DNA from: Lachnospiraceae bacterium
GTDB taxonomy: Bacteria; Bacillota; Clostridia; Lachnospirales; Lachnospiraceae
Assembly: GCA_017439675.1 (NCBI GenBank)
Contig: JAFSIQ010000047.1
Span: 1-36,997, forward strand
Direction: 5' to 3'
Length of the DNA stretch: 36,997 bases
The notes beneath the pieces are model-generated. The model saw only the letters and a list, made by a program, of their open reading frames with translations, did not search any database and was not told the DNA's origin. This document shows, in pieces, positions 1 to 36,997 of the stretch (positions are counted from its first letter, which is position 1; the number at the start of each line of letters is the position of its first letter). The position numbers were made by a program, and so were the translations under genes.

Positions 1-207
1 ACACAGAGCAAGCTTTGCTTGCGATGTGAGGCATGGCTCATATTTTATAGGCTGTTTCTGCATACGGCGAATGCCGCGACACAGAGCAAGCTTTGCTTGC
101 GATGTGAGGCATGGCTCATGTTTTATAGGCTGTTTCTGCATACGGCGAATGCCGCGACACAGAGCAAGCTTTGCTTGCGATGTGAGGCATGGCTCATGTT
201 TTATAGG
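1..207. repeat. 78-bp tandem repeat, about 2.65 copies, cut by the window edge
   Basis: Copies start at 1, 79 and 157, so the period is exactly 78 bp. Copies 1 and 2 differ at one place (A at 42, G at 120). The third copy matches through about 207 and then diverges. Each unit contains the hairpin GCAAGC-TTT-GCTTGC (8-22 in copy 1) and a second one, CGGC-GAAT-GCCG (65-76). The period is divisible by three, so all frames stay open across the units, but the translations have no recognisable domain. I read it as a non-coding hairpin array. The array runs off the left edge, so the copy number is a minimum. Confidence 0.9.
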
Positions 208-265
208 GTGTTCTATTTCTAGATTTCTACGAATCTACGTATAAATTCGGTTCGCACTGGTTAGG

Positions 266-506
266 ATTTAATTAAAGGATAGACAATTGCGAAACTCGGA
301 TTTATGCTGTAAAGGTTATGCAAATTTAACAAACCAACGCAGGCACGCTTTCGCTGCCTCAACGCGTAGCGGTACTAAATTCGAGAAAACCCTCTCATTA
401 AGTACCGACGGGTTTCGAAGCACCTGCTTATGGTGCTTGTTAAACTTGCACAACTTGTTAGCGATTTTTCGAGAGTTTCGCAATCAACTAATTTAATAAA
501 AGGATA
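266..506. repeat. 16-nt imperfect direct repeat flanking the folded element
   Basis: ATTTAATTAAAGGATA at 266-281 and ATTTAATAAAAGGATA at 491-506 match at 15 of 16 positions, 225 bp apart. They sit just outside the inverted-repeat element at 286-484. The right copy runs into the gpr ribosome binding site. The pair may be a duplication made when the element inserted, or chance similarity in AT-rich leader DNA. A 16-bp target duplication would be long for most transposons. Confidence 0.6.
286..484. other. 199-nt folded element: candidate structured RNA or miniature inverted-repeat element
   Basis: A perfect 12-bp closing stem pairs 286-297 (ATTGCGAAACTC) with 473-484. A long imperfect stem continues inward, 306-332 with 437-462, including TTTAACAA/TTGTTAAA (325-332/437-444). 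Inside are three hairpins: AGGCA/TGCCT (341-345/355-359), GGTACT...GAGA/TCTC...AGTACC (371-406), and AAGCACC/GGTGCTT (418-424/432-438). The 6-nt loop of the middle hairpin, AAACCC (387-392), is fully complementary to GGGTTT at 410-415, giving a possible H-type pseudoknot or an alternative helix. G-U pairs do not settle which strand would be transcribed: two mismatches become wobbles on each strand. It lies in the leader of gpr. I do not recognise the family. Confidence 0.65.
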
Positions 507-523
507 TAGAAGGGAGAACAGCG

Positions 524-1429
524 ATGCGTGGAAGAACAGACCTTGCGGTGGAAATGCGTGAAGACATACAAAGTGATGAGCCGATAAGCGGTGTGCATGT
601 AATGACAAAGAACAATGGGGATACAGATATCAAGGAAGTAAGAATTGTGGTAGAAAATGAGCAGGGTTCCATGAGTCTCGGGAAACCAGTGGGAACCTAC
701 ATTACATTAGAAAGTGAACATTTAAGAGAGCATGACGAGGGTTTTCATGAGCCAATGATGGAGGTACTGGCAAGAAACCTAAAGCAGTTTATCGGGAATA
801 AAAAGCGGATTATGGTAGCAGGACTTGGTAACCGTGAGGTGACACCAGATGCATTAGGTCCCTATGTGATTGATAATCTCTATGTGACAAGACATTTGTT
901 GAAGGAGGGAATTATCTCAAAAAGTGCCGAGATTAGCGCCATTGCGCCAGGTGTTATGGCACAGACCGGAATGGAGGCAGCCCTTATCCTGAAGGCATTG
1001 GTAAATGAGGTAAAACCAGAGCTTCTCATTGTGATTGATGCGTTAGCAGCAAGGGAGTCAGACCGGCTCAACAAAACGATTCAGTTGGCAGATACAGGAA
1101 TTACACCAGGGTCTGGTGTGGGTAATCACAGAAATGCCATTAATCAGGAAAGTGTGGGTGTTCCAGTGCTTGCTATTGGTGTGCCAACGGTAATTGCGGT
1201 GCCGACTATTGTAAATGATGCTATGGATGTGATGGTTGCTGCCATTGGAAAGCAGGCGACGAAAAATGTGCTGAAGAAGTTCAATGAGGAAGAACGTTAC
1301 CAGTTGGCATGTGAGATGGTGACACCGTATTTGGAAAATATGTTTGTGACACCAAAGGATATTGATGAAGCAGTTAAGAGAATCAGCTATACCATATCCG
1401 AAGCAATCAATCAGGCAGCATTAACCTGA
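524..1429 (+). CDS. gpr: Germination protease GPR, no visible propeptide
   Basis: GPR (peptidase family A25) degrades small acid-soluble spore proteins in the spore core at germination. The protein has 301 residues and is recognised by RTDLAVE at residues 4-10, VTPDALGP, the IDALAARESDR segment and DTGITPGSGVGN. The start is fixed by GAAGGGAG at 509-516 and by an in-frame stop at 497-499 with no start codon between. Only three residues precede RTDLA, whereas Bacillus GPR carries about 13-16 there, much of it the autoprocessed propeptide. It is also shorter than Bacillus GPR (about 370). gpr followed by spoIIP and lepA is the usual clostridial order. I found no convincing forespore (SigG) promoter upstream. 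The folded element at 286-484 lies in its leader. Confidence 0.95.
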   Translation: MRGRTDLAVEMREDIQSDEPISGVHVMTKNNGDTDIKEVRIVVENEQGSMSLGKPVGTYITLESEHLREHDEGFHEPMMEVLARNLKQFIGNKKRIMVAGLGNREVTPDALGPYVIDNLYVTRHLLKEGIISKSAEISAIAPGVMAQTGMEAALILKALVNEVKPELLIVIDALAARESDRLNKTIQLADTGITPGSGVGNHRNAINQESVGVPVLAIGVPTVIAVPTIVNDAMDVMVAAIGKQATKNVLKKFNEEERYQLACEMVTPYLENMFVTPKDIDEAVKRISYTISEAINQAALT

Positions 1430-1472
1430 TACAGCGATTACAATGAGACAATTCTAGATATCACGAGTTGTT

Positions 1473-1502
1473 GGCATAAATAAGTGGGACAAGGAATACA
1501 AT
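1473..1502 (+). promoter_or_regulatory. Candidate SigE-type promoter for spoIIP
   Basis: GGCATAAA (1473-1480), a 14-nt spacer and AATACAAT (1495-1502) resemble the mother-cell SigE consensus (-35 GKCATATT, -10 CATAYAHT). spoIIP belongs to the SigE regulon in Bacillus. Transcription would start near 1508-1510, on top of the first possible start codon at 1509. That implies either a nearly leaderless message or translation from 1542. Confidence 0.45.
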
Positions 1503-1508
1503 GATACT

Positions 1509-2657
1509 ATGAGAAAAAATCAGTATTCCCAAACCGGAAAAATGAATAAGGCGCGCTTAGCGGTATGCATTATGCTTTTATGTTGGTTGTTGTTTAAAGA
1601 GTCTACACCGAAGGAGGACATTTTCTTTGAGGCAACCTCGCAGATGGTACCGCTACTTACATATGAAAAGGAGTATGGCAATCTCAATATTGATTATGCC
1701 ACTACCTATGATGTGCCAGACTGGTTTTATGAGGATGAAAGTGAATTGCCGGTAAATGGTGATATTGCGATGTTAGAAGAATCTGATTCCCAAGACAGTG
1801 CAAAGACACAAACAGAGGGTATGGAGCAGAAGGGCAGTGAGTCTATAACCACGTTGGCAGACGGAGGTAAGGGAACTACCTTTACCAGGCAACAGTTGGA
1901 AAGTCCAGACTTTTTGTTAAGTAAGATTTTTGTCGTGGATACTAATACCAGTATGACAGACGAAGAGTTGAACATCAGTAATTTGTTAGATAGAGATTTA
2001 ACAGTGGATAATCTGAAGAAAGATGTATCACCCAAAATACTCATTTATCACACCCATGCCTCGGAGGCTTTTGCAGATAGTAGAGAAGGATATCCAGAAG
2101 ATACTATTGTGGGGGTGGGGGCATATCTGAAGGAAATATTAGAAAAACAATATGGGATTGCGGTGTATCACGATACCACAACCTACGATATGATAGATGG
2201 AGTGTTAGACCGCAGTAAAGCATATGAAAATTCCTATAACGGCGTTTCAAAGATTTTGAAGGAAAATCCCACCATTGAAGTTGTAATTGATTTACATAGA
2301 GATGGAGTAGATGAAGAAACCCATCTGGTGACGGAGATTAATGGGAAGAAAACCGCCAAGATTATGTTTTTAAATGGTGTCAGCCGTTCGGATACTAATG
2401 GTGAGATTGCGTATTTGGAAAACCCTAATAAGGATACAAACCTTGCTTTTAGCTTTCAGATGTATTTGACGGGTAAGGAGCATTACGGAGATTATGTACG
2501 AAAAATTTATGTGAGGAGTCTGCGTTACAATCTTCATGTGATGCCAAGAGCGGCACTCATTGAGGTAGGGGCGCAAAATAATACAATTCAGGAAGAAAAG
2601 AATGCCATGGAACCATTGGCGGCAATCCTTGATAAAGTGTTGAGCAAAAAAGAATAA
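1509..2657 (+). CDS. spoIIP: Stage II sporulation protein P (cell wall amidase/endopeptidase)
   Basis: SpoIIP works with SpoIID and SpoIIM to thin septal peptidoglycan and drive forespore engulfment. The protein has 382 residues from this start: an N-terminal membrane anchor (about residues 16-28, LAVCIMLLCWLLF), a low-complexity Ser/Glu-rich linker, and a C-terminal amidase domain with ILIYHTHASEAF, VVIDLHRDG and ALIEVGAQNNT, which hold the metal-binding His and Glu residues of this family. The start is uncertain. AAGG lies about 14 nt before ATG 1509, while ATG 1542 (starting MNKARLAV) fits the anchor and the putative SigE promoter better but has only a weak GGA close by. It follows gpr by 79 nt and precedes lepA. 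Confidence 0.93.
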   Translation: MRKNQYSQTGKMNKARLAVCIMLLCWLLFKESTPKEDIFFEATSQMVPLLTYEKEYGNLNIDYATTYDVPDWFYEDESELPVNGDIAMLEESDSQDSAKTQTEGMEQKGSESITTLADGGKGTTFTRQQLESPDFLLSKIFVVDTNTSMTDEELNISNLLDRDLTVDNLKKDVSPKILIYHTHASEAFADSREGYPEDTIVGVGAYLKEILEKQYGIAVYHDTTTYDMIDGVLDRSKAYENSYNGVSKILKENPTIEVVIDLHRDGVDEETHLVTEINGKKTAKIMFLNGVSRSDTNGEIAYLENPNKDTNLAFSFQMYLTGKEHYGDYVRKIYVRSLRYNLHVMPRAALIEVGAQNNTIQEEKNAMEPLAAILDKVLSKKE

Positions 2658-2668
2658 TGTGCTATACT

Positions 2669-2715
2669 ACACTCTGTATGACTATGTCAGAGTGTAAGGG
2701 CTTCCGTCTGACATA
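2669..2715 (+). promoter_or_regulatory. Two mutually exclusive hairpins upstream of lepA
   Basis: Hairpin 1 pairs ACACTCTG (2669-2676) with CAGAGTGT (2688-2695), an 8-bp stem. Hairpin 2 pairs TATGTCAGA (2683-2691) with TCTGACATA (2707-2715), a 9-bp stem. They share 2683-2695 and cannot form together. No T-tract follows, so this is not a simple terminator. It could shape the lepA leader, end or process the spoIIP message, or be an inert repeat remnant. Confidence 0.5.
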
Positions 2716-2749
2716 TGGTCCGCAAGGATTGAAAGGATAGGAGATAAGG

Positions 2750-4564
2750 ATGGCACATTTAGACCAGAGCAAAATTCGTAATTTTAGCATTATTGCACAT
2801 ATCGATCACGGTAAGTCTACTTTGGCAGACCGTATTATAGAAAAGACAGGTTTGTTGACCGACCGCGAGATGCAGGCACAGGTTCTAGACAACATGGAAT
2901 TAGAAAGAGAACGCGGTATTACCATTAAGGCACAGGCGGTTCGAATTGTATATAGGGCAAAGAATGGTGAGGAGTACATTTTTAATTTGATTGATACTCC
3001 AGGACATGTGGACTTCAATTATGAGGTTTCTAGAAGCTTGGCAGCCTGTGAGGGTGCAATCTTAGTGGTGGATGCTGCACAGGGAATTGAGGCACAGACT
3101 CTTGCAAATGTATATCTTGCCATTGACAATGATTTAGAGGTGATGCCGGTTATCAATAAGATTGATTTGCCAAGTGCAGAGCCAGAGCGTGTGGCGAATG
3201 AGATAGAGGATATTATCGGAATTGAGGCTATGGATGCCCCACGGATTTCTGCCAAGACCGGTCTTAATATTGAAGATGTACTTGAGCAGATTGTGGAGAA
3301 GATTCCTGCACCGAGTGGTAATCCAGATGCATCTCTTAAGGCGCTTATTTTTGACAGTAAGTACGATTCCTACAAGGGTGTTATCATTTTCTGTCGTCTG
3401 TTTGATGGTTCTGTCAGAAAAGGAACCCAGATTAAGATGATGGCAACGGGAGCAACAGTAGAGGTTGTTGAGGTTGGTATCTTTGGAGCAGGTCAGTTTA
3501 TTCCGCAGGAGGAGCTTTCTGCCGGAATGGTTGGGTATATTACAGCTAGTCTTAAAGACGTAAAAGAAACTCAGGTGGGTGATACAGTGACGGATGCTAA
3601 CAATCCTTGTGATGAAGCATTGCCAGGATATAAGAGGGCCAATCCGATGGTATACTGTGGTGTGTATCCTGCGGATGGAGCGAAATATCCGGATTTGCGG
3701 GATGCGTTGGAGAAGTTACAGCTCAATGATGCGGCACTAAGCTACGAGCCAGAGACCTCCATTGCGTTAGGCTTTGGTTATCGCTGTGGTTTCTTGGGAT
3801 TGTTACATCTTGAGATTATTCAGGAACGTTTGGAACGAGAATACAACTTAGATTTGGTTACTACCGCACCGGGTGTTATCTACCGTGTATATAAGACGGA
3901 TGGAGAGATGATTGAGCTTACCAATCCATCGAATCTGCCGGACCCATCCATGATTGATTATATGGAAGAACCATTTGTTGCGGCAGAGATTATGGTGACA
4001 AAGGATTATGTGGGGGCGATTATGCAGCTTTGTCAGGAGAGACGTGGTGTGTATAAGAGCATGGAATATATGGAAGAGACGAGAGCTTTGTTAAAGTATG
4101 ACTTGCCGCTTAACGAAATCATTTATGATTTCTTTGATGCGTTAAAGTCCCGTTCTCGTGGTTATGCTTCCTTTGATTACGAGATGAATGGATATGTCCG
4201 TTCCAATCTTGTGAAGCTTGACATTTTGATTAACAAAGAAGAGGTGGATGCCTTGTCCTTTATCGTGCATGCAGATACTGCATACGAGCGTGGACGCAAG
4301 ATGTGTGAGAAGCTAAAGGCAGAGATTCCAAGGCACTTATTTGAGATACCAATTCAGGCGGCAATCGGAAGCAAAATTATCGCAAGAGAGACGGTAAAGG
4401 CACTTCGTAAAGATGTGCTTGCTAAGTGTTATGGTGGCGATATTACCCGTAAGAAAAAGCTTTTGGAAAAGCAGAAAGAGGGTAAGAAACGTATGCGCCA
4501 GATTGGTAATGTGGAGATTCCACAAAAGGCATTTATGAGTGTATTGAAGTTGGATGAGGAATAG
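2750..4564 (+). CDS. lepA: Elongation factor 4 (LepA), ribosomal back-translocation GTPase
   Basis: LepA is a translational GTPase related to EF-G that acts on the ribosome, in back-translocation and initiation or assembly. The protein has 604 residues, a normal length. The GTPase motifs are AHIDHGKST (G1, about residues 16-24), RGITIKAQ (G2), DTPGHVDF (G3), NKIDLP (G4) and a SAKTG (G5). The C-terminal LepA domain ends with the basic stretch [19 protein letters not shown], diagnostic of the family. The start follows AGGATAGGAGATAAGG. lepA downstream of gpr-spoIIP and upstream of hemW is a conserved arrangement in Clostridia. Confidence 0.98.
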
Positions 4565-4631
4565 AAGGTAAGCAGAACTATGTGTTTGTTTTGCTTTTGA
4601 CAGATGACAAGACAAAGAGAGTGACGAAGAT

Positions 4632-6032
4632 ATGGACAAGCCAGAGAAAAGAGAGTTAAGTTTATATGTGCATATTCCTTTTTGTAAAAGTAAATGCAAC
4701 TATTGTGATTTTTTGTCCTTTGGAGGTTGTGGTTATTCTGAGCAGAAGCAGTATATAGAAGCTTTGTGCAAGGAAATTGCAGCTTATAAAGCGGTTGCAG
4801 CGGAATATGTTGTTAAGACGATTTTCTTTGGTGGGGGAACCCCTTCCTATGTGGAGGCAGGCTTTGTGACGAGGGTTATGGAAACAATACGGGATGTGTT
4901 TCTGGTAGAAGAGAAGGCAGAGATAACCTTAGAGGGGAATCCTGATAGCCTTACAAAGGACAAGCTAGTGGAATACCGGAGGGCTGGGATTAACCGGTTA
5001 AGTATTGGGCTACAAAGCGCCAATGATAGGCTTCTTAAAACTTTAGGAAGAGTGCATAACTACGACCAGTTTGTCGCAGCATATAGCAGTGCCAGACAGG
5101 CGGGATTTGAGAATATTAACGTCGATATCATGTCGGGACTGCCGGGGGAATCCAGTGAGTCCTATGTGAGAACCTTGGCAAAGGTGGTAGAGTTACAGCC
5201 GGAGCATATTTCCGCCTATAGTTTGATTGTGGAGGATGGAACGCCCCTTGGTGATAATGAAGCACTGTTAGAGCAGCTTCCGTCTGAGGAGATGGATAGA
5301 CAACTCTATGCAAAGACGAAAATGCTACTGAAAAACAGCGGTTATGACAGATATGAGATATCGAATTATTCAAAGAAGGGATATGCTTGCAAACACAATC
5401 TGGTGTATTGGACTGGTGGTGAATATCTAGGAGTTGGACTTGGTGCCTCCTCCTACATGACCGTATGGTTAGACGGGGAACATCAGGAGAAGATTCGGTT
5501 TCACGGCGTGGAGAATATGGATGAGTATGTAGGTCGCTTTTTGCAGTGCGAAGAGATGCGAGAAGATGCTTATACGAATGTATATCATTTCTTTGAAAGC
5601 AATTTAGAAGAAGATGCCGATGGCAATGATTGGTCGTATGAGGATTCATTTTATGATACATTAGAAGATTCCTTCGCCATGGTGAGTGGGATGGATGTTT
5701 TGGATGAGTGCAATAGTTCGCATGAAAAGAGATATCGTCAATATGAGGACAATGTGCTTTTAGAGTTTATAAGAGATTATTATAGAGACTTGCAGTTTTT
5801 AAGACGCAAGGATGAGATGGAAGAGTTTATGTTTTTGGGACTTCGCTGTACTGCTGGTGTTTCTAAGGCGGAGTTTAAAAAACGTTTTCTGGTAGATATA
5901 GAAAGCGTATATGGAAAGACTCTTTCCAAATATAAGGAGCAGCGATTGCTAATAGAAGAGAACGACAGAATTTGTCTAAGTGATGCCGGCATTGATGTGA
6001 GCAATGTAATTATGGCAGAATTTATGATTTGA
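4632..6032 (+). CDS. hemW: HemW-like radical SAM heme chaperone with an extra internal segment
   Basis: HemW is a radical SAM protein related to HemN that binds heme and delivers it to respiratory enzymes. It is not a true coproporphyrinogen oxidase, although often annotated so. The CxxxCxxC cluster is C18, C22, C25 (HIPFCKSKCNYCDF), followed by FFGGGTPS, GNPDSL and NVDIMSGLPGES. The length is 466 residues against roughly 380 for typical HemW. The excess lies between MDEYVGRF (residue 296) and EEFMFLGLRC (residue 397), where about 25 residues are normal; the insert is rich in Asp, Glu, Tyr and Phe. The C-terminal HemN_C-like part follows in frame, so this is an insertion, not a frameshift. 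It lies 67 nt downstream of lepA. Confidence 0.9.
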   Translation: MDKPEKRELSLYVHIPFCKSKCNYCDFLSFGGCGYSEQKQYIEALCKEIAAYKAVAAEYVVKTIFFGGGTPSYVEAGFVTRVMETIRDVFLVEEKAEITLEGNPDSLTKDKLVEYRRAGINRLSIGLQSANDRLLKTLGRVHNYDQFVAAYSSARQAGFENINVDIMSGLPGESSESYVRTLAKVVELQPEHISAYSLIVEDGTPLGDNEALLEQLPSEEMDRQLYAKTKMLLKNSGYDRYEISNYSKKGYACKHNLVYWTGGEYLGVGLGASSYMTVWLDGEHQEKIRFHGVENMDEYVGRFLQCEEMREDAYTNVYHFFESNLEEDADGNDWSYEDSFYDTLEDSFAMVSGMDVLDECNSSHEKRYRQYEDNVLLEFIRDYYRDLQFLRRKDEMEEFMFLGLRCTAGVSKAEFKKRFLVDIESVYGKTLSKYKEQRLLIEENDRICLSDAGIDVSNVIMAEFMI

Positions 6033-6056
6033 TACATGAAAAAGGAAGGGATAAAA

Positions 6057-6500
6057 ATGGGATTATTAAAGAAGTACGTGACCATGTTTCGCGAGGACAT
6101 GAAAGAGGTAATGGCAAGACGTTGTGGTTTGGATGAGTTGAATAACTTTATCATGCTTATTGGTTTTGTGTATGTAGTATTTGCGCTGTTTACTGGGAAT
6201 AAGCTTTGTATTATTTGTGGAGCGGTGTGCATCATTTTAGGATACATGAGAGTGTTTTCTAAGAATTTAGAAAAGCGTCGCAAGGAAAATGCTGTGTATA
6301 TGCGTTACATGGGCGGAGTGGTCCGTGTAGTGAAGTACTGTAAGGTATGTATTAAGATGTGGATTAAGACATTAAAGGATAAGGAATACTACTATTTTGT
6401 CTGTTCTGCATGTCACCAGATTATCCGTGTGCCAAAGGGAAAGAACAAGGTTAGCATCCGCTGTCCAAAATGTGAGAAGACATTTATTAAGCGCACATAA
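6057..6500 (+). CDS. Small membrane protein with C-terminal zinc ribbon, function unknown
   Basis: I do not recognise a named family. The 147-residue product has a basic amphipathic N terminus, two predicted membrane segments (about residues 31-46 and 51-65, NFIMLIGFVYVVFALF and LCIICGAVCIILGYM), a Lys/Arg-rich stretch and a C-terminal zinc ribbon with two CxxC pairs (FVCSACHQIIRVPKGK and IRCPKCEKTF). The two pairs could bind one zinc. The start at 6057 is preferred over 6036 because GGAAGGG lies 7 nt before it. The gene begins 24 nt after hemW and ends 30 nt before the LtaS-like gene, so the three are probably cotranscribed. A membrane-tethered sensor or scaffold role is possible but unsupported. 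Confidence 0.8.
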   Translation: MGLLKKYVTMFREDMKEVMARRCGLDELNNFIMLIGFVYVVFALFTGNKLCIICGAVCIILGYMRVFSKNLEKRRKENAVYMRYMGGVVRVVKYCKVCIKMWIKTLKDKEYYYFVCSACHQIIRVPKGKNKVSIRCPKCEKTFIKRT

Positions 6501-6530
6501 TGAAAAGAAATGTTAAGGAAGAATGAATAC

Positions 6531-8450
6531 ATGAAGCACAGCTTAAAGGAAAAGGATAATCAGAAAAACAAAGGCATTCAGGAAAAACAATGGAATACAG
6601 TGAAAAGGTTTGTACAGATGGACGCCATGATAATATTGCCTGTGATACTTGCATTGCAGGCTTTTTTGATGATGGTTTTGGTACAGGCAGTTACCTTTGC
6701 AGATTACAATGTGTTATATGATTGGTTTGATATGAAGAATCTTAGATATCTCGTTTATAATTTTTTGCTGTTCTTTGTGGTACTACAGATATTTGTTTGT
6801 GTGACAAAAAGAGTGACACCGGGATTTGTGGTTGTGACGATATTTTCGGTTGTAGTTTCTGTTATCAATAACATGAAATGGTTGAATCTAAAGGAGTGTG
6901 TTATCATTTCAGATTTAGAAAAGTTTTCAGAGGCACTTAAAGTGGCAGGCGAGGCAGAGTTTGAGCTGTTTCCGGGAGCTTGGGTTTGTATTTTAATTGG
7001 AGTACTTTTATTGGTTTTGATGATATTGTTAGATTTAAAGGTGCTAAGGGATATTCGTAAGAACAAGGACAAAAAGAGCACTTGTTATATGACGCTAGCG
7101 ATTTTGGTTGCCGTTTTGATTCCTGTGGCAGTGGCAGATGCAAAGGCGGCGACTGTCGGGAAACTGACGGAGTCCAATACAGCGGAAAAGACCGGTCCGA
7201 TATTATATTTTGTGGAAAGTATATTCACGGGTTATCTGGAGGAACCATATACGACAGAAGAAGCGAAAGATTCTTATGATGCACTCGTTTCTGCAGGAAA
7301 GGAATTAGTGGAAGATAGTGCGTTGACCTCATCTGACAAGCCGAACATCATAGTGATTATGAGCGAGGCGTTTTTTGATGTAAACCAGTTTGAGGGGGTT
7401 ATGTCCTATAGCGAAGACCCGATGTCCTACTATAAAGAGGTAGAAAGCGAGAGTGTGGTTTCCGGGGACACTAAGGTGAATATCTATGGAGGAAGTACAC
7501 ATTTTTCAGAGTTTGAGTTTTTGACTGGATTTAACTCAAAGGGGATGAATTCGGGTTCTTGCCCATACAAGGTGTATTACAATGAGGAACAGCCTTCTTT
7601 TGCAAGGTATCTCAGAGAGCAGGGATATTTTACATTGGCAATTCACCCGTATGACGGCTATTTTTGGAATCGGAAAAACGCATATCCGAACATGGGATTC
7701 GAACGGTTTGTGGATAGAAAACAGATGGAATATACCGATATGTGCGGTTACATATCTGATGATGCTTTGACTAACGAGATTATCTATCGTTATGAGTTGC
7801 AACAAAATAAAGGAGAACAGCCATTTTTCTGTTTTGGTGTATCCATTGCAAATCACGTGGCGATTATCAACAAAGAACCTATGGTGAATTGCGCAGAGCA
7901 TATTGATATTACCTATCATGAGGATATTGGCTACAGTGATATTCGAACAAAGAGAGTGAAGCAATATATTGGCGGTATTTCGAAAGCCGGAGAAGCACTA
8001 CAGGATTTGACGGAGTATTTCAAACAGCAGGAGGAGCCTACCGTGGTGGTGTTCTTTGGTGACCATGCTCCGAATTATGCCGTTGATATATTAAGTCTGA
8101 ATGGAAAAGAGGAACGTTGTTATACTACTCCGTATCTTATATGGAGCAATTATGATATGGGAGAGGTGGAAGAAGTCAGTGAGATGAATGTCTCATATCT
8201 ATCCACGTATCTAATGCAGTTATTGGATATGCCACTGGCACAGCAGAATTATTACAACATTGCATTGCATCATCTCTATCCATATGAAACACGATATGAG
8301 ATTGCAGATACAAATGGTACTAGATATGAAGATTTTTCAAAGGAACAAAAGGATACATACTTTGAACATGCATTGGATTTGAAAAGGCAGATTCCAGCAC
8401 TGTTAGAAGAACCGGAATGTATTGAGAAGATATGGAAAGCCTTCCCGTAG
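6531..8450 (+). CDS. LtaS-like membrane sulfatase-fold enzyme (lipoteichoic acid synthase family)
   Basis: LtaS-family proteins use phosphatidylglycerol to build or prime glycerol-phosphate polymers on the outer membrane face. Five hydrophobic segments are visible in the first 205 residues (about 31-53, 71-90, 97-113, 149-170, 184-203). The extracellular alkaline-phosphatase/sulfatase fold starts near residue 268 with PNIIVIMSEAFFDV. GGSTHFSEFEFLTG carries the likely catalytic threonine at residue 323, and FFGDHAP near 508 supplies metal ligands. The length of 639 residues is typical. The start at 6531 follows AAGGAAG (6515-6521); an upstream ATG at 6510 has no clear binding site. Substrate specificity (polymerase, primase or another phosphoglycerol transferase) cannot be read from sequence alone. 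Confidence 0.85.
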   Translation: MKHSLKEKDNQKNKGIQEKQWNTVKRFVQMDAMIILPVILALQAFLMMVLVQAVTFADYNVLYDWFDMKNLRYLVYNFLLFFVVLQIFVCVTKRVTPGFVVVTIFSVVVSVINNMKWLNLKECVIISDLEKFSEALKVAGEAEFELFPGAWVCILIGVLLLVLMILLDLKVLRDIRKNKDKKSTCYMTLAILVAVLIPVAVADAKAATVGKLTESNTAEKTGPILYFVESIFTGYLEEPYTTEEAKDSYDALVSAGKELVEDSALTSSDKPNIIVIMSEAFFDVNQFEGVMSYSEDPMSYYKEVESESVVSGDTKVNIYGGSTHFSEFEFLTGFNSKGMNSGSCPYKVYYNEEQPSFARYLREQGYFTLAIHPYDGYFWNRKNAYPNMGFERFVDRKQMEYTDMCGYISDDALTNEIIYRYELQQNKGEQPFFCFGVSIANHVAIINKEPMVNCAEHIDITYHEDIGYSDIRTKRVKQYIGGISKAGEALQDLTEYFKQQEEPTVVVFFGDHAPNYAVDILSLNGKEERCYTTPYLIWSNYDMGEVEEVSEMNVSYLSTYLMQLLDMPLAQQNYYNIALHHLYPYETRYEIADTNGTRYEDFSKEQKDTYFEHALDLKRQIPALLEEPECIEKIWKAFP

Positions 8451-8470
8451 GGCAAATACTTGGAAAAGAC

Positions 8471-8510
8471 GCTATGTGACGAATATTGGTTACATGGTGT
8501 TTTTTTCTTT
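8471..8510 (+). terminator. Rho-independent terminator after the LtaS-like gene
   Basis: GCTATGTGAC (8471-8480) pairs, with three G-U wobbles, with GTTACATGGT (8489-8498) across an 8-nt loop, followed by a run of T interrupted by one C. It separates the hemW-LtaS group from the heat-shock operon. Confidence 0.65.
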
Positions 8511-8586
8511 TGTTGGAATAAATTTAGAAAAATAATCAAATAACAAAAAATGCTATCAATTTAGCAGAAAACTTTGAGTTTTAACC

Positions 8587-8615
8587 TTGACAAAGGTAGT
8601 TGTAAGTGGTACTCT
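8587..8615 (+). promoter_or_regulatory. Housekeeping (SigA-type) promoter of the heat-shock operon
   Basis: TTGACA (8587-8592) is separated by 17 nt from TACTCT (8610-8615). The -35 is perfect and the -10 is weak. The predicted start near 8622 places the CIRCE operator at the very 5' end of the transcript, the usual arrangement for HrcA control. Confidence 0.8.
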
Positions 8616-8626
8616 ATTCACAGATG

Positions 8627-8653
8627 TTAGCACTCGAATACAATGAGTGCTAA
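8627..8653. promoter_or_regulatory. CIRCE operator (HrcA binding site), perfect match
   Basis: TTAGCACTC-N9-GAGTGCTAA is the exact CIRCE consensus with perfect arms. HrcA bound here represses the hrcA-grpE-dnaK-dnaJ operon until heat or unfolded proteins titrate GroEL. An ATG at 8643 falls inside the operator and is in frame with hrcA, so automated annotation may place the start too early. Confidence 0.97.
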
Positions 8654-8678
8654 TAACCAAAAGGAAAGGGGTGTATGC

Positions 8679-9710
8679 ATGGAGTTAGATGATAGAAAAC
8701 TGAAGATTTTGAAAGCAATTATCTCTAATTACCTAGAAACCGGTGAACCGGTGGGTTCAAGAACTATTTCCAAATACACGGATTTGAATCTCAGCTCTGC
8801 AACCATTCGTAATGAGATGGCAGACTTAGAAGAACTTGGATTGATTATGCAGCCCCATACTTCAGCTGGAAGAATTCCTACAGACAAGGGATACCGCTTG
8901 TATGTAGACCGGATGATGACAGAGAAGGATTCGGAGATGCAGGAGATGAAGACACAGCTTCTAGAGCGTGTGGATAAGATGGAATCTCTATTGAAACAGG
9001 TGGCAAAGGTGCTAGCATATAATACCAACTATGCAACCTTGGTTACCGCACCGCAATATCAGAATTCTAAACTCAAGTTCATTCAGTTATCTCATGTGGA
9101 TCCGCGGCAATTGTTAGCAGTTATTGTGGTAGATGGCAATGTGATTAAGAATAAGTTGATGCAGGTTGACAGACAGCTTGAGAATGACGAAGTGTTGAAG
9201 TTGAATGTGTTACTCAACACATTTCTACAGGGTGCATCGTTACAAGATATTAACCTAGAGATGATACAGATGATTAAGACTCAGGCGGGAGAGTTTGCGG
9301 ATATTATGGAGAATGTGTTTCAGGGAATTGCGGAGGCGATTCATGAAGCAGACCAGGTGGAGATATATACTAGCGGTACGACCAATATGTTAAAGTATCC
9401 AGAACTTGGCAATATCGAGCAGACAACGAAGCTGTTAGAGGCATTAGAGGAGCGTCAAGGTTTGGATGAACTGATTGATGAATCCATACACAATGAGAGT
9501 GCAGATGGTATTCAGGTGTATATCGGAGAAGAAGCACCGGTTTCTAACATGAAGGATTGCAGTATTGTAACCGCAACCTATGAATTGGCAGAAGGTGCCA
9601 AGGGAACCATTGGAATTATTGGTCCAAAACGAATGGATTATCAGAAGGTAGTCAGCACCCTTAAGAATCTTACGGGTGAGTTAGATACAATATTTAAGAA
9701 GAAAGATTAG
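8679..9710 (+). CDS. hrcA: Heat-inducible transcription repressor HrcA
   Basis: HrcA is a winged-helix repressor that binds CIRCE. The product has 343 residues, a normal length. The N-terminal DNA-binding domain starts LDDRKLKILKAIISNYLETG and includes EPVGSRTISK, SSATIRNEMADLEELG and the conserved PHTSAGRIPTDKGYR. The GAF-like C-terminal domain contains VYIGEEAP and TYELAEGAKGTIGIIGPKRM. The start at 8679 is chosen because AAGGAAAGGGG lies about 8 nt upstream; the in-frame ATG at 8643 is inside CIRCE and has no binding site. First gene of the operon, 10 nt before grpE, and autoregulated through the CIRCE site. Confidence 0.97.
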   Translation: MELDDRKLKILKAIISNYLETGEPVGSRTISKYTDLNLSSATIRNEMADLEELGLIMQPHTSAGRIPTDKGYRLYVDRMMTEKDSEMQEMKTQLLERVDKMESLLKQVAKVLAYNTNYATLVTAPQYQNSKLKFIQLSHVDPRQLLAVIVVDGNVIKNKLMQVDRQLENDEVLKLNVLLNTFLQGASLQDINLEMIQMIKTQAGEFADIMENVFQGIAEAIHEADQVEIYTSGTTNMLKYPELGNIEQTTKLLEALEERQGLDELIDESIHNESADGIQVYIGEEAPVSNMKDCSIVTATYELAEGAKGTIGIIGPKRMDYQKVVSTLKNLTGELDTIFKKKD

Positions 9711-9720
9711 AGGTGTCGTA

Positions 9721-10377
9721 GTGGAAGAGAAGAAGAAAAGTAGTGCAAAGACAACCAAGAAAGAAAAGCCTACCGGTAAAGCCACAACGGAGACTGTTGA
9801 AGAGGTTAAGGTAGAAGCAACGGAAGAAACGGAAGTAGAAGTGAATGAGGTTTCAGAGGATGTAGCGAACAAGCCTACAAAGGGCAAGAAAGGAAGTCGC
9901 AGAAGTGGCGGTAACAACAAGGCGTTAGAACTAGAGATTGAAAAACAGAAAGCACTTGTTGAGGAGGCCAATGACCGATATAAGCGTTTGTTGGCAGAAT
10001 TTGAGAATGCTCGCAACCGCAATGAAAAAGAATCTAAGCGGATGTACAGCGTTGGTGCAAAGGAAGTATTAGAACAGTTGCTTCCGGTGGTAGACAACTT
10101 CGAGAGAGCTTTACAAGCCATCCCAGAGGAGGATAAAGACAGAGCTTTTGAACAAGGTGTAGACAAGATTTACAAGCAGCTGATGGTAACCTTGAATGAT
10201 ATTGGTGTAAAGCCAATGGAAGCAGTGGGTGAACAATTTAATCCAGATTTCCACAATGCGGTAATGCATGTAGAGGATGAGAATGAGGAAGAGAACGTAG
10301 TTGTGGAAGAACTGCAAAAGGGTTACATGTATAAAGATGACGTACTTCGGTACAGTATGGTTAAGGTGGCAAACTAG
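9721..10377 (+). CDS. grpE: Nucleotide exchange factor GrpE
   Basis: GrpE promotes ADP release from DnaK and acts as a heat-sensing cochaperone. The product has 218 residues and starts with GTG, preceded by AGAGGTG, 10 nt after hrcA. The first 60 residues are highly charged and low in complexity (Lys/Thr then Glu-rich), ending in a basic patch (KGKKGSRRSGGNN). Then come a long coiled coil (about 65-120, LELEIEKQKALVEEAND and RYKRLLAEFENARNRNEKE) and the beta domain with NPDFHNAVMHVED and LQKGYMYKDDVLRYSMVKVAN. The long disordered N terminus is common in Clostridia. Confidence 0.97.
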   Translation: MEEKKKSSAKTTKKEKPTGKATTETVEEVKVEATEETEVEVNEVSEDVANKPTKGKKGSRRSGGNNKALELEIEKQKALVEEANDRYKRLLAEFENARNRNEKESKRMYSVGAKEVLEQLLPVVDNFERALQAIPEEDKDRAFEQGVDKIYKQLMVTLNDIGVKPMEAVGEQFNPDFHNAVMHVEDENEEENVVVEELQKGYMYKDDVLRYSMVKVAN

Positions 10378-10411
10378 TAAGTAATAATTATAACTAATAT
10401 AAAGATTTTAG

Positions 10412-12274
<1,863 letters not shown>

Positions 12275-12285
12275 GCTTTAGGAAT

Positions 12286-12375
12286 TTGTAGTGGTTCAGA
12301 GTCATGCATTTACGGCTGTGGCTCTGGATAGCTACAAGAATTTTCAAGTAGAATGCTTGTGACTTGTGTCATAAG
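12286..12375 (+). other. Two hairpins in the dnaK-dnaJ spacer
   Basis: The first hairpin has an outer stem TTGTAG (12286-12291) with CTACAA (12332-12337) and an inner stem CAGAGTC/GGCTCTG. The second pairs CTTGTGAC (12356-12363) with GTCATAAG (12368-12375), with one G-U pair. Neither has a terminal T-tract. They sit directly before the dnaJ ribosome binding site. They may set mRNA stability or lower dnaJ output relative to dnaK; this is inference. Confidence 0.5.
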
Positions 12376-12393
12376 ATGAATAAGGTGAGGATT

Positions 12394-13557
12394 ATGGCAG
12401 AGACAAAGAGAGATTATTATGAGGTTCTTGGCGTAACTAAGTCTGCAACGGATGCAGAGTTAAAGAAAGCCTATAGACAGGTTGCAAAGAAGTACCATCC
12501 AGATACGAATCCGGGCAATGCAGAAGCAGAGGCAAAGTTTAAAGAAGCTGCGGAAGCGTATAAGGTATTAAGTGACCCAGACTCCAGAGCAAAGTATGAC
12601 CAGTATGGTCATGCAGCATTTGACCCGAACAGTGGAATGGGCGGTGGCTTTGGTGGTTTTGATTTCAGTGATATGGGAGATATCTTTGGAGATATTTTCG
12701 GAGATATGTTTGGCGGAACCAGAACACATCAGACCAATGGACCGATGAAGGGTGCCAATATTAAGACCAGTGTCCGTGTGAAGTTTGACGAGGCAGTATT
12801 TGGTTGCCAGAAGGAATTAGAATTACCACTTAAGGATGAGTGTGTGGTTTGTCATGGTACTGGTGCACAGCCGGGACATACACCGGAGAATTGTCCAAAG
12901 TGTAATGGTAAAGGTCAGGTGGTATTTACACAGCAGTCTCTATTCGGAATGGTGCGTAATGTACAGACCTGTCCAGAGTGTAGTGGAACTGGTAAGGTAA
13001 TTAAGTTCAAGTGTAACCAGTGTTCTGGTACAGGATATGTAAAGAGTAAGAAAAAGATTCAGGTAGTAGTACCGGCAGGTATTGATAACGGACAGAGCAT
13101 CCGTATTCGTGAGAAGGGTGAGCCGGGCGTAAATGGCGGCGGTAGAGGAGATTTGTTGGTTACTGTTTTGGTTGACAGACATCCACAGTTCCAACGTCAG
13201 GAGTATGACTTATTCTCTACAGAACCGATTACATTTACACAGGCAGCACTTGGTGGTACGATTTCCATCAACACCATTGATGGTCCGATGGATTATGAGA
13301 TTAAGCCGGGTACTCAGACAGATACCAAGGTTAAGTTAAAGAATAAGGGTGTTCCTACTTTGCGAAATAAGAGTGTGCGCGGTGACCACTACGTAACATT
13401 GGTGGTTCAGGTGCCAGATAAGCTTACGGAGGAGCAGAAGAGTATTCTGAATACCTTTGATGAGGCTACTGGTTCTACAGCTAGACGTTCTACGGATTCT
13501 TCTGGTGATTTCAGCTTTGGCGGTCACAAAAAGAAGGGATTCGGTAAGAAGAAATAG
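12394..13557 (+). CDS. dnaJ: Chaperone DnaJ (Hsp40)
   Basis: DnaJ delivers unfolded clients to DnaK and stimulates its ATPase. The product has 387 residues. The J domain occupies about residues 5-70 with the essential HPD at 34-36 ([10 protein letters not shown]). A Gly/Phe-rich region follows ([26 protein letters not shown]), then four CxxCxGxG zinc motifs ([32 protein letters not shown]) and the C-terminal client domain. The start at 12394 follows AAGGTGAGG; an in-frame ATG at 12364 lies in the spacer hairpin and has no binding site. Last gene of the CIRCE operon, followed by a strong terminator. Confidence 0.98.
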
Positions 13558-13629
13558 GAGTTTTGAAGAAATTCAAACAATATAGAAATATTACATGGCA
13601 AACATGTGAAAGTGTTATGTGAACTGTGT

Positions 13630-13674
13630 GAGAAACGCATTTTGGAGTTGTTCTGAAGTGCGTTTCTCTTTTTA
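13630..13674 (+). terminator. Rho-independent terminator of the dnaK operon
   Basis: GAGAAACGCA (13630-13639) pairs perfectly with TGCGTTTCTC (13659-13668), followed by five T. The 304-nt gap between dnaJ and prmA otherwise holds only the prmA promoter and leader. Confidence 0.92.
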
Positions 13675-13705
13675 TAAACAAAATGTGGATAACTTAGTGA
13701 TTCCG

Positions 13706-13735
13706 TTGCTTTTAGAAGGATAAATATGGTATAAT
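13706..13735 (+). promoter_or_regulatory. Extended -10 promoter for prmA
   Basis: TTGCTT (13706-13711), an 18-nt spacer and a perfect TATAAT (13730-13735) preceded by TGG, an extended -10. Transcription should start near 13742, giving a leader of about 120 nt before prmA. So prmA is uncoupled from the dnaK operon here. Confidence 0.8.
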
Positions 13736-13742
13736 AAACTTT

Positions 13743-13759
13743 GCGACGCTATTCGTCGC
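13743..13759 (+). other. Hairpin at the predicted 5' end of the prmA mRNA
   Basis: GCGACG-CTATT-CGTCGC forms a 6-bp GC-rich stem that would begin within a nucleotide or two of the predicted transcription start. A 5'-terminal hairpin of this kind can protect a message from 5'-end-dependent decay such as by RNase J; that role is inference. The rest of the leader (13760-13861) holds a weak CTGC/GCAG hairpin near 13808 and an AGAAAGGATT binding region. Confidence 0.5.
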
Positions 13760-13861
13760 GGATTGTATAGAATACCTGAGAGAATATAGAAGATAGGTGA
13801 AATTTCTGCATGCAAGCAGATGGTTTTGCTTTTCCTTCTATGGAGAAAGGATTAGAAGAAT

Positions 13862-14821
13862 ATGAAATGGACAAGGGTGACTGTGGAAACCACAACAGAG
13901 GCTACAGATATGCTAAGTTTCTTGTTGGATGAATATGGTGTGGAAGGAATCGAAGTGGAAGATAAGATACCGTTGTCTGAGGAGGACAAGCAGGCGATGT
14001 ATATTGATATTTTGCCAGAGCTTCCGCCGGATGATGGTGTGGCATATATATCCTGTTATGTGGATGACAAGATTGATGTAAAGGCTTTATGCAAGTACAT
14101 AGAAGAGCAGTTAGAAGAAATGGCTAGCTATATGACAGTGGGAACTGGCAAGATTGCCATGAGTGAGACGGATGATAAGGATTGGATGAGCAAGTGGAAG
14201 GATTTCTTTCATCCATTTCGTCTAGAAGACAATATTGTGATTCAACCGACATGGACAGAGAGGGCTGATGTGAATCCGGATGATATTGTGGTACAGATTG
14301 ACCCGGGAACGGCTTTCGGAACGGGTTCTCATGAGACAACGAAGCTTTGTATTGGCAATTTGAAGAAGTACATAAAGCAGGATGGCACAACGGATGTGTT
14401 GGATGCCGGTTGTGGAAGTGGAATTTTATCCATTATTGCGATGAAGCTTGGTGCCAATAAAGTCTTTGGAATTGATATTGACCAGTTGGCGGTGGATGCC
14501 AGTATTGAGAATCTTGATTTGAATGACATTCCAAAGGAGCGTTACCGAGTTGTGAAGGGTGACGTGATTGGAGATAGAGAGTTTGCTACAAAGGTTGCAG
14601 AGATTGGAACCTATGACATCGTGGTTGCCAACATTTTGGCAAGTGTAATTATTCCTTTATCCGCAGTGATAAGACCATTTATGAAAGAGAACGGTGTGTT
14701 TATCACTTCTGGAATTATTGATGATAAAGAAGAAGCAGTGAAACGAGCACTATTAGACAATGGATTTGAAATCGTGGACACCACCTACATGGGTGAGTGG
14801 GTATCCATTGTGGCAAGATAG
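13862..14821 (+). CDS. prmA: Ribosomal protein L11 methyltransferase PrmA
   Basis: PrmA is an S-adenosylmethionine-dependent enzyme that trimethylates ribosomal protein L11. The product has 319 residues, the usual length. The N-terminal domain begins MKWTRVTVETTTEATDMLS. Then come DPGTAFGTGSHETTKLC (the family signature), the SAM-binding VLDAGCGSGILSI near residue 180, IDIDQLAVDASIENL and DIVVANILASVI. In most Firmicutes prmA directly follows dnaJ and directly precedes rsmE; here it has its own promoter and is followed after 18 nt by a giant surface protein gene instead. Confidence 0.97.
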   Translation: MKWTRVTVETTTEATDMLSFLLDEYGVEGIEVEDKIPLSEEDKQAMYIDILPELPPDDGVAYISCYVDDKIDVKALCKYIEEQLEEMASYMTVGTGKIAMSETDDKDWMSKWKDFFHPFRLEDNIVIQPTWTERADVNPDDIVVQIDPGTAFGTGSHETTKLCIGNLKKYIKQDGTTDVLDAGCGSGILSIIAMKLGANKVFGIDIDQLAVDASIENLDLNDIPKERYRVVKGDVIGDREFATKVAEIGTYDIVVANILASVIIPLSAVIRPFMKENGVFITSGIIDDKEEAVKRALLDNGFEIVDTTYMGEWVSIVAR

Positions 14822-14839
14822 GGAATAAGGAGGAAAAGA

Positions 14840-17800
14840 ATGAAGATGAAAAAGCTTATGGCATATCTGCTGACTACAGTGATGGTATTCAGCATGATGA
14901 TGGGGGTACCAAAGGGTGCAGCGAAGGTGGAAGCGGCAAGTGATAATTTGCCAAATAATTTAACAATCACAGGTGGTACGCCTGGTACAGATTATTCCTA
15001 TGATTCTAGTACGGGAAAGATTTCGGTTATGACCAGTAAACCTCTTACTTTAGCAACGACAGGCGTATTATCGACAGCATATTTTTATGTGGAAAGTGGA
15101 GTCAGTGCTAATCTAACTCTGAATAAAGTTATGATTTCGAATGCCAACGGAGGTATCGTGATTGCAGATGATTCTGCGGGTACTGTTACGGTTACCACTG
15201 CATCTGGCACTAGCAATATAATTATTGGTACGAGTGCTCCAGCAATCACGAAGAATGGAACCAGTGGAAAGCTGATTTTTAACGGTAGCGGAACATTGAC
15301 GGCTAATATAAATGGGGGCTTAAGCTGTGTAGGCTGTGCCACAATTGGTGGAGCGGATGGTAAAGCAAGTGGTAATATTCAGATTGATTCAGGCACCCTT
15401 GTTGTAAATGCTGCTACAAGTAGTGATGGAGCAGGCATCGGTGGTGGTCTGGGTGGTGAAGGCAATGGTATTACCATCAACGGAGGCACGGTTACGGTAA
15501 CGAAAAATGCTGGAAATGGAGCAGGCATTGGTGGTGGAGCAGATGGTGCAGGAAAGAACATCGTGATTAATGGCGGAACAGTCAAGGTGACTAGTGTTGC
15601 GGGAGCAGCCATAGGCTCGGGAGCTACTCTTTATTCTGAGCCAGGGGTTGCAACCGGAATTGTAATCAATGGTGGTACAGTTACTGCTACTGGGGGGTAT
15701 GAGTATGCCCCAGGTATTGGAACTCCTAATATGGGTATGACTGAGTATCCGGACCGGTATACCGATGTTACGATTACAGGTGGAACAATTGTGGCTACTG
15801 GTGGTGAACGTGCTCCTGCAATTGGTTCGGGATTTAATACCAGTGCCAATATATATATTTCAGGAGGAAGCATCAAGGCGACATCAGGTGGCCGTAATAG
15901 CTCCGATACCGGTACACTTCCTGATGCGATTGGTCTTGGTTATGCACAGAATAATAGCTCAAAGAGTTATGTTTCCAATATTGTGTATAGTAAGTCGGAC
16001 AGTACGCCGGTTTCTTTGGCTGATACACCTGCCTATGATGCAGACACTAGCTTGGATGGTAAGTTAACCTTTCAGTTGAATGGAGAAAGCTATGCATACG
16101 GAACCAAGGATGTCGTGACAGATGCAAGTGGAGAAGTCTACTTCTATCTTGCAGATGGTGTTACGGTGACAAAGAATGATTCCTCTTCTGGTGGAGAGTC
16201 TGGTGAAGAGGAGGTTACAGATGCAGTCGGATTATTGTACAATGGTGTGACGCAAAAGACTTATTACAATACAGACGTGGTAGTGACAGCCTCCACTGGG
16301 CATAAGATTGCTACCAGTAAAGATGGTGAATATAAGACAAGTATTACATTTACGAGTTCGGCGAACCCAACATTCTATTTCCGGAGAAGTGATGGCACAC
16401 CGGTGTCCAACACAATGCAGGCCAATATCATAATTGACAAGGACGCACCAACAGGATATGTTTTGTTGAATTCTACACAATATAAGACGTTGGCGACGGA
16501 TACGACAGCAACACCGTACAAGTTTAGTAATACAACAGCAATGATTAGTGGTGATGATATTGATTCTGGTCTTAAGGAAGTTGCATATGCAGTCTCAGAT
16601 ACCCGTTACACAACAGCAGATGCAATTACAAACGCGAATTTGTCGTGGACTACCACTTCGGCATCAATCATAGCCTATACCGTTTCCTCGGATAAGGACG
16701 AAATTATATACGGACGATTTACAGACAATGCGGGCAACGTGGCTTATGTATCTACCATTAAGTATCGTCATGACACTATTGCACCGAGTCTTACTGCCAG
16801 TTTGACAAATGAGACGAGCGAAAGTGTGGATTATGCACTAACCTTTAATGAGGAAAGTGAGTATTGGTGTGTGTTATGCAAAAACGGTGAAACGGCACCT
16901 AGTAATCAGGCAGGATATCAAAGTGCTGTGTCAACCTATAGTAACCGGGCTATTTCTGGTAAAGGAACCACTGTTTCAGGAACCTTTACTGGATTAGATG
17001 CTGATACGAATTATAATTTGTATGTGTATGCAAGAGATTTGGTAGGGAATTTGGCTAGTAGTGGAAGCTATGCGAGTGTTACTACCAGTGAGGGATATGT
17101 GGAAGTGGAGGAAGAAGTTGTGCTTCAGTTTAATGGAGCTTCACTGAAAACACATTATAATGAAAATGTGGTTGTTACTTCAACCACTGGACATAAGATA
17201 GCAACCGATAAGAATGGAGCATATCAGAGCAGTGTTACATTAAGTGCGGCAGGCACCTATACACTTTACTTTATGAATAGCAACAGCCAGTATTTGTCCA
17301 ACACAGAGACAGTGACGATTACCTTCGATAAGACGGCACCAACTGGCAAGATTACATTGGGTGGCAATACATATCAGGCTTTGGCAATGAACACAACAGC
17401 AGCACGTTACAAGTTTGACAGTACGACAGCGACCATTACTGGTACGGATAGCAATTTGACAGAGATTGCATATGCGGTTTCGTCTGTGCGTTATAATTCA
17501 GCAACCGCAATTCAGAATGCTTATTTGAATTGGAAGGCTACAACCACGAGCTCTATAACACAGAGTGTGAATTATACGGTTACTGCCAATACAGCAGAAA
17601 TTATCTATGCACGAATAACAGACAAGGCAGGGAATGTGACTTATGTATCTACGGATATGTATTATCACGATACGGTTGCACCGAATGTGAATGCAACGCT
17701 TAGCAATTCTACAGATAGTACAGTGGATTATTCTCTTTCTTTTGGTGAACAGAGCGATTATTGGTGTGTCTTGTTAAAGAGTGGAGAGAGTATACCGTCA

Positions 17801-20800
17801 AGTCTTAGTGACTTCCAGACTGCAATGAATACATATGGAACAAGGGCGAAATCAGGAACGGCGAGCAGTGTAACTGGAACGTTTGAAGGCTTAGAACCAT
17901 ATACAACCTATAATTTATATGTATATGCGAAAGATACAGTGGGCAACGTTGCCGACGTGAAGAGTTATGCGAATACCATAACCAGTAAAAAGAACGCAAC
18001 GATGTCTGACGTCACTGTGGCAATTCAGTCTGGCGCAACAAGTACTACCCAGTATTACTATGATTTTGCAAATGCACTAAGGAATGCAGGCGTTGAGGTT
18101 TCTGCAATGGGTAGTATAAGTTACAATGTGTCAGCAGGCAGTGGTAGCATTGTATCAGGAACCCCGACAGTTAATAATAACGTGATGACAATCAATGTGA
18201 ATTCCAATTTGGCAGAGGATATTTCGCAGGTGTTGAATGTTACCATTAGCAGTACCTATTACAATAATATTACAATGAAACTGACCTTGGAGACTACCAC
18301 GAAAAAGGTGGTGAATCTCATGGGTGTTGTGGCGAAGGATGCTACCTACACAGGCTCGGGACAGCAGGGGTATACAGGAACACCGTATTGGATTGTGCCT
18401 GCTACGGGAACCAATGCCAATATTGGAACAACGAATGTCAGATATGAGGGTGTGGATGTATCTTATGCAAGTACAACTGCACCGACTGGTGCTGGAACCT
18501 ATAAGGCGATTTTTGAAGTGCCAAGTACAGATAGTAACTATAAGGGAAGTGGTTCTGTTCAGTTTACCATTAATAAAGCAGATATTGATATGTCAGGGGT
18601 GAAGTGGTATTTAGACGGAATGGAAATTACGGATACCAATAATGCAAAGGTAACCTATGATGGTAATTCTCATAAGATAACAGTTGGAAGTTATTCTGAT
18701 ATGGTTTGGCCAAGTTACTCAGAAGAGTATGAAAAGACAGAGGTGGGTAACTATACAGCAAAGGTATCCTTTACCTTGAATAGCAATTATACCAATAATT
18801 ACAACAAACCAAGTGATGTGATATTAGATTGGGCGATAGAAAAGCCGGAAGTGGTGGAAGAACCAAAGACCACGCCGAATACAGATAGCGTGTATTGGAC
18901 ATATACACAGGGGGCGTCTACGAATGTGTATGTAGAAAATTCAACTACGTTACCTGCAAATAATACAGAATATACCATTGCAGTAGGCGGTGTGCCGGAA
19001 GGAGTTACGGTTACTTATGGTGGAACTTATAAGGCGACCAATGCAGGAACCTATACAGCAACGGTAACATTCGGTGTAACAGATGCAACCAAGTACAATA
19101 CACCAACTACAACTAGTAAAACCTTAACCTGGACCATTGAGCAGGTCGCAAAGACACAGTTGTCGTTGAGGGGTGTAACATTGCAGAACGGTGTATATAC
19201 TGGAGGAAACCAGACAGGCTACAGTGGAACGCCATACTGGGTGGATTCGTCTACCGGTAGCACAGTAAATGGACTAAACACAACAGTTACCTATCAGGGA
19301 ATTAGTTTATCTTACAATAGTACGACAGCACCAACCAATGCAGGAACCTATCTTGCTGTGTTCCGTGCGGAGAATGATCATTATACAGGAGAGGGAACAG
19401 TTACCTTTACCATTGACAAAGCGAATATTGATATGTCAGGTGCAAAATGGTATTTAGACGATACGCAGATAGCAGATACAAGTAATGTGAGAGTGTTGTA
19501 TGACGGAGCACAGCATAAGGTAGAGTTAAAGAATTACTCTTATATGGTTACTCCATCTCTTGCAGGGGAATACAAAAAGACTGCGACGGGTAACTATGTG
19601 GCTGAGGTTAACTTTACTGTTAACCCTTCCCATGCAGATAACTATAATACTCCAGCTAAGATGACACTTAACTGGATAATTGAGGAGCCCGTAGTAGAAG
19701 GCACTAAAATTACTCCGGATGTATCCGGAACCTATTGGGTATACAAGCAGGGAGATGTTGTAGCTAATTATACGGAAGGTTCTACCAAATTAGCAGCAAA
19801 TGGAACAGCATATTCTGTGGAACTGTTAGGATTACCAACTGGCGTTACAGCTTCTTATAGTGGTGTTCGCAGTGCGACCAATGCAGGAACTTATACGGTG
19901 ACAGTAACCTTTGGTGTGACAGATAGTGATAAGTATGAATTGCCGAATCCGTCAAGCAAGACATTGACATGGACGATTGGAAATGACACAACAACGGAAA
20001 AAGTTACACCGAATACCTATGGAACCTATTGGGTATACAAGCAGAATGGTCAGGTGGGAAATTACTATGAAAATTCTACCCAATTAGTGGAAAATGGTAG
20101 TGTGTATACAGTGGCAGTACAGGGATTACCACAGGGAGTCACTGCAACCTACAGCGGAACCTATAGCGCAACCAAAGCTGGTACATATACCGCAACCGTA
20201 ACCTTCGGTGTGACAGACAGCAGTAAATATAATCAGCCAAATCCGTCAAGCAAAACGTTGACATGGACGATTACAAGTGCTTCTGGTACAGTTACCAATC
20301 CAGGACAGGGAGATGATTCCGGTACGGTTTCAAAGGAAGTGGGTGCTACAGAGGTTGTTTCTGGGGCTCAGTATCAGGTTGTAACTGCAACAACAGAAGG
20401 AGGAACAGTTTCTTATACTGGACCTACGAACAAGAAGGCAACCAAGATTACAGTTCCGTCTACAATTACTATGAGTGATGGAAAGGCGTATGCGGTCACG
20501 ACAATTGCTAAGAATGCATTTAAGGGATGTACAAAGTTGAAGACGGTGACAATACCGAATTCTGTAACTAGCATTGGAACTGGTGCATTTAGCGGTTGTA
20601 AGAAGCTTACAACAGTGAAGATGGGAACTGGAGTGAAGACCATTGGTGACAAAGCATTCTATAAGTGTACATCACTTAAGAAGATTACAATTCCAAAAAA
20701 TGTGACGACGATTGGAAAGTCTTGTTTTGAGGGATGTAAGAGTCTAAAGACCATCACGATTAAGACCAAAGTGCTTAAGAAGGTTGGAAAGAAGGCAATT

Positions 20801-20914
20801 AAGGGTATCAACAAGAAAGCTACCATTAAGTGTCCAAATAAATCTTATGTGAAAAAATATAAGAAATTGTTTAAGAGTAATACAGGTTATAAAAAGACAA
20901 TGAAAATTAAATAA
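14840..20914 (+). CDS. Giant secreted modular repeat protein, adhesin-like, with C-terminal BspA-type leucine-rich repeats
   Basis: The product has 2024 residues. Residues 1-33 form a signal peptide (KKLMAYLLTTVMVFSMMMG, likely cut after a VEA-A site). About 35-400 is a right-handed beta-helix-like region of GGT-type repeats (ITINGGTVTV, IVINGGTVKV, VTITGGTIVA). About 456-755 and 756-1052 are two copies of a 300-residue module with DKxAPTG, a TDxAGNV motif and fibronectin-III-like ends (YNLYVYARD, YNLYVYAKD). From about 1157 come two 280-residue copies plus a third partial copy of MBG/YDG-like repeats (AGTYTATVTFGVTD). About 1830-1990 is LRR_5 (AFKGCTKLKTVTIP type), then a Lys-rich end. No sortase motif is visible. 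AAGGAGG precedes the ATG. Target and attachment mode are unknown. Confidence 0.85.
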   Translation: MKMKKLMAYLLTTVMVFSMMMGVPKGAAKVEAASDNLPNNLTITGGTPGTDYSYDSSTGKISVMTSKPLTLATTGVLSTAYFYVESGVSANLTLNKVMISNANGGIVIADDSAGTVTVTTASGTSNIIIGTSAPAITKNGTSGKLIFNGSGTLTANINGGLSCVGCATIGGADGKASGNIQIDSGTLVVNAATSSDGAGIGGGLGGEGNGITINGGTVTVTKNAGNGAGIGGGADGAGKNIVINGGTVKVTSVAGAAIGSGATLYSEPGVATGIVINGGTVTATGGYEYAPGIGTPNMGMTEYPDRYTDVTITGGTIVATGGERAPAIGSGFNTSANIYISGGSIKATSGGRNSSDTGTLPDAIGLGYAQNNSSKSYVSNIVYSKSDSTPVSLADTPAYDADTSLDGKLTFQLNGESYAYGTKDVVTDASGEVYFYLADGVTVTKNDSSSGGESGEEEVTDAVGLLYNGVTQKTYYNTDVVVTASTGHKIATSKDGEYKTSITFTSSANPTFYFRRSDGTPVSNTMQANIIIDKDAPTGYVLLNSTQYKTLATDTTATPYKFSNTTAMISGDDIDSGLKEVAYAVSDTRYTTADAITNANLSWTTTSASIIAYTVSSDKDEIIYGRFTDNAGNVAYVSTIKYRHDTIAPSLTASLTNETSESVDYALTFNEESEYWCVLCKNGETAPSNQAGYQSAVSTYSNRAISGKGTTVSGTFTGLDADTNYNLYVYARDLVGNLASSGSYASVTTSEGYVEVEEEVVLQFNGASLKTHYNENVVVTSTTGHKIATDKNGAYQSSVTLSAAGTYTLYFMNSNSQYLSNTETVTITFDKTAPTGKITLGGNTYQALAMNTTAARYKFDSTTATITGTDSNLTEIAYAVSSVRYNSATAIQNAYLNWKATTTSSITQSVNYTVTANTAEIIYARITDKAGNVTYVSTDMYYHDTVAPNVNATLSNSTDSTVDYSLSFGEQSDYWCVLLKSGESIPSSLSDFQTAMNTYGTRAKSGTASSVTGTFEGLEPYTTYNLYVYAKDTVGNVADVKSYANTITSKKNATMSDVTVAIQSGATSTTQYYYDFANALRNAGVEVSAMGSISYNVSAGSGSIVSGTPTVNNNVMTINVNSNLAEDISQVLNVTISSTYYNNITMKLTLETTTKKVVNLMGVVAKDATYTGSGQQGYTGTPYWIVPATGTNANIGTTNVRYEGVDVSYASTTAPTGAGTYKAIFEVPSTDSNYKGSGSVQFTINKADIDMSGVKWYLDGMEITDTNNAKVTYDGNSHKITVGSYSDMVWPSYSEEYEKTEVGNYTAKVSFTLNSNYTNNYNKPSDVILDWAIEKPEVVEEPKTTPNTDSVYWTYTQGASTNVYVENSTTLPANNTEYTIAVGGVPEGVTVTYGGTYKATNAGTYTATVTFGVTDATKYNTPTTTSKTLTWTIEQVAKTQLSLRGVTLQNGVYTGGNQTGYSGTPYWVDSSTGSTVNGLNTTVTYQGISLSYNSTTAPTNAGTYLAVFRAENDHYTGEGTVTFTIDKANIDMSGAKWYLDDTQIADTSNVRVLYDGAQHKVELKNYSYMVTPSLAGEYKKTATGNYVAEVNFTVNPSHADNYNTPAKMTLNWIIEEPVVEGTKITPDVSGTYWVYKQGDVVANYTEGSTKLAANGTAYSVELLGLPTGVTASYSGVRSATNAGTYTVTVTFGVTDSDKYELPNPSSKTLTWTIGNDTTTEKVTPNTYGTYWVYKQNGQVGNYYENSTQLVENGSVYTVAVQGLPQGVTATYSGTYSATKAGTYTATVTFGVTDSSKYNQPNPSSKTLTWTITSASGTVTNPGQGDDSGTVSKEVGATEVVSGAQYQVVTATTEGGTVSYTGPTNKKATKITVPSTITMSDGKAYAVTTIAKNAFKGCTKLKTVTIPNSVTSIGTGAFSGCKKLTTVKMGTGVKTIGDKAFYKCTSLKKITIPKNVTTIGKSCFEGCKSLKTITIKTKVLKKVGKKAIKGINKKATIKCPNKSYVKKYKKLFKSNTGYKKTMKIK

Positions 20915-20940
20915 TAAGATGAAAAGATGCTTATAGAACT

Positions 20941-20972
20941 AAGCCGGAATTTACTTTCCGGCTTGGTTTGTT
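20941..20972 (+). terminator. Rho-independent terminator after the giant surface protein
   Basis: AAGCCGGAA (20941-20949) pairs perfectly with TTCCGGCTT (20956-20964) over a 6-nt loop and is followed by a T-rich stretch (GGTTTGTTATTT). Confidence 0.75.
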
Positions 20973-21000
20973 ATTTAGACAATATATGCTATTTGTATGG

Positions 21001-21029
21001 TTGATATCTCTGGCAGGATTTGCTATATT
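21001..21029 (+). promoter_or_regulatory. Extended -10 promoter for rsmE
   Basis: TTGATA (21001-21006), a 17-nt spacer and TATATT (21024-21029) preceded by TGC, an extended -10. The separate promoter, just after a terminator, shows rsmE no longer depends on transcription from prmA. Confidence 0.75.
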
Positions 21030-21089
21030 TAATAGTATGTGTGGTGTGAATTACTTAAAAAAGAGAAGAATAATGAATAGGAAATGCGT

Positions 21090-21836
21090 ATGAATCGTTT
21101 TTTTGTAACAGAAGAACAATTGAAGAGTGAGATTATTAGAATTGTTGGGGAGGACTACAATCATATCCGCAATGTGCTTCGTATGAAGCAAGGGGAAGAG
21201 GTGTTGCTGTCCTCAGGTGGTGATAAGGAATATCTTTGTACTATTGTTGGTTATACTGAAGAAGAGGTTTTACTACAGATAACAGATGTGTTTGGTAATG
21301 CGAGAGAGCTTCCTACAAAGATTACCCTGTTTCAGGGATATCCAAAGGGCGATAAGATGGAGACCATCGTACAAAAAGCAGTCGAACTTGGAGTCTACGA
21401 AATAATTCCTGTTATGATGAGGCGGTGTGTTGTGAAGTTAGATGAAAAGAAGGCAAGCAAGAAAGTAGAGCGATTGAATGCTATCGCTTTGAATGCTGCC
21501 AAGCAATCCAAACGAGGAATAGTACCTTGTGTAAGGGATGTTATGAACCTTGCGGATGCAGTGAAATATGCAAGCGACATGGATTTGGTGATTCTTCCCT
21601 ATGAGAATGCGGAAGGAATGAATTATGCTAGAGAAGTGATTGCCAGTGTCAATGGAAAGAGCCACATCGGTGTGTTTATTGGACCGGAGGGCGGTTTTGA
21701 AGCTAGTGAGGTGGAGCAGATTGAAGCAATCGGTGGAAAGACCATTTCTTTAGGACACCGGATTTTAAGAACAGAAACAGCAGGAATGACGATTTTATCT
21801 CTGTTGATGTTCCAATTAGAGAAGGATGAAAAGTAG
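21090..21836 (+). CDS. rsmE: 16S rRNA m3U1498 methyltransferase RsmE
   Basis: RsmE methylates N3 of U1498 in 16S rRNA. It is a SPOUT-class enzyme with a knotted SAM site. The product has 248 residues, a normal length. The N-terminal PUA-like part starts MNRFFVTEEQ and includes HIRNVLRMKQGEEV. The SPOUT signatures are FQGYPKGDKMETIVQKAVELGV, PVMMRRCVVK, IGVFIGPEGGFEASEVE and SLGHRILRTETAGMTILSL. The start at 21090 is chosen because AGGA (21079-21082) is 7 nt upstream; ATG 21084 would sit only 1 nt from it. Normally adjacent to prmA, here separated by about 6.3 kb. The desulfurase gene begins 11 nt later. Confidence 0.96.
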   Translation: MNRFFVTEEQLKSEIIRIVGEDYNHIRNVLRMKQGEEVLLSSGGDKEYLCTIVGYTEEEVLLQITDVFGNARELPTKITLFQGYPKGDKMETIVQKAVELGVYEIIPVMMRRCVVKLDEKKASKKVERLNAIALNAAKQSKRGIVPCVRDVMNLADAVKYASDMDLVILPYENAEGMNYAREVIASVNGKSHIGVFIGPEGGFEASEVEQIEAIGGKTISLGHRILRTETAGMTILSLLMFQLEKDEK

Positions 21837-21847
21837 GAGTTAATAAA

Positions 21848-23008
21848 ATGACACAGGAAGTATATTTTGACAATGCAGCGACGACAAAGATAATACCGGA
21901 AGTGCGTGAGATTATGTTGGAGACTATGGATGTGGAATATGGTAATCCATCGTCTATGCATTTGAAAGGAGTGGGAGCGGAAAAGTATATCCGTTATGCG
22001 AAGAATGCCATCTCAAAACAGTTAAAATGCGAGCCAAAGGAGATTATATTTACATCTGGAGGAACGGAAGCTAATAATCTGGCGTTACTGGGTGTGGTAG
22101 AGGCAAATAAACGTTCTGGAAATCACATTATTACAACCGGAATCGAACACGCCTCAGTGTATAATCCGATTTTGCATTTAGAAGAGTTAGGATTTCGTGT
22201 TACCTTTTTAAGAGTAGATTCCGAAGGAAAAGTGGATTTAGAACATTTACGGGAAGAATTATGTGATGAAACAATCCTTGTTTCTACTATGGCGGTGAAC
22301 AATGAGATTGGTACAGTAGAACCAATTGAGGAAATTGCCACAATAATCCAAGCATATAATAAGGGGCATGACAAAAATATACTTTACCACGTGGATGCAA
22401 TACAAGCGTTTGGAAAACAGATTATCTATCCAAAACGAATTGGCATTGATGTGATGTCCATAAGCGGTCATAAGATTCATGGACCAAAGGGAAGTGGAGC
22501 TTTGTTTGTGGATAATAAAGTCAAGATAAAACCGATTTTGTTTGGTGGTGGTCAAGAGAAGGGGATTCGTTCTGGTACAGAGAATACGGCGGCAATTGCA
22601 GGCCTTGGAAAAGCTACCGAGGTAATGTATGACCGCTTAGAAGAAAATGTTCAGCAGCTACAGCTAGTAAAGCAGACCTTGATAGAGAAGGCTACCGCGT
22701 TAGATGGGGTGACAGATAACTCCGGTGAAGCACCTCATATTGCAAGTCTCAGTTTTCGCGGAGTGCGCAGTGAAGTGTTGTTGCATGCGTTGGAAGATAA
22801 GGGGATTTATGTTTCCGCAGGTTCAGCCTGTTCCTCGAATCATCCTGCGGTCAGCGGCGTGTTGAAAGCAATTGATTTGGACAAGGAATTGCTAGAATCT
22901 ACTTTACGTTTTAGTTTTTGCGAGTATAATACAGTAGAGGAGGCAGAGTATACAGTGAAGGTGTTAGGTGAGCTGCTTCCGGTTTTGCGCAAGTTTACTA
23001 GAAAATAG
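21848..23008 (+). CDS. Cysteine desulfurase (NifS/IscS family), likely sulfur donor to ThiI
   Basis: PLP enzyme that converts cysteine to alanine and a protein-bound persulfide. The product has 386 residues. The N terminus YFDNAATTKIIPEV, the SGGTEANNLA segment, IEHASV and the PLP lysine in ISGHKIHGPKGSG (about K206) are all present. The active-site cysteine is C328 in SAGSACSSNHPAVSG, on the long flexible loop of group I desulfurases. The gene is directly upstream of thiI, as NifZ is in Bacillus, which points to 4-thiouridine synthesis rather than general iron-sulfur assembly; no iscU or sufU homologue is in the window. It starts 11 nt after rsmE. Confidence 0.93.
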   Translation: MTQEVYFDNAATTKIIPEVREIMLETMDVEYGNPSSMHLKGVGAEKYIRYAKNAISKQLKCEPKEIIFTSGGTEANNLALLGVVEANKRSGNHIITTGIEHASVYNPILHLEELGFRVTFLRVDSEGKVDLEHLREELCDETILVSTMAVNNEIGTVEPIEEIATIIQAYNKGHDKNILYHVDAIQAFGKQIIYPKRIGIDVMSISGHKIHGPKGSGALFVDNKVKIKPILFGGGQEKGIRSGTENTAAIAGLGKATEVMYDRLEENVQQLQLVKQTLIEKATALDGVTDNSGEAPHIASLSFRGVRSEVLLHALEDKGIYVSAGSACSSNHPAVSGVLKAIDLDKELLESTLRFSFCEYNTVEEAEYTVKVLGELLPVLRKFTRK

Positions 23009-23085
23009 CGCTATCTAGTCACTTGTGTCATATGGAAAATGGATGAAGCGTCCATAATAGACTGTCAGAACAGAGAGGAATGAAC

Positions 23086-24282
23086 ATGAAATACAATACA
23101 TTTTTAATTAAGTATGCAGAAATTGGTACAAAGGGAAGAAATCGTTATAAATTCGAGGATGTGCTTTGCCAACAGATTAAAAACCATGTTGCAAGACTCG
23201 GTGAATTTTCGGTTCGAAGAGAATATGGAAGAATTTTCTTATATGCAGAGTCGGATTATGATTATGAGGATTTAATCAAAGAGTTACAGAAGGTCTTTGG
23301 TATTGTGGGAATATGTCCGATTGTGATTGAAGAGACTGTAGAGTTTGAGGCAATTCGGGATAAAGTGATTTCCTATGTGCAGGAAGTCTATGGTGACAAA
23401 GCGGTGACATTTAAGGTAAATGCTAGAAGAACGAATAAAGCATTCCCTATGTCTTCTATGGAGATGAACAGCGAACTGGGACATTTTGTTTTGGAAGCTT
23501 GTCCGAACATGAAAGTGGATGTACACAAGCCCGATGTCATGTTGAATGTGGAAGTGAGAAGTCAGGTATACATTTATTCTCATGTCATTAAAGGTGCAGG
23601 AGGACTTCCGGTTGGAACCAACGGAAAGGCAATGCTGTTGCTGTCTGGTGGAATTGATTCTCCGGTGGCAGGATATATGATTTCTAAGCGCGGTGTGGAA
23701 TTAGAAGCAGTGTATTTCAATGCACCACCTTACACATCGGAGCGCGCAAAGCAGAAAGTGGTAGATTTGGCAAGAATCGTGTCTGGTTATTCTGGAAAGA
23801 TTCGTTTGCATATTGTGAATTTTACAGATATTCAGCTTGCGATATATGAGAAATGTCCGCATGAAGAATTGACCATTATCATGCGTCGATATATGATGAA
23901 GATTGCCGAGGAGATTGCAAAGAAAAATGATTGTCTTGCGCTGATAACCGGTGAGAGTATTGGACAGGTTGCAAGTCAGACCATGCATAGCCTGGCATGT
24001 ACCAATGAAGTGTGCACTATGCCGGTGTTTCGTCCTTGTATCGGAATGGATAAGCAGGAGATTGTGGACATTTCAGAGATGATTGATACCTATGAGACCT
24101 CCATTCTTCCTTATGAGGATTGCTGTACTATTTTTGTGGCGAAGCATCCGGTTACAAAACCAATTTTAGAGATTATCAAGCGTTCAGAGGAAAAGCTTGC
24201 GGATGTGATTGATGATTTGATGCAACAGGCATTAGATACAGTGGAAGTAGTAGAGGCGAAGGTGGAAGATTTACAAGCGTAG
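23086..24282 (+). CDS. thiI: tRNA 4-thiouridine synthase ThiI
   Basis: ThiI adenylates U8 of tRNA and inserts sulfur to make s4U8, a near-UV sensor; in some species it also serves thiazole synthesis. The product has 398 residues with a ferredoxin-like and THUMP N-terminal half (FLIKYAEIGTKGRNR) and the PP-loop ATPase motif LSGGIDSPVAGYM near residue 186. There is no C-terminal rhodanese domain, as in Bacillus ThiI, so a partner desulfurase must supply sulfur; the gene just upstream fits. The start at 23086 is preferred over 23080 because GAGAGG is then 7 nt away. A terminator at 24345-24380 follows. Confidence 0.96.
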   Translation: MKYNTFLIKYAEIGTKGRNRYKFEDVLCQQIKNHVARLGEFSVRREYGRIFLYAESDYDYEDLIKELQKVFGIVGICPIVIEETVEFEAIRDKVISYVQEVYGDKAVTFKVNARRTNKAFPMSSMEMNSELGHFVLEACPNMKVDVHKPDVMLNVEVRSQVYIYSHVIKGAGGLPVGTNGKAMLLLSGGIDSPVAGYMISKRGVELEAVYFNAPPYTSERAKQKVVDLARIVSGYSGKIRLHIVNFTDIQLAIYEKCPHEELTIIMRRYMMKIAEEIAKKNDCLALITGESIGQVASQTMHSLACTNEVCTMPVFRPCIGMDKQEIVDISEMIDTYETSILPYEDCCTIFVAKHPVTKPILEIIKRSEEKLADVIDDLMQQALDTVEVVEAKVEDLQA

Positions 24283-24344
24283 GCGCGTTTGTGAAGGTGA
24301 AAATAGCAGGCTGTAGTTGCAAGAAGAGATGGTGAAATGAGTAA

Positions 24345-24380
24345 AAGAAAAGGAACAAGATTACTCTCGTTCCTTTTCTT
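24345..24380. terminator. Bidirectional terminator between thiI and the HPr-like gene
   Basis: AAGAAAAGGAAC (24345-24356) pairs perfectly with GTTCCTTTTCTT (24369-24380), a 12-bp stem. T-rich sequence follows on the plus strand and TTTTAC on the minus strand. It serves two convergent transcription units. Confidence 0.85.
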
Positions 24381-24435
24381 CATTCTTGTAGATACATTGT
24401 GGTTCAACCGCAAGATAGCTGTGTTGAATTAACGA

Positions 24436-24666
24436 TTAGATGATGTATGGTTCTAACGCCTTAAGGATATCAGTGTCATCGCCCTCTGCGTGAATGTTAA
24501 GGTCGATTGGCTGTGAAATATCCAAACTGAAAATACCCATGATTGATTTTGCGTCGATAACGTATCTGCCAGATACCAAATCGAACTCTGCATCAAACTT
24601 AGCAATGTCATTTACAAAGCTTTTCACCTTATCGATAGAGTTTAAAGAGATCTTAACTGATTTCAT
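24436..24666 (-). CDS. HPr-fold protein lacking the phosphocarrier histidine, Crh-like
   Basis: The 76-residue product matches HPr through AKFDAEFDLVSGRYVIDAKS, IMGIFSLDISQPIDLNI and HAEGDD. Compared with Bacillus HPr, the loop that carries the active His15 (GIHARPA) is shortened by about three residues and replaced by NSIDK, so PTS phosphotransfer via that histidine is impossible. The serine equivalent to HPr Ser46 is retained (S41, in AKSIMG). That combination resembles Crh, the regulatory HPr paralogue used in carbon catabolite control. The start at 24666 follows AGGAGGG; longer forms have no binding site. It is monocistronic, ends in a bidirectional terminator and diverges from mtaB. No other PTS gene is nearby. 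The regulatory role is inference. Confidence 0.85.
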   Translation of the reverse strand: MKSVKISLNSIDKVKSFVNDIAKFDAEFDLVSGRYVIDAKSIMGIFSLDISQPIDLNIHAEGDDTDILKALEPYII

Positions 24667-24692
24667 ATAACTTCCCTCCTGAATACTAATAT

Positions 24693-24744
24693 ATGCCAAT
24701 GGCATGTCTGTTACTATGATAACTTTTTAGGGGGTAAAAGTCAA
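24693..24744 (-). promoter_or_regulatory. Promoter of the HPr-like gene, with a palindrome just downstream
   Basis: On the minus strand TTGACT (24744-24739), a 17-nt spacer and TATCAT (24721-24716) form a good SigA promoter. The 13-nt palindrome ATGCCATTGGCAT (24705-24693) follows at about +4 to +16. It could be an operator or a short 5' hairpin. The leader then runs into the AGGAGGG binding site. Confidence 0.7.
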
Positions 24745-24806
24745 TATGAAATGAGCCAAACGCAGACATTTTATCAATGGTTAATATAGGGTACAGGAGA
24801 TGGATT

Positions 24807-26144
24807 ATGAAGGATAGGGATACAAATTATACGGTTATATATAGGAAAAAAGTGGCGATTATCAATCTTGGGTGCAAGGTGAACAAATATGAATCCGATG
24901 CCATGGCCGAGAAATTGCAGGAGGTTGGAATGACGGTGGTGGAACCGGAGGAGTATGCAGATGTGTATATTGTCAATACTTGTTCTGTCACCAATATGGC
25001 ACAGCGTAAATCCAGACAAATGCTTCGCAGGGCAAAGAAAAATAATCCGGGTGCAGTGGTGATTGCTGCAGGATGCTATGTCAATGCAGAACATGAGGAG
25101 CTCTTGAAAGAAAGCTTTGTAGATGTTTTAGTGGGAAATAACCGCAAAAATGAAATTGCACAGGTAGTGGCAGAGTGTTTTTCCGATGAAGGCGAGCAGG
25201 ATTATTATTTGGATATTAACCAGACCAAGGAATATGAGGAGATGGGGTGTCTGAATGTAGAAGTCATGAACCACCAGCGTGCTTATATTAAAATTCAGGA
25301 TGGTTGTAATCAGTTTTGTTCCTACTGTATTATTCCTTATACAAGAGGAAGGGTACGCAGCAGAAATCCGAAGCAAATTATAGCGGAAATCGAAAAATTA
25401 GCAAGAGATGGCATAAAAGAGTTTGTGTTGACAGGAATTCATATCTCGTCGTATGGCGTGGATTTTGGGGAACAAGGCGTAGAGGTTTCCTTGAAAGACG
25501 CTATTGTGATTCGCAATCTAGGAGATTTATTATACGCAATTGAGCAATTACCTATGGTGGAGAGGATTCGATTGGGTTCTTTAGAACCAAGAATTATTAC
25601 AAAAGCGTTTTTGGAACGAGTGGGAAAAAGCGATAAGCTATGTCCTCATTTTCACCTTTCCTTGCAAAGTGCATGTAATGAAACGTTAAGACGGATGAAT
25701 CGCAAATATACCATTGAAGAGTTTATGGAAAAATGTAATTTGTTGAGGGAATGGTTTGAACAACCGGCAATTACAACAGATGTGATTGTAGGATTCCCAG
25801 GAGAAACGGAGGAAGAGTTTGCCACAACGGTAGCTAATTTGGAAGAATTAAATCTTTATGAGATTCATGTGTTTAAATATTCTGTCCGCTCGGGTACGGT
25901 GGCGCAAAAGATGCCGAATCAGGTTATAGAACAGATAAAAAATGAGCGCAGTGATATTTTGCTTGCTATGACTGCTAGACAAAAGCAAGCGTATGAAGAG
26001 GGGCAACGAGGAAAACAAGCAGAAGTTTTGGTGGAAGAAATGGTGCGAGAGGGTGTGTATACCGGACATACCAAACGCTATATAAAAGTGGAGCTTTCCT
26101 CCGATTATAACGTTGTAAATGAAATTGTTAGGGTGACTCTTTGA
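24807..26144 (+). CDS. mtaB: tRNA t6A37 methylthiotransferase MtaB
   Basis: MtaB is a radical SAM methylthiotransferase that converts t6A to ms2t6A at position 37 of ANN-decoding tRNAs. The product has 445 residues. The N-terminal UPF0004 domain supplies three cluster cysteines (INLGCKVNKYESDAM, VNTCSVTNMAQRKSRQ, AAGCYVNA). The radical SAM CxxxCxxC is DGCNQFCSYCIIPYTRGR (about residues 167-174). A C-terminal TRAM-like domain begins near QAEVLVEEM. The NLGCKVNKYESDAM start identifies MtaB rather than MiaB or RimO. ATG 24807 follows AGGAGATGG. It is divergent from the HPr-like gene; I did not find a clear promoter for it. Confidence 0.95.
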   Translation: MKDRDTNYTVIYRKKVAIINLGCKVNKYESDAMAEKLQEVGMTVVEPEEYADVYIVNTCSVTNMAQRKSRQMLRRAKKNNPGAVVIAAGCYVNAEHEELLKESFVDVLVGNNRKNEIAQVVAECFSDEGEQDYYLDINQTKEYEEMGCLNVEVMNHQRAYIKIQDGCNQFCSYCIIPYTRGRVRSRNPKQIIAEIEKLARDGIKEFVLTGIHISSYGVDFGEQGVEVSLKDAIVIRNLGDLLYAIEQLPMVERIRLGSLEPRIITKAFLERVGKSDKLCPHFHLSLQSACNETLRRMNRKYTIEEFMEKCNLLREWFEQPAITTDVIVGFPGETEEEFATTVANLEELNLYEIHVFKYSVRSGTVAQKMPNQVIEQIKNERSDILLAMTARQKQAYEEGQRGKQAEVLVEEMVREGVYTGHTKRYIKVELSSDYNVVNEIVRVTL

Positions 26145-26217
26145 TTCTATTCTGTCTTGTTTTGTCGGATAAATGGGCTTTGGCTGATAAAATCCGAATA
26201 AGGTAGATAGATACAAC

Positions 26218-26246
26218 TTGCAACTTTTGGAAAAGTATATTATCAT
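26218..26246 (+). promoter_or_regulatory. Promoter for ireB-ruvX block
   Basis: TTGCAA (26218-26223), a 17-nt spacer and TATCAT (26241-26246), 28 nt before the ireB start. The preceding mtaB-ireB gap also holds a weak TCGGAT/ATCCGA stem (26164-26197). Confidence 0.65.
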
Positions 26247-26274
26247 ATAGATATTGAAGTAAGGACGTGATGAT

Positions 26275-26541
26275 ATGAATAACCAGAATACATTTAACAC
26301 ACAATTTGTAGAAGTAGTAAAAGACAACAATTTGCCAGTGACAGAGATTCTTGCAGAAGTTTATACCGCTTTGTCTGAGAAGGGCTACAATCCGGTGAGC
26401 CAGATTGTAGGATATGTTATGAGTGGTGACCCTACTTACATTACAAGCTATAAGAATGCAAGAAGTCTGATTATGAAGGCGGAGCGTGATGAAATTATTG
26501 AAGTTTTGTTGGAAAATTATATCGAGACAAGACTGAAATAG
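26275..26541 (+). CDS. ireB: IreB family regulatory phosphoprotein (UPF0297)
   Basis: The 88-residue protein matches the UPF0297/IreB family along its whole length ([54 protein letters not shown]). In Enterococcus, IreB is phosphorylated on N-terminal threonines by the Ser/Thr kinase IreK and limits cephalosporin resistance. The N terminus here has Thr at residues 6 and 9 (NTFNTQF), so a phosphosite is possible. AAGGA lies 9 nt before the ATG. ireB-ruvX-DUF1292 is one of the most stable gene trios in Firmicutes. ruvX starts 13 nt later. Confidence 0.95.
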
Positions 26542-26554
26542 TAGGAGACGAAAG

Positions 26555-26992
26555 ATGCGGATTATGGGACTGGATTATGGTACTAAGACGGTTGGTGTAG
26601 CCATTAGCGATGAGTTGGGAATTACTGCACAACCCATTATGACCATAGAAAGAAAGTCGGAGAATAAGTTGCGAAAGACCTTAGCTAAGATTGAAGAATT
26701 AATCGATGAGTATAAGGTTTCTTTTGTTGTGCTTGGGTATCCGAAGAACATGAATAATACGGTTGGGGAAAGAGCCTTAGCCACAGAAGAATTCAAAGAA
26801 CACATTGAGAGAAGAACTGGATTAGAGGTATATTTACAGGATGAAAGGTTGTCTACAGTAGAATCAGAGCGAATTCTGATGGAAGCGGGGGTACGCAGAG
26901 AACATCGCAAGGAATATGTGGACAAGATGGCAGCAGCTGTGATATTGCAAAGCTATCTGGATGCACATCCGATGCAAAACGAGGGTTGTTGA
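26555..26992 (+). CDS. ruvX: RuvX/YqgF, putative Holliday junction resolvase or pre-16S rRNA nuclease
   Basis: RNase H-fold nuclease of 145 residues. The catalytic acidic residues are visible in [18 protein letters not shown] (first Asp at residue 6), [12 protein letters not shown] and [19 protein letters not shown], followed by a [14 protein letters not shown] helix with the last Asp. Family members are reported to resolve Holliday junctions or to process the 5' end of 16S rRNA; sequence does not decide. It sits between ireB and the DUF1292 gene. The 111-nt spacer after it holds only A-rich sequence and the next ribosome binding site. Confidence 0.95.
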
Positions 26993-27103
26993 AACCGCAT
27001 ATGAAGGTGTAGATTTGACAGAAATGCAATCGAAAAACAGAAAATGAAGGAAAATCAGGACAAGGAAAAGTAGGTAAGAAAAAGTTAAGAAAGGAAAAAT
27101 AGA

Positions 27104-27394
27104 ATGGAAGAGTTAGAAACGATTATAATTACATTTGAAGATGATGAAGAAGCAGAGTTTTATGTGTTAGAGCAGACGCAGTTGATGGGAGTGAATTATT
27201 ATTTGGTTGCTCCTGTGGAAGAGATGGAAAATGACGATGAAGAGGGCGAATGCTATATTTTGAAAGAGAATGTAGATGAGAAGGATGAGGAATATGGATT
27301 GTACGAGTTTGTGGAGGATGAAGATGAACTGAATAATCTATTCCCAATTTTTGAAGAGTTATTAGAGGAAAGTGATACGGAGGTAGAATTTTGA
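27104..27394 (+). CDS. DUF1292 family protein, acidic, function unknown
   Basis: The 96-residue, very acidic protein belongs to the DUF1292/YrzB family: TIIITFEDDEEAEFYVLEQT, a YYLVAPVEEMENDDEEGE segment and a Glu/Asp-rich tail. No catalytic motif is known. It consistently follows ireB-ruvX in Firmicutes. AAAGGAAAAATAGA precedes the ATG. Its TGA stop overlaps the TTG start of the RNase J gene in TTGA, which implies translational coupling. Confidence 0.9.
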   Translation: MEELETIIITFEDDEEAEFYVLEQTQLMGVNYYLVAPVEEMENDDEEGECYILKENVDEKDEEYGLYEFVEDEDELNNLFPIFEELLEESDTEVEF

Positions 27395-29097
27395 AAATGA
27401 ATATGAAGAAGGGTGAATCTTTTAAGAACAGACAAAAGATGGAAAAGGCACCGAGTGTTAAGATAATCCCTTTGGGTGGTTTGGAACAGATTGGTATGAA
27501 CATTACTGCCATTGAGTATGATGATACAATTGTGGTAATTGATTGTGGATTGGCGTTTCCTGAGGAAGATATGTTAGGAATTGATTTGGTAATACCAGAC
27601 ATTTCGTATCTGAAAGAAAATGCAGATAAAGTAAAGGGAATTGTGGTGACACATGGTCATGAGGACCATATCGGTGCGATTCCTTATATCGAGAAGGAAT
27701 TGAACATTCCTATTTATGCAACGAAATTAACCGTTGGTTTAATTGATAACAAATTGAGAGAGCATAATTTGTTGAACAATGTGAAGCGCAAAGTGGTAAA
27801 GCACGGACAGACCATTAACCTTGGATGCTTTCGTATTGAGTTTATCCGCTCGAATCATTCGATTGCAGATTCTTCTGGTTTGGCAATTTATACGCCTGCT
27901 GGTATTTTGGTTCACACTGGAGACTTTAAGGTGGATTTTACACCCGTGTTTGGTGAAACTATTGATTTGCAGAGATATGCTGAGCTTGGAAAGAAAGGTG
28001 TTCTTGCGTTGATGGCGGACTCTACTAATGTGGAGAGACCGGGCTTTACACCGAGTGAGAAGACTGTAGGTAGAACCTTTGACACTTTATTTGCGGAGAA
28101 TAAGAATAGCCGATTGATTATTGCGACCTTTGCTTCTAACGTCGATCGTGTACAACAGATTATCAATAGTGCAGATAAGTATGGACGTAAGGTTGTAGTA
28201 GAAGGAAGAAGCATGGTGAATGTTATTAATACAGCTTCTGAGCTTGGATATATCCAGATTCCGGACAATACCTTGATTGGGATAGAGCAGATGAAGAGTT
28301 ATCCAGATGAACAGATTGTATTGATTACCACTGGCAGTCAGGGGGAGAATATGGCAGCATTATCCCGAATTGCTGCAAATATCCACAGTAAAGTAAGTAT
28401 TAAACCAGGTGATACGGTAATCTTTAGTTCTAGTCCGATTCCAGGCAATGAGAAGGCGATTAACAAGGTTATCAACGAGTTGGAAATGAAAGGTGCAAAA
28501 GTAATCTTTCAGGATACACATGTTTCTGGACATGCTTGTCAAGAAGAACTGAAGCTTATCTATGCTCTTACAAAGCCAAAGTATGCGATTCCAGTTCATG
28601 GGGAATACAGACATTTGAAACGTCATGCAGAATTAGCAGTAGAAATGGGAGTTGCTAAAGAAAATGTGGAGATTATGAGCAATGGAACTGTATTGGAGTT
28701 ATCTGTGGATGAAAAGAATGTGGTAGGACACGTGACTTCACAAGGTATTCTTGTGGATGGATTAGGTGTTGGTGATGTTGGTAATATTGTATTACGCGAT
28801 CGTCAACATTTGTCTCAGAACGGTTTGATTATTGTGGTGGTTGCTTTGGAGAAACATAGCAACTTGTTGGTGGCGGGACCAGATATTGTATCTCGTGGTT
28901 TCGTTTATGTGAGGGAATCGGAAGATTTGATGGAGGAGTGCCATGATGTTGTGGAGGACGCACTGAACCATTGCCTTGACCGAAATATTACAGATTGGGG
29001 TAAAATTAAGACCACAATCAAAGATGATTTGGGTGAGTTTTTATGGAAACGTACGAAGCGTAATCCGATGATTTTGCCAATTATCACAGAGGTTTAA
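27391..29097 (+). CDS. rnj: Ribonuclease J
   Basis: RNase J is a metallo-beta-lactamase/beta-CASP ribonuclease with endo- and 5'-3' exo-activity, central to mRNA decay and rRNA maturation in Firmicutes. The product has 568 residues. IIPLGGLEQIGMN, DCGLAFPEEDMLGIDLVIPD and the metal motif THGHEDHIGA (about residues 85-94), HTGDFKVDFTP, the beta-CASP ATFASNVDRVQQI and PVHGEYRHLKRH are all present. The TTG start is 7 nt after GGAGG and overlaps the upstream stop; ATG 27397 is an alternative that would be 13 nt away. The paralogue (J1 or J2) cannot be assigned from this window. Confidence 0.96.
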   Translation: MKMNMKKGESFKNRQKMEKAPSVKIIPLGGLEQIGMNITAIEYDDTIVVIDCGLAFPEEDMLGIDLVIPDISYLKENADKVKGIVVTHGHEDHIGAIPYIEKELNIPIYATKLTVGLIDNKLREHNLLNNVKRKVVKHGQTINLGCFRIEFIRSNHSIADSSGLAIYTPAGILVHTGDFKVDFTPVFGETIDLQRYAELGKKGVLALMADSTNVERPGFTPSEKTVGRTFDTLFAENKNSRLIIATFASNVDRVQQIINSADKYGRKVVVEGRSMVNVINTASELGYIQIPDNTLIGIEQMKSYPDEQIVLITTGSQGENMAALSRIAANIHSKVSIKPGDTVIFSSSPIPGNEKAINKVINELEMKGAKVIFQDTHVSGHACQEELKLIYALTKPKYAIPVHGEYRHLKRHAELAVEMGVAKENVEIMSNGTVLELSVDEKNVVGHVTSQGILVDGLGVGDVGNIVLRDRQHLSQNGLIIVVVALEKHSNLLVAGPDIVSRGFVYVRESEDLMEECHDVVEDALNHCLDRNITDWGKIKTTIKDDLGEFLWKRTKRNPMILPIITEV

Positions 29098-29125
29098 TAG
29101 TTTACAGTCAGAGGAGGGGAAATCC

Positions 29126-29461
29126 TTGGTAACAAATGAAGCAAGAATACTAAATCAAACAATCAAGGATAGTGAAGAATATAACCGTTATCAGCAGGCG
29201 ATGCATAAGGTGAAGGAAAATCAGGAGCTATATCAAGCAATGAATATTTTTCGTAGACGTAATTATGAATTGCAAAGTTATGATGATGGTGTGAATCGTT
29301 ATCAGGAAATTCACAATCTGGCATTAGAGTATGAAAAGGTTTTGCGAAACCCTTTGGTGAATGAGTTTTTGATTGCTGAGCAGATGATTTCAAGAAAGTT
29401 GGAAGAGGTTTATGAGGCAATAGTGGAAGACTTAGAGTTTGATTACAGTTATATGGAGTAA
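29126..29461 (+). CDS. YlbF/YmcA-family protein, possible RNase cofactor
   Basis: The 111-residue, mostly helical protein fits the YlbF/YmcA family (PF06133): NEARILNQTIKDSEEYNRYQ, then helical segments with FLIAEQMISRKLEEVYEAIV. In Bacillus, YlbF, YmcA and YaaT form a complex with an iron-sulfur cluster that assists RNase Y. This homologue has no cysteine, so it is unlikely to bind such a cluster itself. The start is TTG, placed 6 nt after GGAGGGG; no ATG is available in frame nearby. Position directly after RNase J suggests an RNA-decay link, which is inference. Confidence 0.8.
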   Translation: MVTNEARILNQTIKDSEEYNRYQQAMHKVKENQELYQAMNIFRRRNYELQSYDDGVNRYQEIHNLALEYEKVLRNPLVNEFLIAEQMISRKLEEVYEAIVEDLEFDYSYME

Positions 29462-29465
29462 GAAT

Positions 29466-29852
29466 ATGACAGGAGATAAGAGAGGTATTTCGGCTACAAT
29501 ATTTTGGTTTATGTTTCGCATGATGATAAATGCGTTCCTTATTTTGGTATTGGTGGAAGGCTTTACTGGTGGGTATTATTTTTCGTACAAACTGTTTAGT
29601 GATGTGCCGTATGTGGCGACGTCTAAGGAGACGATGAACATTACCATTGAGAGTGGAACAGATGTCAGTACAGTGGGTACTATTTTAGCGGAAAATGGTA
29701 TTGTGGATGGAAAGTATATTTTTATTGCCCGTGCATATATTAGCGGATATCATGATGATATACAAGCAGGGACCTATGTGTTGGGACCTGGAATGTCACC
29801 GAGTGAGATTTGCCAAACAATATGTAATGTACAAAGTGAGGGAGAGACGTGA
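29466..29852 (+). CDS. MltG-like membrane protein without the catalytic domain
   Basis: MltG is a membrane-bound endolytic murein transglycosylase of about 340-390 residues. This product has only 128: one membrane segment (about residues 12-34, MMINAFLILVLVEGFTGGYYF) and the LysM-like subdomain (NITIESGTDVSTVGTILAEN, YIFIARAYISGYHDDIQAG, TYVLGPGMSPSEICQTI). It stops just where the catalytic domain would begin. The next gene overlaps in GTGA, so the missing part is not nearby in another frame. The position before trmR matches yrrL-yrrM in Bacillus. The start at 29466 follows GGAG; a longer form from 29439 lies inside the upstream gene. A glycan-binding or divisome role is possible. Confidence 0.78.
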   Translation: MTGDKRGISATIFWFMFRMMINAFLILVLVEGFTGGYYFSYKLFSDVPYVATSKETMNITIESGTDVSTVGTILAENGIVDGKYIFIARAYISGYHDDIQAGTYVLGPGMSPSEICQTICNVQSEGET

Positions 29853-30493
29853 TTGTAGAGGAAAGAATTACTTCTTTTATCAATTCGATGAATAAGGATG
29901 ATGAAGGGATTGTCGGTATAATCGAACAAGAGGCACGACAACAGGAGGTTCCTATTATTCGGAAAGAGACAAAGGAATGGATGAAAACAATGCTCTGTAT
30001 TAAGAAACCTATGCGCGTGTTAGAGGTTGGAACTGCGGTGGGATACTCGGCTATTTATATGAATCAATATTTGCCAGAAGGAGCGCATATTACAACGATT
30101 GAGAAGTGGGAGCCTAGAATTGAACAGGCGAAGGACAACTTTAGACGTGCTCAGGTAGAAGATAGAATTACCTTATTAGAAGGGGATGCGGCAGATATCT
30201 TGAGGGGACTAGAAGGAAATTTTGATTTCATTTTTATGGATGCTGCAAAAGGGCAATATATTCACTTTCTGCCGGATGTGATTCGGTTGTTGGCAATGGA
30301 TGGAGTGTTGGTGTCTGACAATGTTTTGCAGGATGGCGAAGTGCTTGATTCGAAATATGTGGTCGATAGGCGGAATCGCACCATTCATGGACGGATGCGA
30401 GAGTACCTATATGCCTTGAAGAATCATGAATTGTTGGAAACGTCGATTATTCCGATTGGAGATGGAGTGGCACTATCGGTAAAGTGCAAATGA
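29849..30493 (+). CDS. trmR: O-methyltransferase, likely TrmR (tRNA ho5U34 methyltransferase)
   Basis: The product is a 214-residue class I methyltransferase of the O-methyltransferase 3 family: MRVLEVGTAVGYSAIYMNQ binds SAM, ITTIEKWEPRIEQA follows, and FDFIFMDAAKGQYIHFLPD supplies metal-binding Asp residues, ending SDNVLQDGEVLD and RNRTIHGRMREY. In Bacillus, YrrM (TrmR) methylates 5-hydroxyuridine at tRNA position 34 to 5-methoxyuridine. The gene lies between the MltG-like gene and a U32 family gene exactly as yrrM does, which supports TrmR. The GTG start overlaps the previous stop by four bases, so translation is probably coupled. Confidence 0.85.
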   Translation: MIVEERITSFINSMNKDDEGIVGIIEQEARQQEVPIIRKETKEWMKTMLCIKKPMRVLEVGTAVGYSAIYMNQYLPEGAHITTIEKWEPRIEQAKDNFRRAQVEDRITLLEGDAADILRGLEGNFDFIFMDAAKGQYIHFLPDVIRLLAMDGVLVSDNVLQDGEVLDSKYVVDRRNRTIHGRMREYLYALKNHELLETSIIPIGDGVALSVKCK

Positions 30494-30578
30494 TGATTTA
30501 CAAACAATGGATTATGGGAAAGTAGATGCTAATTTGCTGATGTGATTGATTTTGATAATGTGACGTATGGAGAAAAAT

Positions 30579-31808
30579 ATGAGAAATGTAGAGTTGTTGA
30601 TTCCGGCGGGAAGTTTAGAAGTATTAAAGGTTGCAGTAGATTATGGTGCTGATGCAGTCTATATTGGTGGTGAGTCTTTTGGTTTGCGAGCAAAGGCTCA
30701 CAATTTTTCAATCGAGGATATGAAAGAGGCGGTTGCATATTGTCATGCAAGAGACGTTAAGCTGTATGTAACTGCCAATATTTTTGCACATAATGACGAT
30801 TTACAGGGAGTTGAGGCGTATTTTGAATCATTGAAGCCGATTGGAATCGATGCGCTGATTATATCCGACCCTGCTATCTTTACTATTGCGAAGAGGGTGT
30901 TGCCGGACATGGAACTTCACATTAGCACTCAGGCGAATAACACCAACTATGGGATTTATCGTTTTTGGTATGGATTGGGCGCAAAACGCGTGGTGTCAGC
31001 AAGGGAGTTGTCGTTGAAGGAAATCAAGGAGATTAGGGAACGGATTCCGGAAGATATGGAAATAGAGAGTTTTATTCACGGTGCAATGTGTATTTCTTAT
31101 TCTGGAAGGTGTTTGCTTAGTCATTTTCTTACGGGAAGAGATGCGAACCAAGGTGCATGTACTCATCCTTGTCGTTGGAAGTATAGCGTAGTGGAGGAAA
31201 AACGTCCGGGAGAGTATTTTCCAGTAGAGGAAGATGAACGGGGGACTTACATCTTTAACTCAAAGGATTTGTGCATGATTGAACACGTTCCAGAGATGAT
31301 AGATGCCGGGATAGACAGCTTTAAGATTGAAGGTAGAATGAAGACGGCACTGTATGTTGCTACAGTGGCAAGAACATATCGTAAAGCAATTGATGATTAT
31401 ATGAAATCGCCGGAAATATATTATGATAATCTTCCTTATTATAAAGAAGAAATCGGAAAGTGTACCTATCGCCAGTTTACCACAGGCTTTTATTTTGGAA
31501 AAACAGATTCGGATTCTCAGGTTTATGATAATAATGAGTATGTGAAGGATTACACCTATATTGGTACGGTAGAAGCTGTGGATGATGAAGGTTGTGCACA
31601 TTTTATCCAACGAAATAAGTTTTCGGTGGGAGAAGAGATAGAGGCAATGTGTTTTGATGGGAGCAATCGAATGATTACCGTAAAAACAATTTGGAATGAG
31701 GATTTACAATCAGTGGAAAGTGCACCTCATCCCAAGGAACAATTAAAGGTTGACTTTGGTGTAAAATTAGAAAAAGGAATGGTATTACGCAGAAAGGCTG
31801 CTGAATGA
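30579..31808 (+). CDS. trhP: U32 family protein, likely TrhP (tRNA U34 hydroxylation)
   Basis: U32 family members were annotated as peptidases, but TrhP (YegQ in E. coli, YrrN/YrrO in Bacillus) makes 5-hydroxyuridine at tRNA position 34 using prephenate. The product has 409 residues: ELLIPAGSLEVLKVAVDYGADAVYIGG, the family signature around ESFIHGAMCISYSGRCLLS, and FNSKDLCMIEHVPEMIDAGIDSFKIEGRMK. Four cysteines in CISYSGRC...GACTHPC could bind an iron-sulfur cluster. The start at 30579 follows GGAG; ATG 30567 has no binding site. It lies next to trmR, completing the two-step mo5U34 pathway. Its 3' end overlaps sigK by 24 bp, tail to tail. Confidence 0.87.
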   Translation: MRNVELLIPAGSLEVLKVAVDYGADAVYIGGESFGLRAKAHNFSIEDMKEAVAYCHARDVKLYVTANIFAHNDDLQGVEAYFESLKPIGIDALIISDPAIFTIAKRVLPDMELHISTQANNTNYGIYRFWYGLGAKRVVSARELSLKEIKEIRERIPEDMEIESFIHGAMCISYSGRCLLSHFLTGRDANQGACTHPCRWKYSVVEEKRPGEYFPVEEDERGTYIFNSKDLCMIEHVPEMIDAGIDSFKIEGRMKTALYVATVARTYRKAIDDYMKSPEIYYDNLPYYKEEIGKCTYRQFTTGFYFGKTDSDSQVYDNNEYVKDYTYIGTVEAVDDEGCAHFIQRNKFSVGEEIEAMCFDGSNRMITVKTIWNEDLQSVESAPHPKEQLKVDFGVKLEKGMVLRRKAAE

Positions 31809-32417
31809 TTTTTGTAGCTTGGAGATGGCTTTTTTCTCTATCCGTGATACGTAAGAGCGGGAGATAGCTAATTTATCGGCTATCTCTCTTTGTGTTAAAG
31901 GGGTTGATTGGAATAATCCGTAACGGAGGGTTAGTACTTCATATTCCCGCTGTTCCAAATGGGTCTTTAGAACCTTACATAGATGAGCAATGTCATCTTT
32001 TAGGATGATTTGTTCCGCGATATCTCTATCTTCGTATTCGATAATGTCTAATAGGCTGATTTCATTCCCCTCCTTGTCGGTTCCAATTGGTTCATAAAGG
32101 GATGATTCTCTGGAACATTTACGTTCCTGACGAAGCATCATAAGAATCTCGTTTTCGATACATCGAGAGGCGTATGTGACTAGACGGTTACCTTTGGAAT
32201 CGTCATAGGTGTTGATGGCCTTTATCAGACCGATTGTACCAATGGAAATCAGGTCTTCTACATCTCGGTCGGGAGTATTGTATTTCTTGACGATGTGTGC
32301 AACTAGACGTAGATTGTATTCTACAAGCATGTTTCGTGCTTCAAGGTCTCCGGTTTTGCATTTTTTAATGTAGTAGAATTCCAGTTCTTTTGAAAGTGGT
32401 TGTTTAAATGTCTGCAT
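31785..32417 (-). CDS. sigK: RNA polymerase sigma factor SigK, without pro-sequence
   Basis: SigK drives late mother-cell gene expression in sporulation (coat and cortex genes). The product has 210 residues: PLSKELEFYYIKKCKTGDLE, ARNMLVEYNLRLVAHIVKKY, EDLISIGTIGLIKAIN (region 2), ATYASRCIENEILM-like YASRCIENEILMMLRQ, IGTDKEGNEISLLDI and the region 4 helix-turn-helix LTQREIADKLAISRSYVSRIEKKA. It starts six residues before the Q-PLS motif. An in-frame TAA lies only seven codons upstream, so there is no room for the membrane-inserting pro-peptide found in Bacillus. The reading frame is whole, with no skin-like interruption. It converges on trhP and diverges from pilB. I found no convincing SigE promoter. 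Confidence 0.93.
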   Translation of the reverse strand: MQTFKQPLSKELEFYYIKKCKTGDLEARNMLVEYNLRLVAHIVKKYNTPDRDVEDLISIGTIGLIKAINTYDDSKGNRLVTYASRCIENEILMMLRQERKCSRESSLYEPIGTDKEGNEISLLDIIEYEDRDIAEQIILKDDIAHLCKVLKTHLEQREYEVLTLRYGLFQSTPLTQREIADKLAISRSYVSRIEKKAISKLQKSFSSLSA

Positions 32418-32461
32418 AGGAGTACCCTTAAAGTGTTTTTAATAGTCTATGAAGAAATGAC

Positions 32462-32554
32462 GGAAAAGTGCTTTTCCACAAATTGTTTTATGCAAATAGA
32501 CAAAATTATATAAAAGGTTTTCTTTTTTTTGGTAATGTGATACAATAGTATCAA
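32462..32554. promoter_or_regulatory. sigK-pilB divergent region: pilB extended -10 promoter inside a palindrome
   Basis: TACAAT at 32541-32546, preceded by TGA, is a likely extended -10 for pilB; the -35 position (TTTTCT) is weak. The perfect inverted repeat TGATAC-AATA-GTATCA (32539-32554) overlaps the -10, which suits repressor binding. A second palindrome, GGAAAA-GTGC-TTTTCC, lies at 32462-32477 closer to sigK. The region is AT-rich. Confidence 0.5.
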
Positions 32555-32579
32555 CTAAATTTTATGAGAGGTCTTGCAT

Positions 32580-34298
32580 ATGCGTATTGGAGTAGGAAGA
32601 AAGAAAATTAGAATGGGTGATTTGCTTGTAGCTGCAGGCGCAATCACTGAGGAACAATTGCAGGAAGCGTTAGCACTGCAGAAAGAGAAGGGTCAGAAGT
32701 TAGGTAAGACTCTTTTGGATTCTGGCATTATCAGTCAGGAGCTGTTGGTTGCTGTATTAACACAGCAGTTGGGGGTTGATTTCATCGACTTGAAGGGTTG
32801 CAAGTTTGATGATGAAGTGTTGTCTACCATTCCGGAAGATATCGTTATGAAGTATAACGTCATGCCGTTAGGTTTTGATGAGAATAATCCGAATGTACTT
32901 CGCGTGGCGATGATTGACCCGATGGATATTATTGCGATTGATGATATTTCTATTGTTACAAACTGTCAGGTAGAAGCAGTGCTTGCAATGGAAGATGATT
33001 TGATGGAAACCATTGGAAAGTACTATGGTAATCATCAAGCGATGGAGGCTGCGGAAGCATATCGTAAAGAACGTGAGCAGGATATGTTGTCCCAAGCGGA
33101 AGAAGATGAATACAATGCTGATATTGAAAATTCACCAATCGTATTATTGGTTAAGCAGATATTGGAAAGTGGTGTAAGACAGAGAGCTTCTGATATTCAT
33201 ATCGAGCCGATGGAGTCGTCAGTTCGTGTTCGATATCGTATTGACGGTGTTTTGAAGCAGGTAATGTCTTACGATTATTCTCTTTTGTCAGGTATTTGTG
33301 CCCGTTTGAAAATTATGGGTGGAATGGATATTTCAGAAAAGCGTAAGCCACAGGATGGTCGTATCTCTATCATGGTAGATAGAAAGGAGTTTGATATCCG
33401 TGTATCTATGCTGCCAACTGTGTACGGAGAAAAGACAGTTATGCGTCTTACCTCGAAGGATGGTCTTACCAGACCGAAGTCTGGTCTTGGTTTGAGTCCA
33501 GAAGAGGAAAAGGTATTTGATGGAATTCTTAGTAATCCACATGGTATTATCCTTGTAACGGGACCTACAGGTTCTGGTAAGTCTACTACACTGTACACTT
33601 CTCTTAGTGAGTTGAATGTAGAAGGTGTTAACATTGTAACGGTTGAGGATCCGGTGGAGGCGAATATTGATGGTATCAATCAGTGTCAGGTTAATGAGAA
33701 AGCAGATATGACGTTTGCGGCAGCGCTTCGTTCTATCCTGCGTCAGGACCCGGATATCATCATGATCGGTGAGATTCGAGACGGCGAGACAGCGGACATT
33801 GCGGTTAAAGCGGCTATCACAGGTCACTTGGTTGTATCTACACTACATACAAACTCAGCAGCTTCCACAGTAACTCGTTTGATTGATATGGGTATTGAAC
33901 CATATACAGCGGGTGATGCTTTGGTAGGTGTTATTGCTCAGCGTCTTGTTCGTCGTTTATGTACCTGTAAGCAGCCAAGATATGCGGAAGAACACGAGAA
34001 AAGATTGCTTGGTGTTCCGGAAGATGAAGAGGATGTTGTGCTTTATGAGCCAACTGGTTGTCCGATTTGTAATGAAACGGGATTTTCAGGTCGAATTGGT
34101 GTGTATGAGATGATGCCAGTGTCAAGAGGTTTGCAACAGGTTATCGCAACGAATGCTCCGGCGAATGAAATTGAAAAGTTTGCATTGAGTGAGGGTATGT
34201 TGACTTTGAAACTCAGTTGTGCAAAGCATGTGCTGAATGGTATTACTTCTATCTCTGAGATGCGTAAGATTGTATACGAAGCAGGAGATGAATATTAA
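32580..34298 (+). CDS. pilB: Type IV pilus assembly ATPase PilB (GspE family)
   Basis: Hexameric ATPase that powers pilin polymerisation at the inner face of the membrane. The product has 572 residues. The N-terminal GspE/MshEN domain (MGDLLVAAGAITEEQLQEAL, then LLVAVLTQQLGVDFIDL) covers about 1-150. The ATPase has DIHIEPMESSVRVRYRIDG, Walker A GPTGSGKSTT near 330, the Asp box VTVEDPVE, Walker B RQDPDIIMIGEIRD and a His box. The zinc site characteristic of PilB/GspE is CTCKQ...GCPICNETGF. The start at 32580 (ATG) is 8 nt after GAGAGG; a TTG at 32574 is too close to it. First of three pilus genes. Confidence 0.95.
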   Translation: MRIGVGRKKIRMGDLLVAAGAITEEQLQEALALQKEKGQKLGKTLLDSGIISQELLVAVLTQQLGVDFIDLKGCKFDDEVLSTIPEDIVMKYNVMPLGFDENNPNVLRVAMIDPMDIIAIDDISIVTNCQVEAVLAMEDDLMETIGKYYGNHQAMEAAEAYRKEREQDMLSQAEEDEYNADIENSPIVLLVKQILESGVRQRASDIHIEPMESSVRVRYRIDGVLKQVMSYDYSLLSGICARLKIMGGMDISEKRKPQDGRISIMVDRKEFDIRVSMLPTVYGEKTVMRLTSKDGLTRPKSGLGLSPEEEKVFDGILSNPHGIILVTGPTGSGKSTTLYTSLSELNVEGVNIVTVEDPVEANIDGINQCQVNEKADMTFAAALRSILRQDPDIIMIGEIRDGETADIAVKAAITGHLVVSTLHTNSAASTVTRLIDMGIEPYTAGDALVGVIAQRLVRRLCTCKQPRYAEEHEKRLLGVPEDEEDVVLYEPTGCPICNETGFSGRIGVYEMMPVSRGLQQVIATNAPANEIEKFALSEGMLTLKLSCAKHVLNGITSISEMRKIVYEAGDEY

Positions 34299-34324
34299 AA
34301 GAATAGACTGAAAGGGGAAGAAAT

Positions 34325-35377
34325 ATGATTGACATTAAAGAATTGCTTGCGTTTTCTGTGGAACAGAAAGCATCCGACGTACATATAGCGGTAGGCATTC
34401 CGCCGAAGCTAAGAATTAACGGTAAGCTGATTGAGGTTGAGTGCCCACCGTTAGAGCCAATGGATGCGGCAGAGATGATTGGTGCTACAATGCACGAGCG
34501 TCACAAGCAGGTATTGAAAGAGAGAGGTGAGGTCGATTTTTCTTTCGATTCTGACGAGACAGGACGTTTCCGTGTGAATGTATTTATGGATCGTGGTAAC
34601 ATGGCAGCAGCGTATCGTCGAGTTGAGACAATTATTCCAAGACCAGACCAGTTGGGAATTCCAACAGAGGTTGTAGAGCTATATAAGAGAAAGAGAGGTT
34701 TGGTGTTGGTAACGGGACCTACAGGTTCTGGAAAGTCTACCACACTTGCTTCTATTATTAATAAGGCGAATGAGAACTTGACGGATCATATTATCACGCT
34801 AGAGGATCCGATAGAGTATGTACATCGTCATAAGAAATCAGTTGTTAACCAGCGAGAGGTTGGTATGGATACTCTTAGTTATGGTAACGCACTCCGTGCT
34901 GCACTCCGTGAGGATCCAGATATTATCCTTTTAGGAGAGATGCGTGACCTCGAGACGATTTCAACAGCAATTACGGCTGCTGAGACTGGTCACTTGGTAT
35001 TCTCAACGTTGCATACCATTGGAGCTGCGAATACGATTGACCGTATTATCGACGTATTCCCAACGCACCAACAGCAACAGACTCGTGTACAGTTGGCGAT
35101 GATTTTGGAGGGTGTAATCTCCCAGGCGTTGATTCCAGCAGAGGATGGACGTGGACGAGTGGCAGCATTCGAGGTAATGTTTGGTAGCCCGGCGATTCGT
35201 AGCTTGATTCGTGAGGCGAAGACACATCAGATTCAGTCGACAATTCAAACGAGCCGTCAGATGGGAATGATTACATTGGATGATCATTTGTACGAATTGT
35301 ATAAAGAGGGTGCGATTAGTCGTGAAAATGCACTGATTTATTCTCAGGATCAGGTTGCAATGAAGAAAAGATTGTAG
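34325..35377 (+). CDS. pilT: Type IV pilus retraction ATPase PilT
   Basis: PilT powers pilus disassembly and twitching. The product has 350 residues, the normal length. MIDIKELLAFSVEQKASDVHI, Walker A GPTGSGKSTT (about 133-142), ITLEDPIEYVHRHKKS, VNQREVGMDTLSYGNALRAA, Walker B REDPDIILLGEMRD, the His box HLVFSTLHTIGAANTIDRI and a C-terminal AIRSLIREAKTHQIQSTIQT segment (AIRNLIRE-like, the PilT retraction motif) identify it as PilT rather than PilU or PilB. AAAGGGGAAG precedes the ATG. It follows pilB by 26 nt. Confidence 0.96.
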   Translation: MIDIKELLAFSVEQKASDVHIAVGIPPKLRINGKLIEVECPPLEPMDAAEMIGATMHERHKQVLKERGEVDFSFDSDETGRFRVNVFMDRGNMAAAYRRVETIIPRPDQLGIPTEVVELYKRKRGLVLVTGPTGSGKSTTLASIINKANENLTDHIITLEDPIEYVHRHKKSVVNQREVGMDTLSYGNALRAALREDPDIILLGEMRDLETISTAITAAETGHLVFSTLHTIGAANTIDRIIDVFPTHQQQQTRVQLAMILEGVISQALIPAEDGRGRVAAFEVMFGSPAIRSLIREAKTHQIQSTIQTSRQMGMITLDDHLYELYKEGAISRENALIYSQDQVAMKKRL

Positions 35378-35432
35378 TATTTTGGTGAAAATTCATATAA
35401 TATTACAAAAATTCCATTTTTTTATTGCGTTT

Positions 35433-35462
35433 TTGACAAAAATAGTATATTATCAATATAGC
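35433..35462 (+). promoter_or_regulatory. Possible promoter ahead of pilC
   Basis: A perfect TTGACA (35433-35438) is followed by a very AT-rich stretch; the best -10 is TATAGC (35457-35462) at 18 nt spacing, so the -10 is uncertain. The 181-nt pilT-pilC gap holds no gene and no clear terminator. If active, it would give pilC and downstream genes extra expression. Confidence 0.4.
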
Positions 35463-35558
35463 TATAATTAATAAAATGTTCATATTTTGTTTATATGTTA
35501 TGCAAAAGCGCCGATATATTAAGCAGAATATGGCATGAGATGAATGGTGGAGGAGCAT

Positions 35559-36767
35559 ATGGCACAGTTTAATTATAAGGCAGTGGATAAGAATGGTAAG
35601 AATAAGAAGGGTACCATTGATGCTGCGGATCGTGAGAAGGCTCAAGAGAAGTTGCGAGCTGAAGGCTTGTCAGTGACAGAGCTTAGTGATGCCGGCGACG
35701 TAAGACCGGCAAAGATAGGTCGTGCAAAGGTTAAGAGTAGAGACTTATCGATTGTTTGTAAGCAGATGGTTAGTATTTTGAATGCAGGTGTTACGGTTAT
35801 TACGGCACTTGAGATGTTATCTGAGCAGATGGATAACAAGACATTGAAGGCTGCTATCATAGAGGCGAAGATTTATGTAGAGAAGGGTGGTACTTTGGCG
35901 GATGCGATGCGTTTGAATCCGGCTGTTTTCCCACCGATTATGATTAACATGGTTGCCGCTGGTGAGCTTTCTGGCAGCTTGGAGACTTCCTTTGACCGCC
36001 TTTCTGTTCACTTTGAAAAGGATGATGCGTTGAAGGGCAAGATTAAAGGAGCTCTTACATATCCTGCAATGGTAATGGTAGTTGCAGTATTGGTTGTTAT
36101 CGTGGTTATGGTTGCGGTTATTCCGAACTTCGTAGATATGTTTGCGGATATGGGTACACAGTTGCCGTTACCTACAAGAATCATGATGGCAGGTAGTGAT
36201 TTTATTAGAACTAAGTGGTTTATACTGATTCCTGCGATTGCGGTTATTGTGTTCGTGATTAAGATGGCACTTGCTACACCGGGTGGTCAGATGTTTTCTG
36301 CTAAGGTTGGTGTGAATGCACCGATTTTCAGTAATTTGATTATCAAGTCCAACACAGCAAGATTCGCGAGAACCTTAAGTACGTTGATGGCAGCTGGTAT
36401 TCCGATGTTAGATGCGATTGAACAGGTTGCTAAGATGATGGATAACAAGATTTTCCGTGATGGTTTGATGAATACAAAGGCACAGGTTGCCAAGGGTCTT
36501 CCTCTTTCAAAGCCTTTGAAGGACATGGAAGTATTCCCTACTATGTTGGTGCAGATGGTTAAGATTGGTGAAGAAACTGGTAATATCGAAGATATGATGG
36601 AGAAGGTTGCTGATTTGTATGACAGAGAAGTAGATCTTGCGACAGAAGCTTTGACACAGGCGATGGAGCCAATTACTATGGTTATTATGGCGGGTATCGT
36701 AGGTATGATTGTAGCTGCTGTATACGGACCAATCCTTAGCATGTACGAAGGCATTGATAATATGTAA
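35559..36767 (+). CDS. pilC: Type IV pilus inner-membrane platform protein PilC (GspF family)
   Basis: PilC is the membrane platform on which PilB and PilT act. The product has 402 residues: an N-terminal cytoplasmic segment (MAQFNYKAVDKNGKNKKG), two GspF domains (about 70-195 with SIVCKQMVSILNAGVTVITA, and about 265-395 with ARFARTLSTLMAAGIPMLDAI) and three membrane segments (MVMVVAVLVVIVVMVAVIP, WFILIPAIAVIVFVIKM, ITMVIMAGIVGMIVAAVYGP). The start at 35559 follows GGAGGAG, which lies inside the longer form from 35544. The major pilin and prepilin peptidase are not in the window and may lie to the right. Confidence 0.95.
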   Translation: MAQFNYKAVDKNGKNKKGTIDAADREKAQEKLRAEGLSVTELSDAGDVRPAKIGRAKVKSRDLSIVCKQMVSILNAGVTVITALEMLSEQMDNKTLKAAIIEAKIYVEKGGTLADAMRLNPAVFPPIMINMVAAGELSGSLETSFDRLSVHFEKDDALKGKIKGALTYPAMVMVVAVLVVIVVMVAVIPNFVDMFADMGTQLPLPTRIMMAGSDFIRTKWFILIPAIAVIVFVIKMALATPGGQMFSAKVGVNAPIFSNLIIKSNTARFARTLSTLMAAGIPMLDAIEQVAKMMDNKIFRDGLMNTKAQVAKGLPLSKPLKDMEVFPTMLVQMVKIGEETGNIEDMMEKVADLYDREVDLATEALTQAMEPITMVIMAGIVGMIVAAVYGPILSMYEGIDNM

Positions 36768-36773
36768 TTCTAA

Positions 36774-36849
36774 CGAGCAATGCACAAGTCACGTAAAACG
36801 ACTTGTGCAAGCTCGCTTGCATACAAGTCTGTTTTGTGTGACTTGTATG
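36774..36849. repeat. Two related hairpins just after pilC
   Basis: Hairpin 1 pairs TGCACAAGTC (36781-36790) with GACTTGTGCA (36800-36809), extended by CGAGC (36774-36778) with GCTCG (36811-36815). Hairpin 2 pairs CATACAAGTC (36820-36829) with GACTTGTATG (36840-36849). Both share the stem core ACAAGTC/GACTTGT with different loops. Between them GCAAGC-TC-GCTTGC (36807-36820) could form an alternative stem, almost the same as the one in the left-edge repeat. No T-tract follows. They could act as 3' mRNA stabilisers or weak terminators for pilC. Confidence 0.75.
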
Positions 36850-36992
36850 TTGCGACAAGCAACAGCGAGTCGACAGACGAGCTGGCATTGCGAGTTGTAA
36901 AAATGTATGTTGCGACAAGCAACAGCGAGTCGACAGACGAGCTGGCATTGCGAGTTGTAAAAATGTATGTTGCGACAAGCAACAGCGAGTCG
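36844..36992. repeat. 60-bp tandem repeat, about 2.5 identical copies, near the right edge
   Basis: Units start at 36844, 36904 and 36964 with no differences between the aligned parts; the third copy diverges at 36993, just before the window ends. Each unit holds TGTTGC-GACAA-GCAACA, a 6-bp hairpin, and the palindrome GTCGAC. GCATTGC in each full unit is complementary to GCAATGC at 36777-36783 upstream. The period is divisible by three, leaving frames open, but I see no protein domain. Confidence 0.9.
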
Positions 36993-36997
36993 CAAAT

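Follow-up and report, generated by a model that had tools for sequence, protein, structure and literature searches.

We describe a short hairpin element in the leader of the germination protease gene gpr of a Lachnospiraceae bacterium which, close to certainly, moves as a MITE-like non-autonomous transposon. As a whole, our reading, to which we give a probability of about 0.86, is that this MITE-like transposon is mobilised in trans by an IS1182-like transposase, inserts upstream of Shine-Dalgarno sequences and carries a conserved core that is probably an RNA. The element lies near the start of a 36,997-nucleotide contig, which as a whole is referred to below as the window.

A preliminary description had delimited a folded element of 199 nt (window 286-484) with a perfect 12-bp closing stem, a long inner stem and nested hairpins. 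This outline holds: positions 286-297 and 473-484 form perfect 12-bp arms, and the fold of the span, in which the long inner stem and the nested hairpins are seen, beats shuffled sequences on both strands (-74.1 kcal/mol, z -7.18 on the plus strand; -79.4 kcal/mol, z -7.66 on the minus strand; 0/200 shuffles equal in either case). The ends of the mobile element are wider than that span (281-490, ~210 bp), and the final T of the left target-site duplication is equally readable as base 1 of the terminus [Table 1]. With the leading T, the left terminus matches one end, TAGGTAATTGCGAAACTC, of a transposase-bearing IS (L363; see below) at 16/18 positions. Upstream of the element, at the contig start, window positions 1-234 consist of three 78-bp tandem repeats, of which the second is 99% and the third 73% identical to the first.

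Table 1 Features of the element and its surroundings (window coordinates).
Feature	Position	Strand	Remarks
Left target-site duplication ATTTAATTAAAGGAT	266-280		15 nt, one mismatch to 491-505
Complete mobile element, MITE-like	281-490	minus (core reading strand)	Termini, duplications, copies
Left terminal inverted repeat (T)AGACAATTGCGAAACTC	281-297	plus	Arms and termini
Outer stem, left arm	298-327		Mean pairwise identity 0.54; folds
Conserved three-way-junction core (model R1)	328-441	minus	Covariation, matches in genus and family
Short GNRA-loop hairpin	347-354	minus	GAAA in window copy, loop at 349-352
Outer stem, right arm	442-472		Mean pairwise identity 0.60
Right terminal inverted repeat GAGTTTCGCAATCAACTA	473-490	minus	Arms and termini
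Right target-site duplication ATTTAATAAAAGGAT	491-505		Pairs with 266-280
gpr Shine-Dalgarno AAGGGAG	510-516	plus	4 nt past the duplication; read from sequence
gpr, germination protease, downstream host gene	524-1429	plus	PF03418 Peptidase_A25, 254 bits

A DNA search of the 2-Mb draft genome to which the window belongs (70% complete) retrieved 14 strong copies, including that of the window, as well as several fragments, and a covariance model of the core returned 16 matches at E < 1e-5 in the same genome. Most copies are ~190-210 bp long and dispersed, and have no coding capacity. Among eight own-genome copies, mean pairwise identity amounts to 0.79 in the core vs 0.54-0.60 in the arms and ~0.3 outside the element; one copy, L008, was omitted from alignment A1 owing to its insertion. 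Five other copies of the same genome (L010-L014) carry the same core within quite different outer arms; thus, the core is more conserved than its carrier. In another genome of the genus, G015, 20 nearly identical copies with sharp ends and unrelated flanks were found, 15 of which are bounded by exact direct repeats of 10-18 nt, two by shorter ones and three by none. Short, non-coding, present in many dispersed copies, flanked by target-site duplications and sharing its termini with an autonomous transposon, the element has the properties of a MITE, and the suggestion of a MITE with secondary structure made in the preliminary description is borne out. Of the two signs of mobility proposed there, multiple copies were present, whereas a clean empty orthologous site was sought at the gpr and L264 copies and only the downstream gene aligned.

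Insertion sites were analysed in 92 terminus-defined copies (an earlier scoring list of 49 held the copies above a score threshold). Target duplications of 9-15 bp, most commonly 11 bp, flank 47 of them, compared to 1/1095 in a control pairing left and right flanks from different copies; the remaining 45 lack a duplication by that test. Of 84 Shine-Dalgarno-like hexamers in these copies, 59 begin at a distance of 14-21 nt from the edge (peak 16-19), where a uniform distribution predicts 10.3, a simple null that ignores where leaders tolerate insertions, the observed spread being narrow (about five bases). A hexamer at this distance was found on exactly one side of 54 copies, on both sides of none and on neither side of 38; duplication and hexamer occur together in 35/92 copies, and 26/92 show neither sign. 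Read in the sense of the gene, the hexamer starts 4-6 nt past the duplication in 32 of the 43 copies scored; of the 11 exceptions, several are, by eye, early matches to an A+G run ahead of the true hexamer. The core may point either way, with 17 sense and 17 antisense orientations relative to the gene among the 34 copies classified. A promoter -10 box as the target had been our first reading of the duplications and was abandoned when the spacing from the Shine-Dalgarno turned out to be narrowly distributed.

Matches to DDE_Tnp_1 were obtained in three of eight genus genomes tested. One such locus (L350/L362) has the termini on both sides and is an IS of 1770 bp, hereafter the L350 IS; its ends are TAGGCGTTTGCGAAACGCC and TAGGTATTTGCGAAACTC, its target duplication is 12 bp long, and AAAGGAG follows that duplication on the side of the gene. 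A second IS, of 1753 bp (L363, genome G002), ends in TAGGCGTTTGCGAAACGCC and TAGGTAATTGCGAAACTC, has AAAGGAG past a duplication of 12 bp in which one position differs, and encodes a protein 86% identical to that of the L350 IS. The two copies give a second end pattern of TAGGTA[A/T]TTGCGAAACTC and have AAGGAG 4-6 nt past their duplications; furthermore, both G009 and G015 have hairpin copies with an exact match to the 17-bp IS end AGGTAATTGCGAAACTC of G002. The IS open reading frame (491 aa) exceeds the cut-off for DUF772 and is sub-threshold for DDE_Tnp_1; since its score against the IS1182 model (NCBIfam NF033551) is 70.8 bits, below the curated cut-off of 270, the transposase is called IS1182-like only. 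A search by sequence for a solved structural relative of this transposase yielded none. Neither IS contains a core according to the covariance model, and the core is thus not needed for end recognition. A transposase match was present in 9/24 genus genomes, full-length in two (G008 and G002). At E 1e-10 there was none in the window genome, G009, G015 or G019, despite about 50 core matches in each of the latter three; in such genomes, the driver may have been lost, missed by the draft assembly, or be a different one. Judging from the sequences, an IS1182-like transposase is the likely and well-supported driver of the hairpins.

Other candidates were considered for this part and rejected. An all-against-all comparison of 643 open reading frames from at most 132 loci revealed, as recurrent neighbours of the core, families that looked host-like by eye and no transposase. 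A function of the core as leader of an IS1182 transposase gene was discarded because only one locus (L376) adjoins a core, and no second case emerged from two transposase queries and the collected loci. In L376, a 123-residue N-terminal transposase fragment (positions 4255-4626) starts about 140 bp from the core; we take this truncated fragment to be IS1182-like from its general likeness, unscored.

In its pattern of substitution, the core resembles a structured RNA. In 13 own-genome copies, 14 of the 38 core pairs change on both sides, yielding 48 such cells vs 15.4 +/- 3.8 in shuffled alignments (0/500 shuffles) and 0-6 in controls with slid partners, and 98.2% of cells are paired vs 30-40% with slid partners; like all our core alignments, this one was fitted to the model and leans towards it, and the sequences are related. 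Further pair types, at 19, fall below the 23.6 of the shuffles in the same 13 copies, a trend opposite to that of the both-side changes. Among 230 distinct cores from the genus and the family, all four Watson-Crick types occur at many pairs. The compensatory changes that characterise structured RNAs thus exceed controls in the core, and the remark in the preliminary description that its nested hairpins go beyond the needs of a miniature transposon has proved sound, the core being kept with compensatory changes across genera and between other termini. DNA template-switch correction in a long palindrome can mimic covariation. Variation in architecture was also seen: L270 (4592-4855) and L282 (645-904) harbor an extra structured stretch within the main arm, and in L008 and L263 a nested domain replaces the GNRA hairpin, the insert being alike in both.

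With respect to distribution, the core model matched all 24 sampled genomes of the genus, that of the window included, with 1-87 matches each (uncurated counts, in which one copy can match on both strands), and none of 16 genomes from other families of the same order. Within the family, it matched 110/299 sampled genomes, corresponding to 109/298 genera. Phylum-wide, five of 398 genomes matched, namely the window genome, three of the same family and one, G693, from another family and class; the latter has eight diverged matches, and the four examined (L387-L390) have outer arms of their own. Records retrieved with a core pattern were mostly from Lachnospiraceae or unresolved Clostridia among the matches listed. 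Comparison with Rfam, a check proposed at the outset, gave no family at gathering score in the window, and a further Rfam search only three matches at E 5-10. No match to plasmids or phages was found with one copy each as query; carriage by phages or plasmids was rejected on this ground and because two pattern matches in viral contigs fail the covariance model.

The most serious alternative for the core is that it is structured DNA, a cruciform or single-strand hairpin that would aid transposition or arm repair without ever being a functional RNA, and this has a sizeable, if minority, chance of being right. Both strands fold about equally well, as such a structure would have it, and the core shows no strand preference relative to genes. 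In L071 and L081, moreover, the left and right arms have exchanged outer ends, a pattern that would fit a hairpin intermediate and suggests hairpin-templated copying. Wobble pairs cut both ways: over all pairs of the modelled strand, G.U is rare and hardly above A.C (175 vs 149 of 8348 cells), but stands at 174 vs 64 after post hoc exclusion of one junction pair (85 C.A cells). Further evidence against a DNA structure comes from the loop of the short hairpin, which conforms to GNRA in 130 of the 137 cores parsed (seven not GNRA as parsed, 40 of 177 distinct cores unparsed by the hairpin pattern) and has a purine as third base in 137/137, and from the IS, which has termini, duplications and target without a core. 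We infer that the core acts as an RNA, with about twice the likelihood of the DNA structure. The GNRA loop is read from the minus strand of the window, which is the antisense strand with respect to gpr.

The core was also found in larger, smaller and differently ended carriers. Giant hairpins (524-577 bp) that have the termini described above and are flanked by duplications occur in L263 (559-1134), L264 (6787-7363) and L281 (796-1319), a fourth hairpin of similar size being present in L265; their cores have diverged and score 23 to 53 bits. Internally deleted forms (L274 and L275) are flanked by duplications as well. Twenty copies have other ends, CAATGTCATT...AATGACATTG, and contain the core in 17 cases and duplications of 9-11 bp in 12. 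About 14 of these 20 adjoin a motif recognised by eye, TGAAY-WGTWAC, and five of the eight without duplication have it on both sides, inverted, as if inserted at the centre of a palindrome. Loci of this CAATGTCATT type include L153, L158, L180, L204, L207, L222, L166, L175, L176 and L189 (records CAJTEN), and several such copies lie inside GTTACTATTCACGGC-like palindromes, where the flanking repeats are inverted, not direct. Family-wide, 82 of 91 copies had no Shine-Dalgarno 8-24 nt from the hairpin end, a weak test given ends roughly estimated by arm pairing; nine of 100 matches had been left out for short flanks. Preference for a Shine-Dalgarno thus seems tied to termini of the TTGCGAAAC type, and what the several carriers have in common is the core. 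Its presence in copies that differ in termini and in target motif makes an independent role for the core probable, perhaps as an RNA. A more speculative extension, which we hold to be possible but somewhat doubtful, is that the core is an RNA module parasitising transposons of differing termini and target rules (AAGGAG; TGAAY-WGTWAC) and bringing its carriers an advantage, for example by offsetting the harm that a large hairpin would do in the leader of an mRNA.

Three further explanations of the element fared worse. Spread as an RNA-mediated retro-element, in which a reverse-transcribed hairpin RNA would leave variable target duplications, is improbable: the core is RNA-like and the scored duplications do range from 9 to 15 bp, but the inverted termini match those of a DDE transposon, and G009 and G019 lack an RVT_1 match for all their core matches (about 50 each). 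RVT_1 was rejected as driver because no terminus pair brackets it, the cores of L353 and L355 belonging to ~190-bp copies outside the reverse-transcriptase match.

Even less credible is a cis-regulatory RNA controlling gpr through a pseudoknot switch, as had been ventured from the position of the element in the gpr leader and from the complementarity of the hairpin loop AAACCC (387-392) to GGGTTT (410-415). This complementarity is exact (6/6) in the window copy, but among the 13 own-genome cores it is complete in that copy only, reaching 5/6 in two close sisters and 0-4/6 in the ten others; the pairing initially noted thus exists, but is not conserved, and the pseudoknot and the proposed switch, being unsupported by these copies, were rejected. 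The conserved strand, moreover, is antisense to gpr, and copies of the element also precede genes unrelated to it. gpr was found in 21/24 genus genomes, and a core lies within 336 nt upstream of it at only four of these 21 loci (the window, L297, L304 and L311), in differing positions; the other 17 have none within this distance, one of them (L306) with just 76 nt upstream available. These counts speak against the gpr-specific regulatory role originally surmised. At L312, a core lies some 780 nt upstream of gpr, and at L298 a CAATG-type remnant without core was seen by eye upstream of the gene. The element is not a gpr riboswitch.

Least probable of all is mobilisation by a Y1 (HUH) transposase as a repeat of the REPIN/RAYT type, a system likewise made of high-copy intergenic palindromic hairpins and one for which Y1_Tnp matches in six of eight genomes tested might speak, but Y1_Tnp is found neither in G019 (98% complete), where core copies abound (about 50 matches), nor in the window genome (70% complete), no terminus pair and no core occurs at any of 14 Y1 loci, and the element has target duplications, which, to our knowledge, are not expected of Y1 enzymes.

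Among known systems, the transposase is closest to the IS1182 family (e.g. IS1272 of staphylococci), its similarity being significant but sub-threshold (NF033551, 70.8 bits). According to the portions of PMC5678879 used here, this family includes palindrome-targeting members, and IS1272 replaces inverted repeats without target duplications; the present IS, in contrast, are flanked by ~12-bp duplications beside a Shine-Dalgarno. The RUP and BOX MITEs of Streptococcus pneumoniae resemble our element in being short and non-autonomous, with inverted termini, duplications and strong secondary structure, and in their likely effects on co-transcribed genes; as far as the excerpts of PMC3049150 go, they differ in being enriched downstream of genes, where ours lies at a fixed distance upstream of a Shine-Dalgarno, and no junction core spanning many genera such as the present one is described for them. 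The MRSC-65-2 motif, a mobile/repeat sequence candidate, shares dozens of copies per genome, covariation and a suspected transposase link; compared by description only, from part of PMC11109978, it consists of one long stem bearing a UYCCGG repeat and comes from diverse phyla, whereas the present core forms a three-way junction and, in the genomes sampled here, is almost restricted to a single family. Neither the core nor the target rule is described in the parts of PMC11109978, PMC8040213, PMC3049150 and PMC5678879 drawn upon here, and a search of the open-licence literature found no report of a Shine-Dalgarno-adjacent target rule. ISfinder may already list an IS that has these ends.

Returning to the MITE-like transposon, the following mechanism may be proposed. 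An IS1182-like DDE transposase would recognise the ~18-bp termini of a non-autonomous DNA transposon and move it in trans. The transposon would insert just upstream of a Shine-Dalgarno in either orientation, with a duplication of some 10-15 bp, while the ribosome-binding site stays intact. Between the termini, the arms of the quasi-palindromic hairpin would drift yet stay complementary, while the apical three-way junction of ~114 nt would be strongly conserved. The latter, most likely an RNA read at gpr from the opposite strand, would serve the element rather than gpr specifically, whether through insertion tolerance, stability or transposition.

The core represents a multi-copy structured nucleic acid in 109/298 genera of the family that is absent from Rfam 15. 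A transposon recognising the neighbourhood of ribosome-binding sites would enter leaders without breaking genes, and such targeting would place like hairpins in many unrelated leaders of one genome. If true, the combination of an RNA-module parasite with a Shine-Dalgarno-seeking transposase would constitute a bacterial safe-haven system.
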